NCBI RefSeq assembly: GCF_014652415.1 | Contig: NZ_BMYT01000002.1 | Span: forward strand, 310,001 to 374,000 | DNA from: Affinundibacterium macrobrachii | GTDB taxonomy: Bacteria > Pseudomonadota > Gammaproteobacteria > Burkholderiales > Burkholderiaceae_D | Direction: 5' to 3' | Length of the DNA: 64,000 nt | Part shown: in pieces, positions 1-64,000 of the stretch | Position numbering within the stretch: the stretch's first letter is position 1 | Layout of the letters: each line of letters opens with the position of its first letter | Translations under genes and position numbers: made by a program | The notes under the pieces: generated by a model | What the model saw: the letters and a program-made list of their open reading frames with translations, nothing else | What the model was told of the DNA's origin: nothing | Database searches by the model: none

Positions 1-79
1 TGGCTAGGAAAATATTGCATTGCGTCAGAATTGCTGATTTTTTATGCAACTAATCTGGTTTTTCTAAAAATTGCGGACG

Positions 80-112
80 AAAAAAAAGCCTTCTTTTCAG
101 AAAGCTTTTTTT
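80..112 (-). terminator. Rho-independent terminator after the phasin gene
   Basis: An inverted repeat pairs AAAAAAAGC with GCTTTTTTT and continues inward as TTCT/AGAA around a short loop. Read on the minus strand it ends in a run of T, about 105 bases past the phasin stop. The repeat is symmetrical, so it could also stop a rightward transcript. Confidence 0.6.
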
Positions 113-218
113 GCGCTGCCACTTCTAGGATTCAAACAAGTTCAATTGTACTTGTGGTCGAGCGTGGCGACTTCTTAGTCGTTTAGGGCGTGGTTTAAGC
201 ACACCCTGATCGGCTAAA

Positions 219-785
219 TTACTTCTTTTTTGCAGTTGTGGTTGCTTTTTCAGCAGCTTGTGTGAATTGCTTGGTTGCATTCGCCAAGTTGTCTTCCAAA
301 GTTGCCACAGCTTGTTTGGTTGTTTTAGACAATTGTTCGTAGCCTGCGTTGATGTTACCAACCACTGTTTTCAATGCTGTTACTGCTTGCTCGGAACCTG
401 CTGGTGCATTTTTTGTTACTTCGTCGATCAAAGAAACAACTTTTGCATTAGTGTCAGCGATATGAGATTCCACTGCTTTAGTGAATTCTTGTTGTGTTGC
501 TGAAGTGATGCTTGCCAAGTGACGGCCATATGCCAATGCTTTTTCTGCATTTGGTTTTGCTTGTGCAGAAGCCAAAGCGATCAATTCTTGTGCGTCTTTT
601 GCTTTCAACAACTGTTGTGTTGCTGCTGTGCCTTCTTCGAAAGTTGCTTTAGCAGCGTTCACGTTCAAGGACACGAATTGTTCCAAACCTTCAAACGCTT
701 TTTGGTTCAATGCGGTGATGGCAGCGAATTGCGCTTCTAAGCTAGTCTTAGTAGCAGCGATAAATTGTTCTGGTGTTGTGTACAT
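219..785 (-). CDS. phaP: Phasin family protein (PHA granule-associated)
   Basis: A 188-residue phasin of the type that coats polyhydroxyalkanoate granules in Burkholderiales. The N-terminus carries the usual phasin start (MYTTPEQFIAATK), followed by long amphipathic helices rich in Ala, Gln and Glu and a Lys-rich tail ending TTAKKK. There is no signal peptide or membrane segment, as expected of a cytoplasmic granule surface protein. The start is supported by a GGAG ribosome site just upstream and by a good promoter about 90 bases upstream. It stands alone, with no PHA synthase gene in the window. Family assignment is confident. The actual partner granule and any regulatory role are inferred from the family only. 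Confidence 0.9.
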   Translation of the reverse strand: MYTTPEQFIAATKTSLEAQFAAITALNQKAFEGLEQFVSLNVNAAKATFEEGTAATQQLLKAKDAQELIALASAQAKPNAEKALAYGRHLASITSATQQEFTKAVESHIADTNAKVVSLIDEVTKNAPAGSEQAVTALKTVVGNINAGYEQLSKTTKQAVATLEDNLANATKQFTQAAEKATTTAKKK

Positions 786-874
786 GGAATTCTCCGATAA
801 GTTGAGGATTTAGTTTGAATCAAAACGGCAGTGAGTCCAAAAAATCTTAAACATGGTGCACCGCAACAATTCGC

Positions 875-902
875 ATTCTACTGACTATTTTTTAAGCGTC
901 AA
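875..902 (-). promoter_or_regulatory. Sigma-70 promoter of the phasin gene
   Basis: On the minus strand TTGACG is followed after 16 bases by TAGAAT, near-consensus -35 and -10 boxes. The -10 lies about 90 bases before the phasin start, so a 5' leader of roughly 80 bases is predicted. Confidence 0.6.
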
Positions 903-1081
903 GCTTTTTTTGTGCATTGCATCAAAATTGTTATCGGAGAGGGTGCTTTTATTTGCTTTACGATAATTTTCTTTTGTTTTTCAAGGATTTAGCCGATTGT
1001 TTCAAAGTATGGCTGGTCGTATTAAGTGAGTAAAAATTAATCATTATTTGACGATTGAATGCCCAACTCTGGTGCTGATTT

Positions 1082-1564
1082 TTATTGACGACTTTCTAGT
1101 AATAATAAGCGCCGTTTATTTTCTAAACCACCTGCATAGCCTTGTAAATCACCATTGGCGGCAATGACTCGATGACAAGGAATTACGATCGATAAGGGAT
1201 TACGCCCGTTTGCCACACCTAAGGCACGAATTGCTTTAGGCCTGCCTATCTGCTGCGCCAATGCAGAATAACTACGCACTTCGCCATAAGGTATCGTTTG
1301 CAAGGCTCGCCAAACCTCTTGCTGAAATGGCGTACCTTGTGTGCGATCCAAAGGCAAATCAAACTCACGTAACTGACCGGCAAAATACGCATCTAACTGT
1401 TGTGCAGCATCTTTTAGCAAAGCATCATTCGAATCCGCATGCCAAGCACTATCTGGCTGTAAATGCTTGTGTTCAGAAAAATAGATACCAGCCAAGCCTA
1501 GCTCACTCGCCAGCAAACGTAGCGGTCCATATGGCGATGGATGAATCAGAAATTTTTTAGGCAT
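1082..1564 (-). CDS. ogt: Methylated-DNA--protein-cysteine methyltransferase
   Basis: Repairs O6-alkylguanine and O4-alkylthymine in DNA by moving the alkyl group irreversibly to its own cysteine. The 160-residue protein has the family's active-site motif IVIPCHRVIAANG with the acceptor Cys at about residue 130, preceded by the helix-turn-helix stretch around QIGRPKAIRALG that inserts into DNA. The length fits Ogt rather than full Ada. It follows the Ada/AlkA-like gene by only 21 bases on the same strand, so the two probably form an alkylation-response operon. Together they supply functions that E. coli splits between Ada and AlkA. Methylation of the regulator's zinc-site cysteine would be the expected inducing signal; this is inference from the family. 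Confidence 0.93.
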   Translation of the reverse strand: MPKKFLIHPSPYGPLRLLASELGLAGIYFSEHKHLQPDSAWHADSNDALLKDAAQQLDAYFAGQLREFDLPLDRTQGTPFQQEVWRALQTIPYGEVRSYSALAQQIGRPKAIRALGVANGRNPLSIVIPCHRVIAANGDLQGYAGGLENKRRLLLLESRQ

Positions 1565-1585
1565 AATTTATTCGCTAAAACAAAG

Positions 1586-3052
1586 TTATAAAGATTGCCA
1601 AAGTAACAGAGCGGCATAACTACGCCACGGCGACCATGCTTCGGCACGTTGAAGTAGTTGCTTTTCGGTGCAGCGCAAGGCCATCTGCGATGGATCGTGA
1701 CTAACCGCCTTTTGTAATCCGAGATCGCCCGCTGGAAAAGCATTGGAAAAACGCAAGGCGCGCATGGCGATGTATTGGGCAGTCCATTCACCAATCCCTG
1801 GCAATGCCTTTAATGTTCGAATTACCTCGTCTAAGCTGATACCAAGCTTAAATTGCAAACCACCCACTGCGGTAAATGCAGCGAACTGCTGTATCGTCGC
1901 AGCGCGTGTCTTCGGTACCCCTATGGTCGCGATCTCTTCTACGCTCAATTGCGCTAAACAATCGGGACTGGGAAAGTGATGCGAAATGCCCTGCCAAGGG
2001 CTCTGCATAGGAACACCAAATTTCTGCACCAAACGCCCGGCAACCGTGGTCGCGCCAGCGACACTGACTTGTTGCCCAAGAATTGCGCGAATCGCCAATT
2101 CGAATGCATCAAAACTTCCGGGTACCCGTAAACCTGGGGTACGACTCATTTGCTGTGCCAGTAGTAGATCTTGTTGCAAATGTTGTGCGATCACGATCGG
2201 GTTTGCTTCGACATCGAATTGTTGACGAATCCTTGCGAGCAAAGGCAAAAGAACCGAACTCAAACTAGGTGCGATGTGCAAAAGTAACTGCTGTTTATCG
2301 GCCGCGTGACTTACCTCAACCCAGCCAGTTTTTCCATCTAGCTGCACGCTACGACGGTAACAAGCTTGTTGTAGATCGACCTGTTCTAAACCTAACATCG
2401 CGCGCCCATGTAAATAGGTTAATAGCTGATCCCATGCATACGGTGGTCGATATGCCAGACGCAAGCTGATTCCTTGCTGACTTTCAGTAGGCGTTTGTGT
2501 GCGCCGGATAGAGGCTGGCGACATTTTGTAACGTGCCTCAAATAAGGCATTAAACCGACGCACGCTGCCAAAGCCAGAAGCAAACGCGATTTCTGTCATG
2601 CTTAGCTTGGTCTCTTGTATCAGTTTTTTAGCAAATAACAAGCGCTGAGTCTGTGCCAATTCAACTGGACTGACACCAAATTCCTGCAACATGACACGCC
2701 GCAATTGACGTGAAGATAAACCGACCTGCTCAGCCAATGTTTCAACGCTTGCTTCGTTTAACGCGCCCGCACTAATTTTTTGCCATATCGCGTGCGCCAG
2801 ATTTTGTTGCAAGTTATACGGCGCTAACTCTGGCCGACAACGCAAACAAGGCCGAAAACCCGCTGCTTCTGCCGCCGCTTGTGAACTAAAAAAGACACAG
2901 GAAGTCTGACGAGGTGTTTTGACGCGGCAAATTGGGCGACAATAAATTCCCGTGGTCGTGATACCTGCAAAGAAGACGCCATCAAAGCGTGCATCTTTTG
3001 CGGCAAGCGCGCGGTAAAAATCATGATCTTGTGCGGAAATGTGCGGCTGCAT
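1586..3052 (-). CDS. Ada-type regulator fused to AlkA-type 3-methyladenine DNA glycosylase
   Basis: A three-part protein of about 488 residues. First is an Ada N-terminal zinc domain with cysteines at 38, 42, 69 and 72, the same spacing as E. coli Ada, which senses methylphosphotriesters. Next is an AraC-type DNA-binding domain (about 85-185), then an AlkA N-terminal domain and an HhH-GPD glycosylase domain. The glycosylase has the helix-hairpin-helix LKALPGIGEWTAQYIAMRAL and the catalytic Asp at about 443 in FPAGDLGL. It should excise alkylated bases and activate alkylation-repair genes. I start it at 3052 (MQPHISAQ); the frame runs 30 codons further upstream, but that stretch is hydrophobic and foreign to the family. 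ogt follows 21 bases downstream. Confidence 0.9.
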   Translation of the reverse strand: MQPHISAQDHDFYRALAAKDARFDGVFFAGITTTGIYCRPICRVKTPRQTSCVFFSSQAAAEAAGFRPCLRCRPELAPYNLQQNLAHAIWQKISAGALNEASVETLAEQVGLSSRQLRRVMLQEFGVSPVELAQTQRLLFAKKLIQETKLSMTEIAFASGFGSVRRFNALFEARYKMSPASIRRTQTPTESQQGISLRLAYRPPYAWDQLLTYLHGRAMLGLEQVDLQQACYRRSVQLDGKTGWVEVSHAADKQQLLLHIAPSLSSVLLPLLARIRQQFDVEANPIVIAQHLQQDLLLAQQMSRTPGLRVPGSFDAFELAIRAILGQQVSVAGATTVAGRLVQKFGVPMQSPWQGISHHFPSPDCLAQLSVEEIATIGVPKTRAATIQQFAAFTAVGGLQFKLGISLDEVIRTLKALPGIGEWTAQYIAMRALRFSNAFPAGDLGLQKAVSHDPSQMALRCTEKQLLQRAEAWSPWRSYAALLLWQSL

Positions 3053-3251
3053 TTTTTCTATTATCAAGTGAAACAAAATAGGTAAAACGAATAAGAACCC
3101 AAATTGCAGACAATTCGTCAAATCGACAACAAGGTCACACAAGAGTTAATTAGGTAAGAACAGTTGCTCGTTAGCTTAACCCCGAATATCCTAAGCGACT
3201 AGCCATTTTCGGACAAACAAATGTTGGACTAGCCAAATAAAAAAGCAGCAC

Positions 3252-6170
3252 ATGAACGATCTTATCCAGCGCATAGAAGAATGCTCACGACGCCATCCGC
3301 AATTGGCGATTTCGCTATTTCTAAAGTTAGAACAACGCGCCTACCAAGAAAAACGTTTGTCGCAGGCATTGAATGCCTTGGTTCGCCGTTTTTTTATTTG
3401 CGAACGTTTAGGTAGTGGAGACACCCTCAATGATGCGCTGTATTCAGGTCTACAAAGCGCAGAGCACCAAGGTTTAACCTATCAAGCGGGCCGCATCATG
3501 CTTTGCCTTGGTCGCATTCGCTATACACAGGGCATTTATAAAGAGGCGATTTATTTTTGGACGCGTTGTATCGATCTTTGCAAAATTACCCACGATACCG
3601 AGGTCGCGATTGAAGCCCGTATCGGGCTTGGGCAGATTTATGATGCGATGGGCGATTGGGAAACCGGCGCCAGTTTCCACCGACAAGCAGGCTCCCAACT
3701 AGAAACCTTTGATCGCCCTTATCTCAAAAGTAAGCAAGCGATTAATTTGGGCGTCAATTGCATGCAGTTGGGCCAGATCGAACAAGCGACAGAACTATTT
3801 CATCAAGCGCTAGCACATGCAGAGTGTGGCAATATTGCAGAGTATGTGGCTGAGGCGCATTGGTATTTAGGCGTATTAGCGCAACGCCAAGGGCAAACCC
3901 AAGTTGCTTACGATGAAGTGCAATTGTCGATTCAGTTAGCACAGGCATGTAAATATCAATGGTTACTGAGTGCGGCATTCAATACTTTGGGCGAAATTTT
4001 CATTGAACGGCAACAAACTGCACAGGCAATCGAGATCTATCTTCAAGCTTTACAGTACGCAGAACAAACTGGCTCTCGCAAACAAAGTGCGCAATGTTGT
4101 CAGGCACTTTCCGCACTCTATGAGGCAAACGGTGAACCTGCATGGGCGCTGAAGTACGCGCGTCTTCATCATCAGATCACGACTGAAATTGCCGAAGTCA
4201 ATGTAATTGATCAATTCAGTGCGCTACGTGAATATGATTTATCAAAAAAGCCTCCAGTTGAACTATTGCTTGATTTATCGTCGAATAGCCAATTAGAAAA
4301 TAAGAGCTTATCCGAAGCGTTGAATTATGTCGGCAGTGAAGCAATCAATATTTTGGAAATTGATACCGTCTGCTTATGGCTGAAAGATGGGCAGAAATTA
4401 CGCTGCGAAATGTTGGCGAATAGCTCTGCGAATGAACATCCTGAAGAACTCACCAAGCAAACTTCTTTGGGTTTCGGAGTTGGAAAAATTCTTGAACCGC
4501 AGGAATTTCTCAAATATTTTCAAGTAGTGCAAAACTTGCACACGCCGATTGCCATACATGATTTGCGCATCCACCCAGCGGCTGCTGAACTGAGCGCTCT
4601 ATATCAGCCATTAGCGCTGTGTTCACTACTAGAGATTTCCGTGCGTTTGCATGGCAATCAAATTGGCGTGATTAGTTTTGGTAAAGCAGGCCAAAGAAAA
4701 AATTGGTCGCGCGAAGATCTTTTATTCGGTAGCCATATCGCCAATTTAATTCAACAAATCTTAAGTCTAGACGAACATCGCAAAGCGCAAAGTCGTTTGG
4801 AAAATCGCGTTGCAGAACGTACTCAAGAGTTACAAGAACGAACCGAGCTGCTTCGAACCGCCCACCAAAATATTTTTATTCTCAGTGAAATCGGTAGAGA
4901 GATTACTTCTCAACTTGACCGTGAAGGCATTATTCGTACCTTGTATCAACATGTGCATAAACTGATGCCTGCAGAATTTTTATCGGTCGGTGTGTACAAG
5001 GCCGAACAAGGCTTGATCGACTTTCCTTGCAATATTTTGCACGGCAAAGATCTATTGCCCTATCACCGCGATTTGCAAGATCCTGATTTATTATCGGTAT
5101 GGTGTATTCAACATAAAAAAGCAATCTACATCAATGATGTGCATGAAGACTACTTACATTACATCGGCATCGATGGCTTAGATAAACTGTTTGCCGAAGA
5201 ATCTCTCGATAATAAAGACATCCATTTTGCGCCGCTCTCTTTGATCTATGTGCCTTTGATTGTTAAAGACCGATTGCTTGGCTTACTTTCGATGCAAAGC
5301 TCGCAGCGTAACGCTTTTGAACGCATGCACGTTGATATGTTGACGACGCTCGCTGCTTACACCGCGGTCGCATTCGATAATGCCGATACCTATCAACAAC
5401 TATCTTCGGCACAACAGCTACTAATGTCGAAAGAAAAATTAGCGGCTTTAGGCGCTCTGGTTGCTGGGATAGCGCATGAAATCAATACGCCACTAGGAAA
5501 CTGCTTGCTCACGGCAACAACCTTAAAGGAAAGCTCAAACAAATTTATTCGTCTTTATACCGAGAACCAATTAAAGCGTTCGGACTTTAATCATTTCACC
5601 AGTGTTTTACATGAAGCCAACGAAATGTTGATGCGAAACCTATTAAACGCGAGTGATTTGGTCAGTAGCTTTAAACAAGTGTCGGTCGATCAAACTAGCC
5701 AGCAACGTCGTTCGTTTAATTTGCTAAAAACCAGTCAAGAAATCGTGCGCACCATGCAAAGTCGGATCAATAAACAGAATCACCAATTGTTGATTGATAT
5801 CCCAGAACAAATCGAAATTGATAGTTATCCAGGCCCATATGGTCAGGTGATTACCAATTTCATCAACAATGCACTTTTACATGGCTTTGAAGGTCGCGAT
5901 GCTGGCATCATGCAACTAAGTGCTAAACTGACCGATCGCAAACATATCAAGATATGCTTTAGCGATAATGGTAATGGCATTCGCCCTGAACACTTGCGAC
6001 GCGTGTTCGATCCGTTTTTCACTACTAAATTAGGGCACGGCGGCAGCGGCTTAGGTTTAAATATCGTGCATAACATCGTCACAGATTTGCTACGCGGTAC
6101 GATCAAGGTGGATAGTAAGCTTGGCGAAGGAACAAAAATCACCCTGCAATTACCAGTATGTGTGGATTGA
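3252..6170 (+). CDS. TPR- and GAF-containing sensor histidine kinase, orphan
   Basis: A 972-residue kinase with no predicted membrane segment. Residues about 70-310 form TPR repeats (for example AIEARIGLGQIYDAMGDWE). Two GAF-like domains follow at about 345-490 and 555-710, joined by a coiled coil (RVAERTQELQERTELLRTA). The HisKA box is LVAGIAHEINTPLGN with the phospho-acceptor His at 742. The ATPase domain shows the N box NFINNALLHGFEG, the G1 box DNGNGI and the G2 box GSGLGLNIV. TPR input suggests binding of a protein partner, and GAF domains often bind small molecules or chromophores, but the signal is unknown. No response regulator is adjacent. It is divergent from the ada-alkA gene, with about 200 bases between. 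Confidence 0.88.
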   Translation: MNDLIQRIEECSRRHPQLAISLFLKLEQRAYQEKRLSQALNALVRRFFICERLGSGDTLNDALYSGLQSAEHQGLTYQAGRIMLCLGRIRYTQGIYKEAIYFWTRCIDLCKITHDTEVAIEARIGLGQIYDAMGDWETGASFHRQAGSQLETFDRPYLKSKQAINLGVNCMQLGQIEQATELFHQALAHAECGNIAEYVAEAHWYLGVLAQRQGQTQVAYDEVQLSIQLAQACKYQWLLSAAFNTLGEIFIERQQTAQAIEIYLQALQYAEQTGSRKQSAQCCQALSALYEANGEPAWALKYARLHHQITTEIAEVNVIDQFSALREYDLSKKPPVELLLDLSSNSQLENKSLSEALNYVGSEAINILEIDTVCLWLKDGQKLRCEMLANSSANEHPEELTKQTSLGFGVGKILEPQEFLKYFQVVQNLHTPIAIHDLRIHPAAAELSALYQPLALCSLLEISVRLHGNQIGVISFGKAGQRKNWSREDLLFGSHIANLIQQILSLDEHRKAQSRLENRVAERTQELQERTELLRTAHQNIFILSEIGREITSQLDREGIIRTLYQHVHKLMPAEFLSVGVYKAEQGLIDFPCNILHGKDLLPYHRDLQDPDLLSVWCIQHKKAIYINDVHEDYLHYIGIDGLDKLFAEESLDNKDIHFAPLSLIYVPLIVKDRLLGLLSMQSSQRNAFERMHVDMLTTLAAYTAVAFDNADTYQQLSSAQQLLMSKEKLAALGALVAGIAHEINTPLGNCLLTATTLKESSNKFIRLYTENQLKRSDFNHFTSVLHEANEMLMRNLLNASDLVSSFKQVSVDQTSQQRRSFNLLKTSQEIVRTMQSRINKQNHQLLIDIPEQIEIDSYPGPYGQVITNFINNALLHGFEGRDAGIMQLSAKLTDRKHIKICFSDNGNGIRPEHLRRVFDPFFTTKLGHGGSGLGLNIVHNIVTDLLRGTIKVDSKLGEGTKITLQLPVCVD

Positions 6171-6173
6171 AAT

Positions 6174-6205
6174 AAAAAAAACGCCTCCCAAGCTACTGAG
6201 AGGCG
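6174..6205 (-). terminator. Rho-independent terminator, amtB operon side
   Basis: On the minus strand CGCCTC pairs with GAGGCG and is followed by a run of T. It lies about 200 bases beyond the amtB stop, in the gap between that gene and the convergent histidine kinase gene. I see no gene in the 237-base gap. Confidence 0.6.
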
Positions 6206-6407
6206 CGAAGTCCCACCAAGAAACGGTACAAATCGAATTGTTTTTGGATATACGCGGTAGCAATGAATTTGAGTTTAGAACATCATCCAAAAGGTCTTTC
6301 AAGGCGGATTTCAAAACTCACTGCGCAACGCATTTTAAAACTCTGTTCGAGATAGGATTCAGAGTCGGTTACTTCACCCAACTCTGAATCACACTCGCAT
6401 CACCTCA

Positions 6408-7994
6408 TTAAGAGTGATAAGCGGATTCACCATGACTAGTGATATCCAAACCCTCACGTTCTTCATCTTCCGCCACACGCAAACCAATCACCAAATCGAC
6501 CAATTTGTAAGCGATCACAGAAACGATAGCTGACCAAATGATTGTCACACCAACTGCTGTTGCCTGAGTCGTGACTTGACCAACGATGCTGTAGGCGTCT
6601 GCGGACATTTTGTTGGCAACGTAATCAAAAATACCTTGGCCGCCCAATGCAGGTGACGCAAACACGCCTGTCAGTAAAGCACCTAAGATACCACCGACAC
6701 CGTGAACACCGAATACGTCTAGAGAATCGTCCGCGCCCAACATACGTTTGAGACCATTCACACCCCACAAACAAACGATACCAGAAGCCAAACCGATCAA
6801 TAAACCACCCATAGGGCCAACGAAACCACATGCTGGTGTAATCGCGACTAGGCCAGCGACAGCACCAGAAGCAGCACCCAACATCGATGGCTTACCTTTG
6901 CTCATCCATTCACCGAAAACCCAAGATACTGTTGCAGCCGCTGTCGCCAATAAGGTATTCACAAAAGCTAAGGCCGCAATATCATTGGCTTCATAAGCAG
7001 ATCCTGCATTAAAACCAAACCAACCTACCCACAACAATGATGCACCGATCATGGTCATAGTCAAAGAGTGTGGTGCCATCGCTTCTTTACCGTAACCGAC
7101 GCGCTTACCGATCATGAAAGCACCAACCAAACCCGCAACCGCTGCATTAATATGAACCACAGTACCACCAGCGAAATCTAAAGCGCCCATTTGGAACAAG
7201 AAGCCCGCTTTTGCGGTTTCTGTCGCTAATGTCGCAGCGTCTTTGATCGCATCCGGACCTGTCCAGAACCATACCATGTGTGCGATTGGTAAGTAGCTGA
7301 AAGTGAACCAAATCACGACAAATGCCAATACCGCTTTGAACTTTGCACGTTCCGCAAACGCACCAATAATTAAGGCACAAGTGATCGCTGCGAAAGTCGC
7401 TTGGAATGCGACGAAAACAAACTCTGGTATCACTACGCCTTTAGAGAAAGTCGCTGCACTCGTGAAACTTGCTTGTACAGGATCCCAAATTCCTTGCAGT
7501 AAGACGCGATCGAATTTTCCAATAAAACGACTGCCTTCAGTGAACGCAAGTGAGTAACCGTAAATACACCAAAGCACAACGATCACTGAAAAAATCATGA
7601 ACACCTGTAATAAAACAGAAAGCATATTTTTGGCACGCACTAAGCCGCCGTAAAACAGCGCCAAGCCTGGGATCGCCATCATTGTCACTAATAAAGTAGC
7701 CACCAGCATCCATGCGGTATCGCCTTTATTTGCGGTTGGCGCAGGTGCAGCGGCAGCTGGTGCAGCTTCTGCTACGGCAGGAGCTACGCTTGCAACATTT
7801 GCGCCACTTGCAGCAACAGACTCACTGCTCGTAGTCGCACTTGCTGTCGATGCAGCTGCGACTTCAGCAACTGCAGATGTCACACTCGCAGCAGCACTCG
7901 CGCTGGCCGCTAAATCTTCGGTATTTGCCCAAACAGTTTGCGCCATCGCCAGCACACAAACAAAGGCGGCAAGAGATTTCAATAGTTTTTTCAT
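6408..7994 (-). CDS. amtB: Ammonium transporter AmtB
   Basis: Conducts ammonia or ammonium across the inner membrane. After a signal peptide (MKKLLKSLAAFVCVLAMAQTVWA) and an unusual low-complexity Ala/Ser/Val linker to about residue 90, the eleven-helix Amt core begins at GDTAWMLVATLLVTMMAIPG. Family signatures include FAGGTVVHINAAVAGLVGA, with the first pore His, and DVFGVHGVGGILGALLTG, with the second. The cytoplasmic tail is the landing site for GlnK in this family. It is the last gene of the leftward porin-glnK-amtB operon, 16 bases after glnK, and should be under the sigma-54 promoter at about 9238-9253. The long Ala-rich extension, about 65 residues between signal peptide and core, is the odd feature. 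Confidence 0.96.
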   Translation of the reverse strand: MKKLLKSLAAFVCVLAMAQTVWANTEDLAASASAAASVTSAVAEVAAASTASATTSSESVAASGANVASVAPAVAEAAPAAAAPAPTANKGDTAWMLVATLLVTMMAIPGLALFYGGLVRAKNMLSVLLQVFMIFSVIVVLWCIYGYSLAFTEGSRFIGKFDRVLLQGIWDPVQASFTSAATFSKGVVIPEFVFVAFQATFAAITCALIIGAFAERAKFKAVLAFVVIWFTFSYLPIAHMVWFWTGPDAIKDAATLATETAKAGFLFQMGALDFAGGTVVHINAAVAGLVGAFMIGKRVGYGKEAMAPHSLTMTMIGASLLWVGWFGFNAGSAYEANDIAALAFVNTLLATAAATVSWVFGEWMSKGKPSMLGAASGAVAGLVAITPACGFVGPMGGLLIGLASGIVCLWGVNGLKRMLGADDSLDVFGVHGVGGILGALLTGVFASPALGGQGIFDYVANKMSADAYSIVGQVTTQATAVGVTIIWSAIVSVIAYKLVDLVIGLRVAEDEEREGLDITSHGESAYHS

Positions 7995-8010
7995 TTTCTA
8001 CTCTCGTCGA

Positions 8011-8367
<357 letters not shown>

Positions 8368-8396
8368 TTAGTTTGGTCTTCGATTTGAACTAGAAC

Positions 8397-9155
8397 TTAA
8401 AATGCTTTTACTGCCGACAGGACTAAACTGGTTTTGCCAGTGAACTTGCCTGCGGGTGTGTAGTAGTACTTAACATCAGTGTTGGTACCAATGACTGCTA
8501 AGCTAAAATTGACGCCGACCAATTCTTTGGTCACGCCGAGTTTCCAATCGTTGTACGAGTAGGAGGAATTGTTTTTGATGGTTTGACGACCGTAGTGCAA
8601 GTTCAGGGTATAACCTTCACCCATGTCCAAGTTCGCGCCTAAGTCCAAGTAGCCACTATTTTTGCTATCAACAAAGCCGAACAAATTCGTCACAGAGTGA
8701 GAATATTTTGCATAGACTGGACCTGTGCTGATTTGGCCGTAAATTTCCGTCGTATTGGCATCGACAAATCCAGCCACATTTTTTAATCCATTACTGGGAT
8801 AAACATAAGACAAAACGCCGACGTCATAGCTCACATCATTGGTGATCGAACCACGTTTGCCCGCATACAAATCCATTTCGATTTCGCCGCTACCACCTGC
8901 GTCTTTAGTCCATTTAATCGTTGATAACCACGTGCCGGCATACAAACCGTGGGTGTTGTTAACGTAATCAGCACCGCCTTGTAATGCAGGTTTCAAACGA
9001 GATTGCGAAATACCGCGATAGCGATAATCGCTAACCGCACCCAAATTAAAACTCACTTCGTGTTCAGGCTTTGCTTCTTGAGCTGAGACATTGCTCGCAA
9101 ATAAACCACTAGCAAAACAACTACTCATTGCTGCACAGAATAAAATCTTTTTCAT
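8397..9155 (-). CDS. TorF family putative porin
   Basis: A 252-residue outer-membrane beta-barrel protein. A signal peptide ends near SNVSAQA/E and is followed by the family start EVSFNLGAVSDYRYRGISQSR, then alternating amphipathic strands up to a terminal Phe (LSAVKAF), the usual sorting signal for barrel assembly. Such proteins often precede glnK-amtB in Burkholderiales, and it is the first gene of that operon here. A role in letting nitrogen compounds through the outer membrane is inferred from the operon and not shown by the sequence. The promoter lies about 80 bases upstream. Confidence 0.88.
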   Translation of the reverse strand: MKKILFCAAMSSCFASGLFASNVSAQEAKPEHEVSFNLGAVSDYRYRGISQSRLKPALQGGADYVNNTHGLYAGTWLSTIKWTKDAGGSGEIEMDLYAGKRGSITNDVSYDVGVLSYVYPSNGLKNVAGFVDANTTEIYGQISTGPVYAKYSHSVTNLFGFVDSKNSGYLDLGANLDMGEGYTLNLHYGRQTIKNNSSYSYNDWKLGVTKELVGVNFSLAVIGTNTDVKYYYTPAGKFTGKTSLVLSAVKAF

Positions 9156-9237
9156 GGCGCTTCCCTCAGTTAGTTAAATATCAGTTCGTGTTAGTTCGAA
9201 AATTGGTGGCGCGAAGTTGAACGCTTTCTTGCTTACT

Positions 9238-9253
9238 AGCAGATCTCGTGCCA
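9238..9253 (-). promoter_or_regulatory. Sigma-54 promoter of the porin-glnK-amtB operon
   Basis: On the minus strand the sequence TGGCACGAGATCTGCT has the -24 GG and -12 GC exactly 10 bases apart, and matches consensus TGGCACG-N4-TTGC at all but one core base. It lies about 83 bases before the porin start. A TTGC-N5-GCAA inverted repeat at 9260-9272, just upstream, might be part of an activator site, but it is not a clear NtrC box. Nitrogen-limitation control via RpoN is the expected logic for this operon. Confidence 0.8.
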
Positions 9254-9572
9254 GCTTTATTGCAGTGCGCAAATTCAGATTGATTTTCAGTGGGAAAGGT
9301 GAGCGTCAACCATTAGAGAGGCGTGAATTCGCCTGTTTTGGCCTATTACGCCTGAGGTGCGTGAAGAAAATTGCGGATTTCCATGAACAAACAAACTTCT
9401 TAACTAGAGTAATTTATTTGCATTTATTTATACTAATTTTTTATTTCTCGCACTAAAATGACGCAAATTCATGTTGAGAAAAACCTATAATGCACCGGAA
9501 AAGCACTTTTCTATTTTCCATCCACTGGTAGTCATGCATTAAGGCCTACCAATTCACATTAGGACAGCTCTC
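9254..9572. other. Gene-free spacer between the nitrogen operon and ubiK
   Basis: This stretch holds the upstream side of the sigma-54 promoter and, near ubiK, an isolated TATAAT at 9486-9491 that could be a -10 box without a convincing -35. The middle part is AT-rich. I see no RNA gene or coding frame with a ribosome site. Confidence 0.4.
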
Positions 9573-9815
9573 ATGGAACCGAATCAATTTTTTAATGATA
9601 TGCAAGCCAAGATGCAACAGGCTTTAGAAAATTCACCTGCCAAAGATATCGAAAAAAACCTGAAGGCAATGATGTCGCAAGGTTTTGCCAAACTCGATTT
9701 GGTCACACGTGAAGAATTTGATATTCAGGCGCAGGTGTTAGCAAAAACGCGCAGCAAACTCGAAGCTTTGGAGTTACGAATTGCTGAATTGGAAGCACAA
9801 TTACGAGACGAATAG
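9573..9815 (+). CDS. ubiK: Ubiquinone biosynthesis accessory factor UbiK (BMFP domain)
   Basis: An 80-residue protein of the BMFP/UbiK family. UbiK assists UbiJ and the Ubi complex in the hydroxylation steps of ubiquinone synthesis. The sequence shows the amphipathic N-terminal helix (about 1-40) and the C-terminal coiled coil TREEFDIQAQVLAKTRSKLE then LELRIAELEAQL that drives trimer formation. The length is typical. It lies 37 bases upstream of comM on the same strand, a common pairing in betaproteobacteria. The start has an AGGACAGC sequence just upstream. Confidence 0.88.
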   Translation: MEPNQFFNDMQAKMQQALENSPAKDIEKNLKAMMSQGFAKLDLVTREEFDIQAQVLAKTRSKLEALELRIAELEAQLRDE

Positions 9816-9852
9816 CAGCACGCTCGTCTCTATTATGGGATAAGCAAACAGG

Positions 9853-11379
9853 ATGGCACTCGCAGTTCTTAAAAGTCGCGCCTTAAATGGCATGGATGCA
9901 CCAGAAGTCACTGTCGAAGTCCATCTTGCAAATGGTCTCCCCGCATTTACGATTGTTGGCTTACCTGAAACCGAAGTTAAAGAATCCAAAGATCGGGTTC
10001 GAGCCGCGTTACAAAACGCCCGTTTTGATTTTCCGGCACAGCGTATCACCGTCAACTTAGCGCCTGCCGATTTACCCAAAGAATCGGGACGCTTTGACCT
10101 ACCAATCGCTTTAGGAATTTTGGCAGCATCAGGCCAAATTCCTGACGATGCATTAGACCAGTATGAGTTTGCTGGCGAATTGTCACTCTCTGGCGAACTA
10201 AGGCCTATCCGCGGTGCGCTTGCGATGACTTTCGCGATTTGCAAAAGTGCGCAGCGCAATCAATCCGCAGCACGCGCATTTATGCTTCCAAAACAAAATG
10301 CTGAGGAAGCCGCATTAGTCAGTGATGCAAAAATCTATCCCGCCGAATCTTTGCTACAAGTCTGCGCCCATTTTGCAGCTCGTGATCCAGATTCGAAAAT
10401 TTCACCGCATCAAAGTCAGCCACATAAAAATACGATTAGCTATCCTGATTTCAGCGATGTGAAAGCGCAAACCCAAGCCAAACGCGCCCTAGAAGTAGCG
10501 GCAGCAGGGCGGCACAGTATCTTGCTAATGGGGCCACCAGGAACAGGTAAATCGATGCTGGCGAGCCGTTTTCCCGGAATCTTACCTGGCATGACAGACC
10601 AAGAAGCGCTTGAATCTGCCGCAGTGCAATCACTCAGTAATGGCTTTAGTTTGGCAAGATGGAAGCAACGCCCCTACCGCAATCCGCACCATACTGCCTC
10701 TGCGGTCGCTTTGGTCGGTGGTGGTGGAACACCTCGACCTGGAGAGATATCTTTAGCGCATCATGGCGTCCTTTTTTTAGATGAGTTACCAGAGTTTGAC
10801 CGCAAAGTATTAGAGGTATTACGCGAACCTTTGGAGTCAGGCCAAATTCATATTTCGCGCGCTGCCAAACAAGCTAGTTTCCCCGCACGCTTTCAGTTAA
10901 TTGCGGCAATGAACCCTTGCCCTTGCGGCTACTTCGGTCATACTAATAATAAGTGCCGCTGTACGCCCGACGCTGTGTTGCGATATCAAGGAAAAATCTC
11001 GGGTCCTTTACTCGATCGCATTGATATGCAAATTGTTGTGCAAGCGCTGCCACAAGATGAGTTATTTGCTTCTCATCAAAGCGAGAATAATGCAGCTATT
11101 CAAGCTCGTGTCGAATCAGCATTTCATCGGCAAATCAACAGGCAAGGCAAATCCAATAATCTACTCGACACCAAAGAAATCGATTTGTTTTGTACTGCCG
11201 ACGCAGCCACAGAACAATTACTACGCAGTGCGATGCTCAAATTAAATTGGTCGGCGCGAGCCTATCACCGCGTCTTAAAAGTCGCCCGCAGCATTGCAGA
11301 TTTAGCAAACTCTCCAAGTATATTACCGGCGCATGTGGCGGAAGCGATACAGTATCGACGTGCTTTGCGTGAACATTAA
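9853..11379 (+). CDS. comM: ComM/YifB family Mg-chelatase-like AAA+ ATPase
   Basis: A 508-residue hexameric helicase-like ATPase that promotes branch migration during natural transformation (known for ComM of Vibrio and Acinetobacter). It has the N-terminal ChlI-like domain (MALAVLKSRALNGMDAPEV), the Walker A GPPGTGKS at about residue 226, the Walker B region VLFLDELPEF, and the Cys-rich loop NPCPCGYFGH with KCRC. The C-terminal Mg-chelatase domain ends in QYRRALREH. It follows ubiK closely and is probably cotranscribed with it. Whether this organism is naturally competent cannot be told from the window. Confidence 0.95.
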   Translation: MALAVLKSRALNGMDAPEVTVEVHLANGLPAFTIVGLPETEVKESKDRVRAALQNARFDFPAQRITVNLAPADLPKESGRFDLPIALGILAASGQIPDDALDQYEFAGELSLSGELRPIRGALAMTFAICKSAQRNQSAARAFMLPKQNAEEAALVSDAKIYPAESLLQVCAHFAARDPDSKISPHQSQPHKNTISYPDFSDVKAQTQAKRALEVAAAGRHSILLMGPPGTGKSMLASRFPGILPGMTDQEALESAAVQSLSNGFSLARWKQRPYRNPHHTASAVALVGGGGTPRPGEISLAHHGVLFLDELPEFDRKVLEVLREPLESGQIHISRAAKQASFPARFQLIAAMNPCPCGYFGHTNNKCRCTPDAVLRYQGKISGPLLDRIDMQIVVQALPQDELFASHQSENNAAIQARVESAFHRQINRQGKSNNLLDTKEIDLFCTADAATEQLLRSAMLKLNWSARAYHRVLKVARSIADLANSPSILPAHVAEAIQYRRALREH

Positions 11380-11625
11380 CTTCCAGCAATAAGAGCTTCG
11401 CAATTTTCAAAACTTTGGCTTACACTGTTACTTAACGGTAAGTACATAAGGCACACATTACCGCTACTATTATTCGCCTTCTCGCTCGCTTCAATTCTCT
11501 TTTTCTAAGCAGAAATAAACTAAGCAAATTCTCTTTTTCACGAAATACGATTGTGCAGCTTGTTAGCTAAGGTCGGAAAACGATAGACGCCGACAGTTTT
11601 TTACAACATAAGTCGAGGTTTCTAC

Positions 11626-13281
11626 ATGAGTATCAAACGCAGAATTTGGGCCCTTCCTGTCATCGCGACCGTGATTTTTGGTGTTGGTATTGCGGCCAGT
11701 GTCTATTTTTCGACGACAGCGATGAAGTCCATCAAAACTACGGAAACGATTGATTATCCGGTGCTAGATCGATCAAAAAATATCCAAGCGGATGTGCAGG
11801 GCATCGTCGACGCGCTCAAACAAGCCGTTGGTGAAGATGATAAAAAAGGTTTAGATGTCATTGCTGAGCGCGCGAAGAAAGTTAAAGAGAAGTTTAAGAA
11901 CCTTGCCAGCCTACCGGGTCAGCAAGCCTTGGGCGACCGCTTAGGAAAAGAATTTGACGCGTATTACACACCAGCGATTTCGGTTGCCAAGATCATGCTC
12001 GGGGTCGATCAAGGTGATCCGCAGGCTGCGATTGGACAAATGCAATCCTCATTAAAAGTACTAGAGGACGATTTAAAGAAGACCGTTGATACAGCACAAG
12101 CACAGTTCACCGCCGGCGTTGATCGCAGTGCAGATAATGTGAGCCGCGTGTTATGGACAGTGATTATCGCGGGTTTGATCGTCATTCTGGTACTCGGTGT
12201 AGTCTCCTACTTCATCATTCGCACAGTATGGGCGCAATTAGGTGGCGAGCCTGAATACGCACAAGAAATTGCCTCGGCAGTGGCGTCGGGCGATTTGACC
12301 ATGCATATCGAGGTCGAGCGAGGCGACACAAGCAGCTTGTTGGCGGCACTCGCTGAAATGCAAAGCCGTTTGCAAAATATGGTTTCTGAAATTAAGACTT
12401 CAGCTGAAACGATCAAAGTAGCAAGTGCAGAAATCGCCTCGGGCAATACAGATTTGTCTTCTCGTACCGAGTCTCAAGCCAGCAGCTTAGAAGAAACTTC
12501 CAGCTCAATGGAAACCATGACCGAAACGGTTAAACAAAATGCGGACAATGCCCGCCAAGCAAACAAAATGGTACAAACCGCGTCAGAAGTGGCAGTGAAG
12601 GGTGGTGATGTGGTTAGTCAAGTCGTCACAACGATGGATGACATTAACCAATCGTCTAAGAAAATCGTCGACATTATTAGCGTGATCGATGGCATTGCAT
12701 TTCAAACCAATATTTTGGCATTGAATGCGGCAGTTGAAGCGGCTCGGGCAGGTGAACAAGGTCGTGGTTTTGCGGTGGTTGCGTCTGAGGTTCGCAGTCT
12801 GGCACAACGTAGCGCGGCAGCGGCAAAAGAAATCAAAACCTTGATTGGTGACTCAGTGGATAAGGTCGCGACTGGTTCTACTCTAGTCGATCAAGCAGGT
12901 CAGACCATGGAAGAAATCGTTGCGTCTGTTCGCCGCGTCAGTGACATCATGTCGGAAATTACCGCAGCAAGTCAGGAACAAAGTACTGGCATTCAAGAGA
13001 TCGGTTCCGCAATTAATCAAATGGATGAAATGACGCAGCAAAATGCAGCATTGGTTGAAGAAGCTGCGGCCGCTGCAGAGTCATTAGAAGAACAAGCGGA
13101 TTTGTTGACCAAAGCCTTGGACGTCTTTAAGTTGAATAACACACACAACTCGGCCAAACCAGCCAGTCGTGCCGCACCAGTCAAACCAAGTAACAAAGCG
13201 TCACCAGTCAGAATCGCTGCTGCGCCGTCAGCAAGCAATACCAAAACGGAAAAAGAAAATGATGATTGGGAAGAGTTTTAA
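11626..13281 (+). CDS. Methyl-accepting chemotaxis protein
   Basis: A 551-residue chemoreceptor. Transmembrane helix 1 (about 7-30) is followed by a periplasmic helical domain of about 145 residues of four-helix-bundle type, helix 2 (about 174-198), a HAMP domain, and the long cytoplasmic signalling hairpin. The tip [20 protein letters not shown], which contacts CheA and CheW, is intact. The C-terminus ends in DWEEF, which resembles the NWETF pentapeptide that recruits the adaptation enzymes CheR and CheB. The ligand cannot be told. It is a single-gene unit with its own terminator. No other che genes are in the window, so this is one of several dispersed receptors by inference. Confidence 0.94.
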
Positions 13282-13308
13282 ATCGAACTGCTAGTACTTC
13301 TAGCCCCC

Positions 13309-13351
13309 AAAAAAAAGCCAGCGTATCTCTATGGAATATGCTGGCTTTTTT
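13309..13351. terminator. Bidirectional terminator between chemoreceptor and M20 hydrolase
   Basis: AAAAAAGCCAGC pairs with GCTGGCTTTTTT around a short loop. The hairpin has A on one side and T on the other, so it can serve both the rightward chemoreceptor gene and the leftward amidohydrolase gene. Confidence 0.8.
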
Positions 13352-13441
13352 ATTGAAAATTTTATGAGAAAATTAGAGGCACACAACTCTCAACAACGAC
13401 AGCCTCAAATTTCTGTACAACCTAGCTTGAGCAATACTATT

Positions 13442-14635
13442 TTATTTGGCCTTCAAAAATGCTTGTGCCAAAGCGACCCAATAACTCGCGCCAATCGGTA
13501 ACAGGTCGTCATTAAAATCATAACTTGGATTATGTAGATTGCATGGTCCTAAACCATGACCAGCGCTGCGATGATCGCCCGTACCATTTCCTAAAAACAC
13601 ATAACAGCCAGGCTTGGCTTGCAGCATGTAAGCAAAATCTTCGGCACCCATAGTCGCTTCGACTTGTGTATCGACATGATCACTACCGACCAAATCGCGC
13701 ATCACCTGTATCGCAAATTCGGTTTCATTCACATGATTGATTAATGGCGGATAGTTGCGTTGAAACTTGAATTCAATTTGCGCATCAAAAGCCTCTGCCG
13801 TAGATCTTGCGATGGTTTCCATACGTCGCTCAATTAAATCGAGCACATCAGTGCTAAAGGTTCTGACGGTACCGATTAATTTAGCCTCGTCAGGAATCAC
13901 ATTGGTCGCGCTACCCGAATGAATCTGCGTCAAAGATAATACTGCGGGTTCTAAAGGATTGACATTGCGGCTAACGATGGTTTGCCAACTTTGCGCAATT
14001 TGGACTGCGATCATGACTGGATCAATGCCTTTTTGCGGTTGTGCTGCGTGAGCACCTTTTCCAAGTACTGTGACTTCAAACTCGTTAGACGAAGCCATCA
14101 TCCCGCCTGTCTTCACAGCGAATTGACCAGCCGCAATTCCCGGCCAATTATGCATACCAAATACCGCATCCATCGGGCATTTCGTAAACAAACCATCTTC
14201 AATCATCCGACGTGCGCCGCCACCACCTTCTTCCGCTGGCTGGAAAATCACATAAACCGTGCCATCAAAATCGCCCGTTTGCTGCAAATAACGTGCAGCA
14301 CCCAATAGCATCGCGGTATGTCCATCATGACCGCATGCGTGCATTTTTCCTGGATGTTTTGATGTATGAGAAAACTGATTGATCTCTTGCATAGGCAAGG
14401 CATCCATATCCGCACGCAAACCCAAAGCACGCGAGCTAGAACCGCGCTGAATCACGCCGACCACACCGGTGCCAGCCATACCGCGAATCACAGGAATTCC
14501 CCATTCCTCTAGCTTTTGCGCAACCACATCAGCGGTGCGAAATTCTTCAAAACACAATTCAGGATGTGCATGGATATCTCGCCGAATTGCTTGGATTTCT
14601 TGTTGGAATTGTAGAATAGGGTCAAATAATTTCAT
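13442..14635 (-). CDS. M20 family amidohydrolase (hippurate hydrolase type)
   Basis: A 397-residue metal-dependent aminoacylase-like enzyme that cleaves N-acyl amino acids. The family metal-site motifs are visible: HACGHDGHTAMLLGAA, PAEEGGGGARRMIEDGLF and, near the end, GAEDFAYML with GNGTGDHRSAGHGLGP. The small dimerisation domain lies between them. I start it at 14635 (MKLFDPIL), where a GGAG ribosome site lies 8 bases upstream; the frame runs 22 codons further but without support. The substrate is uncertain: hippurate, N-acetyl amino acids or indole-acyl conjugates are all handled by relatives. It is monocistronic. Confidence 0.9.
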   Translation of the reverse strand: MKLFDPILQFQQEIQAIRRDIHAHPELCFEEFRTADVVAQKLEEWGIPVIRGMAGTGVVGVIQRGSSSRALGLRADMDALPMQEINQFSHTSKHPGKMHACGHDGHTAMLLGAARYLQQTGDFDGTVYVIFQPAEEGGGGARRMIEDGLFTKCPMDAVFGMHNWPGIAAGQFAVKTGGMMASSNEFEVTVLGKGAHAAQPQKGIDPVMIAVQIAQSWQTIVSRNVNPLEPAVLSLTQIHSGSATNVIPDEAKLIGTVRTFSTDVLDLIERRMETIARSTAEAFDAQIEFKFQRNYPPLINHVNETEFAIQVMRDLVGSDHVDTQVEATMGAEDFAYMLQAKPGCYVFLGNGTGDHRSAGHGLGPCNLHNPSYDFNDDLLPIGASYWVALAQAFLKAK

Positions 14636-14947
14636 GCTTATCTCCAGACTGCTTTTATGCGAATACAGAGCTAAAGTGTAAAGCATTTCCCTTAAAAACA
14701 ATGCAGCTTGATTTGGGTACTATCAAGGAAGTAATGAGGCGCGAGAAATTAGGAATAGAAACTGGGTGTAGAGGCAAATCGAAATACGAAAGCGAAGATG
14801 CTAGATGAAAGATAAAGAAAATAGACAGAAAATTAAAAACAGTTAGAGAAAATAGCTGAATGAACAATAAAAAAGCAAGATATATATTTGGTTTATATCT
14901 GGTATACGAAAAATCAAGCAGACTTATTTGCTGCACTGCGATAAAGT

Positions 14948-14964
14948 AACTCCTGTCTCCTCCA
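14948..14964 (+). other. Possible tRNA or tmRNA 3'-end remnant
   Basis: The string AACTCCTGTCTCCTCCA reads like the end of a T-loop, the 3' T-stem and the 3' acceptor strand of a tRNA-like molecule. The matching 5' parts (ACAGG before a TTC loop, and GGAGGAG) are not found upstream, and ACA replaces CCA. It may be a remnant of a tRNA or of an attachment site. This is weak evidence. Confidence 0.2.
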
Positions 14965-14987
14965 ACACCTCTTAAAGGTTTGGACTT

Positions 14988-15019
14988 AACCCGCAGCCTA
15001 GGCTAGCGGGTTTTTTTTT
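14988..15019 (+). terminator. Rightward Rho-independent terminator without an obvious gene
   Basis: AACCCGC pairs with GCGGGTT, with AGCC/GGCT continuing the stem, and is followed by nine T. No rightward gene lies between 13281 and here. Confidence 0.7.
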
Positions 15020-15057
15020 CGCCGCAACAATTTACGATTCAATTGACCAAAAGAAAA

Positions 15058-15083
15058 CAGCGCCAATTGATCAATTGGCGCTG
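15058..15083 (-). terminator. Terminator of the DUF3567 gene
   Basis: A perfect 26-base palindrome, with half-site CAGCGCCAATTGA, lies 27 bases past the DUF3567 stop. Read on the minus strand it is followed by TTTTCTTTT, as in an intrinsic terminator. Confidence 0.7.
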
Positions 15084-15109
15084 TCGATTATTCGAGAAAA
15101 AATGAGATT

Positions 15110-15367
15110 TTAGTGCAACAAAACAGCCTGTCCCATATAGGAATCAAATTTAGCAAGAAACTCGTCAATTTCTTCTATGCTAGGCTCATTTGAAATCAAT
15201 TCTTGTACATCGTGACGGAAGGTCTCGGCCTGAATCCCACCAATAAAGCATTCACGGCGCACGGATTTATCGGTAATTTCGTATCCACCAAAACGTAATA
15301 CTTCATGATCTGTTTGTGCACCAAACTCGACCACGCTGTATTGGTCGCTGTTATAAATAATATTCAT
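15110..15367 (-). CDS. DUF3567 family protein
   Basis: An 85-residue protein beginning MNIIYNSDQYSVVEFG and containing GGYEITDK and a run of acidic helices (EPSIEEIDEFLAKFDSYM). It matches the small betaproteobacterial DUF3567 family, whose function is unknown. It is cytoplasmic by sequence, with no signal or membrane segment. It is a single gene with its own palindromic terminator. The length is full for the family. Confidence 0.8.
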   Translation of the reverse strand: MNIIYNSDQYSVVEFGAQTDHEVLRFGGYEITDKSVRRECFIGGIQAETFRHDVQELISNEPSIEEIDEFLAKFDSYMGQAVLLH

Positions 15368-15495
15368 TTTGTTCTTCCTCGCTGGTATTTATCTCTATTC
15401 AAGAACAAACCAAGGTGCTTTTGATCGATTTTTGGAGGCTAGACGAATCTGCTTCCGTATGAATAGTTACGGCAAGGAAATGGCTGAACTTTAGC

Positions 15496-15900
15496 TCAAA
15501 GTATTATTTCATTTTTGCGCTGCAAAATGCGCGCGTAAGTTGGACTTGATAAGGAAGTATTCAGAGCGGGCAAATGTTCTGCATCGTTCATAGCGATAAA
15601 CAAATGACTAAGCCCTTGGCGCAATAAGCGATTTAAGGTCACACGCATGGCAATCTGGCCGATACAACAAAAGCAGCCTGGTGCGATCCGTTCCAATTTG
15701 ATATGTGATGATGCTTGCAAAGACATGGAACCAGTCGGCAATCCTTCTAGCAATACACCATATTTTTGATACTCTGCAGCAGCGCAGAGTTTTTGTAGCT
15801 CGGTAGTTATCCAAGCTTCTCGCTCAGAATAACTACCTCCTGCAACAATGGTTAATCTAGTAAGCTTAGTTGACTCAAGCTTACTCGCCACGCTTACCAT
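15496..15900 (-). CDS. CobW/G3E-GTPase-like small protein with degenerate P-loop
   Basis: A 134-residue protein that resembles the first half of CobW-type GTPases. The hydrophobic strand LTIVAGG sits where the P-loop should be, but GxxGxGKT is missing (GGSYSERE instead). The CobW metal motif GCxCC is kept as PGCFCCIG, Cys 76, 78 and 79, followed by the usual helix NRLLRQGLSHLFIAM. So nucleotide binding looks lost while a metal site may remain. The gene overlaps the end of ntrX by 20 bases and is probably translated with it. I cannot assign a function; metal binding or handling is inference. It could also be a decaying fragment, but the frame is clean and ends normally. Confidence 0.6.
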   Translation of the reverse strand: MVSVASKLESTKLTRLTIVAGGSYSEREAWITTELQKLCAAAEYQKYGVLLEGLPTGSMSLQASSHIKLERIAPGCFCCIGQIAMRVTLNRLLRQGLSHLFIAMNDAEHLPALNTSLSSPTYARILQRKNEIIL

Positions 15901-16603
15901 ATTTCACAGATTCAACGCCCAATTGCTTCAGTTTGCGATACAAATGGGTACGCTCTAAGCCGGTTTTTTCAGCAACACGAGTCATGCTCCCACCTTCGCG
16001 ATGCAAATGGTATTCAAAATAAATTCGTTCAAATGCATCACGCGCTTCGCGTAAAGGCAAATCAAAAGATAAATTATTAAATGAATGTTGATGGTTCTGC
16101 AGCATGTGATTTCCCATTGAGAAATCACGATTTTCATAGTTGGCTGGCGTCGCTGAGAACTGTGTAGTGGCAACGACATTAGAAGTAGTTTCCGATACAT
16201 TGACGCGTGCAACAGGCACCACTGGACGTGGTACTTCAATATTTCTGGTCAATCCTTGCTGTACCGCTTTTAATAACTTTTGCAGGGCAATTGGTTTTTC
16301 TAAGAAATTGAGCGCGCCGATACGGGTCGCTTCAACCGCAGTATCAATCGTAGCGTGACCCGACATCATAATTACTGGCATCGTCAACAAACCATCACGC
16401 TGCCACTCTTTTAGCAAAGTCACGCCATCGGTGTCAGGCATCCAAATATCTAACAAAACCAAGTCAGGGCGCGATTGCGCTCTTGCTTCGCGAGCTTGTT
16501 GTGCATTTTCTGCTAATTGAACGACGTGTCCCTCATCGCCCAAGATTTCCGAGAGTAGCTCTCGAATTCCCATTTCGTCATCGACGACTAATATGTTTGC
16601 CAT
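15881..16603 (-). CDS. ntrX: NtrX-like response regulator lacking the AAA+ domain
   Basis: A 240-residue response regulator with a receiver domain (phospho-acceptor Asp 52 in LVLLDIWMPD, switch Lys in FLEKPI), a low-complexity linker and a C-terminal Fis-type helix-turn-helix (MTRVAEKTGLERTHLYRKLKQLG). Classical NtrX is about 450 residues and has a central sigma-54-activating ATPase, which is absent here, so this protein should not itself remodel sigma-54 polymerase. The partner kinase NtrY is encoded directly upstream (111-base gap). The short form is, to my knowledge, usual in Burkholderiales. Targets cannot be read from the sequence. Confidence 0.85.
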   Translation of the reverse strand: MANILVVDDEMGIRELLSEILGDEGHVVQLAENAQQAREARAQSRPDLVLLDIWMPDTDGVTLLKEWQRDGLLTMPVIMMSGHATIDTAVEATRIGALNFLEKPIALQKLLKAVQQGLTRNIEVPRPVVPVARVNVSETTSNVVATTQFSATPANYENRDFSMGNHMLQNHQHSFNNLSFDLPLREARDAFERIYFEYHLHREGGSMTRVAEKTGLERTHLYRKLKQLGVESVKYGKRGE

Positions 16604-16714
16604 AAATCTACCCTAAACCCTACTCCGCTATATTTACGTGATGTCATTCTTCTCTAAGGAAGCTCTTGAACTATTTTTGACCTTAGTTTTATCTTGATGA
16701 GATCAAACCTCGCA

Positions 16715-19078
16715 TCATACTAAGGTATTTACATCTGGTGCTAACTTTAACAGCAAAATCGAAACTTTGGCACCGTTTGAATCAGTTCGATTTTGAATAT
16801 CGATCTTACCGCCATGTTCATCGACAATTTTTTTCACCATCGCCAAACCTAAACCTGTACCGCGCGGTTTAGAAGTGGCATAGGGCTCGAACGCGCGAGC
16901 CAATATTTTATTGGAAAACCCTGGTCCATTATCGATCACTGACAAACGCACAGCGACTCGCTCTGTTTTATCAGCGCTAATGTAATGAACGATTTCAGCA
17001 ATCACATCGATGCGAGGAATCTGTCCAGATTTTACATTTTCACTCACCGCATCCTGTGCATTTTGGAGCAAGTTATGTATGACTTGGCGAATCTGGGTCC
17101 CATCCCCCATGATTAAAGGCAAATCATTAGCGATTTGTAAGTGAATAATATCGCGTCCATCACCCGATAAGTATAAATGCAAAACATCATCAATTAAGGC
17201 AGATAAGTTAATCTTTGACAAAACTGCTTGCGGTATTTTGGCGTAATCACGGAAATCATCCACCATCCGCTTCATCGAGGTCACTTGATTGACGATGGTG
17301 GTCGTACTCTTACTCAAAAATTGCGCATCGAGCTCGTTTAATTTATCCACCAATTTCATTTGCAAACGTTCTGCTGACAACTGAATTGGCGTTAAGGGGT
17401 TTTTAATTTCATGCGCTAATCGACGTGCTACTTCACCCCACGCAATCGAGCGTTGCGCTGAAATGATGTTCGTAATATCGTCGAAAACGATCACATAACC
17501 GACACCGGAATTGACTGGAAGATGTGAGCCGCGCGCCAATAAGGTAACGCCTTTTTCTTCTTCGCTATTAGCGACTAATTTATCGCCTTCATTAATTCCT
17601 TCAAAAATCGAACTAGGCAATTCGATTTGTTGTTGCCAATGTTCTTGTTCGGGACCGCCAGCCGATTGTGCATGTTGTTCTGAAAATGCTTTATCAATTG
17701 CTGCCGCAAATACTTGTAGCCCTTGAATCTGCGATAAAGGTTTACCGATTTCTTTATCCAAGGCACGTCGTAAAATTCGCTCAACGGAATGGTTACAACT
17801 CACCAGACAAGCATTTTGATCTAACACCATCACACCGGCAGACATACTACCTAACACCGACTCTAAATAAGCCTTGGCGTTTTCAAGTTCATTACGATTT
17901 TTTTCTACCGCGGATCTGGCTTCAAATAATTGATGCGTCATCGTATTAAACGACTGCGTCAAGCTACCTAATTCATCTGAGGTGGTAGTGATAGGGCGGG
18001 GCGACAAATTGCCTTCTGCGACCGCTTTGGTACCTTCAGCCAATAATAAAAGCGGTCTAGCTAATTCACCAGAGATAAAAAATGCTGCGGTAATAGCGCC
18101 AAAAATCGCAAACAAAAGAAGCAAAGTTAAGGTGACCAAGTACATATTCTTCAAACCATTACGACTTGAAGATCGCTCCCGATGTTCCGCAATCGCGTTG
18201 GTAAATACTTTTGCTTGCGTATCTAGTAATTCAGGGACCGCTTGAATAACTTGTAGATAGTTTCGTTCTTTTTGAAAGCGAGAATCAATACCCGAAGATT
18301 GCAGAGGAATAATCACCCGCAAAAATTCTTGGTTACTGTTTTCGGTATTAGTATGTTGGTGTGCTTCGGTAAACAAATTACGGGTTGCATCTTCGCCAGC
18401 ATGGTCTACATGACTACTAAATTGCGAATACTTACCTTCGGCACGCACCGTTTGTATCATGCCTGCGGTGGGTAACTCTGGCACCAACACGCCTGGGTTT
18501 TCGTTCGATGTCGCAATCACGCGCCCACGGTGGCTAACAATGGTGGCTTCCTTCACCTGCATTTGTTCGCGCAAACGAGATAAGCGGATAGGCAAAGAAG
18601 ATGACATCGAACTATCGGCAATATCAGCAAGCTGATTCGCCATACTACGTGCCTTACCTTCGAGATCTTTTAAAGTGTAATCTAAAGCCGTATGCCCTAA
18701 GTTCACACCAGAATTTAGCAAGGGATCGAGTTTGACGATAAACCACGAATCAATCGAACGGGTAACGAACTGCACTGACACCAGATAAATCAAAGAGCCC
18801 GGCAAAATCCCCGTCAATGCAAATAGAATCACCAATCGCGTCATAATCCGCGAGCCAAATTCGCGTTGACGATAACGGCGTATCAATTGCCACAGCAAGG
18901 TGGTTACCATCGCTAATAAGCCGCAAGCAACCACCGCATTCGCCATTAATAGCAAAGGCAGATTTTCATTGATGGCACGAAAACGACTTGAGTTTTCTGT
19001 CGCTGTCATCAAGATGAACAACAAGACGCTCATCAGAACGCCGCCAATCACCAAACCTTGCCGCAAAAATCTTGTCAC
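16715..19078 (-). CDS. ntrY: NtrY-like membrane sensor histidine kinase
   Basis: A 787-residue kinase. Residues 1-105 hold three hydrophobic helices, then comes a periplasmic domain, a further membrane helix near 320-345 (LVTLTLLLLFAIFGAITAAF), a HAMP domain, a PAS domain (about 410-530), the HisKA box RRLAHEIKNPLTPIQLSAER with His 556, and an ATPase domain with DNGPGF and GTGLGLAMVKKIVDEHGG. It overlaps the DUF4390 gene upstream by 4 bases and precedes its partner regulator. NtrY/NtrX pairs govern nitrogen and redox or envelope responses in other proteobacteria; the signal here is unknown. Confidence 0.92.
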   Translation of the reverse strand: MTRFLRQGLVIGGVLMSVLLFILMTATENSSRFRAINENLPLLLMANAVVACGLLAMVTTLLWQLIRRYRQREFGSRIMTRLVILFALTGILPGSLIYLVSVQFVTRSIDSWFIVKLDPLLNSGVNLGHTALDYTLKDLEGKARSMANQLADIADSSMSSSLPIRLSRLREQMQVKEATIVSHRGRVIATSNENPGVLVPELPTAGMIQTVRAEGKYSQFSSHVDHAGEDATRNLFTEAHQHTNTENSNQEFLRVIIPLQSSGIDSRFQKERNYLQVIQAVPELLDTQAKVFTNAIAEHRERSSSRNGLKNMYLVTLTLLLLFAIFGAITAAFFISGELARPLLLLAEGTKAVAEGNLSPRPITTTSDELGSLTQSFNTMTHQLFEARSAVEKNRNELENAKAYLESVLGSMSAGVMVLDQNACLVSCNHSVERILRRALDKEIGKPLSQIQGLQVFAAAIDKAFSEQHAQSAGGPEQEHWQQQIELPSSIFEGINEGDKLVANSEEEKGVTLLARGSHLPVNSGVGYVIVFDDITNIISAQRSIAWGEVARRLAHEIKNPLTPIQLSAERLQMKLVDKLNELDAQFLSKSTTTIVNQVTSMKRMVDDFRDYAKIPQAVLSKINLSALIDDVLHLYLSGDGRDIIHLQIANDLPLIMGDGTQIRQVIHNLLQNAQDAVSENVKSGQIPRIDVIAEIVHYISADKTERVAVRLSVIDNGPGFSNKILARAFEPYATSKPRGTGLGLAMVKKIVDEHGGKIDIQNRTDSNGAKVSILLLKLAPDVNTLV

Positions 19079-19668
19079 TTGTCGTCAGCCTTGAACGTAA
19101 ATCGTTTCCACTCAGAGGCCAAACGCCAATCACTATTGCTAAACGAAGTTATTAACATGGGTTTTGATAATTGATTGCTGTCCAGTTTAAGGCGCACAGC
19201 AACATTGTAGGTAGCACTCGGGTTTAGCGCTTTTTTATCGGCTACTAGCCAGCGCCGTGGACGCCACACTAAAGCCATCGCTTCTTCTAAGCTAGCAAAA
19301 TTCTGTTTTAAACCACCATTCACCGCAGCAGTATATTGACGTCGCCACAAATCATATTGAATTCTGACTGTCTGCGAAGAACGTATTGTTTTTTCATCGA
19401 ACCAATACCAACGTGGTCGATTGATTTCAACCTCTGCCGTAAAGGAAACTGGAATCCCTTCGTTGATCGCATTCTTTAAATCCGATCCCAATTCAAAAGA
19501 GAATGAGACAAAAACGCGGTAGCCTTCATCGGTGCTTTCCAGTTTCGCATTCATTACTTCAACGTCAGCGGCTTGAACATAGGCGGACGAAAACAGCATG
19601 GGCGCGAAACACATCAGCGCCCATGCAAGAAATATTGATCTCGAAATATGGATCAAGCCTTTGAACAT
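19075..19668 (-). CDS. DUF4390 domain-containing exported protein
   Basis: A protein of about 197 residues. A signal-like N-terminus (ISRSIFLAWALMCFAPMLF) with cleavage near YVQA/A is followed by the DUF4390 body: DVEVMNAKLESTDEGYRVFV, NRPRWYWFDEK and WRRQYTAAVNGG, which point to an extracytoplasmic beta-rich domain. The gene sits between rsmB and ntrY and overlaps ntrY by 4 bases, so its product may act with the NtrY periplasmic domain; that is inference from position. The start is uncertain: I chose MFKGLIHI at 19668 because it gives a proper signal peptide, but the frame allows MLSFNNLL at 19731. Neither has a strong ribosome site. Confidence 0.8.
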   Translation of the reverse strand: MFKGLIHISRSIFLAWALMCFAPMLFSSAYVQAADVEVMNAKLESTDEGYRVFVSFSFELGSDLKNAINEGIPVSFTAEVEINRPRWYWFDEKTIRSSQTVRIQYDLWRRQYTAAVNGGLKQNFASLEEAMALVWRPRRWLVADKKALNPSATYNVAVRLKLDSNQLSKPMLITSFSNSDWRLASEWKRFTFKADDK

Positions 19669-19762
19669 GTGAAAACCAGAAATTCCTAAACCAAGTAATT
19701 CAATAAATAGTAAATTATTAAAACTCAACAAGTCTTATTGACATCATAACTTGAAACAAGTT

Positions 19763-21214
19763 TCAAACTTCTGGTTTTTGAAACAAGGCGTAAAACAAAC
19801 CATCGTGTTCGTTGTTGATTTCTGACGTTGGTAGTAACTGTCCAGGTGCATCCAAGCGAATTGCTGCGTGTCGTTGTGCAAATGCCTTTGCTTGATTTTC
19901 CGATTCAATCGGCCAAATTGAACAGGTCGCTAGCAATAACTTTCCACCCGGTTTTAGCATGCGCCATAAGTTATCCAAAATACGACTCGAAGTGACTGCT
20001 AATTGTGCCGCATCGGTTTTACGACGCAACCAACGTATATCGGGATGACGACGCACAACGCCCGAAGCGGTGCAAGGCACATCAGCCAAAATTCGATCAA
20101 ATTGTTGACCATCCCACCAATTCGACCAACTCGCATCTCCTTCTTTGATAGTGGCAAACAATTGGAGGCGCGCCAAGTTTTCATGTATTTTGTCTAAACG
20201 CTTAACATCAACGTCAAGTGCCAATAAATCGACTTTTGCCAATTCCAGAATATGTCCGGTCTTTCCGCCGGGTGCGGCACATGCGTCTAATACTTTATGA
20301 CCATCTTGTAGATCCAACAAAGGTGCAGCCAATTGTGCAGCGGCGTCTTGCACCGACACCATGCCTTGGGCAAACCCTGGAATATTTTGTACCGGCATCG
20401 CTTTACGTAAGCGAATCGCAACAGGGCCAATTTGGCTTGCCTCGATCTGCGCTTGTTTAAGCAATTCCAAATAATTTTCAACCGAGCTCATTCTTTGATT
20501 GACACGCAAGGTCATGGGCGGCGGCGTACTAGCGGCATTTAAAATCGCTTGCCAATCTTGTGGATAGGCGGCTTTACATTGGTCAACCCACCATTGTGGA
20601 TAATTCCAACGCGCTGCAGCTTGTTTCACGACAATCGGTAATAGTTCATTTTTCTCGCGCAAAAATCGACGCAGAACTGCATTAACCATACCTTTAGCGA
20701 AGATCATATTAGGTGAAGAGGCTGCTGCGTTGACAGCTTGATCAACCACAATAAAATCGTCGTAAGGCGCTTCTTCAATATCTTCTGTGACGAGTAAGCT
20801 CAAAGCACAGCACAACAGTCCATAAAGTACCGGTGGTTCTGGTGCTTTTGAAGTCATTAAGGAAATCAAGGCATCTACACGACCAATTTGTCGCATAGTG
20901 CGATAAGAAATATCTTGAATCGCGCCACGTGCTTGTGGGCTAGCATCTGTTTGTGTAAAAACTCTCGATAATGCCTGCGGTAAAGCGACGCCTTCTAAAA
21001 CATAAGCAACGGCTTGTGCAGCACCAGCTAAACTAAATGCCAAAGAATCTGATTTAATCTGCAAAGTTTCTGGCTCGGGCTGCACTGGCTTTGTTGACTG
21101 AATTGGTTTCGTCGACTTGCTTGCAGTTTTTGACTGAATAGGTTCTTTACTAAGCTGCGCTTGCGATGCTTTGCGTGTTGGACGCGTTAATATTTTTCTG
21201 CTCGGCTCTACCAT
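19763..21214 (-). CDS. rsmB: 16S rRNA (cytosine-967-C5)-methyltransferase
   Basis: Methylates C967 of 16S rRNA using SAM. The 483-residue protein has a Lys/Ser/Pro-rich N-terminal extension (about 1-60), the NusB-like RNA-binding domain (about 65-200) and a class I methyltransferase domain. The SAM loop is DACAAPGGKTGHILEL. The two catalytic-region cysteines are in DVPCTASGVVRRHPDIRW and LLLATCSIWPIESENQ. It is the first gene of the leftward rsmB-DUF4390-ntrY-ntrX set. The N-terminal extension is longer than in E. coli RsmB (429 residues). Confidence 0.94.
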   Translation of the reverse strand: MVEPSRKILTRPTRKASQAQLSKEPIQSKTASKSTKPIQSTKPVQPEPETLQIKSDSLAFSLAGAAQAVAYVLEGVALPQALSRVFTQTDASPQARGAIQDISYRTMRQIGRVDALISLMTSKAPEPPVLYGLLCCALSLLVTEDIEEAPYDDFIVVDQAVNAAASSPNMIFAKGMVNAVLRRFLREKNELLPIVVKQAAARWNYPQWWVDQCKAAYPQDWQAILNAASTPPPMTLRVNQRMSSVENYLELLKQAQIEASQIGPVAIRLRKAMPVQNIPGFAQGMVSVQDAAAQLAAPLLDLQDGHKVLDACAAPGGKTGHILELAKVDLLALDVDVKRLDKIHENLARLQLFATIKEGDASWSNWWDGQQFDRILADVPCTASGVVRRHPDIRWLRRKTDAAQLAVTSSRILDNLWRMLKPGGKLLLATCSIWPIESENQAKAFAQRHAAIRLDAPGQLLPTSEINNEHDGLFYALFQKPEV

Positions 21215-21316
21215 AAGAATTCCATTATTCTTTACTTATTTAAATTCGATTGTATTCAGTGATTTCATCGACGAATCTTAGCGTCGTCGTTGTTACTGTC
21301 GGTGACGTGGACTGAC

Positions 21317-22195
21317 TTAAACTAATCCTTCATCTGGGATGAAATTTTGTTGATCTAACCAGATTCGCACATCTTCAAATACCGTTAATGCGTCTAATTC
21401 ATTAAAAACTTCGTGATAAAAGCCGGGATATATTTTTGTTTGTAAATAATGTCCATTTGCCGAAGCTTGCAGTTTTGCTTGAAAATTTTTTGCTCCTTGC
21501 GGATTGACGACGACATCGCCATCTGCAATCAATAGCAGGCTTGGAATTTTTAATGCGGTCGCATGATCTTTCACATACTGCATCGTAGTTAGCATGCTTT
21601 GAAACAAACTCGCACTGATTCTGGCATGGACTAAGGGATCATTTTGATATGCTGCAACGACCTCACTATCATGCGACAAATAACGTCCATTAGTGCCATG
21701 CCCAACCGCTAGATGCGGAACCACAACGCGACTAACTTTAAATAAACATTTTTCTAACCAACTAGTATGAACTGAGAAGGCTGGCGAAGACAAAATCAAA
21801 CCGCTTAAGGGTGTTAATCCTTCCAATGCAAATCGGGTCGCGAACAAACCACCCATGCTGTGTGCCAATATCAATGGCGCTTGAGTTAATTGTTTAGAGA
21901 AGTCATGAATGACCAATCGCATATCACGTAAGATTGCATCCGCATCGGGAATATCACCACGAGCCCCAGCAGATTGGCCGTGCCCACGAAGATCAAAACT
22001 TCTTACCTTAAAACCTAAGGCATTAAAAAATCTGGCGACATGTACATAGCGACCAGAATGCTCACCAAGACCATGCATGATCACAATTCCAGGTGCATGT
22101 TCAGAATGCTCTAGAGGCCAATCACGGATAAACAGAGAAGTGCCGTCAACAGCGTCTAAAAAAAATTCATTGGTATGTTCTACATGTGCGGTCAT
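21317..22195 (-). CDS. Alpha/beta hydrolase, monoacylglycerol lipase type
   Basis: A 292-residue serine hydrolase. It has the oxyanion region GIVIMHGLGEHSGRY, SFDLRGHGQSAG, the nucleophile elbow ILAHSMGGLFATRFAL, the acid residue in LLIADGDVVVNPQGA and the His in YPGFYHEVFNE, the arrangement of the Hydrolase_4 (monoacylglycerol lipase or lysophospholipase) group. There is no signal peptide, so it should be cytoplasmic. I start it at 22195 (MTAHVEHT), where GGGGA lies about 9 bases upstream; an earlier ATG would overlap the DUF1840 gene. That gene ends only 4 bases before. The substrate is not known. Confidence 0.88.
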   Translation of the reverse strand: MTAHVEHTNEFFLDAVDGTSLFIRDWPLEHSEHAPGIVIMHGLGEHSGRYVHVARFFNALGFKVRSFDLRGHGQSAGARGDIPDADAILRDMRLVIHDFSKQLTQAPLILAHSMGGLFATRFALEGLTPLSGLILSSPAFSVHTSWLEKCLFKVSRVVVPHLAVGHGTNGRYLSHDSEVVAAYQNDPLVHARISASLFQSMLTTMQYVKDHATALKIPSLLLIADGDVVVNPQGAKNFQAKLQASANGHYLQTKIYPGFYHEVFNELDALTVFEDVRIWLDQQNFIPDEGLV

Positions 22196-22199
22196 TGCT

Positions 22200-22538
22200 T
22201 TATATTCCCCACAAAACATCCGTTTGTTTTTTGTTTGCGGCTTTGAGCATTTCTAATATGGGATAAAGACGCGCTGATAAGCTAACGAAATCGCGTTTCT
22301 TTCTTTTTTCAATTTCATCTAAATCTTCTTCGTCTTCCAATTGCATTTTCTCTTGTTGTAGACGTTGTTGTTTGTCTGCTTCGATTAATTGTTCAATTTG
22401 CTGTATCGCATTTTCACTTTCAGCAGCAGTAATCACGCCACGATCGACATTTTTATTCAACATCTCTAATACCGAGGCGATATGTTCTTTATACATAATC
22501 ACTTCAGCTGCTGCTTTTGATTTAAAAATAATTAGCAT
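22200..22538 (-). CDS. DUF1840 domain-containing protein
   Basis: A 112-residue protein with the family start MLIIFKSKAAAEVIMYKEH, a middle acidic coiled segment (QQEKMQLEDEEDLDEIEKRK) and the conserved end SLSARLYPILEMLKAANK with DVLWGI. The family is found mostly in betaproteobacteria and has no known function. It is soluble by sequence. It is close-packed with the alpha/beta hydrolase gene 4 bases downstream, so they are probably cotranscribed, but I see no functional link. Confidence 0.82.
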   Translation of the reverse strand: MLIIFKSKAAAEVIMYKEHIASVLEMLNKNVDRGVITAAESENAIQQIEQLIEADKQQRLQQEKMQLEDEEDLDEIEKRKKRDFVSLSARLYPILEMLKAANKKQTDVLWGI

Positions 22539-22590
22539 AATAATTTTTTAGAATAAATTTAATCGGTGAAAATACAGCAGAATCAGCACT

Positions 22591-23142
22591 TTAATTAAGT
22601 TTGATCGAGTCAAAAAACATATCCGCAATATCGGGGGTAAATGCTTTTTCTTCTCCCATCATCACGATTTGCATAACCCAGGGACCATGTTGAGTAAAAC
22701 GAGCTAGCATTTTGATCGCTTGTCCATTTTGCTTCTTGCCGATCGCGGTAATCGTGTTTTTGGGGCTGGAATGATGACTAGAATTAACAGCAGATGTGGC
22801 ATTTGTTTGAACTATTGAGCCCTGAATATTTTTTAACATCCCTGCTTGCATAGCGCTCAAAGCACGTTGCTGCTGTTGTGCTTGTAAACTTTTATCATTG
22901 TTTTCAATTTTTGCATAGGCGATCGCAAAGCTGAGTTGATTCACATCAGCGGCTGTCATATGTAATTTGACTTTGATTCCATCAAGCTCTATGTCTCGAC
23001 TATGTGTTGCCGGTTTTCCAGGAAAAGTAGCGACAAATGGCGCGTCTGCGTTTCTAATTTCACGCCAATCAAATTTGGGTGTACAGGCGGTAATACCAAA
23101 CGCTATCAAGATAATAGAAATCGACTTGAGTAAGTTATTCAT
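22591..23142 (-). CDS. Hypothetical lipoprotein
   Basis: A 183-residue protein with a type II signal peptide: basic start MNNLLKSISI, hydrophobic core and lipobox GITAC with the lipidated Cys at residue 20. The mature part starts with TPKFDWREIRNADAPFVATF, and has later segments ARFTQHGPWVMQIVMMG and a terminal DMFFDSIKLN. This pattern (processing of a FPGKP start and a FFDS(I/L) end) resembles small secreted proteins of unknown function in betaproteobacteria. Asp follows two residues after the Cys only at position +4, so outer-membrane sorting is plausible. I do not recognise a function. Confidence 0.65.
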   Translation of the reverse strand: MNNLLKSISIILIAFGITACTPKFDWREIRNADAPFVATFPGKPATHSRDIELDGIKVKLHMTAADVNQLSFAIAYAKIENNDKSLQAQQQQRALSAMQAGMLKNIQGSIVQTNATSAVNSSHHSSPKNTITAIGKKQNGQAIKMLARFTQHGPWVMQIVMMGEEKAFTPDIADMFFDSIKLN

Positions 23143-23460
23143 ACATTTTTTCCTACATATTTTTTGAGCAATATTTATAAGATAGAAATTTAAAAATTTT
23201 TATCAAATAGTCGAATGGACTCCATTGTAGGTCATGTATCGCTTGAACTGACATTCAAATTCATCTCTTCAAGATTTTATCCAGTCATTGCGCTGATTTA
23301 CTTGGTATTTACTTGCCATTTATCCGCTCAATTTACCGTTGATCTATAGCTTTACACGCTTAATCGCAGAAGCATAGAACGGTTTTTTTTCTATTGCTAT
23401 TGTGTAGTCATAGCAGGAACCGAAAGCGGTAAATCAAATACCAACAATGAGGAGAACAAC
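23143..23460. other. Gene-free AT-rich spacer with divergent promoters expected
   Basis: About 320 bases between the divergent lipoprotein gene and the LytS/LytTR operon. It is AT-rich and must hold both promoters, but I find no clear -35/-10 pair. A GAGGAG ribosome site sits 9 bases before the rightward gene. No RNA gene or terminator is seen. Confidence 0.35.
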
Positions 23461-23871
23461 ATGACTACACAAAATTTAGAAACACAAGCCAATTCATCGA
23501 CAACAGAATTGATAGTGCTTGAAAACGCTTCATCCGAATATGCAGAAAAATCGACTAACTCAGGAGCAGAAAACATGAACACGAATACTAAAAACCCAGT
23601 GCTTGAATTTGTTTTAAACGTGGCAGAAACAGCTAAATATGTTTGGCAACGTTATGCAGAATGGATTATTGATGTCTCTTGGGGAAAATTATTGCTGGCT
23701 AGTTTGTTGACATTAATCGTCGGTGGTTTGTTATCTATCCAATCCTTCGCAAATTGGCTTGTCATTGGTTCTTTGTTACTGAAGTGTTTTATTGGCAAAG
23801 AAGATCAAGTGCAAACTAGCACAACCGAAACACATAAGCCGGCAGAACAAAAGCCTGATGAGGAGAGCTAA
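23461..23871 (+). CDS. Small membrane protein related to the sensor domain of the next gene
   Basis: A 136-residue protein with a Ser/Thr/Glu-rich head (about 1-40), two hydrophobic helices (about 80-93 and 97-113) and a charged tail. Its middle, from NPVLEFVLNVAETAKYVWQR onwards, lines up with the N-terminal 75 residues of the following histidine kinase (NKVLLFMLDLMETGKVFWWK), including the W-D/E-W pattern, two helices and a basic end. So it looks like a stand-alone copy of the kinase membrane domain. It ends one base before the kinase start and shares its operon. It may pair with the kinase in the membrane; this is inference. An internal ATG at 23576 would remove the head. Function unknown. 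Confidence 0.65.
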   Translation: MTTQNLETQANSSTTELIVLENASSEYAEKSTNSGAENMNTNTKNPVLEFVLNVAETAKYVWQRYAEWIIDVSWGKLLLASLLTLIVGGLLSIQSFANWLVIGSLLLKCFIGKEDQVQTSTTETHKPAEQKPDEES

Positions 23872-23872
23872 C

Positions 23873-24763
23873 ATGAAAACGGATGATAAGAACAAAGTAC
23901 TTTTGTTCATGCTGGATTTGATGGAGACAGGCAAAGTATTTTGGTGGAAGTTTTTTGATTGGCTGGCCGTCATTTCATGGAGCTACCTCATCTTTGTCTC
24001 GTTCTTAGCAATGATCATTGGTGCGATCTTAGGCTTAGGCGGATTTATACCTCTGTTAGCTTTTGTATCAATCATGATTAAAAGTTTGGCAGGCGGCAAA
24101 CGTAAGGCGGAATTAGTAGCGACTGATGCCGTGACACGCGCTGATGTTGAAGCTTTAGAGCGTCGTGTTTTAGAAGCCGAAATGGCGACTTTGCAAGCAC
24201 AGATTGAACCACATTTTTTATTTAATACCTTGGCTCTGATTGGCCAATTGATAGAAACGGATCCACATCAAGCATCGATTGTTCATCATCATTTAATTAA
24301 ATATTTACGTGCCGCTTTACCGCAAATTCGCGAACAAGGTGGTGGCAAACTAGGGCAACAATTAGAACTGTCACGCGCTTACTTGAATATCATGCAAGCA
24401 CGTATGCAAGAACGTTTGACTTATCAAATTGAATGCCCAGCTGCGCTAGAGCATGTCGCTTTTCCATCAATGATGATACAGACTTTGGTCGAAAATGCGA
24501 TTAAGCATGGCTTAGAGCCAAAAACAGATGGTGGTCACATTCAGATTATTGCGCGTCAAGGTGAACGGGAAATTCAAGTTGAGGTTAGTGATAACGGTAT
24601 TGGTTTCGATTTACATGCAGATGATGGAATTGGTTTAAGCAATATTCGTGAACGTTTAAAAGTTTTATATGGTTTGAAAGCGAGTTTGGTGATCGAGATT
24701 CCTGAAACCGGTGGCGCTAAATTGACATTACATATTCCAGAAACAAATAATGAACATGCATAA
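23873..24763 (+). CDS. LytS/YehU-type sensor histidine kinase
   Basis: A 296-residue kinase. Two membrane helices (about 28-55 and 57-72) lead to a short coiled linker and then the His_kinase domain typical of this class: QIEPHFLFNTLALIGQL, with His 114 as the phospho-acceptor, and a HATPase domain with VENAIKHGLEP, DNGIGF and GIGLSNIRERL. I start it at 23873 (MKTDDKNK) because GGAG lies upstream and the preceding gene stops one base before; the frame itself runs 27 codons further back. The downstream LytTR regulator gene overlaps it by 14 bases. The small membrane domain suggests sensing within or at the membrane. Signal unknown. Confidence 0.9.
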   Translation: MKTDDKNKVLLFMLDLMETGKVFWWKFFDWLAVISWSYLIFVSFLAMIIGAILGLGGFIPLLAFVSIMIKSLAGGKRKAELVATDAVTRADVEALERRVLEAEMATLQAQIEPHFLFNTLALIGQLIETDPHQASIVHHHLIKYLRAALPQIREQGGGKLGQQLELSRAYLNIMQARMQERLTYQIECPAALEHVAFPSMMIQTLVENAIKHGLEPKTDGGHIQIIARQGEREIQVEVSDNGIGFDLHADDGIGLSNIRERLKVLYGLKASLVIEIPETGGAKLTLHIPETNNEHA

Positions 24764-25583
24764 AATCACAGCAATGATTGTGGATGATGAAGCCCCAATG
24801 CGGGCACATCTACGTAGCAAATTAAATCAAATTTGGCCTGAACTCAGCATTATTGCGGAAGCGCAAAATGGTATTGTGGCGATAGAAGAAGCAGAAAAAT
24901 TACAACCACAAATTATTTTTTTAGATATTCGTATGCCAGGAAAAAATGGTATCGAAGCAGCAGCTCAGTTGGCGCAAAATGCGATACTTATTTTTGTTAC
25001 TGCTTATGATGAATATGCAATTCAAGCGTTTGAACGCGGTGCGATGGATTACCTATTAAAGCCTATCGACGTAGAACGTTTGCAGCAAACTTGTCAGCGT
25101 TTACAACAAAGAATTGCAGAAAAAAATACTAGTCAGTTAGCTCTATCAAATACCAATCAAGATCAAATAAAAGTAGAACAGCTAAAGCAAGAACATCAAT
25201 CAAAACAAGTAGAACAATTATTGACACAATTAATGCAGCAACAAATCCAACAAAAAGAATATTTGCGTTGGATACAAGCCAGTGTTGGCAGTAGTTTGCG
25301 CATGATTAGTACCAAAGAAATTTTATTTTTTAAATCGGATGAAAAATACACTTTGGTACAAACAGAACAAGCAGAATTTTTGATTCGTAAAACCTTAAAA
25401 GAGTTGGAAGATGAATTAGATCCTAAAGAATTTTGGCGCATCCATCGATCTACATTAGTCAGAGTCAGTGCGATTGCGGAAGTTACGCGTGATTTTCGTG
25501 GTCGACAAATGCTAGGTTTAAAAGGATGTTCCGAAAAACTCGAAGTGAGCCGCAATCATACCCATTTATTTCAACAAATGTGA
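24750..25583 (+). CDS. LytTR-type response regulator
   Basis: A 277-residue regulator with a receiver domain (about 7-125; Asp 59 in IIFLDIRMPG, Thr/Tyr switch in FVTAYDEY, Lys in YLLKPID), a Gln-rich coiled linker (about 125-175) and a LytTR DNA-binding domain (about 175-277; WRIHRSTLVRVSAIAEV). It is the partner of the kinase it overlaps by 14 bases. Such pairs often act on membrane or cell-surface genes, sometimes locally. Overlapping start and stop suggest translational coupling. Two candidate starts, MNMHK and MHK, differ by two codons. Confidence 0.92.
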   Translation: MNMHKITAMIVDDEAPMRAHLRSKLNQIWPELSIIAEAQNGIVAIEEAEKLQPQIIFLDIRMPGKNGIEAAAQLAQNAILIFVTAYDEYAIQAFERGAMDYLLKPIDVERLQQTCQRLQQRIAEKNTSQLALSNTNQDQIKVEQLKQEHQSKQVEQLLTQLMQQQIQQKEYLRWIQASVGSSLRMISTKEILFFKSDEKYTLVQTEQAEFLIRKTLKELEDELDPKEFWRIHRSTLVRVSAIAEVTRDFRGRQMLGLKGCSEKLEVSRNHTHLFQQM

Positions 25584-25640
25584 ATTATTTCAGCAGTTTT
25601 TTTTGAGACGAAAAAAGCGACGTTTTTCTTTTAATTGAAT

Positions 25641-25853
25641 AAGTTTATATATATGAATAGTAGTAGTTGTTAACGTTGAAATATTTTGTGGATAAGCGAA
25701 GTTAACCATGCAAAATCAAGGCTCTATAGAAAATATAAGTAGGCGGAAAATCTTTGTATGAATACTCAACAAAATTTGTATAAGTTTTTGTGCTTGAACA
25801 AGTAAGTGGGTTCCACACAAAATCTCCAACACTTATACACAGCCTTATCCACA
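25641..25853 (+). other. Origin-like DnaA module A (DUE, DnaA-trio, DnaA boxes)
   Basis: From left to right: an AT-rich TTATATATAT stretch, TAGTAGTAG (25658-25666) with a fourth degenerate unit TTG, then a 17-base spacer starting TTAACGTTG, and a perfect DnaA box TGTGGATAA (25687-25695). Further right, facing the other way, are TTATACACA (25833-25841) and TTATCCACA (25845-25853). The order trinucleotide repeat, spacer, DnaA box is that of the basal unwinding system described for bacterial origins. The rest of the 313-base gap (25584-25896) has no gene. It repeats the left part of module B beyond mtnN. Confidence 0.6.
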
Positions 25854-25896
25854 AAAAAATATTTTTCTTATTGTTGTTTTTGTTGGCAACAGTGTC

Positions 25897-26682
25897 TTAG
25901 TCGATTTGTATTTTTCGATTTTCAAAATAATTCTTCAGAATTTCTAAGCTATACGGTGCGGCAACGTTTTTGACAAAACTAAGAAAGTCGACATCTGCTG
26001 TTTCATCGGCGCTATCAGAAATTGTACGCAAAATCGCAAACTGTAAGTTTTGTTCATCACAAACTTGCGCTATCGCTGCACCTTCCATTTCTACCGCCAA
26101 TAAATCTGGTAAAGCTTGTTTCAACTCGCTTAACACATGGCTATCGTGAATAAATTGATCACCACTAGCAATTAATCCTGTACGTGTTTTTACCGTTTGC
26201 AGTTGAAACTCTTCAATTTGGCTTGCAGAAAAATGTGCTGGCATCGTTTGTATAAATTGGCTGGTCGCATTTTGCAGTGCTTCTTGTAAATTTTTATCGA
26301 CAAGAAAGCGTGATTTTCCCGTTAAAGGAATTTCAAAACGCGGAAATAACGGTGATGCATTCATATCGTGCTGTAGTAAGGCATCAGCGATCACGATATC
26401 GCCGACCTTTAAGCTTGGATCAGCAGCACCTGCCACCCCACTTAAAATCAATTGTGTCACGCCAAAATGATGGATTAAGAGGTTCGTGGTACTTGCTGCG
26501 GCTACTTTTCCTATACCAGCTAGCACCATGACTATCGGATGTCCGTAAAACTCGCCTTGTATGAACTCACGTTTAGCGATGTGGTGGACTTTTTTATTGC
26601 TGATGAAGTTTTGTAATCCCTCTTGTTCTTCACGCATAGCAAAGATGAGACCAGTGGTGTTGGGTTTAATAGAAATAGACAT
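25897..26682 (-). CDS. mtnN: 5'-methylthioadenosine/S-adenosylhomocysteine nucleosidase
   Basis: Hydrolyses methylthioadenosine and S-adenosylhomocysteine to adenine and the thioribose or ribosylhomocysteine. The 261-residue protein has the PNP/UDP family fold motifs: GLIFAMREEQEGLQ, VLAGIGKVAAASTTNLLI, LSGVAGAADPSLKVGDIVIA, the ribose-binding DLLAVEMEGAAIAQVC, and the catalytic-Asp region TISDSADETADVDF. It is somewhat longer than E. coli MtnN (232 residues). The upstream same-strand gene encodes a BtaA-like enzyme that would release methylthioadenosine, so the two activities fit. The gene lies between two origin-like modules, and module B occupies its upstream region and could affect its transcription. 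Confidence 0.92.
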   Translation of the reverse strand: MSISIKPNTTGLIFAMREEQEGLQNFISNKKVHHIAKREFIQGEFYGHPIVMVLAGIGKVAAASTTNLLIHHFGVTQLILSGVAGAADPSLKVGDIVIADALLQHDMNASPLFPRFEIPLTGKSRFLVDKNLQEALQNATSQFIQTMPAHFSASQIEEFQLQTVKTRTGLIASGDQFIHDSHVLSELKQALPDLLAVEMEGAAIAQVCDEQNLQFAILRTISDSADETADVDFLSFVKNVAAPYSLEILKNYFENRKIQID

Positions 26683-26730
26683 GTTTGCTAAAAATGGCTG
26701 GGTGAGAGTAAGCAGCTTTGTTTTGTATAC

Positions 26731-26944
26731 ATAAGGTATATATATACATAGTAGTAGTAGTTAACGTTGGCAAATTTTGTGGATAAGCGCGTTTACTGAA
26801 TTGAAATCAAGGATTTAGCGCAAGGATAAAGACTAGGACAATGCTTGTACAGAAAAAGAATAGTTTCTGCATAAGATTTGGGCTGTGGAAAGCATCTGTG
26901 GTTTTGCACATAAGCTCCTCAAGATATGCAAAGACTTATCCACA
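26731..26944 (+). other. Origin-like DnaA module B (DUE, DnaA-trio, DnaA boxes)
   Basis: From left to right: GGTATATATATACA, four perfect TAG units (26749-26760), a 17-base spacer starting TTAACGTTGG, and a perfect DnaA box TGTGGATAA (26778-26786). A second box TTATCCACA faces back at 26936-26944, with a one-mismatch site TCTGCATAA between. The left part, through GGATAAGCG and on to AATCAAGG, is nearly the same as module A, with identical spacing and orientation. The gap (26683-26993) between mtnN and btaA holds nothing else that I can see. Confidence 0.65.
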
Positions 26945-26993
26945 GATTTTTGGCGTATTTTGGTGTTAAGTGAGTATGAATTTTTGTAAATAA

Positions 26994-28235
26994 TTAGTTG
27001 GATTTATTTATTTTTTCAAACACAAATAGGGAGCCATACAGTGCGCATCGATCTTTGCTTTGTAATTCTTGATTCCTAAGAGGATTGGTTTGCCAATGCG
27101 ATTCTGTTGATTGAAAGACGCGTTGTGGAAGTGGTAATTGTGTGCCTAAACTACGAATAAGCACTTTGGCACCAGGCGCGGCGCAACGATTAATTTCTTG
27201 CCATAGTGTGTTGATATCGTTCGGATGTAAATAATCGAGGTGATCTTGTAAGACGAAGGCGTCGATCGATTCTGCGTGTTGCTGTTGTAGAAAATCGATT
27301 AGGCGACTTTGTTGAGGATGTACGCGATGTGCGTATTGGCGTAGTTGTGGAAAGACCGCCTTTTGTAAATACAAAGGTAGACTTTGTTGTTGTGTAATTT
27401 GGTAAGTTTGGCCTAGTACTTGCTGTGCAAAATGGTTATCGTGAAGCGCAAAATCACAAAATAGGCGACGTAATCTTTGTATCAAAATTTGTGAAACTTC
27501 GTCTTGATTGGCGTTTTTGACGCGACTGATTTGGTTTTGCTTAAAGCCTAATCGATGTAATACGAAGCGACGTCGCATTAAGAACAGAAAGTAAGGATTC
27601 TGTAATGCTGGCAAAATATCTTGCTCAAAAATACGATTTTGCTGTTCTAGATTTTGTGCTTGTTGCAGCTTGTCAAAACGTGCCCCGAGCTGTTTTAATA
27701 AAAAGCGTAAACAACGCAGGCTAAGATTGTAGTAACCGTGCTCTTGTAAATTTTGGCTAAAAGCATAGTAGCGTGGACGACCTAGTAGATTGCGCTGTTG
27801 CCAATAACGACTGGCTTGATCGGATAAATTGGCGCGCAAATGGCGTTGATAGCGTTTTAGATTATCACTTTGCTTTGGTAAGGCTAGAAATTTCAAGACA
27901 GCGTCATAGTCTGGCAAATGCATTAGGGCTTTGGCTTTAATCTCAAGCAAGGCTAATTGGGCTGGATTGTTATCTACACAGTGCACCGCAGCGGGTTTGG
28001 TGCTGAGATAAGCCAAAGCATGACACGCTCCGGCGGCAATAGTCACGATATTCGCTGCAGGCTTGAGCGCTAAGGCTTCTAAATCGATATGACTATCGGC
28101 CCAAGTTTGTGATTGGATTAATTTGTTTTGCGGTTTAGCTTCAGAAAAAAACTGTTTCGTCGCGAAAAAATCAAGAACCCAATTTTTGAAAACAGAACTT
28201 AGTGTTTTATTCTGAAAATAGGCTTTCGTATTCAT
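26994..28235 (-). CDS. btaA: BtaA-like (DUF3419) SAM:diacylglycerol 3-amino-3-carboxypropyltransferase
   Basis: A 413-residue protein of the DUF3419/BtaA family. BtaA moves the aminocarboxypropyl group of SAM to diacylglycerol, the first step of betaine-lipid (DGTS) synthesis, with methylthioadenosine as by-product. The SAM-binding region shows IVTIAAGACHALAYL and VHCVDNNPAQLALLEIKA. Later motifs are FLFLMRRRFVLHRLG, FVLQDHLDYLHPNDI and PGAKVLIRSLG. The Gln content is high. I start it at 28235 with a CAGG ribosome site; an in-frame GTG lies 9 bases earlier. No btaB methyltransferase is nearby, so the final lipid is uncertain. mtnN, next on the same strand, would clear the by-product. A divergent family member with another acceptor is possible. 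Confidence 0.8.
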   Translation of the reverse strand: MNTKAYFQNKTLSSVFKNWVLDFFATKQFFSEAKPQNKLIQSQTWADSHIDLEALALKPAANIVTIAAGACHALAYLSTKPAAVHCVDNNPAQLALLEIKAKALMHLPDYDAVLKFLALPKQSDNLKRYQRHLRANLSDQASRYWQQRNLLGRPRYYAFSQNLQEHGYYNLSLRCLRFLLKQLGARFDKLQQAQNLEQQNRIFEQDILPALQNPYFLFLMRRRFVLHRLGFKQNQISRVKNANQDEVSQILIQRLRRLFCDFALHDNHFAQQVLGQTYQITQQQSLPLYLQKAVFPQLRQYAHRVHPQQSRLIDFLQQQHAESIDAFVLQDHLDYLHPNDINTLWQEINRCAAPGAKVLIRSLGTQLPLPQRVFQSTESHWQTNPLRNQELQSKDRCALYGSLFVFEKINKSN

Positions 28236-28377
28236 GATGGACACCTGAAGTTGGGCTAGAGTTGAGCTAGAAATAAAATTAGGACTTACTCTAGGCTGAT
28301 CAGGTGACAGGCTTATGACAATTATTTTTATCTATCGAGGATTAATAATTTTTGTTTTTGCTAATTGCCTGAGTTGG

Positions 28378-29070
28378 TCAAAGTTGACCACAGCTGACTG
28401 CTATCGGTGGTGGCGACAATTCTGGTTTTTCTCCTGCTTTTGGATGTCTTACGCAGTAGGTTCCGTAGGGCGTCTTGATTTTACTTACAGGTCGACCATC
28501 GTAAGCAAATTTCTTCTCAACAATTACACCCTCGCGTTGAATTTGCGCCGCATCGGCGATGGCATTTGAGAATTTTTTCATTGCTTCACTACTGTTTTTA
28601 CTATCTGGCCTAAAGTTTTTCTCTTGTTTTAAGAAATCTTCTTTTAAGCTTAGGCTTAATTCACGGATATTTTTTTGTAGGGGAATTGCTGTCGTTGCGC
28701 TTGCTACTTCTGAGCTTGGGTCAGGTACAACTACTTGCATCTCAGATTTGCTAGAGGTTGATATTGCGTTTGATTCTTGAATCTCGTTTTTGTTATCGAT
28801 TCGAATTGTTGGTGTAGCCTTGTTTATTTTTGAGGCTTTCGCTTGCTGGATTGATTCAGCGGGGCCTTGTGTAGATTGGCGCGAAGGTATCGCACTTAAA
28901 AATAGGACTTTGTGTGAGTACTTTGGATTTTGGTTAGATGTTACTGTCCTTAAGAACAACAAAATTGTCCCTATGTGTATCAACAAAATAAGGCAAAGGC
29001 TTAGGTATCGGTAAAAACGATGCTTGGATATTCCGCCTTGGATAGCTTGAGTTTGTTGGAAATACATCAA
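28378..29070 (-). CDS. Hypothetical membrane-anchored protein
   Basis: A 230-residue protein with one N-terminal membrane helix (about 22-40, YLSLCLILLIHIGTILLFL), a long Ser/Lys/Asn-rich linker (about 50-130) and a compact C-terminal part that has VIVEKKFAYDGRPVSKIKT, PYGTYCVRHP and two Cys. The layout (short cytoplasmic start, one helix, extended periplasmic linker, small terminal domain) is TonB-like, but the terminal sequence is not a TonB domain I can name. No partner is adjacent. Function unknown. The gene has an in-frame double ATG start at 29070. Confidence 0.6.
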   Translation of the reverse strand: MMYFQQTQAIQGGISKHRFYRYLSLCLILLIHIGTILLFLRTVTSNQNPKYSHKVLFLSAIPSRQSTQGPAESIQQAKASKINKATPTIRIDNKNEIQESNAISTSSKSEMQVVVPDPSSEVASATTAIPLQKNIRELSLSLKEDFLKQEKNFRPDSKNSSEAMKKFSNAIADAAQIQREGVIVEKKFAYDGRPVSKIKTPYGTYCVRHPKAGEKPELSPPPIAVSCGQL

Positions 29071-29445
29071 ATAGGATTTGAATAATTTAGACGAGGACTA
29101 AGTATTTTTGCACGGCGATAGGCGGAATTTAACACGCCTAGCTTGTATCAATTCATTTACTTTAATCACTTTTTCAAAATAAGTAGATACTTTTTTGCCT
29201 TTTTTTAGAACAATAATTGCTAATTTTAGGCTGTGATGAGACTTTGTATTTACTTCTATTTTGGTGATAAATGATTAGGAACCGCGCGACCAAATAAGGG
29301 TCTGAATAAACCCGCAATTTGATGATGATTTGACGATGTTCTGCGCTTGTGAGAACAGTGGGCTTGAGCGATACTGCGGGCTTGCTTATCCGCGTGTTTG
29401 GATAAATACAAAATAATTACACTTAAAAAGAAAGGCAATACGGAG
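29071..29445. other. Gene-free divergent promoter region before putP
   Basis: A 375-base gap between divergent genes. It contains a perfect inverted repeat TAGGCG-N10-CGCCTA at 29119-29140 that lacks a T run, so it may be an operator rather than a terminator. A GGAG lies directly before the putP start, and AAAGG lies about 12 bases upstream. No clear promoter boxes are seen. Confidence 0.35.
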
Positions 29446-30924
29446 ATGGATTTTAGTAACCCAACCAGCATCACTTTCATTATCTATATCCTCGCGATGT
29501 TAGGGATAGGATTCGCCGCTTGGCGTTTTACGAATAATTTATCCGATTACATTTTAGGTGGCCGCAGTTTGGGTGCTTTTGTCACGGCGATGAGTGCTGG
29601 TGCATCGGACATGAGTGGCTGGTTGTTGATGGGTTTGCCCGGAGCTTTGTATTTTTCGGGGGTTTCTGAAAGTTGGATTGCGATTGGTTTGACTTTAGGC
29701 GCTTGGTTTAACTGGCATTTGGTGGCAGGTCGTTTGCGTGTGTACACCGAATTGACGAACAATGCGTTGACTTTGCCTGATTATTTTACGCATCGCTTTG
29801 AAGATACCAGTAAGTTATTACGGATTATTTCTGCGATTGTTATTTTGGTGTTTTTCACGATTTACTGCGCTTCTGGCATGGTTGCTGGTGCGCGCTTATT
29901 CCAAGAAACTTTTGGCATGAGTTATAACGTATCTTTGTGGGCCGGTGCTGCAGCGACGATTATTTATGTGTTTATTGGTGGTTTCTTGGCAGTGAGCTGG
30001 ACCGATACAGTGCAAGCGACTTTGATGATTTTTGCTTTGTTATTGGCACCAGTGATGGTGATTATGCATGTGGGTGGTTTTAGTGAAGCGATCACCGTGA
30101 TCCAAAACATCAATCCTAAATACACGGATTTATTTAGCGGTACTTCCTTGATCGGCATTATTTCTTTGTTGGCTTGGGGTTTGGGTTATATGGGACAGCC
30201 ACATATCTTGGCGCGTTTTATGGCTGCGGAAAATTTTGGCACGATTAAGAACGCACGTCGTATCGGTATGACTTGGATGATTTTGTGCTTGGGTGGTGCG
30301 ATTGCAGTCGGCTTCTTTGGTATCGCTTACTTCGCTATGCATCCAGAACAAGCGGGCGCGGTGACGGCAAATAAGGAAACGGTGTTTATCTCTTTATCGC
30401 AAATTTTGTTTAATCCTTGGATTGCCGGTATTTTGTTATCCGCAATTTTGGCAGCGGTGATGAGTACTTTGTCTTGTCAGCTTTTGGTGTGTTCATCTGC
30501 TTTGACAGAAGATTTTTACAAACCTTTCTTCCGTCCAAATGCCTCACAAACTGAGTTGGTGTGGTTTGGTCGCATGATGGTGTTAGTGGTTGCTGTGATT
30601 GCGATTTCGATTGCGGCGAATCCAACTAGTAGTGTATTGAGTTTGGTTAGTAACGCTTGGGCAGGTTTTGGTGCAGCATTTGGCCCAGTGGTCTTGTTAT
30701 CCTTGATCTGGCCTAAGATGAACCGCAATGGTGCTTTAGCGGGTATGTTTGTCGGTGCCTTGACGGTGTTGGTGTGGGGTGAGTTCAAATGGTTTGGTCT
30801 GTATGAATTGGTACCAGGCTTCTTCTTTGGTTGCGCTGCAGTTTGGATTGGCAGTCAGTTTGGCGCACCAGCATCAGAAAAAATGAAAGCAGCATTTTCA
30901 AGTATGCGCGCGCAAATTAGCTGA
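29446..30924 (+). CDS. putP: Sodium/proline symporter
   Basis: Imports proline with Na+. The 492-residue protein has the SSS family pattern of about 13 membrane helices. Signatures include YILGGRSLGAFVTAMSAGASDMSGWLLMG with the Na+-site residues, WHLVAGRLRVYTELTNNALT, LAWGLGYMGQPHILARFMA and ILAAVMSTLSCQLLVCSSAL. I start it at 29446 (MDFSNPTS); an ATG 48 bases upstream would add a charged, non-family stretch. It is followed by its own terminator. No proline catabolism gene (putA) is in the window. Confidence 0.94.
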   Translation: MDFSNPTSITFIIYILAMLGIGFAAWRFTNNLSDYILGGRSLGAFVTAMSAGASDMSGWLLMGLPGALYFSGVSESWIAIGLTLGAWFNWHLVAGRLRVYTELTNNALTLPDYFTHRFEDTSKLLRIISAIVILVFFTIYCASGMVAGARLFQETFGMSYNVSLWAGAAATIIYVFIGGFLAVSWTDTVQATLMIFALLLAPVMVIMHVGGFSEAITVIQNINPKYTDLFSGTSLIGIISLLAWGLGYMGQPHILARFMAAENFGTIKNARRIGMTWMILCLGGAIAVGFFGIAYFAMHPEQAGAVTANKETVFISLSQILFNPWIAGILLSAILAAVMSTLSCQLLVCSSALTEDFYKPFFRPNASQTELVWFGRMMVLVVAVIAISIAANPTSSVLSLVSNAWAGFGAAFGPVVLLSLIWPKMNRNGALAGMFVGALTVLVWGEFKWFGLYELVPGFFFGCAAVWIGSQFGAPASEKMKAAFSSMRAQIS

Positions 30925-30950
30925 TTTAGATTGATTGAATCTAGAAGCAA

Positions 30951-30993
30951 AAAGGGCGGTAAGGTGAAAACTTTACCACCCTTCTTATTTTTC
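30951..30993 (+). terminator. Terminator of putP
   Basis: An imperfect stem pairs AAGGGCGGTAAGG with CTTTACCACCCTT around a small loop, followed by CTTATTTTTCTTTT. It lies about 27 bases after the putP stop. Confidence 0.75.
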
Positions 30994-31010
30994 TTTTCTC
31001 AGTTTTAAAA

Positions 31011-31499
31011 TTACTTATCACTGAGTTGGTTTTTACGCCAGTAGTCTGGATTTGATAAAACCAGCTTTCTAATTTCTGAGTTTGTTACAGCAGCAAGTTG
31101 AGGAACATGCTCAAATTCATGCTTGGCATACCAACCTTCAATTGAAATGTTTTCTTCGTCTGTCGCTATAAAAACACCGTCAAGATAAACATAGGTTTTT
31201 CCTAGCTCAATTTCAGATTGCATGGCCTGCATATTTTCAATCCATTCTGATATTTCTTCATGTGTAGCTTGCCTTTTACTGTAGCTATACAGATCTTCAG
31301 CTGCAATTTCTTCCCATGTTTTGTCAATTTCAGTTGCAACAGCAAAAGAAAATGCCTTTCTGCATTTTGTGCATGAAAATAACCAGCCACAACCGCACCA
31401 AGGGCAATCTAATTGCCCGGGATCGCCAACCAAACTTTCCGTACAAGAACAAAATGAAATGAACTCATCATTCTTTTTTGTTAGATATAAAATGCTCAT
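31011..31499 (-). CDS. Hypothetical protein with N-terminal zinc-ribbon-like cysteines
   Basis: A 162-residue protein. Cys residues cluster in the first 55 positions as CSC, CPWCGCGW and CTKC, which look like one or two zinc-ribbon knuckles. The rest is acidic and helical and ends with EIRKLVLSNPDYWRKNQ. I start it at 31499 (MSILYLTK), where a GGA site lies 8 bases upstream; the upstream extension would need a TTG start. It precedes the SRPBCC gene's end by about 20 bases on the same strand, so it may be read with that gene. I do not recognise the family. A nucleic-acid or protein-binding role is possible but only inferred. Confidence 0.6.
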   Translation of the reverse strand: MSILYLTKKNDEFISFCSCTESLVGDPGQLDCPWCGCGWLFSCTKCRKAFSFAVATEIDKTWEEIAAEDLYSYSKRQATHEEISEWIENMQAMQSEIELGKTYVYLDGVFIATDEENISIEGWYAKHEFEHVPQLAAVTNSEIRKLVLSNPDYWRKNQLSDK

Positions 31500-31519
31500 T
31501 CGTTTTCCGTGCAATTTAA

Positions 31520-32050
31520 CTAGGGTTTTTCCGCTACAGTCTTCAAGTTCTTCAAGCCATCTTCAAAATCTGGCCCGACCATTTTATCCATAAATGGAGC
31601 AAACAATTTCATCATAAAATTGCCTTCGCTACTGCCGACCATAGACCAAGTGACTTTGGTGGAACTACCTTCGGGCTCTAAGGTTAATGCTCCGTTAGAT
31701 GGTTTGCCCATACCTTCAAAGTGCAATTCATAATTGACGACTTGGTTGGCTGCCACGGTGGTCAGTTTCATGCCGCCATTGCCTTGGCTTTCACTCTTCC
31801 AATCCCATGCTGCGCCAGCACCACTTTCTGGACCTGAAAAGAGGATCGCCAAGTTGGGATCGCGCTGATTCCAGACTGACCATTTTTTCCATTCTTTCGG
31901 GCTAGCAATCAAAGGATAGATTTTTTCTGGACGTGCTTGGATTTCAATACTGCGGATCACGCCATAATGATTAGGCATTAGGTAGGCAAGGGCAATGATG
32001 AAACCAATCAGGCACAAGAGAGCAATTAGCATGCGTTTGAGGATTTTCAT
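31520..32050 (-). CDS. SRPBCC (START-like) family protein, membrane-anchored
   Basis: A protein of about 176 residues. One N-terminal membrane helix (about 8-26, MLIALLCLIGFIIALAYL) is followed by a START-like/polyketide-cyclase fold with the usual opening SIEIQARPEKIYPLIASPKEW and KWSVWNQRDPN, a middle YELHFEGMGKPSNGALTLE and the C-terminal helix GPDFEDGLKNLKTVAE. Such proteins bind hydrophobic ligands, but the ligand here is not known. An in-frame GTG directly before the ATG is an alternative start. The zinc-ribbon-like gene follows on the same strand and glpK lies upstream. Confidence 0.8.
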   Translation of the reverse strand: MKILKRMLIALLCLIGFIIALAYLMPNHYGVIRSIEIQARPEKIYPLIASPKEWKKWSVWNQRDPNLAILFSGPESGAGAAWDWKSESQGNGGMKLTTVAANQVVNYELHFEGMGKPSNGALTLEPEGSSTKVTWSMVGSSEGNFMMKLFAPFMDKMVGPDFEDGLKNLKTVAEKP

Positions 32051-32111
32051 CACAATTTCATCCTTTTTTTCTAAATGATATAGGCCATTGATTGTGCTTG
32101 ATGGCGAGACT

Positions 32112-33581
32112 TCAAAGCAAGCGATTCACGGCATTCTTCCATGCTTGTAGTCGACTTGTGGCTTGCATCTGACTAATCTGTGGTAAAAAGCGCGCTTGCT
32201 CTTTCCATAGTGAAGCACATTCTTCTGCTGAATTGTAGATACCTGTTTGTAATCCCGCTAGATACGCAACGCCGAGCGCTGTTGTCTCGATTATTTGCGG
32301 ACGAATGACAGGAATACCGAGCAGATCGGCCTGAAATTGTAAGAGCGCATCGTTGCTTGCGGCACCGCCATCAACTCGTAGTTCGACAATTGGAACGGGA
32401 CTATCTTTTTGCATCGCCAGTAGCAACTCGGCGGTTTGAAATGCGATCGCTTCAATCGCCGCGCGGGCGATATGTGCAGCCGTACTACCGCGGTGTAAGC
32501 CGAAGATGGCACCACGTGCATTGGCGTCCCAATAAGGGGCACCCAAACCGGCAAAAGCGGGAACGAAGATTACGCCATCGCTATCGCTAACACTACTTGC
32601 TAATGCAGCGATACCCTGTGCGCTAGGCGCGAGTTGTAACTGATCTCGTAACCACTGCACCACAGCGCCACCGATAAAGACGCTGCCTTCCAACGCATAT
32701 TGTGAATGTTGATTGGTTTGGCAAGCGGTGGTGCTGATTAAACCATGCTGAGATTGACTGCAAAAGGCACCGGTTTGCAATAAGCTGAAACAGCCGGTGC
32801 CATAGGTATTTTTTGCCATACCAGAGTGAAAGCATGCTTGTCCAAACAGCGCAGATTGTTGATCACCTGCGATACCAGCAATTGGGATTGCACTGCCAAA
32901 CAAATGGCTGGCACCAAAATCATGACTAGATGGATGGACTTCAGGTAGAAGCTGTCGTGGAATATCAAATAAATCTAATAATTCGGTATCCCATTGTTGG
33001 GTATGAATATTCCATAACATGGTGCGTGAAGCATTGGTGACATCTGTGACATGGCGGGTCTGTCCGCTGAGTTGGTAAGCTAGCCAACTATCGATGGTGC
33101 CAAACGCGAGTTCACCGCGATCGGCCAGCGCGCGCGCTTCTGGCACGTGGCGCAGAATCCATGCGATTTTGCTGGCAGAGAAATACGGATCAAGCAGCAA
33201 GCCCGTTTTTTCTTGTATGGTTTTGCCATAGCCTTGTTGCTTTAATTCTTCGCACCAAGCTGCTGTGCGTCGATCTTGCCAGACAATCGCGCGGCAGATT
33301 GGTAGACCTGTTTTGCGATGCCAAACAACGGTAGTCTCACGTTGATTGGTAATGCCGATCGCAGCAATGTCTTGTACTTTGATGTTGGATTGCTTGAGCA
33401 CTTGATGGATGGTGGCGAGTTGGCTCTGCCAGATTTCCATTGCGTCATGTTCTACCCATCCGGTGAGCGGAAAATATTGGGTAAATTCTTGTTGTGATGA
33501 GGCGACTAGATTACCGAGATGATCAAAAAGAATAGAGCGTGAACTGGAAGTACCTTGGTCAAGTGCGAGTAAGTAAGCCAT
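32112..33581 (-). CDS. glpK: Glycerol kinase
   Basis: Phosphorylates glycerol to sn-glycerol 3-phosphate with ATP. The 489-residue protein has the FGGY kinase signatures: the N-terminal phosphate loop LDQGTSSSRSILFD, the glycerol-site region AIGITNQRETTVVWHR, GIAGDQQSALFGQACF, NTYGTGCFSLLQTG and ELRVDGGAASNDALLQFQAD. The length is typical. No glycerol facilitator or glycerol-3-phosphate dehydrogenase gene lies alongside, so it is unlinked from the usual glp operon. The YgjP-like protease gene lies 24 bases upstream on the same strand, so they may share a transcript. Confidence 0.96.
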   Translation of the reverse strand: MAYLLALDQGTSSSRSILFDHLGNLVASSQQEFTQYFPLTGWVEHDAMEIWQSQLATIHQVLKQSNIKVQDIAAIGITNQRETTVVWHRKTGLPICRAIVWQDRRTAAWCEELKQQGYGKTIQEKTGLLLDPYFSASKIAWILRHVPEARALADRGELAFGTIDSWLAYQLSGQTRHVTDVTNASRTMLWNIHTQQWDTELLDLFDIPRQLLPEVHPSSHDFGASHLFGSAIPIAGIAGDQQSALFGQACFHSGMAKNTYGTGCFSLLQTGAFCSQSQHGLISTTACQTNQHSQYALEGSVFIGGAVVQWLRDQLQLAPSAQGIAALASSVSDSDGVIFVPAFAGLGAPYWDANARGAIFGLHRGSTAAHIARAAIEAIAFQTAELLLAMQKDSPVPIVELRVDGGAASNDALLQFQADLLGIPVIRPQIIETTALGVAYLAGLQTGIYNSAEECASLWKEQARFLPQISQMQATSRLQAWKNAVNRLL

Positions 33582-33605
33582 GTTTGCGCTCCTATTGATG
33601 GTCGT

Positions 33606-34130
33606 TCAACTGCTCCAGACTTCACCACCAAAAATATCGATTTGGGTTAGATATAGACGGCAATCAAGTTCATATTGATGATAGTTCGGTTCCATATAAG
33701 TACAAAGCTGATAGAAGGCTTTGTCATGCGCTTTTTCTTTGAGATGCGCGAGTTCATGGACTGCAATCATTTTGAGAAATTCTTCCGGCACGGTTTTGAA
33801 TAAACTAGCGATGCGAATTTCATTTTTGGTTTTGAGTTTACTACCTTGGACGCGCGACACATAGGTGTGTGTGCCAAGCGCGTTTTTGATCACATGCAAT
33901 TTATTGTCGTACACGACTTTGCTGATTTGATCGCCGTTGCGTAGTGCGGCGTTTTTTAAATCTTGGACGTATTGATACAGTGCTTTATCAGTGCGAATTG
34001 CGTGGGTTTGCGGATACTTTTTGCGTAAATGTTGTGCTAACTGATCGTTCGCGATTAACTGCCTAACCTGTGCTTGTAAGTGCTCAGGATAGGCGGTTAA
34101 GTAAGTCAATTTGTTTGATTCAGTATTCAC
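33606..34130 (-). CDS. YgjP-like zinc metallopeptidase domain protein
   Basis: A 174-residue protein with the zinc-protease motif HELAHLKEKAHDKAF (HExxH form) in the C-terminal half, followed by the third-ligand region FYQLCTYMEPNYHQYELDCR. This is the layout of the YgjP/DUF45-WLM group. The N-terminal part is helical and carries no signal peptide, so it is probably cytoplasmic. Whether it degrades proteins is not established for the family. It starts one base after the FKBP gene stops, and glpK follows; translational coupling with the FKBP gene is likely. Confidence 0.8.
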   Translation of the reverse strand: MNTESNKLTYLTAYPEHLQAQVRQLIANDQLAQHLRKKYPQTHAIRTDKALYQYVQDLKNAALRNGDQISKVVYDNKLHVIKNALGTHTYVSRVQGSKLKTKNEIRIASLFKTVPEEFLKMIAVHELAHLKEKAHDKAFYQLCTYMEPNYHQYELDCRLYLTQIDIFGGEVWSS

Positions 34131-34131
34131 C

Positions 34132-35037
34132 TTATTTTTTCGCTGGGCTGACTTTTAAAAGTCGCACGTCGAATATCAAATCTGAATTCGCTGGAATCAA
34201 ACCATTACCAACCTCACGCGCACCATAGGCAAGCGCCGCTGGAATAATTAAGGTACGTTTGCCGCCAACTTTCATGCCTTGTACGCCAAGATCCCAGCCA
34301 CGGATAACTTCGCCACCATTGATGGTAAAACTAAATGGCTCGCGTTTGACTGAGCTATCAAATTCTTTGCCTTTTTGCCCTTTGGCTTTAGGATCGCGCA
34401 ACCAACCAGTGTAGTGTACCGTGACCGTGTTGCCGCTCTTGGCTTCATCGCCTTTGCCTAATTTGCTGTCGATTTTTTCGATTTCTGGCATTTTGATGAC
34501 ATCGAGTAATTCGATATCGAAAATCAAATCGGCGTCTGGTGGAATTACTCCTTTACCTGCACCACGTGAACCGTAAGCGAGTGTGGAAGGAATCATCAAG
34601 GTACGTTTGCCACCAACTTTCATACCGGGCACGCCTTGTTCCCAGCCGCGAATCACACGGCCTTCACCAAGATTGAAACTAAATGGTGCGCGTCCGACCG
34701 AGCTATCAAAAGCTTTGCCGCGCTGATTTTCTGCTTGTGGATCACGTAGCCAGCCAGAGTAATGTACGACGACTGTTTTACCGGCGACAGCTTCGATACC
34801 TGTGCCAACAACCGTATCGATTTTTTCCAAAACAGGTACTGCTACTGGTGTACTAACTTCTTGACTAACAGCCGCATTGCTGGCGCTGGTTGCGGTCGCA
34901 CTTGCTACATTTTCTTGCTGCGTTTTTTGTTCAACTTTCTGCTCCGCTTTTTGTTCTGTCTTTTGTTCCTGTGCATGTACAGGATGAATACAAACAGTCG
35001 TTGCGAGAGCGATGCTAATCAAGAGTGGTGATTTCAT
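34132..35037 (-). CDS. Exported FKBP-type peptidyl-prolyl isomerase with two FKBP domains
   Basis: A 301-residue protein. A signal peptide (MKSPLLISIALATTVCIHPVHAQ) is followed by a Gln/Lys/Glu repeat region (about 24-45), an Ala/Ser linker and two FKBP domains in tandem, at about 75-180 and 185-298. Each has the core VVHYSGWLRDP or TVHYTGWLRDP, the GEGRVIRGWEQGVPGMKVGG or GGEVIRGWDLGVQGMKVGG loop, and LAYG with a terminal D(L/L)IFD strand. It should speed proline cis/trans isomerisation of periplasmic proteins. The second domain is about as well preserved as the first, so the duplication may be functional. The metalloprotease gene follows directly. Confidence 0.9.
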   Translation of the reverse strand: MKSPLLISIALATTVCIHPVHAQEQKTEQKAEQKVEQKTQQENVASATATSASNAAVSQEVSTPVAVPVLEKIDTVVGTGIEAVAGKTVVVHYSGWLRDPQAENQRGKAFDSSVGRAPFSFNLGEGRVIRGWEQGVPGMKVGGKRTLMIPSTLAYGSRGAGKGVIPPDADLIFDIELLDVIKMPEIEKIDSKLGKGDEAKSGNTVTVHYTGWLRDPKAKGQKGKEFDSSVKREPFSFTINGGEVIRGWDLGVQGMKVGGKRTLIIPAALAYGAREVGNGLIPANSDLIFDVRLLKVSPAKK

Positions 35038-35115
35038 AAGCTTGATATCCTTTGAGTCTTGGTTAATTATTGTAATGGTGTATAGGCCTTAAGCTGTTTG
35101 CGTATAAGCCTTGAT

Positions 35116-35373
35116 CTAAGAACGTTTTAGTTTGGCTTCAAACGCCATATCTAATTTGCTGGCCTTACGTGGTGCTTCTTTATTGAGGCTGTTAACGAAG
35201 CGAACGAATTCATCGATTTCTAAAGGGGCGCATAATTTTTCTTGGGTTTCTGGATCATGTCCAAGTACCAGATAGAAATGCCCGCTGGCGGTGGAAACCA
35301 TAGAGTAGGCTGCATTGTTGCTACGCTGTTGTAGTCGTAGAACTGCATTACTCGCTTTGGTGGAACGTGCCAT
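35116..35373 (-). CDS. Hypothetical protein
   Basis: An 85-residue soluble protein starting MARSTKASNAVLRLQQRSNN and containing SGHFYLVLGHDPETQEKLCA and a C-terminal basic helix (KASKLDMAFEAKLKRS). I start it at 35373, where AAGG lies 5 bases before the ATG; the earlier in-frame codon is a TTG. The strongly basic ends could bind nucleic acid, but no known domain is recognised. It stands alone between the FKBP gene and the divergent mmsA. Confidence 0.55.
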   Translation of the reverse strand: MARSTKASNAVLRLQQRSNNAAYSMVSTASGHFYLVLGHDPETQEKLCAPLEIDEFVRFVNSLNKEAPRKASKLDMAFEAKLKRS

Positions 35374-35490
35374 GAAAACCTTCAAGTGAAATCGTAGAAG
35401 AAGACGCAGAAATTGCGCCGCAAACTGGTATCGCTAAGCTGCAACATGATAATCTAGTCGCTGGCTTTAGAGAATAGCAGAAGGGTAATC

Positions 35491-36984
35491 ATGTCGATCA
35501 TTTCACATTACATCAATGGCACCATCGTCAACGCAACAAATGCGCGTAGTCAAGCCGTGTTGAATCCAGCGACTGGCGCGGAAGTCGCACAGGTCGCGTT
35601 AGCCGATCAACCTTTAGTTGATCAAGCAGTAGCGGCGGCGAATGCGGCATGGCCAGTATGGTCAGAGACAGCACCTCTGCGGCGCGCACGCGTGATGTTT
35701 AAGTTCAAAGAATTGCTGGAACAAAATCAAGAGAAAATTGCTGCGCTCATTACGCGTGAGCACGGTAAGATTTTTTCGGATGCGATGGGTGAAGTGACCC
35801 GTGGTATTGAAGTTGTTGAATTTGCTTGTGGTTTGCCGCAACTGTTAAAAACACAGTTCTCAGACAATATCGGTGGCGGCATTGATCACTGGAATATTCG
35901 TCAATCGCTTGGTGTGACGGTTGGTATCACACCATTTAATTTTCCTTTTATGGTGCCAATGTGGATGGCGCCACTTGCCATTGCTTGTGGCAATAGTTTT
36001 ATTCTTAAACCGTCGGAACGTGATCCCTCAGCTTCCTTATTGATCGCTGATTTGCTGCAACAAGCCGGTTTGCCAGATGGTGTTTTCAATGTGGTGCAGG
36101 GCGATAAAGTCGCAGTTGATGCCTTGTTGGCACATCCTGATGTCGCTGCGATTTCATTTGTGGGATCGACACCGATTGCCCAGTACATTCATAGCGAAGC
36201 GAGTCGTTTAGGAAAACGCGTACAAGCCTTAGGCGGAGCGAAAAATCATTTAGTGGTCATGCCTGATGCAAATCTTGATCAAGCGGTAGACGCATTAATG
36301 GGAGCCGCCTACGGTTCGGCAGGCGAGCGTTGTATGGCGATTTCTGTCGCGGTCGCGGTTGGTGAAATCGCCGACGCATTAGTGGCGAAATTGAAGCCAC
36401 GCGTGCAGGCATTAAAAGTAGGTGATGGGATGGCAGCACAAGTTGAAATGGGGCCGGTAATTAGTGCGGCACATAAGGCGAAGATTGAGAGCATGATCGC
36501 TAGCGGCGTGGCGCAAGGAGCGCAGCTCGTAGTTGATGGTCGTGGATTACAAGTGGCAGGTCATGAACAAGGCTTCTTCATTGGCGGCAGTCTATTCGAT
36601 CATGTGCAGGAGGGTATGCAGATTCATCGTGAAGAAATTTTCGGACCGGTGTTATGCGTAGTTCGTGTTCCTGATTTCAGTGCGGCGCTCGATCTAATTA
36701 ATCGTCACGAGTTTGGTAATGGCGTGTCCTTATTCACTGCCGATGGTAATACCGCGCGGGAATTTTCTCGTCGAGTGCAGGTTGGTATGGTCGGAATTAA
36801 TGTGCCCATTCCGGTACCGATGGCATGGCACTCATTTGGCGGTTGGAAGCGTTCTTTGTTTGGCGATATGCACGCTTATGGCGAAGAAGGAATTCGCTTC
36901 TATACGCGCTATAAATCAGTAATGCAGCGGTGGCCGGACAGCATTGTGAAAGGAGCGGAGTTCACGATGCCTGTAGCGAAATAG
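35491..36984 (+). CDS. mmsA: Methylmalonate-semialdehyde dehydrogenase (CoA-acylating)
   Basis: Oxidises methylmalonate or malonate semialdehyde to propionyl- or acetyl-CoA with NAD+ in valine and beta-alanine breakdown. The 497-residue aldehyde dehydrogenase has the family features: [31 protein letters not shown], the nucleotide-site loop [10 protein letters not shown], the catalytic Cys 281 in [11 protein letters not shown], and the late motif [19 protein letters not shown]. The exact partner genes (mmsB, acyl-CoA dehydrogenases) are not next to it, so the pathway assignment rests on the family. It is transcribed alone, opposite to its neighbours. Confidence 0.94.
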
Positions 36985-37006
36985 AGATTTGATACGTAAG
37001 CGATTT

Positions 37007-37046
37007 AAAAAGCCAGAACTGCGAATATCAGCGCATTGCTCTGGCT
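37007..37046 (-). terminator. Terminator in the mmsA / GH19 convergent gap
   Basis: AGCCAGA pairs with TCTGGCT across a 22-base loop. Read on the minus strand it is followed by TTTTTAAA, so it best fits the end of the GH19 gene. It could also slow the rightward mmsA transcript. Confidence 0.55.
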
Positions 37047-37060
37047 AAGTGTGACTAAAA

Positions 37061-37786
37061 CTAACAAGCCGTGTAGTTACCTGGATCAACTTCAAGCATT
37101 TTGGTAATTTTGAGATAGTTCTTGATTCGCATTTGTTGTTGCTTGTAGCCGATATTGTCGACAGGTTTTGAGCATTCGAGCGCACCATTGATGCTGCGTA
37201 CAGTTTCACCAAAGCCTAATTTTTGTTTCATCGCAACATGGCTTGGTAGTGGGCCTGAGCCTTTGATTTCCATCCAATACCAAAGTGCGGTTTTCCACGC
37301 AACGGCTGGATCGCGTGAAACCATATCTGGATCATTTAATAGATCTAAGCCAAGTGCCTTGCCTGCCAGTGCGTAATTAAAATTCCAACTTAGTTGAATA
37401 GGGCCGCGTCCAAAGTATTGTTTACCTGGAGCGCAGGGTACGCCTTGTTTATCGTTGCAGTAGTGATCGTGCACGCTTTTATCAAGCTCGTTTATCGCTT
37501 GTAGTTCTATTGATTCATGCATGATATTGGCGAGAAAAGCTGCGACTTCTCGCTTGTTTTCTGCTTCGCTGCCGAAGTTACCAAATTCGGGATAAGCTTT
37601 AATCGCTTCTTGTAAACCTGCATAGGTGTAGAACGGTATGCGCTTGGGAAATAATTGTTCAAATTGCGCTTCGCTAATCATAAAGCCAGGTGCTTTTTCT
37701 GATTTTGTTGGTGTGAGATGACACGCTGATAGGCTGATTGCAATTAAGGCGGCACTGACGGCACTGAGAGTAGAGAGGTATTTCAT
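37061..37786 (-). CDS. Chitinase-like (GH19) lipoprotein
   Basis: A 241-residue lipoprotein with a type II signal peptide ending in the lipobox SLSAC (Cys 22) and a GH19 chitinase-type domain. Visible features are the catalytic-Glu helix EVAAFLANIMHESIELQAI, the loop YFGRGPIQLSWNFNYALAGK and the C-terminal GFGETVRSINGALECSKP with Cys pairs. GH19 enzymes cleave chitin or peptidoglycan-like glycans; a lipid-anchored form suggests action at the outer membrane. It could serve chitin use, wall turnover or attack on other cells; the substrate is not shown. It stands alone. Confidence 0.85.
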   Translation of the reverse strand: MKYLSTLSAVSAALIAISLSACHLTPTKSEKAPGFMISEAQFEQLFPKRIPFYTYAGLQEAIKAYPEFGNFGSEAENKREVAAFLANIMHESIELQAINELDKSVHDHYCNDKQGVPCAPGKQYFGRGPIQLSWNFNYALAGKALGLDLLNDPDMVSRDPAVAWKTALWYWMEIKGSGPLPSHVAMKQKLGFGETVRSINGALECSKPVDNIGYKQQQMRIKNYLKITKMLEVDPGNYTAC

Positions 37787-38018
37787 CGGATCTTTAACTT
37801 TCTAACGCGTGTTGAGAATCGGTTTGAAAACAAGCGAGCTTAGCTTAATCAAAGATTTATCAGAATGCAAAGAAGTGGTATTGAACTATGAAAAATTATA
37901 TGCAGAGTCGCTGTTCAGAGTCGATTAAGCTCGAATCTGAACTTGTACAGACGAAAAAAATGGCGAACCGAAGTCCGCCATTTTTAAGCTTACGTACTAA
38001 GAATAAGAACTAATTCAA
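37787..38018. other. Spacer between the GH19 gene and the receptor
   Basis: About 230 bases that hold the GH19 promoter and the receptor terminator (37956-37985). I see no RNA gene or other coding frame. Confidence 0.3.
37956..37985 (-). terminator. Terminator of the TonB-dependent receptor gene
   Basis: AAAAATGGCG pairs with CGCCATTTTT around a 10-base loop. The hairpin lies about 34 bases past the receptor stop, with T after the stem on the minus strand. Confidence 0.75.
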
Positions 38019-40910
38019 TTAGAACTTAATCGTCGCACCTACACTGAAATAACGACCAACTGCGTCGTAGTATTGTGGGAAGGTGTTACCACTATTAGTA
38101 CCAGTAGAACCAATCGTAGAACCAACAACTGGTGGCAACTTGTTAGCTGCATTGTTAACACTCAAGTTCAAGCGGATGTTTTTGTTGAAGTTCCAAACTG
38201 CGCTCAAATCGAAGTAGCTATATGCATCAATTTTTGCGTAAGCTGGCAAGAAGTTGGTGCCACCTGGTTCTTCAATTACACCACTCACATAACGCCAGTT
38301 ATAGCCAAATACGAATTCACCCACAGTCCATGCTGTACGTTGGTTGAATTTGTTTTTGTATGTTGGGCCACCGCAAGCGACAGAGTAGTAGCCTAAGCAA
38401 TTGCGATCAACAGAAGCTGGTGTTGGTTGAGCGTGATATGACGTAGTTTTGTTCAAGTCAAAGCCCAAATCCAAACGACCATGTTTCGCATCCAGACCCA
38501 AGACTGTCATTGGCATTTGGTACTTGACACTCAAATCGTAGCCAGCAGTACTTTGTGTACCGAGGTTAGACAAAGTTGTCACGACACCTTTAGAGTCTGT
38601 GCCGTTGAAGCTACCATTTGCTGTGCTACGGAATACCAATGCGCATGACGCGTTCATCGTCAAACTTGGGTTGAATTTCGTAGAGTAGCAGCCATCCAAT
38701 ACGTCAGTGGTAGTTGGAGAAGAGATCGCCTTAGTGATATCGATTTTGTAGTAATCGAGGCTGATTGCCAATTTTGGCAAAGGCTCAATCACGAAACCGA
38801 TTGTTTTGGTTTTCGCTTCTTCAGGTCCGAGGTTAGGATTACCACCAGTTTGACGGTTAATTTGACCAGCAGAAGGTTTGTCGAGTGAACCGATAACACT
38901 AGCTGGAACGCCAGTTAAACGGCACAAATTAGACAAAGTTCCTGCAGTGTTGGCTTCTGCAGCATTGATCAAATTCAATTGGCATGGATCTGTTGCCAAG
39001 TTACTCAAACCAGTTGTTTGTGGTGCAAACATTTCGTTGACGTTTGGTGCGCGAGTCGCCAATTGAACCATACCGCGGAAACGGATAGATTTCACTGGTG
39101 CCCATTCACCACCGTATTTGTAGCTACCATAGTCTTGTGAATTTTTCGCTGTTTCGAAATTCGTTTGACGATAACCTAATTCCAAATTCAAAGCACGTGC
39201 GAAAGGCAAATCTTTGAGCAATGGAACCAACGCTTCAACTGCATACTCTTTCAATTTGAAAGTACCAGTACGATCTGGTGTAGGTGCACCAGTACCGAGT
39301 ACCTCGCCTTGCAATTGTGATGCCGCATCAGATTTTGTATAGGCAGTTACTTTACGTTGTTCGGTACTTACCGCTACTTGGATTGGTTGTTTTGCCCAAG
39401 GGCTGCGGATATTACCCAAGTCACCTGTAGTCGATACCGCTGCAACATCTTGTTCAACACCTTGCATCAAAATCGCGCTTTGGTTGATGAAGTTAGCTTG
39501 TTCTGGCGTAATCGAACCAGCTGCACCCCATACGTTCAAAGGTACGCAACCATTTGACGCGTCAACGCATTTACCTGCGGCGACAGAATTCAAAGCTTGC
39601 TTAACTTTGGATAATGAGCCCCAGTTCTTACGAATTTGAGTTTGATCTGCTGTACCACGGCTCCAGTACGCGTCATAGCTCCAAGAACCAGCGATTTCAC
39701 CTTTCGAACCTAAAGTGTATTGCAATGTTTTGTTATCGAAATCGTTGAAGCGTGGACCCAATTCAGTAATACGACGACCGATCGTCAATGGAACGATAGT
39801 TGAATTACCAACTACGCAATCCGCAGCTGCAATACCACGACGTTGACATAATTGTTCACGTGCAGCAGCTGGAATAAATGGATTGCCGATAGGTACATTG
39901 AACGTGTTATTGAAGGTACCTGATTCAGCCAAAGTAGAAGCTACTTTACTCGCTGTGTAAAACATCTCGCCATAAACTTCAAAATTATCATTAATTTTGT
40001 AGTTAGCTAAAGAAGTTGCTTGTGAGCGATCCAAGCCCGTTACGTAGTAATTGAGCGGGTTAAAGTTGTACAAGCCAACTGGTTGTACCAATTTGCCCGT
40101 TGCTGGATCGATTTGCCAAGTACCAGCCAATGCGTCCGTACCGCCTGTACCTTTGGTGGTGGACATCGCTGCTGGCACTGTTGTGCCGGAACCATCAGGA
40201 GCGCCTGTTACTGAGTTCAACGCGCTCAGACCATAAGAGCGTGTACCTTGTGTCAAAGGATCAGATTTAGTACGACCTAAGCTCAATACCACATTGCCAC
40301 GGCCTTCGTCTAAGCTTGCACCCATGGTGACGTCAGTACGGTAACGTTGTGCATCACCTTTGCTAGTTGTACCGTAAGAGGAGTTAACTTCGAAACCTTG
40401 GAAATTCTTTTTTAAATTGAAGTTAGCAACACCGGAAACAGCATCTGCACCGTAAACTACGGATGCACCACCAGTGACCAAATCAACGCGGCTTAATAAA
40501 GCAACAGGAATTGAGTTGGTATCAACTGTACCGCTCAAGTCGTAAGGAACGATACGACGACCGTTCACCAATACCAAAGTACGGTTAGAACCCAAACCAC
40601 GCAAATCAATTGTTGCTGCACCACCGGAGCCATTGTTGGTACCTGGACCAATCGCTGGAACCGCAGCTGGTAAGCCTTTGAAGAATTCTTCAACAGCTAC
40701 TGGCTGTGAAGATTTGATTTCTTCTGCAGTGATGGAACCGATAGGGCTATTTGATGTCGTACCAGGGGAGGTAATGCGTGTACCAGTAACAACAACAGTT
40801 TCAACTTTTTTGTCTTGTGCCATTGCTGGTAAAGCCATCGCGCCCATACTCGCGACAACACCACCTGTAAACATCAGTCGCATAGAACGCGACAAGATTT
40901 TTTCAATCAT
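38019..40910 (-). CDS. TonB-dependent receptor
   Basis: A 963-residue outer-membrane active transporter. A signal peptide (about 1-31, ending in LPAMAQ) is followed by the TonB-box and plug region (KKVETVVVTGTRIT; then LGSNRTLVLVNGRRIVPYDL and DLVTGGASVVYGADAVSGV) and a long C-terminal barrel of strands ending in the sorting Phe (VGATIKF). The opening VVVTGTRI and the LRGLGSNRTLVLVNG signature place it in the large TonB receptor group that takes up carbohydrates, peptides or siderophores in Proteobacteria. The ligand cannot be told, as no sugar or iron genes adjoin. The start at 40910 has a GGAG site. Confidence 0.93.
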   Translation of the reverse strand: MIEKILSRSMRLMFTGGVVASMGAMALPAMAQDKKVETVVVTGTRITSPGTTSNSPIGSITAEEIKSSQPVAVEEFFKGLPAAVPAIGPGTNNGSGGAATIDLRGLGSNRTLVLVNGRRIVPYDLSGTVDTNSIPVALLSRVDLVTGGASVVYGADAVSGVANFNLKKNFQGFEVNSSYGTTSKGDAQRYRTDVTMGASLDEGRGNVVLSLGRTKSDPLTQGTRSYGLSALNSVTGAPDGSGTTVPAAMSTTKGTGGTDALAGTWQIDPATGKLVQPVGLYNFNPLNYYVTGLDRSQATSLANYKINDNFEVYGEMFYTASKVASTLAESGTFNNTFNVPIGNPFIPAAAREQLCQRRGIAAADCVVGNSTIVPLTIGRRITELGPRFNDFDNKTLQYTLGSKGEIAGSWSYDAYWSRGTADQTQIRKNWGSLSKVKQALNSVAAGKCVDASNGCVPLNVWGAAGSITPEQANFINQSAILMQGVEQDVAAVSTTGDLGNIRSPWAKQPIQVAVSTEQRKVTAYTKSDAASQLQGEVLGTGAPTPDRTGTFKLKEYAVEALVPLLKDLPFARALNLELGYRQTNFETAKNSQDYGSYKYGGEWAPVKSIRFRGMVQLATRAPNVNEMFAPQTTGLSNLATDPCQLNLINAAEANTAGTLSNLCRLTGVPASVIGSLDKPSAGQINRQTGGNPNLGPEEAKTKTIGFVIEPLPKLAISLDYYKIDITKAISSPTTTDVLDGCYSTKFNPSLTMNASCALVFRSTANGSFNGTDSKGVVTTLSNLGTQSTAGYDLSVKYQMPMTVLGLDAKHGRLDLGFDLNKTTSYHAQPTPASVDRNCLGYYSVACGGPTYKNKFNQRTAWTVGEFVFGYNWRYVSGVIEEPGGTNFLPAYAKIDAYSYFDLSAVWNFNKNIRLNLSVNNAANKLPPVVGSTIGSTGTNSGNTFPQYYDAVGRYFSVGATIKF

Positions 40911-41303
40911 TTAGTACTCCTTGTGGATATGATGATTTTTTTGAGGAACTGCACCATTTGTTGATAATTGTGAGATTTGCTACTTCCCTCTTGCGTTATC
41001 TTTCTTTCAGCACGTCTTTATTGCGTGTCTTTGATTGCATACACTAGCTTTAGTAGATGCAGGCGCAATGAGACCATTTCCACTTACGTCATGTCAATTA
41101 AAGATACTGTTCTGTTTGAGCGATACAACAGTGTTTTTCGCCGTAGAAAAAGAGTGTTGTTTTTGTAGTTAATTTGCGGCAATTCGATTGATTTTTCGGT
41201 GCTTTCGTGAGCGTAGACTGCGGTTTTTGTTGCATAGTGAATGAGCTTATTTGTTCGAACTTAATTCTGTTTTTTTGCCAATTTTTGCTTATGTGGGAGT
41301 CAT
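40911..41303. other. Gene-free divergent promoter region
   Basis: A 393-base gap between the receptor and the TSUP gene. A TTGACA on the minus strand at 41092-41097 lacks a good -10 partner. A one-mismatch DnaA-box-like TGTGGATAT lies near 40922. I find no RNA gene and no terminator. Confidence 0.3.
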
Positions 41304-42065
41304 GTGTTTGACTATGTATTGTTAGGTTTCGCAGCTTTTTTTGCTGGATTTATTGATGCGGTGGTTGGCGGTGGTGGTTTGATTCAGTTGCCAGCCTTAT
41401 TTTCGGTTTTCCCTGGCGCTGCTCCTGCCAGTTTGTTGGGTACCAGTAAATTTGCTGGCGTATGGGGAACATCCGTTGCAGCGGTAAATTATGTGAAAGC
41501 TGTGCGCTTGCCTTGGGCAGTGATTGTTCCTGCATGTGTTGCAGCTTTCGCTTTTTCATTTCTTGGCGCGATCACCGTTACACATATACCTCCAACTTAT
41601 CTTCGGAAGGCATTGCCGTTCATTCTAGTTGCGATAGCAATATATACGTTTTGGAAAAAGGATTTAGGCACACAATCTAAGCTCATGTACTCTGGTCGAC
41701 AAGAGCTTTACTTGGCATTGTTGGTTGGGTGTGCGATCGGTTTTTATGATGGATTCTTTGGGCCTGGTACTGGTAGCTTTTTTATCTTCATTTTTGTTCG
41801 TGTTTTTGGTTACGATTTTCTGCATGCGTCTGCCTCTGCCAAGGTATTGAATGTAGCTTGCAATGCTGCTGCTTTACTTTGGTTTGGGTTCAGCGGTCAC
41901 GTTATGTGGATGCTAGGATTGGGTATGGCGGTGTGTGGCGTGATCGGTTCCGTTGTGGGGAGTCGTGTGGCGATTCAGCGGGGTAGTGGATTTGTTCGCA
42001 TCCTCTTTTTGTTTGTGGTAAGTTGTTTGGTGATGAAAACGTCCTATGATGCTTTTTTGAAGTAG
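41304..42065 (+). CDS. TSUP (TauE/SafE) family transporter
   Basis: A 253-residue inner-membrane protein with about 8 hydrophobic helices. It has the family start DYVLLGFAAFFAGFIDAVVGGGGLIQLPAL (inspected in parts) and the second-half repeat YDGFFGPGTGSFFIFIFV, the two inverted repeats typical of TauE/SafE sulfite or sulfur-compound exporters. A GTG start at 41304 is chosen because GGGAG lies 4-5 bases before it; an ATG 2 bases earlier is in another frame. It stands first in the rightward half of the window, directly before a parS site. Substrate unknown. Confidence 0.88.
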   Translation: MFDYVLLGFAAFFAGFIDAVVGGGGLIQLPALFSVFPGAAPASLLGTSKFAGVWGTSVAAVNYVKAVRLPWAVIVPACVAAFAFSFLGAITVTHIPPTYLRKALPFILVAIAIYTFWKKDLGTQSKLMYSGRQELYLALLVGCAIGFYDGFFGPGTGSFFIFIFVRVFGYDFLHASASAKVLNVACNAAALLWFGFSGHVMWMLGLGMAVCGVIGSVVGSRVAIQRGSGFVRILFLFVVSCLVMKTSYDAFLK

Positions 42066-42068
42066 GGA

Positions 42069-42084
42069 TGTTTCACGTGAAACA
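42069..42084. other. parS site
   Basis: TGTTTCACGTGAAACA matches the 16-base ParB-binding consensus TGTTNCACGTGAAACA exactly. It starts 3 bases after the TSUP stop and about 30 bases before the next gene. parA and parB lie 3.5-5 kb to the right. Confidence 0.9.
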
Positions 42085-42111
42085 TATAATTAAGGATTCT
42101 CGGAGTGTATT

Positions 42112-42750
42112 TTGAGTCAGTTCACAAATAAAGTGTTTTCTCGTACAAGTTTAGGGGATACAGAAATTCGGCTGCGTGATCTCGGTTTGTCGAGATCAGA
42201 GCAGTTGGTCCTGGTTGCGGTTGACCAAGAGATTACTTACGTCACATTGGCAAAAGCCTTCGAGCAAGATGATGCGCTTGATTTGGATTCGGTGCTAGTT
42301 ACACTGCTTGGTCGAGGATTGATAAGTGAAGTCGTTGAGACAGTGAGAGCTGAGACGTCGAATGTAAATAACAATCCTAGTGCGAGCAAGCTTGATTTAG
42401 ATGAATTTTATTCTTCTTCATTAGATCCTTTGCATAGTGGGTCTGGCTTGATGGTCGACACGCGCAATAACTTTGTGCGATCAGTTCAAAAACATCCATA
42501 TAAGCAAGCGAGTATGGATGATGTTGATATTCCCTTGTCGTTAGAGTTGGATACCAAGCTAAGGATTAAGAAGGAAAAGCGTAAGAGCAAGTTAGTTCAG
42601 GTATTTCCTGAACCGCCAAAGCCAAAGAAACGTAGGCGCTCAAAGCGTACGAAGGTGGTTCCTGTGAGTAAGTGGCCAATGCGTATCTACGCAGGCTTAA
42701 CGATTTTGGGCGTGATTTTGTTGGTGTTCGCATTATTTGCTGGTGCTTGA
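42112..42750 (+). CDS. Hypothetical membrane-anchored protein between two parS sites
   Basis: A 212-residue protein with a helical N-terminal domain (about 10-85) containing LRDLGLSRSEQLVLVAVDQE and DLDSVLVTLLGRGLI, which looks like a winged-helix-type segment, a basic stretch (KPKKRRRSKRTK) and a single C-terminal membrane helix (about 192-211). The tail-anchored layout with a positively charged segment next to the membrane suggests a cytoplasmic domain held at the inner membrane. It starts at a TTG with GGAG 8 bases upstream. Two exact parS sites flank it, so ParB spreading should cover it. I do not recognise the family, and a link to segregation is inference from position. Confidence 0.65.
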   Translation: MSQFTNKVFSRTSLGDTEIRLRDLGLSRSEQLVLVAVDQEITYVTLAKAFEQDDALDLDSVLVTLLGRGLISEVVETVRAETSNVNNNPSASKLDLDEFYSSSLDPLHSGSGLMVDTRNNFVRSVQKHPYKQASMDDVDIPLSLELDTKLRIKKEKRKSKLVQVFPEPPKPKKRRRSKRTKVVPVSKWPMRIYAGLTILGVILLVFALFAGA

Positions 42751-42753
42751 ATT

Positions 42754-42769
42754 TGTTTCACGTGAAACA
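42754..42769. other. parS site
   Basis: An exact TGTTTCACGTGAAACA, embedded in a larger perfect 24-base palindrome (42750-42773). It lies between the tail-anchored protein gene and mnmG, about 125 bases before the mnmG start. Confidence 0.9.
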
Positions 42770-42893
42770 AATTGTAGGTTTTTTGATTTTTTGTCGAGAG
42801 AATCCGGTGTTTGAAAGCTAAAAACTACTATAATCGTGCCTCGCAACTATTTTGCGATATCTTCACCAAGTAACTCCTCCTTGAGCTATCCAC

Positions 42894-44852
42894 ATGTTTT
42901 ATCCAAATGAATTCGATGTCATCGTCGTCGGCGGAGGTCATGCCGGTACAGAAGCTGCGTTGGCTTCCGCCCGCATGGGGCAAAAAACCCTATTGTTGAC
43001 CCACAATATAGAGACTTTAGGTCAAATGTCTTGCAATCCATCGATCGGTGGAATTGGTAAAGGACATTTGGTTAAGGAAGTTGATGCCATGGGCGGTGCG
43101 ATGGCGATTGCAACCGACGAAGCAGGTATCCAGTTCCGTATCTTGAACTCGTCTAAAGGACCTGCGGTGCGCGCAACACGTGCACAAGCTGATCGAATTC
43201 TATATAAACAAGCGATCCGTAGTCGTCTGGAAAATCAAGAAAATCTATGGATTTTCCAACAAGCGGTCGATGACCTCATGGTGGAGGGTGATCGTGTAGT
43301 TGGCGCCGTCACGCAAGTTGGCTTGAAGTTTAAGGCGCGTGCGGTCGTGTTAACTGCGGGTACTTTCTTGGATGGGAAGATCCATGTCGGTCTAAATAGT
43401 TACTCCGCTGGTCGTGCAGGTGATCCACCTGCTATCTCATTGTCTAGTCGACTCAAGGAATTGGCTTTGCCGCAAGGGCGATTGAAGACTGGCACACCTC
43501 CAAGAATTGATGGCCGCAGTATTGATTTTTCGAAGATGGAAGCCCAGCCGGGTGATCTTGATCCAGTTCCCGTATTCTCAGTAATGGGAAGTGTTGCTAT
43601 GCATCCGCGACAAATGCCATGCTGGATTACCCATACAAATACAAAAACCCATGACATTATTCGAGCCGGTTTAGATCGTAGCCCGATGTACACTGGTGTA
43701 ATTGAAGGTGTTGGCCCTCGTTACTGCCCATCGATAGAAGACAAGATTCATCGTTTTTCGGGCAAAGATTCCCATCAGATTTTCCTTGAGCCAGAAGGGC
43801 TCACTACCAACGAATTCTATCCAAACGGCATATCAACAAGTTTGCCGTTTGATGTACAGCTCGATCTTGTGCGCTCTATGCAGGGGATGGAGCATGCCTA
43901 TATTTTGCGTCCTGGCTATGCGATTGAATACGATTACTTTGATCCTCGCGGTCTAAAAACTTCGCTTGAGACACGTGCGATTCAAGGCTTGTTTTTCGCA
44001 GGTCAGATCAACGGCACGACAGGGTACGAAGAAGCGGCAGCGCAAGGCATGTTGGCGGGCTTAAATGCAGCATTGCAAACGCAGGGCAAAGAGGCTTGGG
44101 TTCCGCGTCGTGACGAAGCTTATCTCGGTGTGTTGGTTGATGATCTTGTGACCAAAGGCGTGCAAGAACCTTACCGTATGTTCACTAGTCGCGCAGAATT
44201 CCGCCTCAGTCTGCGTGAAGACAATGCTGATATGCGTTTAACCGAAATTGGTCGCCAATTAGGATGTGTCAGTGACAAACAATGGCAAATGTTCGAAGAA
44301 AAACGTGAAGCCGTTTCACGTGAAATGGAAAGATTAAAATCGACTTGGGTCAATCCTCGTATCGTCGAAGATATCGAAGCAGAGCGCGTGGTCGGGAAAG
44401 CTTTGGAGCGTGAGTATTCCTTGGCTGATTTATTGCGTCGTCCGCAAGTTACTTATGATCAACTGATGACACTCAAAGGTAAGGAAGGGCAATCTCTGGG
44501 TGGTGAAGCGGTCACCGATCCAGCTGTCAAGGAACAGATAGAAATTCAAATCAAATATTCGGGCTATATCGGACGTCAAGCCAAAGAGGTGGAGCGTCAA
44601 GCACACTATGAAAATTTGAAAATGCCAACCGACTTTGATTATTTAGAAGTGAATGGTTTGTCGATTGAAGTGAAGCAAAAACTCAATGCGCAGCGACCAG
44701 AAACCTTAGGGCAGTGTGGTCGTATCTCTGGTGTGACACCAGCCGCTTTGTCGTTGTTGCTGGTGCATTTGAAAAAACGTGGTTTTAAAGGTTTTGCCAA
44801 TGCAGCTCCTGCCAATGATGAAGAACTGAATGACAAAGTGGTGGGTGAATAG
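42894..44852 (+). CDS. mnmG: tRNA uridine-5-carboxymethylaminomethyl modification enzyme MnmG (GidA)
   Basis: With MnmE it installs the 5-carboxymethylaminomethyl group on U34 of certain tRNAs, using FAD and NADH. The 652-residue protein begins with the FAD-binding [20 protein letters not shown] and [20 protein letters not shown], has the family signature [16 protein letters not shown] and the FAD loop [16 protein letters not shown]. The length is typical. A TATAAT lies at 42829-42834, giving a likely -10, though its -35 is weak. It heads the rightward mnmG-rsmG-parA-parB set, with rsmG 3 bases after its stop. The parS-like site at 44312 lies within its coding region. Confidence 0.97.
44312..44327. 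other. Degenerate parS-like site inside mnmG
   Basis: CGTTTCACGTGAAATG matches the parS consensus at 13 of 16 positions, with the core GTTTCACGTGAAA intact. It falls in the mnmG reading frame, so the sequence is also under coding constraint. Confidence 0.5.
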
Positions 44853-44855
44853 TTT

Positions 44856-45512
44856 ATGAGTCGTTTCGATAAAGAAGCTCTGGGAAAAGAGTTAAGAGAA
44901 GGTATTGCCTCCTTAGGTTTGCCATTGACCGAAGAGCAAGTGGAAAAGATGTTGGCTTACCTTGCTTTGTTGATCAAGTGGAATTCAGTTTATAACCTGA
45001 CTTCAATCCGTGATCCCCACGATATGGTGAAGCAGCATTTATTGGACTCCTTGTCGGCGGTTCACGCATTTACGCAAGCCAAGAATATTTTGGATGTCGG
45101 TTCAGGTGGCGGTTTACCTGGCATCGTTTTAGCGATTGTTTTTCCAACCGCTTCGGTCACGATGATTGATATCGTCAACAAGAAGACCGCATTCTTAACC
45201 CAAGTAAAAGCGGAGTTGAAACTCAAAAACGTCACGGTCCATACTGGGCGAGTTGAGCTGCTGAAAGTTGAGCATCAATTTGACGTGATTACTTCCCGTG
45301 CCTTTTCTGAACTCAACAACTTCATTAATTGGTCGCATCATTTGTTGGCAGAGAACGGACGTTTTCTCGCCATGAAGGGAGTTTCGCCAACGCAAGAAAT
45401 TGAACGATTACCAGACGGATGGGCGGTCGAGAGTATTGAACCTTTGCGAGTACCAGGTTTGAATGTGGAAAGACATTTGGTGCATGTGAAGAAATTAGGC
45501 TCAGCCAAATAA
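44856..45512 (+). CDS. rsmG: 16S rRNA (guanine-527-N7)-methyltransferase
   Basis: Methylates G527 of 16S rRNA using SAM; loss of it gives low-level streptomycin resistance in other bacteria. The 218-residue protein has the N-terminal helices with LIKWNSVYNLTSIRDPHDMV, the SAM loop ILDVGSGGGLPGIVLAI, VTMIDIVNKKTAFLTQV and the RNA-site VITSRAFSELNNFINWSHHL. Its place three bases after mnmG and before parA is the widely conserved order in this cluster. Confidence 0.95.
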   Translation: MSRFDKEALGKELREGIASLGLPLTEEQVEKMLAYLALLIKWNSVYNLTSIRDPHDMVKQHLLDSLSAVHAFTQAKNILDVGSGGGLPGIVLAIVFPTASVTMIDIVNKKTAFLTQVKAELKLKNVTVHTGRVELLKVEHQFDVITSRAFSELNNFINWSHHLLAENGRFLAMKGVSPTQEIERLPDGWAVESIEPLRVPGLNVERHLVHVKKLGSAK

Positions 45513-45538
45513 GTCAGCAAATATAAGTAAGCAAATCA

Positions 45539-45554
45539 AGTTACACGTGAAACA
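45539..45554. other. parS site upstream of parA
   Basis: AGTTACACGTGAAACA differs from TGTTNCACGTGAAACA only at the first base. It lies about 48 bases before the parA start, where ParB binding could also affect parA transcription. Confidence 0.75.
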
Positions 45555-45601
45555 GCAGTTCTGGGATTTTCTTTTAACCGCAATTATTCTAAAAAGTATC
45601 T

Positions 45602-46381
45602 ATGGCTAAAATTTTTTGCGTTGCCAATCAAAAAGGTGGTGTAGGAAAAACTACTACAACGGTCAATCTAGCAGCTGGTTTGGCGAAGCTGGATCAACGC
45701 GTTCTGCTGATCGATCTCGATCCTCAAGGCAATGCCACGATGGGGGCAGGTGTCAACAAAGCAAAGATAGAGTTGTCTGTTTATCAAGTTTTGCTTGGTA
45801 TGGCCGATGTAAAATCTGCCGTAGTAAGATCAGAATCTGGTAAATTTGACATTCTTCCTGCTAACCGCGAGCTTGCTGGCGCTGAAGTCGAAATGGTCGA
45901 GTTGGAAAATCGAGATAAGCGTCTGCGCTTAGCCTTAGACGAAGTAGGCGCAGACTACGACTTCGTTTTGATCGATTGTCCGCCGGCATTATCGATGCTG
46001 ACTTTGAATGGTTTATGCGCTGCAAATGGCGTCATTATTCCTATGCAGTGTGAGTATTACGCACTGGAAGGATTGTCAGATTTGGCCAATACGATCAAGA
46101 AAGTGTCTGCGAATTTGAATCCTGATTTAAAAATTGTTGGATTACTGCGCGTGATGTTTGACCCACGCATGACTTTGTCGCAGCAAGTCTCGGACCAATT
46201 GGAGCAACATTTTGGTGACAAAGTATTTAAGACCGTGATCCCGCGCAATGTGCGCTTGGCAGAAGCGCCATCGTATGGAATCCCTGGTGTCGTGTTTGAC
46301 CCATCCTCCAAAGGAGCGCAAGCCTATATCGCCTTCGGCGCAGAGATGGTGGAAAGAATTAAAGCAATCGATAAAAAATAA
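45602..46381 (+). CDS. parA: Chromosome-partitioning ATPase ParA
   Basis: A 259-residue ATPase of the ParA/Soj type that binds DNA nonspecifically in its ATP state and drives movement of ParB-parS complexes. The deviant Walker A QKGGVGKTTTTVNLAAG is at the start, Walker B is in DFVLIDCPPALSMLT, and the ATP-site DNA-contact region is around VMFDPRMTLSQQV. It lacks the N-terminal helix-turn-helix domain of plasmid type Ia ParA, consistent with a chromosomal protein. parB follows with a gap of about 20 bases. A parS site sits directly upstream. Confidence 0.95.
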   Translation: MAKIFCVANQKGGVGKTTTTVNLAAGLAKLDQRVLLIDLDPQGNATMGAGVNKAKIELSVYQVLLGMADVKSAVVRSESGKFDILPANRELAGAEVEMVELENRDKRLRLALDEVGADYDFVLIDCPPALSMLTLNGLCAANGVIIPMQCEYYALEGLSDLANTIKKVSANLNPDLKIVGLLRVMFDPRMTLSQQVSDQLEQHFGDKVFKTVIPRNVRLAEAPSYGIPGVVFDPSSKGAQAYIAFGAEMVERIKAIDKK

Positions 46382-46400
46382 TTTTATTTTAAGTATGAAC

Positions 46401-47294
46401 ATGGCAATCAAAAAACAAAAAGGCTTGGGGCGTGGCTTAGACGCTTTACTCGATGGTGCAGGGGATTTTGCTGAAGCGGTACCGACAGTGGTTGGAGCTC
46501 CAACCAGCTTGCCAGTAACACAAATGCAAGCGGGTAAATATCAACCGCGTACGCGTATGGATGAAGGCGCATTGGCCGAATTAGCAGCCTCCATTAAAGC
46601 GCAAGGTTTGATGCAACCCATTTTGGTTCGTCCTATCGGTCAAGCGAATGGCGTCACCAAATATGAAATCATCGCCGGTGAGCGTCGATTCCGTGCTTCC
46701 CAATTAGCTGGATTAACAGAGGTTGCGGTCTTGGTGAAAGATGTGGACGATCAAGCTGCGGCAGCAATGGCGTTGATCGAAAACATTCAACGCGAAGATC
46801 TCAATCCACTCGAAGAAGCGCAAGGTATCCATCGTTTGATCTCTGATTTCACATTCACCCATGAACAAGCGGCAAACGCGGTTGGGCGCTCAAGAAGTGC
46901 CGTATCGAACTTGCTGCGTTTATTGAATTTAGCGCGACCAGTGCAAACCATGTTGATGGCAGGTGACATTGATATGGGACACGCACGCGCTCTGCTGGCG
47001 GTTGATGCGGCAACACAGATTCAATTGGCGAATCAAGTCGTCGCGAAACGCATGTCGGTGCGAGACACTGAGAAGTTGGTCGCTAAAACGACGGCTGAAC
47101 TTGCTGCACCAAGCAAACAAAAAGACAAAGCCGAAAAGTCACGTGATATTACTCAACTCGAAGAAGAGTTGTCGGATTTATTGGCAACACAAGTCACTTT
47201 GAAAATGGGAAGCAAGGGTCGTGGTCAAATGGTCATTGATTTTGCCGATCTTGATTCTTTAGACGGCGTGATATTAAAGATTCGCGGTCAATGA
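46401..47294 (+). CDS. parB: Chromosome-partitioning protein ParB
   Basis: A 297-residue CTP-dependent DNA clamp that loads at parS. It has the N-terminal ParA-activating basic peptide KKQKGLGRGLDALL, the CTP-binding domain with the box NIQREDLNPLEEAQG and the arginine patch IAGERRFRAS, the helix-turn-helix TFTHEQAANAVGRSRSAVSNL that reads parS, and a C-terminal dimer domain (about 255-297). I start at MAIKKQKG; an in-frame ATG two codons upstream is also possible. The frame extends much further upstream only because it is open inside parA. The four parS-like sites within 4.5 kb form a loading zone. Confidence 0.95.
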   Translation: MAIKKQKGLGRGLDALLDGAGDFAEAVPTVVGAPTSLPVTQMQAGKYQPRTRMDEGALAELAASIKAQGLMQPILVRPIGQANGVTKYEIIAGERRFRASQLAGLTEVAVLVKDVDDQAAAAMALIENIQREDLNPLEEAQGIHRLISDFTFTHEQAANAVGRSRSAVSNLLRLLNLARPVQTMLMAGDIDMGHARALLAVDAATQIQLANQVVAKRMSVRDTEKLVAKTTAELAAPSKQKDKAEKSRDITQLEEELSDLLATQVTLKMGSKGRGQMVIDFADLDSLDGVILKIRGQ

Positions 47295-47328
47295 GTTTTG
47301 CTGCACGAGATTTTGAAGTCAAAGTATT

Positions 47329-47356
47329 AAGTTTGCCGATAATCCTCGGCAAACTT
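47329..47356 (+). terminator. Hairpin after parB
   Basis: AAGTTTGCCGA pairs perfectly with TCGGCAAACTT across a 6-base loop, 35 bases after the parB stop. It is followed by GCTAAATAG rather than a T run, so it may be a weak terminator or a 3'-end stabilising hairpin. Confidence 0.45.
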
Positions 47357-47423
47357 GCTAAATAGTCGAACAGTATTGGGCAAACGAAATTTAAAACAGA
47401 ATTTGTTGCGTTGCATCAAACGT

Positions 47424-47452
47424 TTGACCTTGCTTATACATGCACGTATAAT
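47424..47452 (+). promoter_or_regulatory. Sigma-70 promoter of the ATP synthase operon
   Basis: TTGACC and a perfect TATAAT are exactly 17 bases apart. It lies about 190 bases before atpI, the first gene of the operon, so a leader of about 180 bases is expected. Confidence 0.8.
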
Positions 47453-47642
47453 TCCGTGGCTTTGGAAAATCTGCCCAAAAATGCGCAAAACCCGCACCAA
47501 AATTGCGTTGGAGCAGCACCAAAATAGATCACACAAAACATCAAGCTAGCGATAAAACGCTAAAACGCAGCAAATAAAAAGAATTAAAAAGCAGCGTTTT
47601 TTGATGAAAAACGAAAATTTGTTGTAAAAACTGGGGAGTGGC

Positions 47643-47981
47643 ATGGCGCGCATTATCCTGTTGCAAATTGCAGCAGCTTTCATCGTGGCGCTCGTGGCCT
47701 TATTAGTGTCTGGTCTCTCCGCTGGTTTATCCGCTTTGCTCGGCGGTCTCTGTTGCGCGCTTCCGAACGCGTTTTTTGCTTTACGCTTGTTAAGTAGCGT
47801 ACGAAAACTCGGCGGTGCCAACCCGATGAATTTTTTTGTCGGTGAGTTTATAAAAATTGCACTGACCATTGCTCTCATGGGAGCGGTGGTTTTGTTTTAC
47901 CCCGGATTGAATTGGCTGGCGTTTCTCGCTGCATTCATCGTGGTAATGAAAAGTTATTTAATACTACTCTTTAGGCATTGA
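47643..47981 (+). CDS. atpI: ATP synthase subunit I
   Basis: A 112-residue inner-membrane protein of the AtpI group, with hydrophobic helices at about 5-25, 28-48, 72-90 and 93-110. The family start MARIILLQIAAAFIVALVA and the Pro-Asn loop CALPNAFFALRL fit. AtpI assists c-ring assembly and possibly Mg2+ handling but is not a subunit of the final enzyme. It heads the atp operon after the 17-base-spacer promoter. atpB starts 2 bases after its stop. Confidence 0.88.
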   Translation: MARIILLQIAAAFIVALVALLVSGLSAGLSALLGGLCCALPNAFFALRLLSSVRKLGGANPMNFFVGEFIKIALTIALMGAVVLFYPGLNWLAFLAAFIVVMKSYLILLFRH

Positions 47982-47983
47982 TT

Positions 47984-48808
47984 ATGAGCGCATCAGAAAA
48001 CGCCCCAACCCCGTCAGAATATATATCCCATCATCTTGGGCATTTAAATAATGCCAACCAACAGCAAACAGCGTTGGTGGATATGTCTTATATCAACTAC
48101 GACACCATCATTTGGTCGGTGTTCTGTGGTTTGGTAGCAATTATTTTGATGTACATGGCATCCCGTAAGGCAACTTCTGGTGTTCCAGGCCGTTTCCAAT
48201 GCGCGATTGAAATGATTGTTGAGATGGTTAATGATCAAGCAAAAAGCATTGTCCACGGTAATGTTTCCTTCATCGCACCAATGGCTTTGACTGTATTCAT
48301 GTGGGTTTCTTTAATGAACGCAATGGACTTCTTGCCAGTCGATTTGTTCTCCGTTTGGTTGTTCCCATTATTGGGTATTGACACCCATACTTATCACCGT
48401 GTTGTTCCAACTGCTGATTTGAATGGTACTTTGGGTATCTCCGTTGGCGTATTCATGTTGATGATGTACTACTCAGTCAAGATTAAAGGTGCAGGCGGCT
48501 TCATTAAAGAATTGTGTACAGCACCGTTCGGTCCAATGATGTTGCCATTCAATATTATGTTGAACGTGGTTGAATACGCAGCTAAGACCTTCTCACTCGG
48601 TATGCGACTGTTCGGTAATATGTTCGCTGGTGAGTTGTTATTCTTGTTGATCGCTTTGCTCGGTGCTTACAGCCATTTTGGCGGTATCGGACAATTGATT
48701 GCTGGTTCGATTTGGGCAATCTTCCACATTTTGATCGTATTCTTGCAAGCCTTTATTTTCATGATGTTGACTTTGGTGTACATGGGTCAATCTCACGAGG
48801 CGCATTAA
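47984..48808 (+). CDS. atpB: F0F1 ATP synthase subunit a
   Basis: The proton-channel half of the stator, 274 residues with about six membrane helices. The essential Arg lies in FSLGMRLFGNMFAGELLFLL, and the end QAFIFMMLTLVYMGQSHEAH carries the conserved Gln and Tyr. An N-terminal Asn/Gln/Glu-rich tail precedes the first helix. I start at the ATG at 47984, with TAGG about 10 bases before; an in-frame TTG two codons upstream overlaps the atpI stop. Second gene of the operon. Confidence 0.95.
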   Translation: MSASENAPTPSEYISHHLGHLNNANQQQTALVDMSYINYDTIIWSVFCGLVAIILMYMASRKATSGVPGRFQCAIEMIVEMVNDQAKSIVHGNVSFIAPMALTVFMWVSLMNAMDFLPVDLFSVWLFPLLGIDTHTYHRVVPTADLNGTLGISVGVFMLMMYYSVKIKGAGGFIKELCTAPFGPMMLPFNIMLNVVEYAAKTFSLGMRLFGNMFAGELLFLLIALLGAYSHFGGIGQLIAGSIWAIFHILIVFLQAFIFMMLTLVYMGQSHEAH

Positions 48809-48897
48809 TTTAGAGCAGTAGTTGAGCAGTAATATTGGTTTGTATCGAATTTAGTTTTTTGGTTTTAGTTTTTGGTTTTGGTATTTTAATTTTTTAA

Positions 48898-49158
<261 letters not shown>

Positions 49159-49236
49159 TTTAATTTCCTTTTTCTACCGCAGCGTTGGTCAGCAGATCGG
49201 CGCTAGCGGAACGATAATTCACACAAGGAAACGACG

Positions 49237-49707
49237 ATGAATCTGAATCAAACTATGTGGTACCAAGCTGGGGTGTTTTTCATCCTAGCTTTGTTTACCA
49301 TGAAATTCGTTTGGCCACCATTGATTGGTGCCATCGATGCACGTATGAAAAAAATCGCAGACGGCCTAGCTGCTGCGGATCAAGGGCGAATTGCAGTCGA
49401 GGAAGGTAAGAAACAAGCACAACTCGAATTGGCTAAGGCTCGTGAAGAAGGCTTAAAACAGGTTGCGAATGCTGAAAAGTATGGCCAATCAATCGTTGAA
49501 GAAGCTAAGAATGCTGCTAGTGCAGAAGCTGCGCGTATCATCGCTGCCGCTCAAGCAGAAGCTGCTAATCAAGTCACAAAAGCACGCGAAGAATTGCGCG
49601 ACCAAGTTGCCGCTTTGGCAGTAAAAGGTGCAGAGCAAATTTTGAAACGTGAGGTTAACGCTTCTGCTCATGCAGATTTGTTGAACCAATTGAAGACTGA
49701 GCTGTAA
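49237..49707 (+). CDS. atpF: F0F1 ATP synthase subunit b
   Basis: The peripheral stalk subunit, 156 residues. One N-terminal membrane helix (about 7-28, [21 protein letters not shown]) is followed by a long, charged coiled coil to residue 150 (for example [20 protein letters not shown]) that reaches up to the delta subunit. It ends [12 protein letters not shown], with atpH starting 2 bases after its stop. A GGA-containing site (AAGGAAACGACG) precedes the ATG. Confidence 0.95.
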
Positions 49708-49709
49708 TC

Positions 49710-50243
49710 ATGGCAGAACTCGCAACGATCGCTCGTCCTTACGCAGAAGCGTTGTATCGCGTTGCTAAGTCCGGTAACTTGTCCGCTTGGTCGGAACTGG
49801 TTGCTGAGATGGCGCAAGCCGCAGCGCATCCCGATGTAGTGGCTCTTGCACACAACCCCAAAGTCTCCGCAGCGCAAACTGCGGAGGCTTTCTTGTCCGT
49901 GTTGAAGTCTCCTGTAACTGCTGAAGCAAAAAACTTCGTGCTTACATTGACTGAATATGACCGTTTAACCGCTTTGCCAGAAATCGCTGTGCAATTTCAT
50001 GCTTTGCAAAATGCCGATGCTGGCTCCGCAGATGCTGAAATCACAAGTGCGTTTGAAATGACAGATGCGCAGGTTAGCGAATTGGCGGCAACACTGGAAA
50101 AGAAATTTGGTCGCAAACTGCACCCAACCGTGAAGGTAGACTCTTCCTTGATCGGTGGTGTGCGTATCGTGGTTGGTGATCAAGTGTTAGATACTTCGGT
50201 TCGTGCCAAGCTGCAACAGATGCACAACGCTTTGACAGCTTAA
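49710..50243 (+). CDS. atpH: F0F1 ATP synthase subunit delta
   Basis: The stator subunit that connects b to the alpha3beta3 head. The 177-residue protein has the N-terminal helical bundle starting [18 protein letters not shown], and a C-terminal part with [24 protein letters not shown] (read in pieces) that ends [11 protein letters not shown]. These are the OSCP/delta signatures. It follows atpF by 2 bases and precedes atpA by 36. Confidence 0.95.
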
Positions 50244-50279
50244 TGCTGTTCAAGTACTGAAACAATTTTAGGAGTTAGT

Positions 50280-51821
50280 ATGCAACTCAACCCATCAGAA
50301 ATCAGCGAGTTGATCAAGAGCCGTATTCAAGGCCTTGGCGACGGTGCTGAGATTCGTAATCAAGGTACGGTTATTTCCGTTACCGACGGCATCTGCCGCA
50401 TCCACGGTTTGTCCGATGCGATGCAAGGTGAGATGTTGGAATTCCCAGGCAATACATTTGGTTTGGCTTTGAACTTGGAACGTGATTCCGTTGGTGCCGT
50501 TATTCTCGGTGACTACGAGCACATCTCTGAAGGCGACACAGTGAAATGTACTGGTCGTATTTTGGAAGTTCCTATCGGTCCAGAATTGCGCGGCCGTGTA
50601 GTTAACGCATTGGGTCAACCAATCGACGGAAAAGGTCCTATCAATGCAAAATTGTCTGCGCCAATCGAAAAGATTGCTCCAGGCGTTATTGCACGTCAAT
50701 CCGTTTCTCAACCATTGCAAACTGGTTTGAAGTCTATCGACTCCATGGTTCCAGTTGGTCGTGGTCAACGTGAATTGATCATTGGCGATCGTCAAACTGG
50801 TAAAACAGCGGTAGCGATTGACTCCATCATCAATCAAAAAGGTCAAGGCGTTACTTGTATCTATGTAGCGATTGGTCAAAAAGCATCTTCCGTTAAAAAC
50901 GTTGTGCGCGCTTTAGAAGCACACGGCGCGATGGAATACACCATCGTTGTTGCGGCAACTGCAGCTGAATCTGCAGCGATGCAATACGTTTCTGCGTACT
51001 CTGGTTGCGCAATGGGTGAGTACTTCCGTGATCGCGGTGAAGACGCATTGATCGTTTATGATGATTTGTCTAAACAAGCGGTTGCTTACCGTCAAGTTTC
51101 CTTGTTGTTGCGCCGTCCACCAGGCCGTGAAGCTTACCCAGGTGACGTGTTCTATTTGCACTCACGTTTGTTAGAGCGCGCAGCACGTGTTAACCCTGAC
51201 TACGTAGAAGCATTCACTAACGGTGAAGTTAAAGGTAAGACAGGTTCATTGACAGCATTGCCTATCATTGAAACACAAGCTGGTGACGTTTCTGCTTTCG
51301 TTCCAACTAACGTCATTTCGATTACTGACGGCCAGATCTTCTTGGAAACTTCTTTGTTTAACGCAGGTATTCGTCCAGCGATTAACGCGGGTATTTCCGT
51401 GTCTCGCGTTGGTGGTGCTGCTCAAACTAAAGTTATTAAGAACTTGTCCGGTGGTATTCGTACTGACTTGGCGCAGTATCGCGAATTGGCTGCGTTTGCG
51501 CAGTTCGCATCTGACTTGGATGAAGCAACCCGTAAGCAATTGGATCGTGGTGCACGCGTAACTGAATTGTTGAAACAAGCTCAGTACGCACCATTGTCAA
51601 TTTCTTTGATGGCAGTGACTTTGTTCGCAGTGAACAAAGGTTTCTTGGATGACGTACCTGTGAAGAAAGTATTGGCTTTCGAAGCTGGCGTACACAACTT
51701 CATGAAAACAAGTCACGCAGCTTTGTTGCAAAAGATTGAAGAGACTAAGCAATTGGACAAAGATGGCGAAGCTGCCATGGCTGCTGCAATCGCTGATTTC
51801 AAAAAATCCGGCGCATTTTAA
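50280..51821 (+). CDS. atpA: F0F1 ATP synthase subunit alpha
   Basis: The 513-residue noncatalytic nucleotide-binding subunit. Walker A is [13 protein letters not shown]; the arginine finger lies in the family signature [17 protein letters not shown], and the N-terminal barrel begins with [19 protein letters not shown]. The C-terminal helical domain starts near [25 protein letters not shown] lies 5-6 bases before the ATG. Codon use is strongly biased (TTG for Leu, GTT for Val), as in highly expressed genes here. Confidence 0.97.
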
Positions 51822-51850
51822 TTTACCGTAGCTAGAAGGAGTCAATACTC

Positions 51851-52720
51851 ATGGCTGTAGGTAAAGAGATACGTGGCAAGATCAAAAGCGTAGAGAATAC
51901 GAAGAAGATCACGAAAGCGATGGAAATGGTCGCTGCTTCTAAAATGCGTAAAGCGCAGGACAGAATGCGTGCGGCTCGTCCGTACAGTGAAAAAATTCGT
52001 ACGATCACAGCAAACTTGTCACAGGCCAACCCAGAGTACACGCATCCTTTCATGGTTCAACAAGATCAAGCTAAGAAAATTGGCTTGATCGTTGTGACAA
52101 CCGATAAGGGTTTGTGCGGTGGCTTGAATACCAACGTTTTGCGTTTGGTCACCAACAAGATGCGTGAACTCGAAGGTAAGGGTTCAAAAATTGAAGCGGT
52201 CGCGATTGGTAATAAAGGTCTCGGCTTCCTGAATCGCGTAGGTGCGAAAGTTGTGTCACATGCGACACAATTGGGTGATACACCTCACCTCGATAAATTG
52301 ATTGGTCCAGTGAAGTTGTTACTGGATGCGTATCAGGAAGGCAAGCTCGATGCGGTTTATTTGAGCTACACCAAATTCATTAACACCATGAAGCAAGAAC
52401 CGGTGGTTGAGCAATTATTGCCTCTGACATCGGACAAGCTGGAAACAAATAAAGCTTCCCATTCTTGGGACTATATTTACGAACCAGATGCAGCTGCGGT
52501 GATCGATGAATTGTTGGTACGTTATGTTGAAGCACTGATTTATCAAGCAGTTGCAGAAAATATGGCGTCTGAACAATCGGCACGCATGGTGGCGATGAAG
52601 TCAGCTAGCGATAACGCAGGTAACGTGATTGGTGAGTTGAAACTGGTTTATAACAAAACCCGTCAAGCTGCAATTACGAAAGAGCTCTCCGAGATCGTCG
52701 CCGGCGCGGCAGCGGTCTAA
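51851..52720 (+). CDS. atpG: F0F1 ATP synthase subunit gamma
   Basis: The 289-residue rotor shaft. The N-terminal helix begins with [20 protein letters not shown] and [16 protein letters not shown]. The C-terminal helix carries the signature [20 protein letters not shown] with [20 protein letters not shown], which reaches into the head. The middle domain contains [15 protein letters not shown]. An AGAAGGAG-type site precedes it. It lies between alpha and beta as usual. Confidence 0.97.
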
Positions 52721-54154
<1,434 letters not shown>

Positions 54155-54160
54155 TTATTC

Positions 54161-54310
54161 TTTCCCCTGGGGGGAAAGAGTGACCTCTCCCTCCCCTTCA
54201 AGGGGAGGGGCGGGGTGGGGATGGGGTAGCATCGAGTTACTTAAGGCATCTTGAGTGCTTCAATTAGACCCCCATCCCCCTCCCGACCTCCCCCTTGAAG
54301 GGGGAGGAGT
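54161..54310. repeat. REP-like inverted GC-rich repeat between atpD and atpC
   Basis: A short palindrome TTTCCCC/GGGGAAA (54161-54177) is followed by two inverted arms of about 43 bases. The left arm (54184-54226) contains CTCCCCTTCAAGGGGAGG and GGTGGGGATGGGG; the right arm (54267-54309) contains CCCCCATCCCCCTCCCG and CCCCCTTGAAGGGGGAGG. Each arm also folds on itself. About 40 ordinary bases lie between. The composition is far above the surrounding GC. This is the look of a mobile or dispersed REP/REPIN-type intergenic element. I cannot count other copies in the genome. Confidence 0.75.
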
Positions 54311-54338
54311 GGTTAAAGCAAATTAAAAAGGTTAGCAC

Positions 54339-54761
54339 ATGGCACATACTATTCACGTTGACGTGGTTTCTGCAGAAGAGAGCATCTTTTCTGGCGAAGC
54401 TGAATTCGTCGCGTTGCCGGGTGAATCAGGTGAATTGGGTATTTATCCAAAACACACACCATTGATCACACGTATTAAGCCAGGCGCGGTACGCATTAAG
54501 ATTGCAGGTCAATCCGAAGACGAATTTGTATTCGTTGCAGGTGGTATCCTGGAAGTTCAGCCTGATGCGGTTACAGTGTTGGCAGATACGGCGATTCGTG
54601 GACATGATCTTGATGAAGCGAAAGCCGCTGAAGCTAAGAAATTGGCAGAAGAAGCTTTGGTTAATCGCGATGCAGGCATCGATTACGCGCAAGCGCAAGC
54701 CGAGTTGGCATCTGCGATCGCGCAATTGGCAGCGATTCAGAAATTACGTTCGAAGCGTTAA
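54339..54761 (+). CDS. atpC: F0F1 ATP synthase subunit epsilon
   Basis: The 140-residue rotor subunit that can inhibit ATP hydrolysis. The N-terminal beta sandwich holds [38 protein letters not shown] and [18 protein letters not shown]; the C-terminal helical hairpin follows (about 88-140; [18 protein letters not shown]). The gap before it carries a REP-like repeat, so its expression relative to atpD may be altered, and stable RNA structure may separate the two transcripts. A terminator lies 50 bases after its stop. Confidence 0.95.
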
Positions 54762-54812
54762 TTCTGTAAAGTTTTTCTTTGCAGAAGCAGTAAAGTGGTT
54801 TTAATATAGAAG

Positions 54813-54841
54813 AGGCAGCTAAGGCTGCCTTTTTCTTTTTT
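54813..54841 (+). terminator. Terminator of the ATP synthase operon
   Basis: AGGCAGC pairs with GCTGCCT around a 4-base loop and is followed by TTTTCTTTTTT. It lies about 50 bases after the atpC stop. Confidence 0.85.
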
Positions 54842-54869
54842 CGCCCTCTAATTAATTGGATTTCCAACT

Positions 54870-55334
54870 ATGAGCGACACCGAAACAGAAACACAAATCG
54901 ACGCACAAACGAATGCGCAGATTGATGATTTATTGAACCAGGCAAAAATCATTGCGATCGTTGGGATCTCGAATAAACCAGAGCGCGATAGCTTTAAAGT
55001 TGCACAGTACTTAAAAGAGCACAATTATCAAATCCTGGCGATTAATCCCTTGTTGCAGGGACAGACAATTTTAGGCGAGCCTTGCTATGCGAGTCTGAGT
55101 GAAGCGAAACAGCAGAGCGGGATGGAAATTGATATTGTTGATTGTTTCCGCAAAGCGGACGATATTCCACCGATCGTTAGCGAAGCCATTACAGTTGGTG
55201 CAAAAGCAGTTTGGATGCAGCTAGAAATTACGAATGAAGATGCGGCTGCGCAAGCGCGTTCAGCGGGTTTGGCAGTCGTGATGAATCGTTGTACGAAGAT
55301 TGAACATAAACGCCTACACAACATCACCGATTAA
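54870..55334 (+). CDS. CoA-binding domain protein (YccU type)
   Basis: A 154-residue single-domain Rossmann-like protein of the CoA_binding_2 family. It has the opening AKIIAIVGISNKPERDSFKV, the middle YQILAINPLLQGQTILG and IVDCFRKADDIPPIVSEAI, and the end MNRCTKIEHKRL. The N-terminal 20 residues are an unusual Thr/Glu/Gln/Asp repeat. Relatives bind CoA or acyl-CoA, but their physiological role is not established. It is followed closely by ppk2. Confidence 0.85.
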   Translation: MSDTETETQIDAQTNAQIDDLLNQAKIIAIVGISNKPERDSFKVAQYLKEHNYQILAINPLLQGQTILGEPCYASLSEAKQQSGMEIDIVDCFRKADDIPPIVSEAITVGAKAVWMQLEITNEDAAAQARSAGLAVVMNRCTKIEHKRLHNITD

Positions 55335-55353
55335 CTTAATTTAGGTGTCGCTC

Positions 55354-56163
55354 ATGAGTATTTCAACACAATTTATCGCTACCAAGAATAGCCAAATTTT
55401 AGATAAAGACGCTAGCTTGCGACCTTTGGCAGTGAATAGTAATAAAGAGTTGATGAAGGCGAAGACCTTAGAGTTAAGTGAGCAAATTGGAGAATTTCAA
55501 AACATCCTTTATGCACAACAAAAGCATAAGCTGTTGATTGTGCTACAAGGCATGGACACTTCGGGAAAAGACGGCACGGTGCGCGTAGTGTTTGGTCGCA
55601 CCAATCCTGCAGGTGTGCGCAGCATTAGTTTTAAAGCGCCAAGTGCAATTGAGCGGGCACATGATTTCTTATGGCGAATCCATCAGCAAGTTCCAGCTGC
55701 CGGTGAGTTAGCGATTTTTAATCGTAGTCACTATGAAGATGTGTTAATCACCAAAGTCCATGGCGATATCGACGAGGCAGAAGTACAGCGTCGGTATGCG
55801 CACATCAATGCATTCGAGCGCATGTTGAGCGAGACCGGTACCACCATCTTGAAATTCTTTTTGCATATCTCCAAGGATGAACAAAAACAACGACTACAAG
55901 AACGTTTGAGTGATCCGAATAAGCATTGGAAATTTAACGGACAAGACTTAACCGAGCGCGCATCTTGGAGCGCATACCAAGAAGCCTATCAAAGTGTGAT
56001 TCGGGCGACGCATCAACAGCACGCACCTTGGTTCATTATTCCGGCAAACTCAAAAACACAAAGAAATCTAATCATTGCGGGCATTGTTGCTGAAAAATTA
56101 GCCGCTATGGATTTGAACTACCCCAGCCCACAAGCTGACTATTTCAAAATTAAAATCGAGTAG
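55354..56163 (+). CDS. ppk2: Polyphosphate kinase 2 family protein
   Basis: Transfers phosphate between polyphosphate and nucleotides. The 269-residue protein has the PPK2 Walker A QGMDTSGKDGTVR, the lid motifs around FKAPSAIERAHDFLWRIHQ, the Walker B-like IFNRSHYEDVLI and the later LSDPNKHWKFN. Its single domain and length of about 270 residues fit class I or III PPK2; the class, and so ADP or AMP preference, is not certain from these motifs alone. I start it at 55354, with AGG 8 bases upstream; the GTG three codons earlier is an alternative. Confidence 0.9.
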   Translation: MSISTQFIATKNSQILDKDASLRPLAVNSNKELMKAKTLELSEQIGEFQNILYAQQKHKLLIVLQGMDTSGKDGTVRVVFGRTNPAGVRSISFKAPSAIERAHDFLWRIHQQVPAAGELAIFNRSHYEDVLITKVHGDIDEAEVQRRYAHINAFERMLSETGTTILKFFLHISKDEQKQRLQERLSDPNKHWKFNGQDLTERASWSAYQEAYQSVIRATHQQHAPWFIIPANSKTQRNLIIAGIVAEKLAAMDLNYPSPQADYFKIKIE

Positions 56164-56720
56164 TAAAAACGGCTGTTGTGCACTCAGCTTGGACGATCAA
56201 ATTTGTTGCTTTCACCTATTTATCCACAAAAACAAACATAATATTTATCTCAAGAAATTAATTGAGAGAAAATAAAATCATAAAATTTCTTTTAAATTCA
56301 AGTGCTTATAATACCTAATTAAATTGAATCCTGCATTGGTGCTGCAAAGCACTAAATTATTCAAAAATTGCCCACAAAGTTATCCACAGCTAAGGTGGCA
56401 GTAATTATGCGGAAGTAATTAGCTCACATTTGCTTCTTTAACACCAGCAAGACATTGCAATAAAATCTCTATAGTTTCCTCTTTGGAAGCATTTCATGCA
56501 GGGTCGACTGTTCGTAATGAAAACATGCATCCAAGTAGGATTGATAAAAAGTAGCAGCCACGCCTCACTATCAACTTCAGCCTCAGGGTTTTTACCAATA
56601 TTGGAACTTGCCACGCACTACTTAGTCGAAGCCGTATGAAAATAATAAGAGGAGATACTTCGGCACCTTGTCTCTATTTCTCTTTTTCATACCCTCCACA
56701 ACAACAATAAAGGCAAGAGC
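56164..56720. other. Gene-free AT-rich region with two DnaA boxes
   Basis: About 560 bases without a gene. Two perfect DnaA boxes TTATCCACA lie in the same direction at 56220-56228 and 56380-56388. Between them is a very AT-rich run and an inverted repeat CTCAA-N8-TTGAG near 56258-56275. No TAG trinucleotide run or terminator is found. This may be a DnaA-titration site, a DnaA-regulated promoter, or just a secondary cluster; the right part must hold the promoter of the M28 peptidase gene. Confidence 0.45.
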
Positions 56721-58640
56721 ATGCAAGAACAATTCAACAAAAATATGAAACCAGGGCGAGTTAGCGTGCTCGCATTTTGTATCTTGATTGGACTTAGTCC
56801 GATTAGTTCCGCACAAGATGCGACATCGAAAAAGATTGTCGAAATCGGTACGCAAGATCCCCAAGTAATGACTTGGTTAGATATTCTGACTAATCGTTTT
56901 GGTGGACGCATGACGGGTAGTGATAACTACAGTCATGCCGCACGTTGGACCAAAAATCAAATGCAGCAATGGGGAATTGAAGCGGAGTTAGAAGAAGCAG
57001 GGCAACAAAGTGTCGGCTTTAACCGTGGACCTTGGTTTGGCAAAATCCTTACCCCCGTTGAAAAGCCTTTGCGTTTTGGCACACCAAGTTATACCGCTGG
57101 AACCAAAGGTGTGCAGCGTGGACCCGCGGTCTTAGGTCCGGCGACTGTGGCAGAAGCGCAAGCGCGCATGGCAGAATTTAAAGGTGCTTGGGTCTTGATT
57201 GCTGGAGAAAGTCGCGGCATGGGACGTGATGGTCGAAAAGAATATAAACCTGACGCGATCACCTTAAAACTAATCGAAGCCGGTGCGCTTGGTACTTTGC
57301 AAGCGGGTAAAGAACCGCTGTCCTTGCTCGATGCAAAACCAACTACTTGGGAAACATTACCAAGCTTACCTGACATCAAGCTCAACGCAACGCAATACTA
57401 TGAAATCCAAGAGCAAATAAAAAAGGGCGAAAAGCCAGAACTAGAATTTGATATTCGCAATTGGTTCTTCCCTGGTCCAGTAGCTTTTCATAATGTAGTC
57501 GCGCGAATTAAGGGGACAGAGAAACCCGATGAATACGTTGTCATAGGCGCACATTTAGATAGTTTTGATAGCGCAACTGGCGCTGTTGATGATGGCTCAG
57601 GTATGTCGCCGACAATCGAAGCAATGCGTTTATTGGCAAAAGCGGGTGCTAAACCAAAGCGTAGTATTGTGATGTTAGCGTCGGCAGGTGAGGAGCTAGG
57701 GATTTTAGGTGCAGCCGCCTTTACCGAGAAACACGCAAAAAGTATGGATAAGATGGTGATGATGCTCAATCGCGATGGTGCACCAGGCGCTATATCAGGC
57801 ATCACTGTGCCTAGTGCTTGGAAAGCACCATTTGAACGTGTCGCCAAAAGTTTGCAAGGACAATCTGGTGAATTTGGTTTTGAACTAAAAACCAGTGATT
57901 ATCCACGCATACGTGCAGAAGCTTTGTCTGGCACCGATGCCTCGGCATTTTCTATGAAAGGTGTGCCGACGCCATCGGCATCGAACAAAACAGATTTCGT
58001 CTACGGTCGTACTTGGCATACCTTATTGGATACCTATAACGAGGTCGTGCCTTATGCCAAAGCGCAGCAACACTCGGCAATCGCTATTGCATTAATGGCC
58101 TATGAAGTGGCAAATGCGCCAGAAACCTTGAGCCGCGATGGTTATTACTTGCCGTCTGGTCTGTACGTCGAGCTAGTCACAAATCAAGGTAATGTTTTAG
58201 TCGAGTTGCAAGCAGAACTAGCTCCCGCCAATGTAGCGCGTTTGGTTGCTCAGCTCGAAACAAACTTTAAACCGCCTGCATTTAACCCCGGTGCAGCCCG
58301 TCCAAGCACGCCACCTGCACCGATTGGGCAAGCAAACATCGTTAATGGCAAATGGGAGTTTCGTTTGCATGGTAAATGGCCAGAAACCGTATTGAATGAG
58401 ATGGCGAAAAAAGCTGTTAACTTACAGGGTCATGTGGTCGCAATCAATGCGCAAGGTCATTTATTGATAGGCACGGCAGATAGTCAATTCACAAGTGAAT
58501 TCAATGTAATCGGTAGACTCACTGCCGGACAAGAGACTTTGAACAAAATAGATAGCAATACTGAGTTCAGACAAATTCGCGTAATACGCGTTGGTGCAGA
58601 AGCAAAAGCTTTTCTAGGAGAAGGGCAACAAAAGAAATAA
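56721..58640 (+). CDS. Exported M28 family peptidase with C-terminal cyclophilin-like domain
   Basis: A 639-residue secreted protein. A signal peptide (about 1-31, ending in SPISSAQ) is followed by a PA-type insert region (about 110-215) and an M28 zinc aminopeptidase/carboxypeptidase domain (about 255-465). Metal ligands appear in VIGAHLDSFDSATGAVDDGS, the base Glu in ASAGEELGILGA, and others in MVMMLNRDGAPGA and TWHTLLDTYNEV. After about residue 485 it carries LVTNQGNVLVELQAELAPAN, a start typical of cyclophilin isomerases, and a C-terminal region that continues that fold. The fusion of a metallopeptidase with a prolyl isomerase-like domain is unusual. Aminopeptidase activity is inferred. 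Confidence 0.88.
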   Translation: MQEQFNKNMKPGRVSVLAFCILIGLSPISSAQDATSKKIVEIGTQDPQVMTWLDILTNRFGGRMTGSDNYSHAARWTKNQMQQWGIEAELEEAGQQSVGFNRGPWFGKILTPVEKPLRFGTPSYTAGTKGVQRGPAVLGPATVAEAQARMAEFKGAWVLIAGESRGMGRDGRKEYKPDAITLKLIEAGALGTLQAGKEPLSLLDAKPTTWETLPSLPDIKLNATQYYEIQEQIKKGEKPELEFDIRNWFFPGPVAFHNVVARIKGTEKPDEYVVIGAHLDSFDSATGAVDDGSGMSPTIEAMRLLAKAGAKPKRSIVMLASAGEELGILGAAAFTEKHAKSMDKMVMMLNRDGAPGAISGITVPSAWKAPFERVAKSLQGQSGEFGFELKTSDYPRIRAEALSGTDASAFSMKGVPTPSASNKTDFVYGRTWHTLLDTYNEVVPYAKAQQHSAIAIALMAYEVANAPETLSRDGYYLPSGLYVELVTNQGNVLVELQAELAPANVARLVAQLETNFKPPAFNPGAARPSTPPAPIGQANIVNGKWEFRLHGKWPETVLNEMAKKAVNLQGHVVAINAQGHLLIGTADSQFTSEFNVIGRLTAGQETLNKIDSNTEFRQIRVIRVGAEAKAFLGEGQQKK

Positions 58641-58670
58641 GTCATTTTGCGCAGCAAGGTTTTGAGAAGA

Positions 58671-58701
58671 ATCCGTCTTAGCAATATGGCGGATTTTTTT
58701 A
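58671..58701 (+). terminator. Terminator of the M28 peptidase gene
   Basis: AATCCGTC pairs with GGCGGATT (one G-T pair) around a loop of about 9 bases, followed by TTTTTTTA. It lies about 30 bases after the stop. Confidence 0.75.
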
Positions 58702-58880
58702 TGCCGTTACTTTGCCATTCGCGCCAAATTCACAGTCCCTAAGGCACAAAAATAGCTGATCGGTCGCATCTTTCTCGATTCCCTCTTATCAAGCAAGGAT
58801 GATGCGGTCTCACGTTGTTGGTCATTGAAAGATCCGCAGCGAAGTTCGGATAGATTTCTATTTTTTTGAGGGATATTTTT

Positions 58881-59291
58881 ATGCGTTATTTGGCATTTGT
58901 TGACGGCGTTACTCGGGGTGCGTTGCGCCTTCTTATTAGCTTTTCCTTAGTCTTCTCAAGTTTGATTATCGCGGGTTGCGGTAGCAGTGGTCATGTCGAT
59001 GATCGAGGCAACGAAGTCGTGATTGATGGACACAAGCTTGACAGTATCATTAATAAATCTGGGCGTTATAACGTCTATCTCACAGGTACTAGCAATAACA
59101 TTGTCATCGCAGAGAAAAATCAAGTTGGTCGCATACGTGTGACAGGCGTCAACAATGACCTCAGCATACGCAATAGCGCAATGGTCGAGCAAATTGATTT
59201 AGAAGGCGAGGGGAATACGCTGTATATACCGAAAGGTTTTGTGTCACGCATTTCGAGGAGTGGGGTAGGAAATAAAATTATTGAGAAATGA
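58881..59291 (+). CDS. DUF3060 domain lipoprotein
   Basis: A 136-residue lipoprotein with a signal peptide and lipobox (IIAGC, Cys near 33). The mature part is a right-handed beta-repeat domain of the DUF3060 type with alternating INKSGRYNVYLTGTSNNIVI, RIRVTGVNNDLSI and LEGEGNTLYIP units ending SGVGNKIIEK. The regular N-N-x-I pattern gives the fold; the function is unknown. I start it at 58881, where GAGGG lies about 9 bases upstream; a TTG 15 bases earlier is in frame. It stands alone. Confidence 0.8.
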   Translation: MRYLAFVDGVTRGALRLLISFSLVFSSLIIAGCGSSGHVDDRGNEVVIDGHKLDSIINKSGRYNVYLTGTSNNIVIAEKNQVGRIRVTGVNNDLSIRNSAMVEQIDLEGEGNTLYIPKGFVSRISRSGVGNKIIEK

Positions 59292-59308
59292 CATGCTGAA
59301 GGTTTACC

Positions 59309-59407
59309 ATGAATGTTCGGATGTTGTTGCGCCTTGCGCTATTATTCGCTTTCTTGTTTAGTTCACTTGCTTCTCTTGTTGGTGGACTTGATGGCGTTAG
59401 GATCTAG
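59309..59407 (+). CDS. Possible 32-residue hydrophobic peptide
   Basis: A short frame starting MNVRMLLRLALLFAFLF, with a single hydrophobic helix and a polar tail (GGLDGVRI). It has an AAGG ribosome site 6 bases before the ATG. The product would be a single-span or exported peptide. It follows the DUF3060 gene by 17 bases. It may be real, but a hydrophobic frame this short can arise by chance. No family is recognised. Confidence 0.3.
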   Translation: MNVRMLLRLALLFAFLFSSLASLVGGLDGVRI

Positions 59408-59483
59408 GCTAAATTGACTTGATTGATTTTAGTGATCAGCAATTTTTCCTAAGATCTCGCACGTAAAAAATAGGGAAACGACA

Positions 59484-59849
59484 TTGCGATACTTGCGCTT
59501 ATTACTGGCATTTCTGGCTTGCCTCTGCCTAATGTTGGCAATCATCGGCATTTTTGTTCCCGGATTGCCAACCGTGCCATTCCTCTTATTGGCTGCTTGG
59601 TTGTCTGCAAAAAGTTCACCGCGCTTGCATCAATGGCTACATCGTCACGCAGTGTTCGGCAAAATGTTGCGCGACTGGGAGGCCAATAAAAGCGTTTCCC
59701 GAAAGAGCAAAATCATTGCTATATTGATGCTCATAGTGAGTTATACATTGATGTTATTGCGCGTGAATAATCTCTGGGTTCTGGGCGCTGCCGCATTACT
59801 TTTCTTGGCCGTCGCGGTATTTTTAATCAGTCGACCAGAACCGAGTTAA
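59484..59849 (+). CDS. YbaN family (DUF454) inner-membrane protein
   Basis: A 121-residue membrane protein with about 3-4 hydrophobic helices, matching the YbaN/DUF454 family: LCLMLAIIGIFVPGLPTVPFLLLAAW, seen in two parts, then SSPRLHQWLHRHAVFGKMLRDWE and the basic SRKSKI loop. The family has no established function. The start is a TTG at 59484, with AGGGA about 8 bases upstream. It appears to be transcribed on its own. Confidence 0.85.
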   Translation: MRYLRLLLAFLACLCLMLAIIGIFVPGLPTVPFLLLAAWLSAKSSPRLHQWLHRHAVFGKMLRDWEANKSVSRKSKIIAILMLIVSYTLMLLRVNNLWVLGAAALLFLAVAVFLISRPEPS

Positions 59850-60036
59850 ATTTCGTCTCTTTTGCAGTCTATTCATCGAAAAATGCAGTTCGTCGGTTTT
59901 GCGCTGACGCCACTACCCACAGCGATTACGATTCAATTTCTTTAATATCTGGCATGACATTAGCTAAACAGATGTAGTTATGCCGAACGTCGCATGAAAG
60001 TCTATCTTTTTCATGTTCATACGAGAGGAAAAAGAA

Positions 60037-61569
60037 ATGAATCATCTACAAAAAATGTTGTTTGTAATGGCAGTTAGTAGCATTACACCGAGTTTGGTAC
60101 TTGCGGCAACACCTATTGAGTCCACAAACTCAGCATTAGCGTCCAAGTCTAGCGAAACAGAAAGTCTAGAACGCTCTCTCAATCCCAAGCTGATCGAACA
60201 ATTCTCACCTGGCTTAGCAGTAGCGGTAGTCTCGAATGGCAAAGTGATTTTTTCTAAGGGATTTGGTACAACCCAGATTGGTGGTAGCGTTGCAGTGACA
60301 CCAGATACGCCGTTTTATATTGCCTCCAGTACCAAAGCTTTTACCGCCCACATCAGCTCTGATCTGGCACGTACCCATCCGCATTTAATGACAACGCCGG
60401 TGCAAAAATTGATGCCGACTTTGCGTTTTCATCCTAGCGTGAATGCAGAACAAGTGACGCTCGAGCGCCTGTTGAATCATACACATGGTATTAGTGGGGA
60501 TGGTCCGGTGACTTATCGAACTGCTTTTACGGGTGAGTTTCAATCGACCTCGGAGTTATTGGCGTTCTTGTCGCATCATCCTGCCTCTGCTGCTGGAAAT
60601 AACTTTGAATATTCCAATCTCGGTCCGGTGCTTGCTGGCTATATTCTCGAACATCTCACCGGAAAAGCGTGGCAAGATTTGGTCGATGCATCGATTTTTC
60701 GCCCTTTGAATATGCGTAATAGCGCAAATCGTTTGACGCAACTAGATCCGCAAAAAATCGCGCAAGGACATGAATTCTTTGGCGATGCGTTTATGGTGAG
60801 TAAGGCGAAAAAAGTTGATAAAAACATGCACGCCGCTGGCGGCACTTACAGCAGTGCAAATGATTTAGCTGCTTGGTTGGGCGCCCATTTGCAACAAGGC
60901 CAATGGCAAGGAAAAGCGATTTTCCCGCCAGAATTGGTGGCAGATGCTTGGAAACAAACCGCTACGCAAAATCGTACCGTCGCTGGTATGAAACGCGTGG
61001 GTTGGTCACTCGGTTGGGATATCGCTGAATACAAAGGACAAAAAGTCTATTTGCGCCCAGGTGGTTTCACTGGTTATAGCGCGCACATGTCGATGATGCC
61101 GGAGCGCGGTTTTGGCGTTGTGGTTTTGAGTAATGGCGGGACGCTCTCCAGCATGATGAATCAACATATTGTTGATGTGATCTACGCTAGTTTGCTGAAT
61201 GAACCTGAACATGAGGCAAAACGGCTAGAAGCGGAGACTAAGCTTCAAAGCAACTACACAAAGATGCTGCAAGCACAGCTCGCCGAGAAGCAAAAACGCG
61301 CAGCGCGACAATTGCCATTACCACAGCCTATGAGCACTTATTCAGGAATTTTTGAGAATGAACTGGGAAGTTTACAGTGCCAAATTAGAGACAATCAACT
61401 GATACTCAAGATGGGTATTGCTGAAGCAGATACCGAAGTCTATAAAGCCGATGAACACGCATTTAGAACCGAGTTGCTAGGGCGAGGACAGATTCTGACT
61501 TACGTGATGAAAGAAGGTAAGGTGGTCGGATTGAATTTAGGCGAGAAGTTTTTTGCTAAGAAAAACTGA
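60037..61569 (+). CDS. Class C beta-lactamase-like serine hydrolase, exported
   Basis: A 510-residue serine hydrolase. A signal peptide ends near LVLA/A. The active-site SxxK is S97-S-T-K100 in YIASSTKAFTAH, and the second motif Tyr is in FEYSNLGPVLAGYIL. The His/Lys-Gly region reads HMSMMPERGFGVVVLSNGG. After about residue 400 a Lys/Arg/Glu-rich helix leads to a C-terminal domain (YSGIFENELGSLQCQIRDN) typical of penicillin-binding or esterase relatives. It could be an esterase, D-amino-peptidase or beta-lactamase; activity cannot be told from this. I start it at 60037 (MNHLQKML) with GAGG upstream rather than at the earlier ATG. Confidence 0.88.
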   Translation: MNHLQKMLFVMAVSSITPSLVLAATPIESTNSALASKSSETESLERSLNPKLIEQFSPGLAVAVVSNGKVIFSKGFGTTQIGGSVAVTPDTPFYIASSTKAFTAHISSDLARTHPHLMTTPVQKLMPTLRFHPSVNAEQVTLERLLNHTHGISGDGPVTYRTAFTGEFQSTSELLAFLSHHPASAAGNNFEYSNLGPVLAGYILEHLTGKAWQDLVDASIFRPLNMRNSANRLTQLDPQKIAQGHEFFGDAFMVSKAKKVDKNMHAAGGTYSSANDLAAWLGAHLQQGQWQGKAIFPPELVADAWKQTATQNRTVAGMKRVGWSLGWDIAEYKGQKVYLRPGGFTGYSAHMSMMPERGFGVVVLSNGGTLSSMMNQHIVDVIYASLLNEPEHEAKRLEAETKLQSNYTKMLQAQLAEKQKRAARQLPLPQPMSTYSGIFENELGSLQCQIRDNQLILKMGIAEADTEVYKADEHAFRTELLGRGQILTYVMKEGKVVGLNLGEKFFAKKN

Positions 61570-61576
61570 AAATTCT

Positions 61577-61614
61577 CATTGTGCTTGTCGAGAAACTTTT
61601 CTTCGAGCACAATG
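61577..61614 (+). terminator. Hairpin after the serine hydrolase gene
   Basis: CATTGTGCT pairs with AGCACAATG, with partial inner pairing, 8 bases after the stop. It is followed by TTTCGTG, only a short T run, so termination is uncertain. Confidence 0.4.
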
Positions 61615-61676
61615 TTTCGTGAACCATATCCAACCGTTTCAACTAGATCAGCTAAACGAAAAGGAGAATCAAAGTG

Positions 61677-62135
61677 ATGAAGCATATCTTGGTTTTTACC
61701 GCACTAATAAATTGCGCTGCTTATGCTGCGGCACAGGCACCGACCGCTGCACAATGCCCGTTTGAGCCCGAGTATTTGTCTAAACATTTCGGGCATCCTT
61801 TTAAAGCGGGCGTGCCAGAGCGCGGAATATTGGGAAAGGCATGTGTGTATAGTTCAGACGGGCCAAAAATTTGGATTGATGCGGGTGCAAATCCAGCCCC
61901 GTCGGTTGAGATGTACCGAAAAATGAGTAATCCACCGGGTACGACATTTACCGCAGTGAATAATGACCCTGATAAAGCGGTTCATATCAATGCCAAAGCT
62001 GATGCTCCCTCATTTGCCTCGATCAGTTATTTGCGCAAGGGCATCTTAGTAAATATTACCGTCACTGGCGTAGATGATAAATCGGCGATTGCATCTTGGA
62101 ATAGCAAACTGGTGCAATTGAAACGCATTCCATGA
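61677..62135 (+). CDS. Hypothetical exported protein
   Basis: A 152-residue protein with a signal peptide (MKHILVFTALINCAAYAAAQ) and a mature body that begins CPFEPEYLSKHFGHPF and has GKACVYSSDGPKIWIDAG, AVHINAKADAPSFASISYLR and GILVNITVTGVDD. Two Cys could form a disulfide. This pattern is seen in small secreted betaproteobacterial proteins without assigned function. AAGGAG precedes it; an adjacent GTG one codon earlier would be better spaced from that site, so the start could be at 61674. Confidence 0.65.
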   Translation: MKHILVFTALINCAAYAAAQAPTAAQCPFEPEYLSKHFGHPFKAGVPERGILGKACVYSSDGPKIWIDAGANPAPSVEMYRKMSNPPGTTFTAVNNDPDKAVHINAKADAPSFASISYLRKGILVNITVTGVDDKSAIASWNSKLVQLKRIP

Positions 62136-62238
62136 GACGAGATTTAGCGTCTACTTGGTGTCACAGCGTGACTTATTATTTGATGATCTTACCGACGATC
62201 AGTGTCACGTTTATGGCATCTACTTGTAGGAGGCTCTG

Positions 62239-62736
62239 GTGAGCAATCCGCAGCGCATAGCAAGCTACTGGGATTTGCTTGAGCCTATTTGGGATCAGAT
62301 CGATATTTACACCAATCCCGAAACTTTTTTGGCGCAATTTGCCCAATTGCCGCAAGCAGTTGGCGATTTATATGCCGCTCATTGGCTAGTATCCGAAGTA
62401 GTGAATGGTGCGTTTCCGCAGTTTTTCTCTAACTCAACAGGCGTGCTGGCACCAGAAGCGCTTATTGCTTTCCGAAGAATTGGTTTAACAGATGCTGCCG
62501 ATATCACCGAAGCTTGTATGACATTTTTTGGTGACTCATATCCACGCGATCGCGCTGTGCGGGCAACGATGATTGATTGGGTTTGGGCAGAAACCTTATC
62601 AGAAGACGATGAATATAATCTCGACATCTTGCTCGACTTATCTAGTCAATTCTTGGATGCGATTGGTAAGGATCAGAATGTATTCAATCTTGCTGCGGAT
62701 GAATATGCAAACCGTTATCGTGCTAGCTTGAAATAA
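62239..62736 (+). CDS. DUF4375 (DMP19-like) protein
   Basis: A 165-residue cytoplasmic protein. The central stretch AHWLVSEVVNGAFPQFFSNSTG is the hallmark of the DUF4375/DMP19 group, with the acidic and helical surroundings DSYPRDRAVRATMI. A relative in Neisseria (DMP19) mimics DNA and interferes with a DNA-binding regulator, but this need not hold here. It starts with a GTG at 62239, preceded by a strong AGGAGG site. It has no evident partner next to it. Confidence 0.75.
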   Translation: MSNPQRIASYWDLLEPIWDQIDIYTNPETFLAQFAQLPQAVGDLYAAHWLVSEVVNGAFPQFFSNSTGVLAPEALIAFRRIGLTDAADITEACMTFFGDSYPRDRAVRATMIDWVWAETLSEDDEYNLDILLDLSSQFLDAIGKDQNVFNLAADEYANRYRASLK

Positions 62737-62830
62737 TTTGGCGGCTTCAATTTGTTATGAGAAACTCGATCTTTTAGTCGAATGTGCAAATCGATTATCA
62801 TCACTCGCATGTTCAAGATCAGGAGTAAGG

Positions 62831-63664
62831 ATGCAAGTTCAAAAAATCGCTGCTTTTTCTGACGGTGAGGTTGGGGGAAATCCTGCAGGTGTATGTATCA
62901 CCGAACAATTTCCAAGCGATAGCGAGATGCAGAAAATCGCGGCTGCAGTTGGATTTTCTGAAACCGTATTTGCGGTACCCATCGGTGCAGATTGGCGTGT
63001 TCGCTACTTTTCTCCAGAATCCGAAATACCATTCTGTGGTCATGCGACGATCGCGCTCGGGGCTGCATTGGCATTGCAACAAGGTAATGGCGTGTTTTCT
63101 CTACAGTTGAATCAAGCAGTGATTACGGTCGAGGGCAAATCAGAACCGGGACGAATTTCTGCCGCACTACAATCGCCACCAACGCGTAGCATGGTCGCTT
63201 CGCCGCAATTAGTTGCTGAAGCATTAGCGATGTTTGGATATCACGAAACGGATCTCGATCCACGGATTCCACCAGCGCGCATTCATGGTGGCGCAGATCA
63301 TTTGGTATTGGCGTTGAAGTCGCGATCTGCATTGAGTGCGATGCATTATGATCTGGCGGCAGGTCGTGTTTGGATGAATCGCGAAGCTTTAGTGACGATT
63401 TTATTTGTGTTTGCGGAGAGCAATCAGTTGTTCCACACGCGCAATGCGTTTGCTTCTGGAGGGGTGTTAGAAGACCCCGCAACTGGCGCTGCTAGCGCAG
63501 CATTTGCCGGTTATTTGCGTGACTTAGCTTGGCCCCATGCTGGTCATATCGATCTTGTGCAAGGTGAGGACATGGGCATGCGTTCTTGTATTGCCGCTGA
63601 TTTTAGTGCTGAACTTGGTAGTTCAATTCGTGTTTCTGGTCGAGCCCGACTGATCGTTAATTGA
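62831..63664 (+). CDS. PhzF family isomerase-like protein
   Basis: A 277-residue protein of the PhzF fold, two halves of an antiparallel beta barrel around a helix. It begins MQVQKIAAFSDGEVGGNPAG and contains the catalytic-Glu region AAVGFSETVFAVP, SPESEIPFCGHATIALGAAL and GVLEDPATGAASAAFAGYL. PhzF acts in phenazine synthesis, but most relatives in bacteria without that pathway have unknown substrates, and no phenazine genes are present. AGGAGTAAGG directly before the ATG fixes the start at 62831; the frame extends further upstream without support. Confidence 0.88.
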   Translation: MQVQKIAAFSDGEVGGNPAGVCITEQFPSDSEMQKIAAAVGFSETVFAVPIGADWRVRYFSPESEIPFCGHATIALGAALALQQGNGVFSLQLNQAVITVEGKSEPGRISAALQSPPTRSMVASPQLVAEALAMFGYHETDLDPRIPPARIHGGADHLVLALKSRSALSAMHYDLAAGRVWMNREALVTILFVFAESNQLFHTRNAFASGGVLEDPATGAASAAFAGYLRDLAWPHAGHIDLVQGEDMGMRSCIAADFSAELGSSIRVSGRARLIVN

Positions 63665-63852
63665 ATAAGCGTCTCTATAAAATTTTATCCGCACTGAATA
63701 ATTGTTGCGACCAAGGTTTTTTCGTAAATCTTGATAATGTGCAAATTGCAAAAAATGACTTACCATAGCCGCCTGCGCGAACTGGTGTCATTCGTCGCCA
63801 ATTGCTCGCGGATTTTTTCTACTATTCATCTCGCATTTTCAATTCCGCTTCT

Positions 63853-64000
63853 ATGACAGATAAATTGAATCAAGATAAGTTACCCACGCCCGTCGCCGCC
63901 ATCGCAAGCGCTGCGAAAGAAACCGCAAAATTGATGGCTGCTGATGGTGAACTCAGAAAAGGCTATGGCATCGTTAGTGGCGTATGGGCATTAGGATTAG
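63853..64000 (+). CDS. Start of a gene cut by the window edge
   Basis: The first 49 codons of a rightward gene, open to the end of the window. It begins with MTDKLNQDKLPTPVAAIASA and continues through KETAKLMAADGELRKGYGI into a hydrophobic stretch (VSGVWALGL), which suggests a membrane helix after a polar N-terminal tail. The family cannot be determined from this short part. Confidence 0.5.
   Translation, partial: MTDKLNQDKLPTPVAAIASAAKETAKLMAADGELRKGYGIVSGVWALGL

Follow-up and report, generated by a model that had tools for sequence, protein, structure and literature searches.

The chromosomal replication origin of Affinundibacterium macrobrachii probably consists of two complete DnaA-dependent units, which follow each other in the same orientation at a distance of about 1.09 kb and for which their sequence suggests a mechanism of opening. 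We rate the locus as a tandem multi-unit oriC, i.e. as a variant of known origin designs. The units join two designs that are usually kept apart, the DnaA-trios of B. subtilis and the R1-IHF-R4 scaffold of E. coli. A literature search of titles and abstract openings, with subscription journals mostly outside its reach, yielded among the matches listed no account of an Oxalobacteraceae origin or of a natural tandem oriC.

Anatomy of the two units

In the window, i.e. the whole 64-kb stretch of DNA that was analysed, two directly oriented copies of an ordered, origin-like module could be read straight from the sequence. The initial annotation had reported such copies at 25641-25853 and 26731-26944, and direct reading bore this out. 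Unit A, the left copy, is a complete unit of about 215 bp (25637..25860, plus strand), and unit B, the right copy, is also complete (26728..26951, plus strand); the core start-to-start distance is 1091. Both were delimited by sequence reading and by nhmmer, which matched A at 25639-25854 (E 2.6e-37) and B at 26732-26947 (E 3.1e-46) with a profile that was built from units including A and B themselves. Each of the two units contains all origin parts, and both are conserved.

The order of the parts is common to the two units: an AT run is followed by TAG trios, a 17-nt spacer, the DnaA box TGTGGATAA, an IHF-like site at +27 and an inverted distal box at +158. The AT-rich run of A, presumably a duplex-unwinding element, reads TATATATAT (25646..25654, plus strand), and that of B reads TATATATATA (26737..26746, plus strand). 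The DnaA-trio track of A consists of TAGTAGTAG and a degenerate TTG nearest to the box (TAG TAG TAG TTG; 25658..25669, plus strand), while the track of B, TAGTAGTAGTAG, contains four unbroken TAG trios (26749..26760, plus strand). The 17-nt spacers are TTAACGTTGAAATATTT, which follows the TTG of A, and TTAACGTTGGCAAATTT in B. Trio counts and spacer lengths are thus as originally annotated. The trio-proximal, R1-like boxes read TGTGGATAAGCG from 25687 and from 26778, and both are exact matches to TTATCCACA on the minus strand (25687..25695 in A, 26778..26786 in B).

The IHF-like elements start at +27 from R1 in both units. In A the element AATCAAGGCTCTA (25714..25726, plus strand) matches the WATCAR half and departs from the TTR half at one position, and in B the element AATCAAGGATTTA (26805..26817, plus strand) matches the full IHF consensus. 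The gene ihfA was found in the genome. The sequence shared by the two copies at this point, AATCAAGG (25714-25721 and 26805-26812), had been described as lying a few bases beyond the box; it is indeed present in both copies, but it starts 18 nt beyond the box, i.e. at +27 from the box start. The distal, inverted, R4-like boxes are exact TTATCCACA sequences on the plus strand at +158 from R1 (25845..25853 in A, 26936..26944 in B). Unit A has a second left-facing box, TTATACACA, with one mismatch (25833-25841, plus strand), and the one or two left-facing boxes annotated at the right end of each copy were confirmed.

In an alignment of A and B, 155 of 230 columns are identical, 63 are mismatched and 12 contain a gap, and the score of 63.5 compares with a best score of -9 among up to 300 random windows. 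The sequence TAGTAGTAG occurs three times in the window (expected 0.09), twice overlapping in B, and all occurrences are within A or B. In the genome of 4.27 Mb, the pattern TAGTWGTTN{5,25}TGTGGATAA matched only A and B, with no match of the reversed control pattern. A pattern that is blind to the trios, TGTGGATAAN{147,175}TTATCCACA, also matched exactly two places in the whole genome, again A and B, and its control none. No Rfam family matched at its gathering score, and an RNA-family identity of the locus was rejected on this basis.

The gene between the units is mtnN, encoding 5'-methylthioadenosine/S-adenosylhomocysteine nucleosidase (25897..26682, minus strand; NF004079, 264.7 bits with a cut-off of 169), and its start is about 50 nt from unit B. 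The annotated position of mtnN between the copies holds for the window and for some lineages: the same arrangement was found in the clade of the window and in others, e.g. in L043 (U. amnicola), L048, L056, L064, L085, L112, G060 and G061. In those loci of Massilia, Janthinobacterium and Duganella in which mtnN was found, the gene mostly lies outside the array with its start facing the first unit. We infer that mtnN is a neighbour of the origin and stands outside its mechanism. Directly to the left of unit A, a gene pair encodes a histidine kinase (PF06580) and a LytTR response regulator (23792-25583), and this pair adjoins the array in several of the nearest relatives of the genome.

Position of the locus in the chromosome

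GC skew was followed along the contig of the window (767755 bp). It was negative in all nine sampled stretches before the window and in two 10-kb bins up to 330 kb, and it was positive in the next four bins, of which the first, starting at 330 kb, holds the units, and in all 11 sampled stretches further to the right. Within the window the skew reaches its fine minimum at 23597, i.e. 2 kb to the left of A, and the skew of the stretch with dnaA was barely positive (+0.006). Among the congeners assembled as a single contig, G013 had one switch from negative to positive among 20 samples and none at dnaA (2948286), and its local skew minimum (2688636) lies beside the units (2686621-2688264). The minimum of G015 (2077832) is likewise beside the units (2076908-2077617). 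In G004 the switch lies between 1.376-1.396 and 1.5 Mb, with the units at 1385172-1385706 and a negative skew at dnaA (1233457), and a further negative zone is found at 2.25-2.5 Mb. Janthinobacterium sp. CG3 has a local minimum at 4404592 beside the units (4403090-4404386) and a weak genome-wide skew, and skew was weak or ambiguous in G026, G067 and G207. The initial annotation had placed oriC away from dnaA and had named a skew minimum elsewhere, for example beside dnaA, as an observation that would speak against this placement; in G000, G013, G015 and G004 the switch was found at the units, and none was found at dnaA.

The gene neighbourhood was inspected as well. Two perfect parS sites (42069-42084 and 42754-42769, plus strand) were detected in a scan of the window with the parS consensus, and the tolerance of one mismatch raised the number to three (the third at 45539-45554; expected 0.04). 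A cluster of mnmG, rsmG, parA and parB, a usual neighbour of origins, is located at 42894..47294 on the plus strand. Together with the gene for the ATP synthase delta subunit and the parS sites, these genes lie 15-24 kb to the right of the units. The units do not mark a clean change in the direction of the open reading frames: to the left of A, 14 of 20 are on the minus strand, 2 of 11 are on the plus strand between 27 and 41 kb, and 22 of 24 are on the plus strand beyond 41 kb. Gene direction thus gives the origin loose support.

The dnaA gene itself (C2:570189) is 233 kb away from the units. In 21 of 43 congeners dnaA and a unit were on one contig, and the distances, worked out for 20 of them, range from about 81 to 442 kb, with a circular contig assumed for two. 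In summary, a skew switch, a cluster of DnaA boxes with an AT-rich unwinding element, and nearby parABS and mnmG coincide at the locus, and its position makes it very probable that this is the chromosomal oriC.

At some distance, an AT-rich gap that follows a gene for a PPK2-type polyphosphate kinase (56164-56720) contains exact TTATCCACA boxes at 56220 and 56380, which share one orientation and are 160 bp from each other. This gap could be a DnaA-binding control site near the origin.

Conservation of both units in Undibacterium

The absence of the modules in close relatives had been named at the outset as a finding that would count against an origin, and the modules turned out to be present there. 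A core match was obtained in 42 of 43 Undibacterium genomes, and a first listing showed at least two units in 36 of them. All six single-unit genomes were inspected, and two of these, G060 and G061, hold two units, so that at least two units are present in 38 of the 43 genomes. In the remaining exceptions, the units are near contig ends (G006, G019 and G021), one unit is present (G008), or none was found in a genome that is 70% complete (G028).

The anatomy was further analysed with 235 distinct units, which were collected by pattern from the genus and from named genomes; about three of them are spurious matches (L027 on the plus strand, L033 on the minus strand, and L120), none of which is in alignment A1. 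The consensus consists of an AT run, usually four trios that are mostly TAG, GTTAAC(G), TGTGGATAA, WATCARNNNNTTR and the inverted TTATCCACA. Of the 235 units, 108 have the IHF consensus WATCARNNNNTTR precisely at +27, counted from the start of the box, compared with 6 of 4700 shuffles. A forward box with up to one mismatch was present between +100 and +260 in 228 of the 235 units; the inverted distal TTATCCACA is mostly at +156 to +159, and +158 is the commonest offset. When 57 diverse units were aligned, three of the trios began with an invariant T, and the initial T of the fourth was conserved to at least 90%. The conservation of the proximal box and of the trios exists partly by construction, because the search patterns demanded the proximal box and part of the trios.

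The distal box was not demanded by the pattern, and in 25 pairs from the genus it is exact in 24 of 25 left and in 24 of 25 right units. WATCAR was found at +27 in 18 of the left and 16 of the right units, and the stretch from -50 to -25 averages 84-85% AT in both. The trio tracks differ: runs of four TAN trios occur in 21 of 25 right units versus 6 of 25 left units, and at the triplet nearest to the box, which precedes TTAA, 23 of 25 right units have TAG and 17 of 25 left units have TTG. Arrays in which four trios are present in both units number 6 of 26 from the genus and 14 of 59 others, the latter including named Undibacterium loci. The commonest trio patterns in these other arrays are 4,4 (14 arrays), 5,3 (10), 2,3 (8) and 2,5,3 (6). 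Of 85 arrays, 65 include one or more units with four or five unbroken trios, often beside a poorer partner, and the other 20 have none.

In a midpoint-rooted tree of 52 units from 26 loci, the left and the right units form separate lineages, with the exception of G013. That genome (L018; C1:2686621-2688264) has three units, and two that are neighbours in the tree represent a local duplicate of the right-hand type. Because left and right units separate, the tree indicates that the duplication is older than the genus Undibacterium and that the copies have not been homogenised.

Distribution in the family and the order

A profile built from 57 units was used to search 145 genomes of the family Oxalobacteraceae that are at least 95% complete, with strict filters, so that the counts are low. 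No match was obtained in 8 genomes, one in 26, two in 86 and three in 25. Two or three units are therefore present in 111 of 145 genomes, and the 34 with one unit or none show that two units are not required in the family. In all 57 family genomes that had at least two places among the matches listed, these were on one contig and within 3.6 kb. Inspection of 10.8-12 kb in the single-unit genomes G453, G457, G507 and G175 revealed one full unit each and, in G175, a further partial match.

A scan that required TAGTAGT and GTTAAC yielded at least 117 named loci. Seven loci from Paraburkholderia/Burkholderia, with one full unit each, and three unrelated records were set aside, which left 107. Among the named loci listed, 87 of 107 contain two or three units of full length within 8 kb or less, 19 have one unit, in some cases at the edge of the stretch, and one has none. 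Adjacent pairs of units in the listed loci have the same orientation in 101 of 107 cases and are inverted in 6, with a spacing of 277-3571 bp. Opposite orientations were seen at L080, L097, L099, L128, L137 and L139 and, outside the family, at L317 and L326, in some cases around mtnN or other genes. In a tree of the family, in which bootstrap support is not fully settled, units cluster by position within clades, and the inverted pairs of Herminiimonas cluster together, which suggests that some pairs are younger or were homogenised.

Outside the family, a survey with an exact-box pattern gave a match in 20 of 384 genomes and linked pairs in 10 of 15 family genomes; no pair within 4 kb was found in the 384 genomes, apart from matches in G320 that overlap within one box cluster. 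The profile was then applied to 200 genomes of the order, 7 of which belong to the family. It gave a hit in 61 of the 193 others and hits within 4 kb in 8 of these, and the idea that linked pairs are exclusive to the family was dropped. Four of the eight genomes were inspected. G133, G170 and G232, from one other family of the Burkholderiales, have direct, BUS-like pairs with trios, 423-610 bp apart (L314, L315 and L316), and their profile matches cover only the part with the trios and the proximal box. G159 (L317) has an inverted pair of full length, 3 kb apart. Three of the remaining four genomes have hits 229-246 bp apart, which may represent one origin each. G305 (L326), with the same family code as G159, has a full and a partial unit in opposite orientation. 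With these pairs in other Burkholderiales, multi-unit origins are not confined to the family, in which they are commonest.

Two further observations were made in these surveys. In G223, a genome of 1.2 Mb from the order, the R1-R4 pattern matched twice, at C2:41575 and 58853 with a distance of 17 kb, and the printed sequence is the same. Two short contigs of Pelotomaculum (L047 and L089) match the core pattern of the unit, and the match is possibly Pelotomaculum's own origin.

Comparison with known origin designs

The units resemble oriC of E. coli in the proximal TGTGGATAA, the inverted TTATCCACA and the nearby mnmG. The inverted proximal and distal boxes enclose a predicted IHF site at the position it has in E. 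coli, where a WATCAR-like site, the IHF site of that origin, lies at +27 with a single mismatch in each of its halves (WATCAR and TTR); the proximal and distal boxes of E. coli are named R1 and R4. The units differ from oriC of E. coli in the R1-R4 offset (158 versus 180), in the TAG trios and in being duplicated. In a search with the one sequence, E. coli oriC matched the unit profile weakly (E 7.7e-5).

With the BUS at incC of B. subtilis the units share the order of AT run, TAG trios, spacer and TGTGGATAA box, and also the distal box, as a second, distal box is required there (PMC6669920, PMC8287927). They differ from it in being present in two or three copies, in not lying beside dnaA, and in having an E. 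coli-like IHF site and an inverted R4-like box. At least three NAN trios in the right orientation to the box, as in a BUS, are present in A (3 TAG, 5 NAN) and in B (4 TAG). The published BUS program additionally accepts a spacer of no more than 16 bp, and the box that it adjoins may have up to two mismatches. Order and orientation were thus rightly annotated as BUS-type, but the spacers, 17 nt in B and 20 nt in A, exceed the limit by 1 and 4 nt, and boxes otherwise found nearby are weak (3-4 mismatches). For a test of this rule on the collected units, L120 alone was dropped. The strict rule was passed by 48 of 234 units, a smaller share than that of the shuffles (799/2350). A spacer of up to 24 let 211 of 234 units pass but also 1045 of 2350 shuffles, so that the NAN rule is weak. 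Because the spacers are too long and the units pass no oftener than shuffles, they are not filed as a proven member, and the claim is limited to units that would work like a BUS.

The bipartite origins of H. pylori and B. subtilis have dnaA between two clusters of DnaA boxes, one of which has the unwinding element (PMC8235120). The locus shares with them two clusters around a gene. In contrast, both of its clusters have an unwinding element, and mtnN instead of dnaA lies between them. The initial annotation had considered a bipartite origin with two halves, and this reading was rejected, since the AT run and the trios, and indeed all parts, are present in each copy. Putative double origins, i.e. 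two origin-like regions on one chromosome, were listed by Gao in 2015; in the table given there, three of the four pairs are widely separated, and the remaining one goes with a repeated dnaA, as does that of BCG Pasteur (PMC4403523). The close tandem without dnaA that is kept across a family is unlike the cases in that table.

Proposed mechanism and alternative explanations

In each unit, DnaA would bind to the proximal box TGTGGATAA and to the inverted distal box 158 bp away, and IHF would bend the DNA between them. A DnaA oligomer would then grow leftward from the proximal box onto the single-stranded TAG trios and open the adjacent TATATATA run, where DnaB would be loaded. Because its trio track is unbroken and the box-proximal trio of A is degenerate, unit B is the most likely candidate for the main melting site, an assignment on which we are evenly balanced. 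Unit A would be a second, probably weaker site or an assembly platform, and its firing or its DnaA binding would add to the same initiation event. We lean slightly towards the view that both units are able to open.

Origins adjacent to dnaA are common in bacteria, and the true origin might be sought in the rpmH-dnaA region, with the locus as a relic. In two other genera the units do lie nearer to dnaA: with circular contigs assumed, the distance is about 6 kb in G207 and 49 kb in G067. However, one exact TTATCCACA is the only box in the 0.7 kb upstream of dnaA even when a mismatch is allowed, TAGTAG is absent from there, and the 20-kb stretch that holds dnaA gave no match to the unit profile. 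With these results and the lack of a skew switch at dnaA in the four genomes named above, this reading was rejected as very improbable. It is even harder to believe that the pair is a recent tandem duplication or an assembly artefact without function. An artefact does not agree with the recurrence of the arrangement in many separate assemblies. Duplications of the oriC region do occur, e.g. in BCG Pasteur (PMC4403523), but A and B share 155 of 230 aligned columns, and recent duplication was rejected because the split between left and right units predates the genus and the arrangement recurs in genomes of the family.

Two explanations concern the way in which the copies work together. The two units might form one loop complex as in a classical bipartite oriC, with mtnN looped out and neither unit working alone. 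The two clusters of DnaA boxes about 1.1 kb apart would fit, as would the looping reported for the origins of B. subtilis and H. pylori (PMC8235120), but the AT run and trios in each copy, the variable spacing, the inverted pairs and the existence of single-unit relatives make this unlikely. It is a realistic possibility, though not the one we favour, that only B, or only A, is the origin and that the other is a regulatory decoy with an origin-like look, which binds DnaA for titration or recycling. The unequal trio tracks, with a poorer partner often beside a unit of four or five unbroken trios, the TTG next to the box in most left units of the genus, and the one-unit genomes all agree with a decoy. 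On the other hand, the AT run and the distal box are kept equally in both units, which argues against mere titration, since titration would not need them, and both units have four trios in a part of the arrays within and outside the genus set. Two complete units thus remain our preferred reading.

According to the usual teaching, a bacterial chromosome has one origin. Tentatively, we propose that chromosomes of Oxalobacteraceae may instead carry two or three complete, separately inherited tandem origins at one locus, each of which would unwind and load helicase; one would have a strong and one or two would have weaker trio tracks, and initiation would be shared or staged. The tandem is present in most sampled members of the family, and both copies are complete and conserved, so that nature has performed an experiment. 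It allows one to ask if a second origin brings additional firing, control of timing or robustness.
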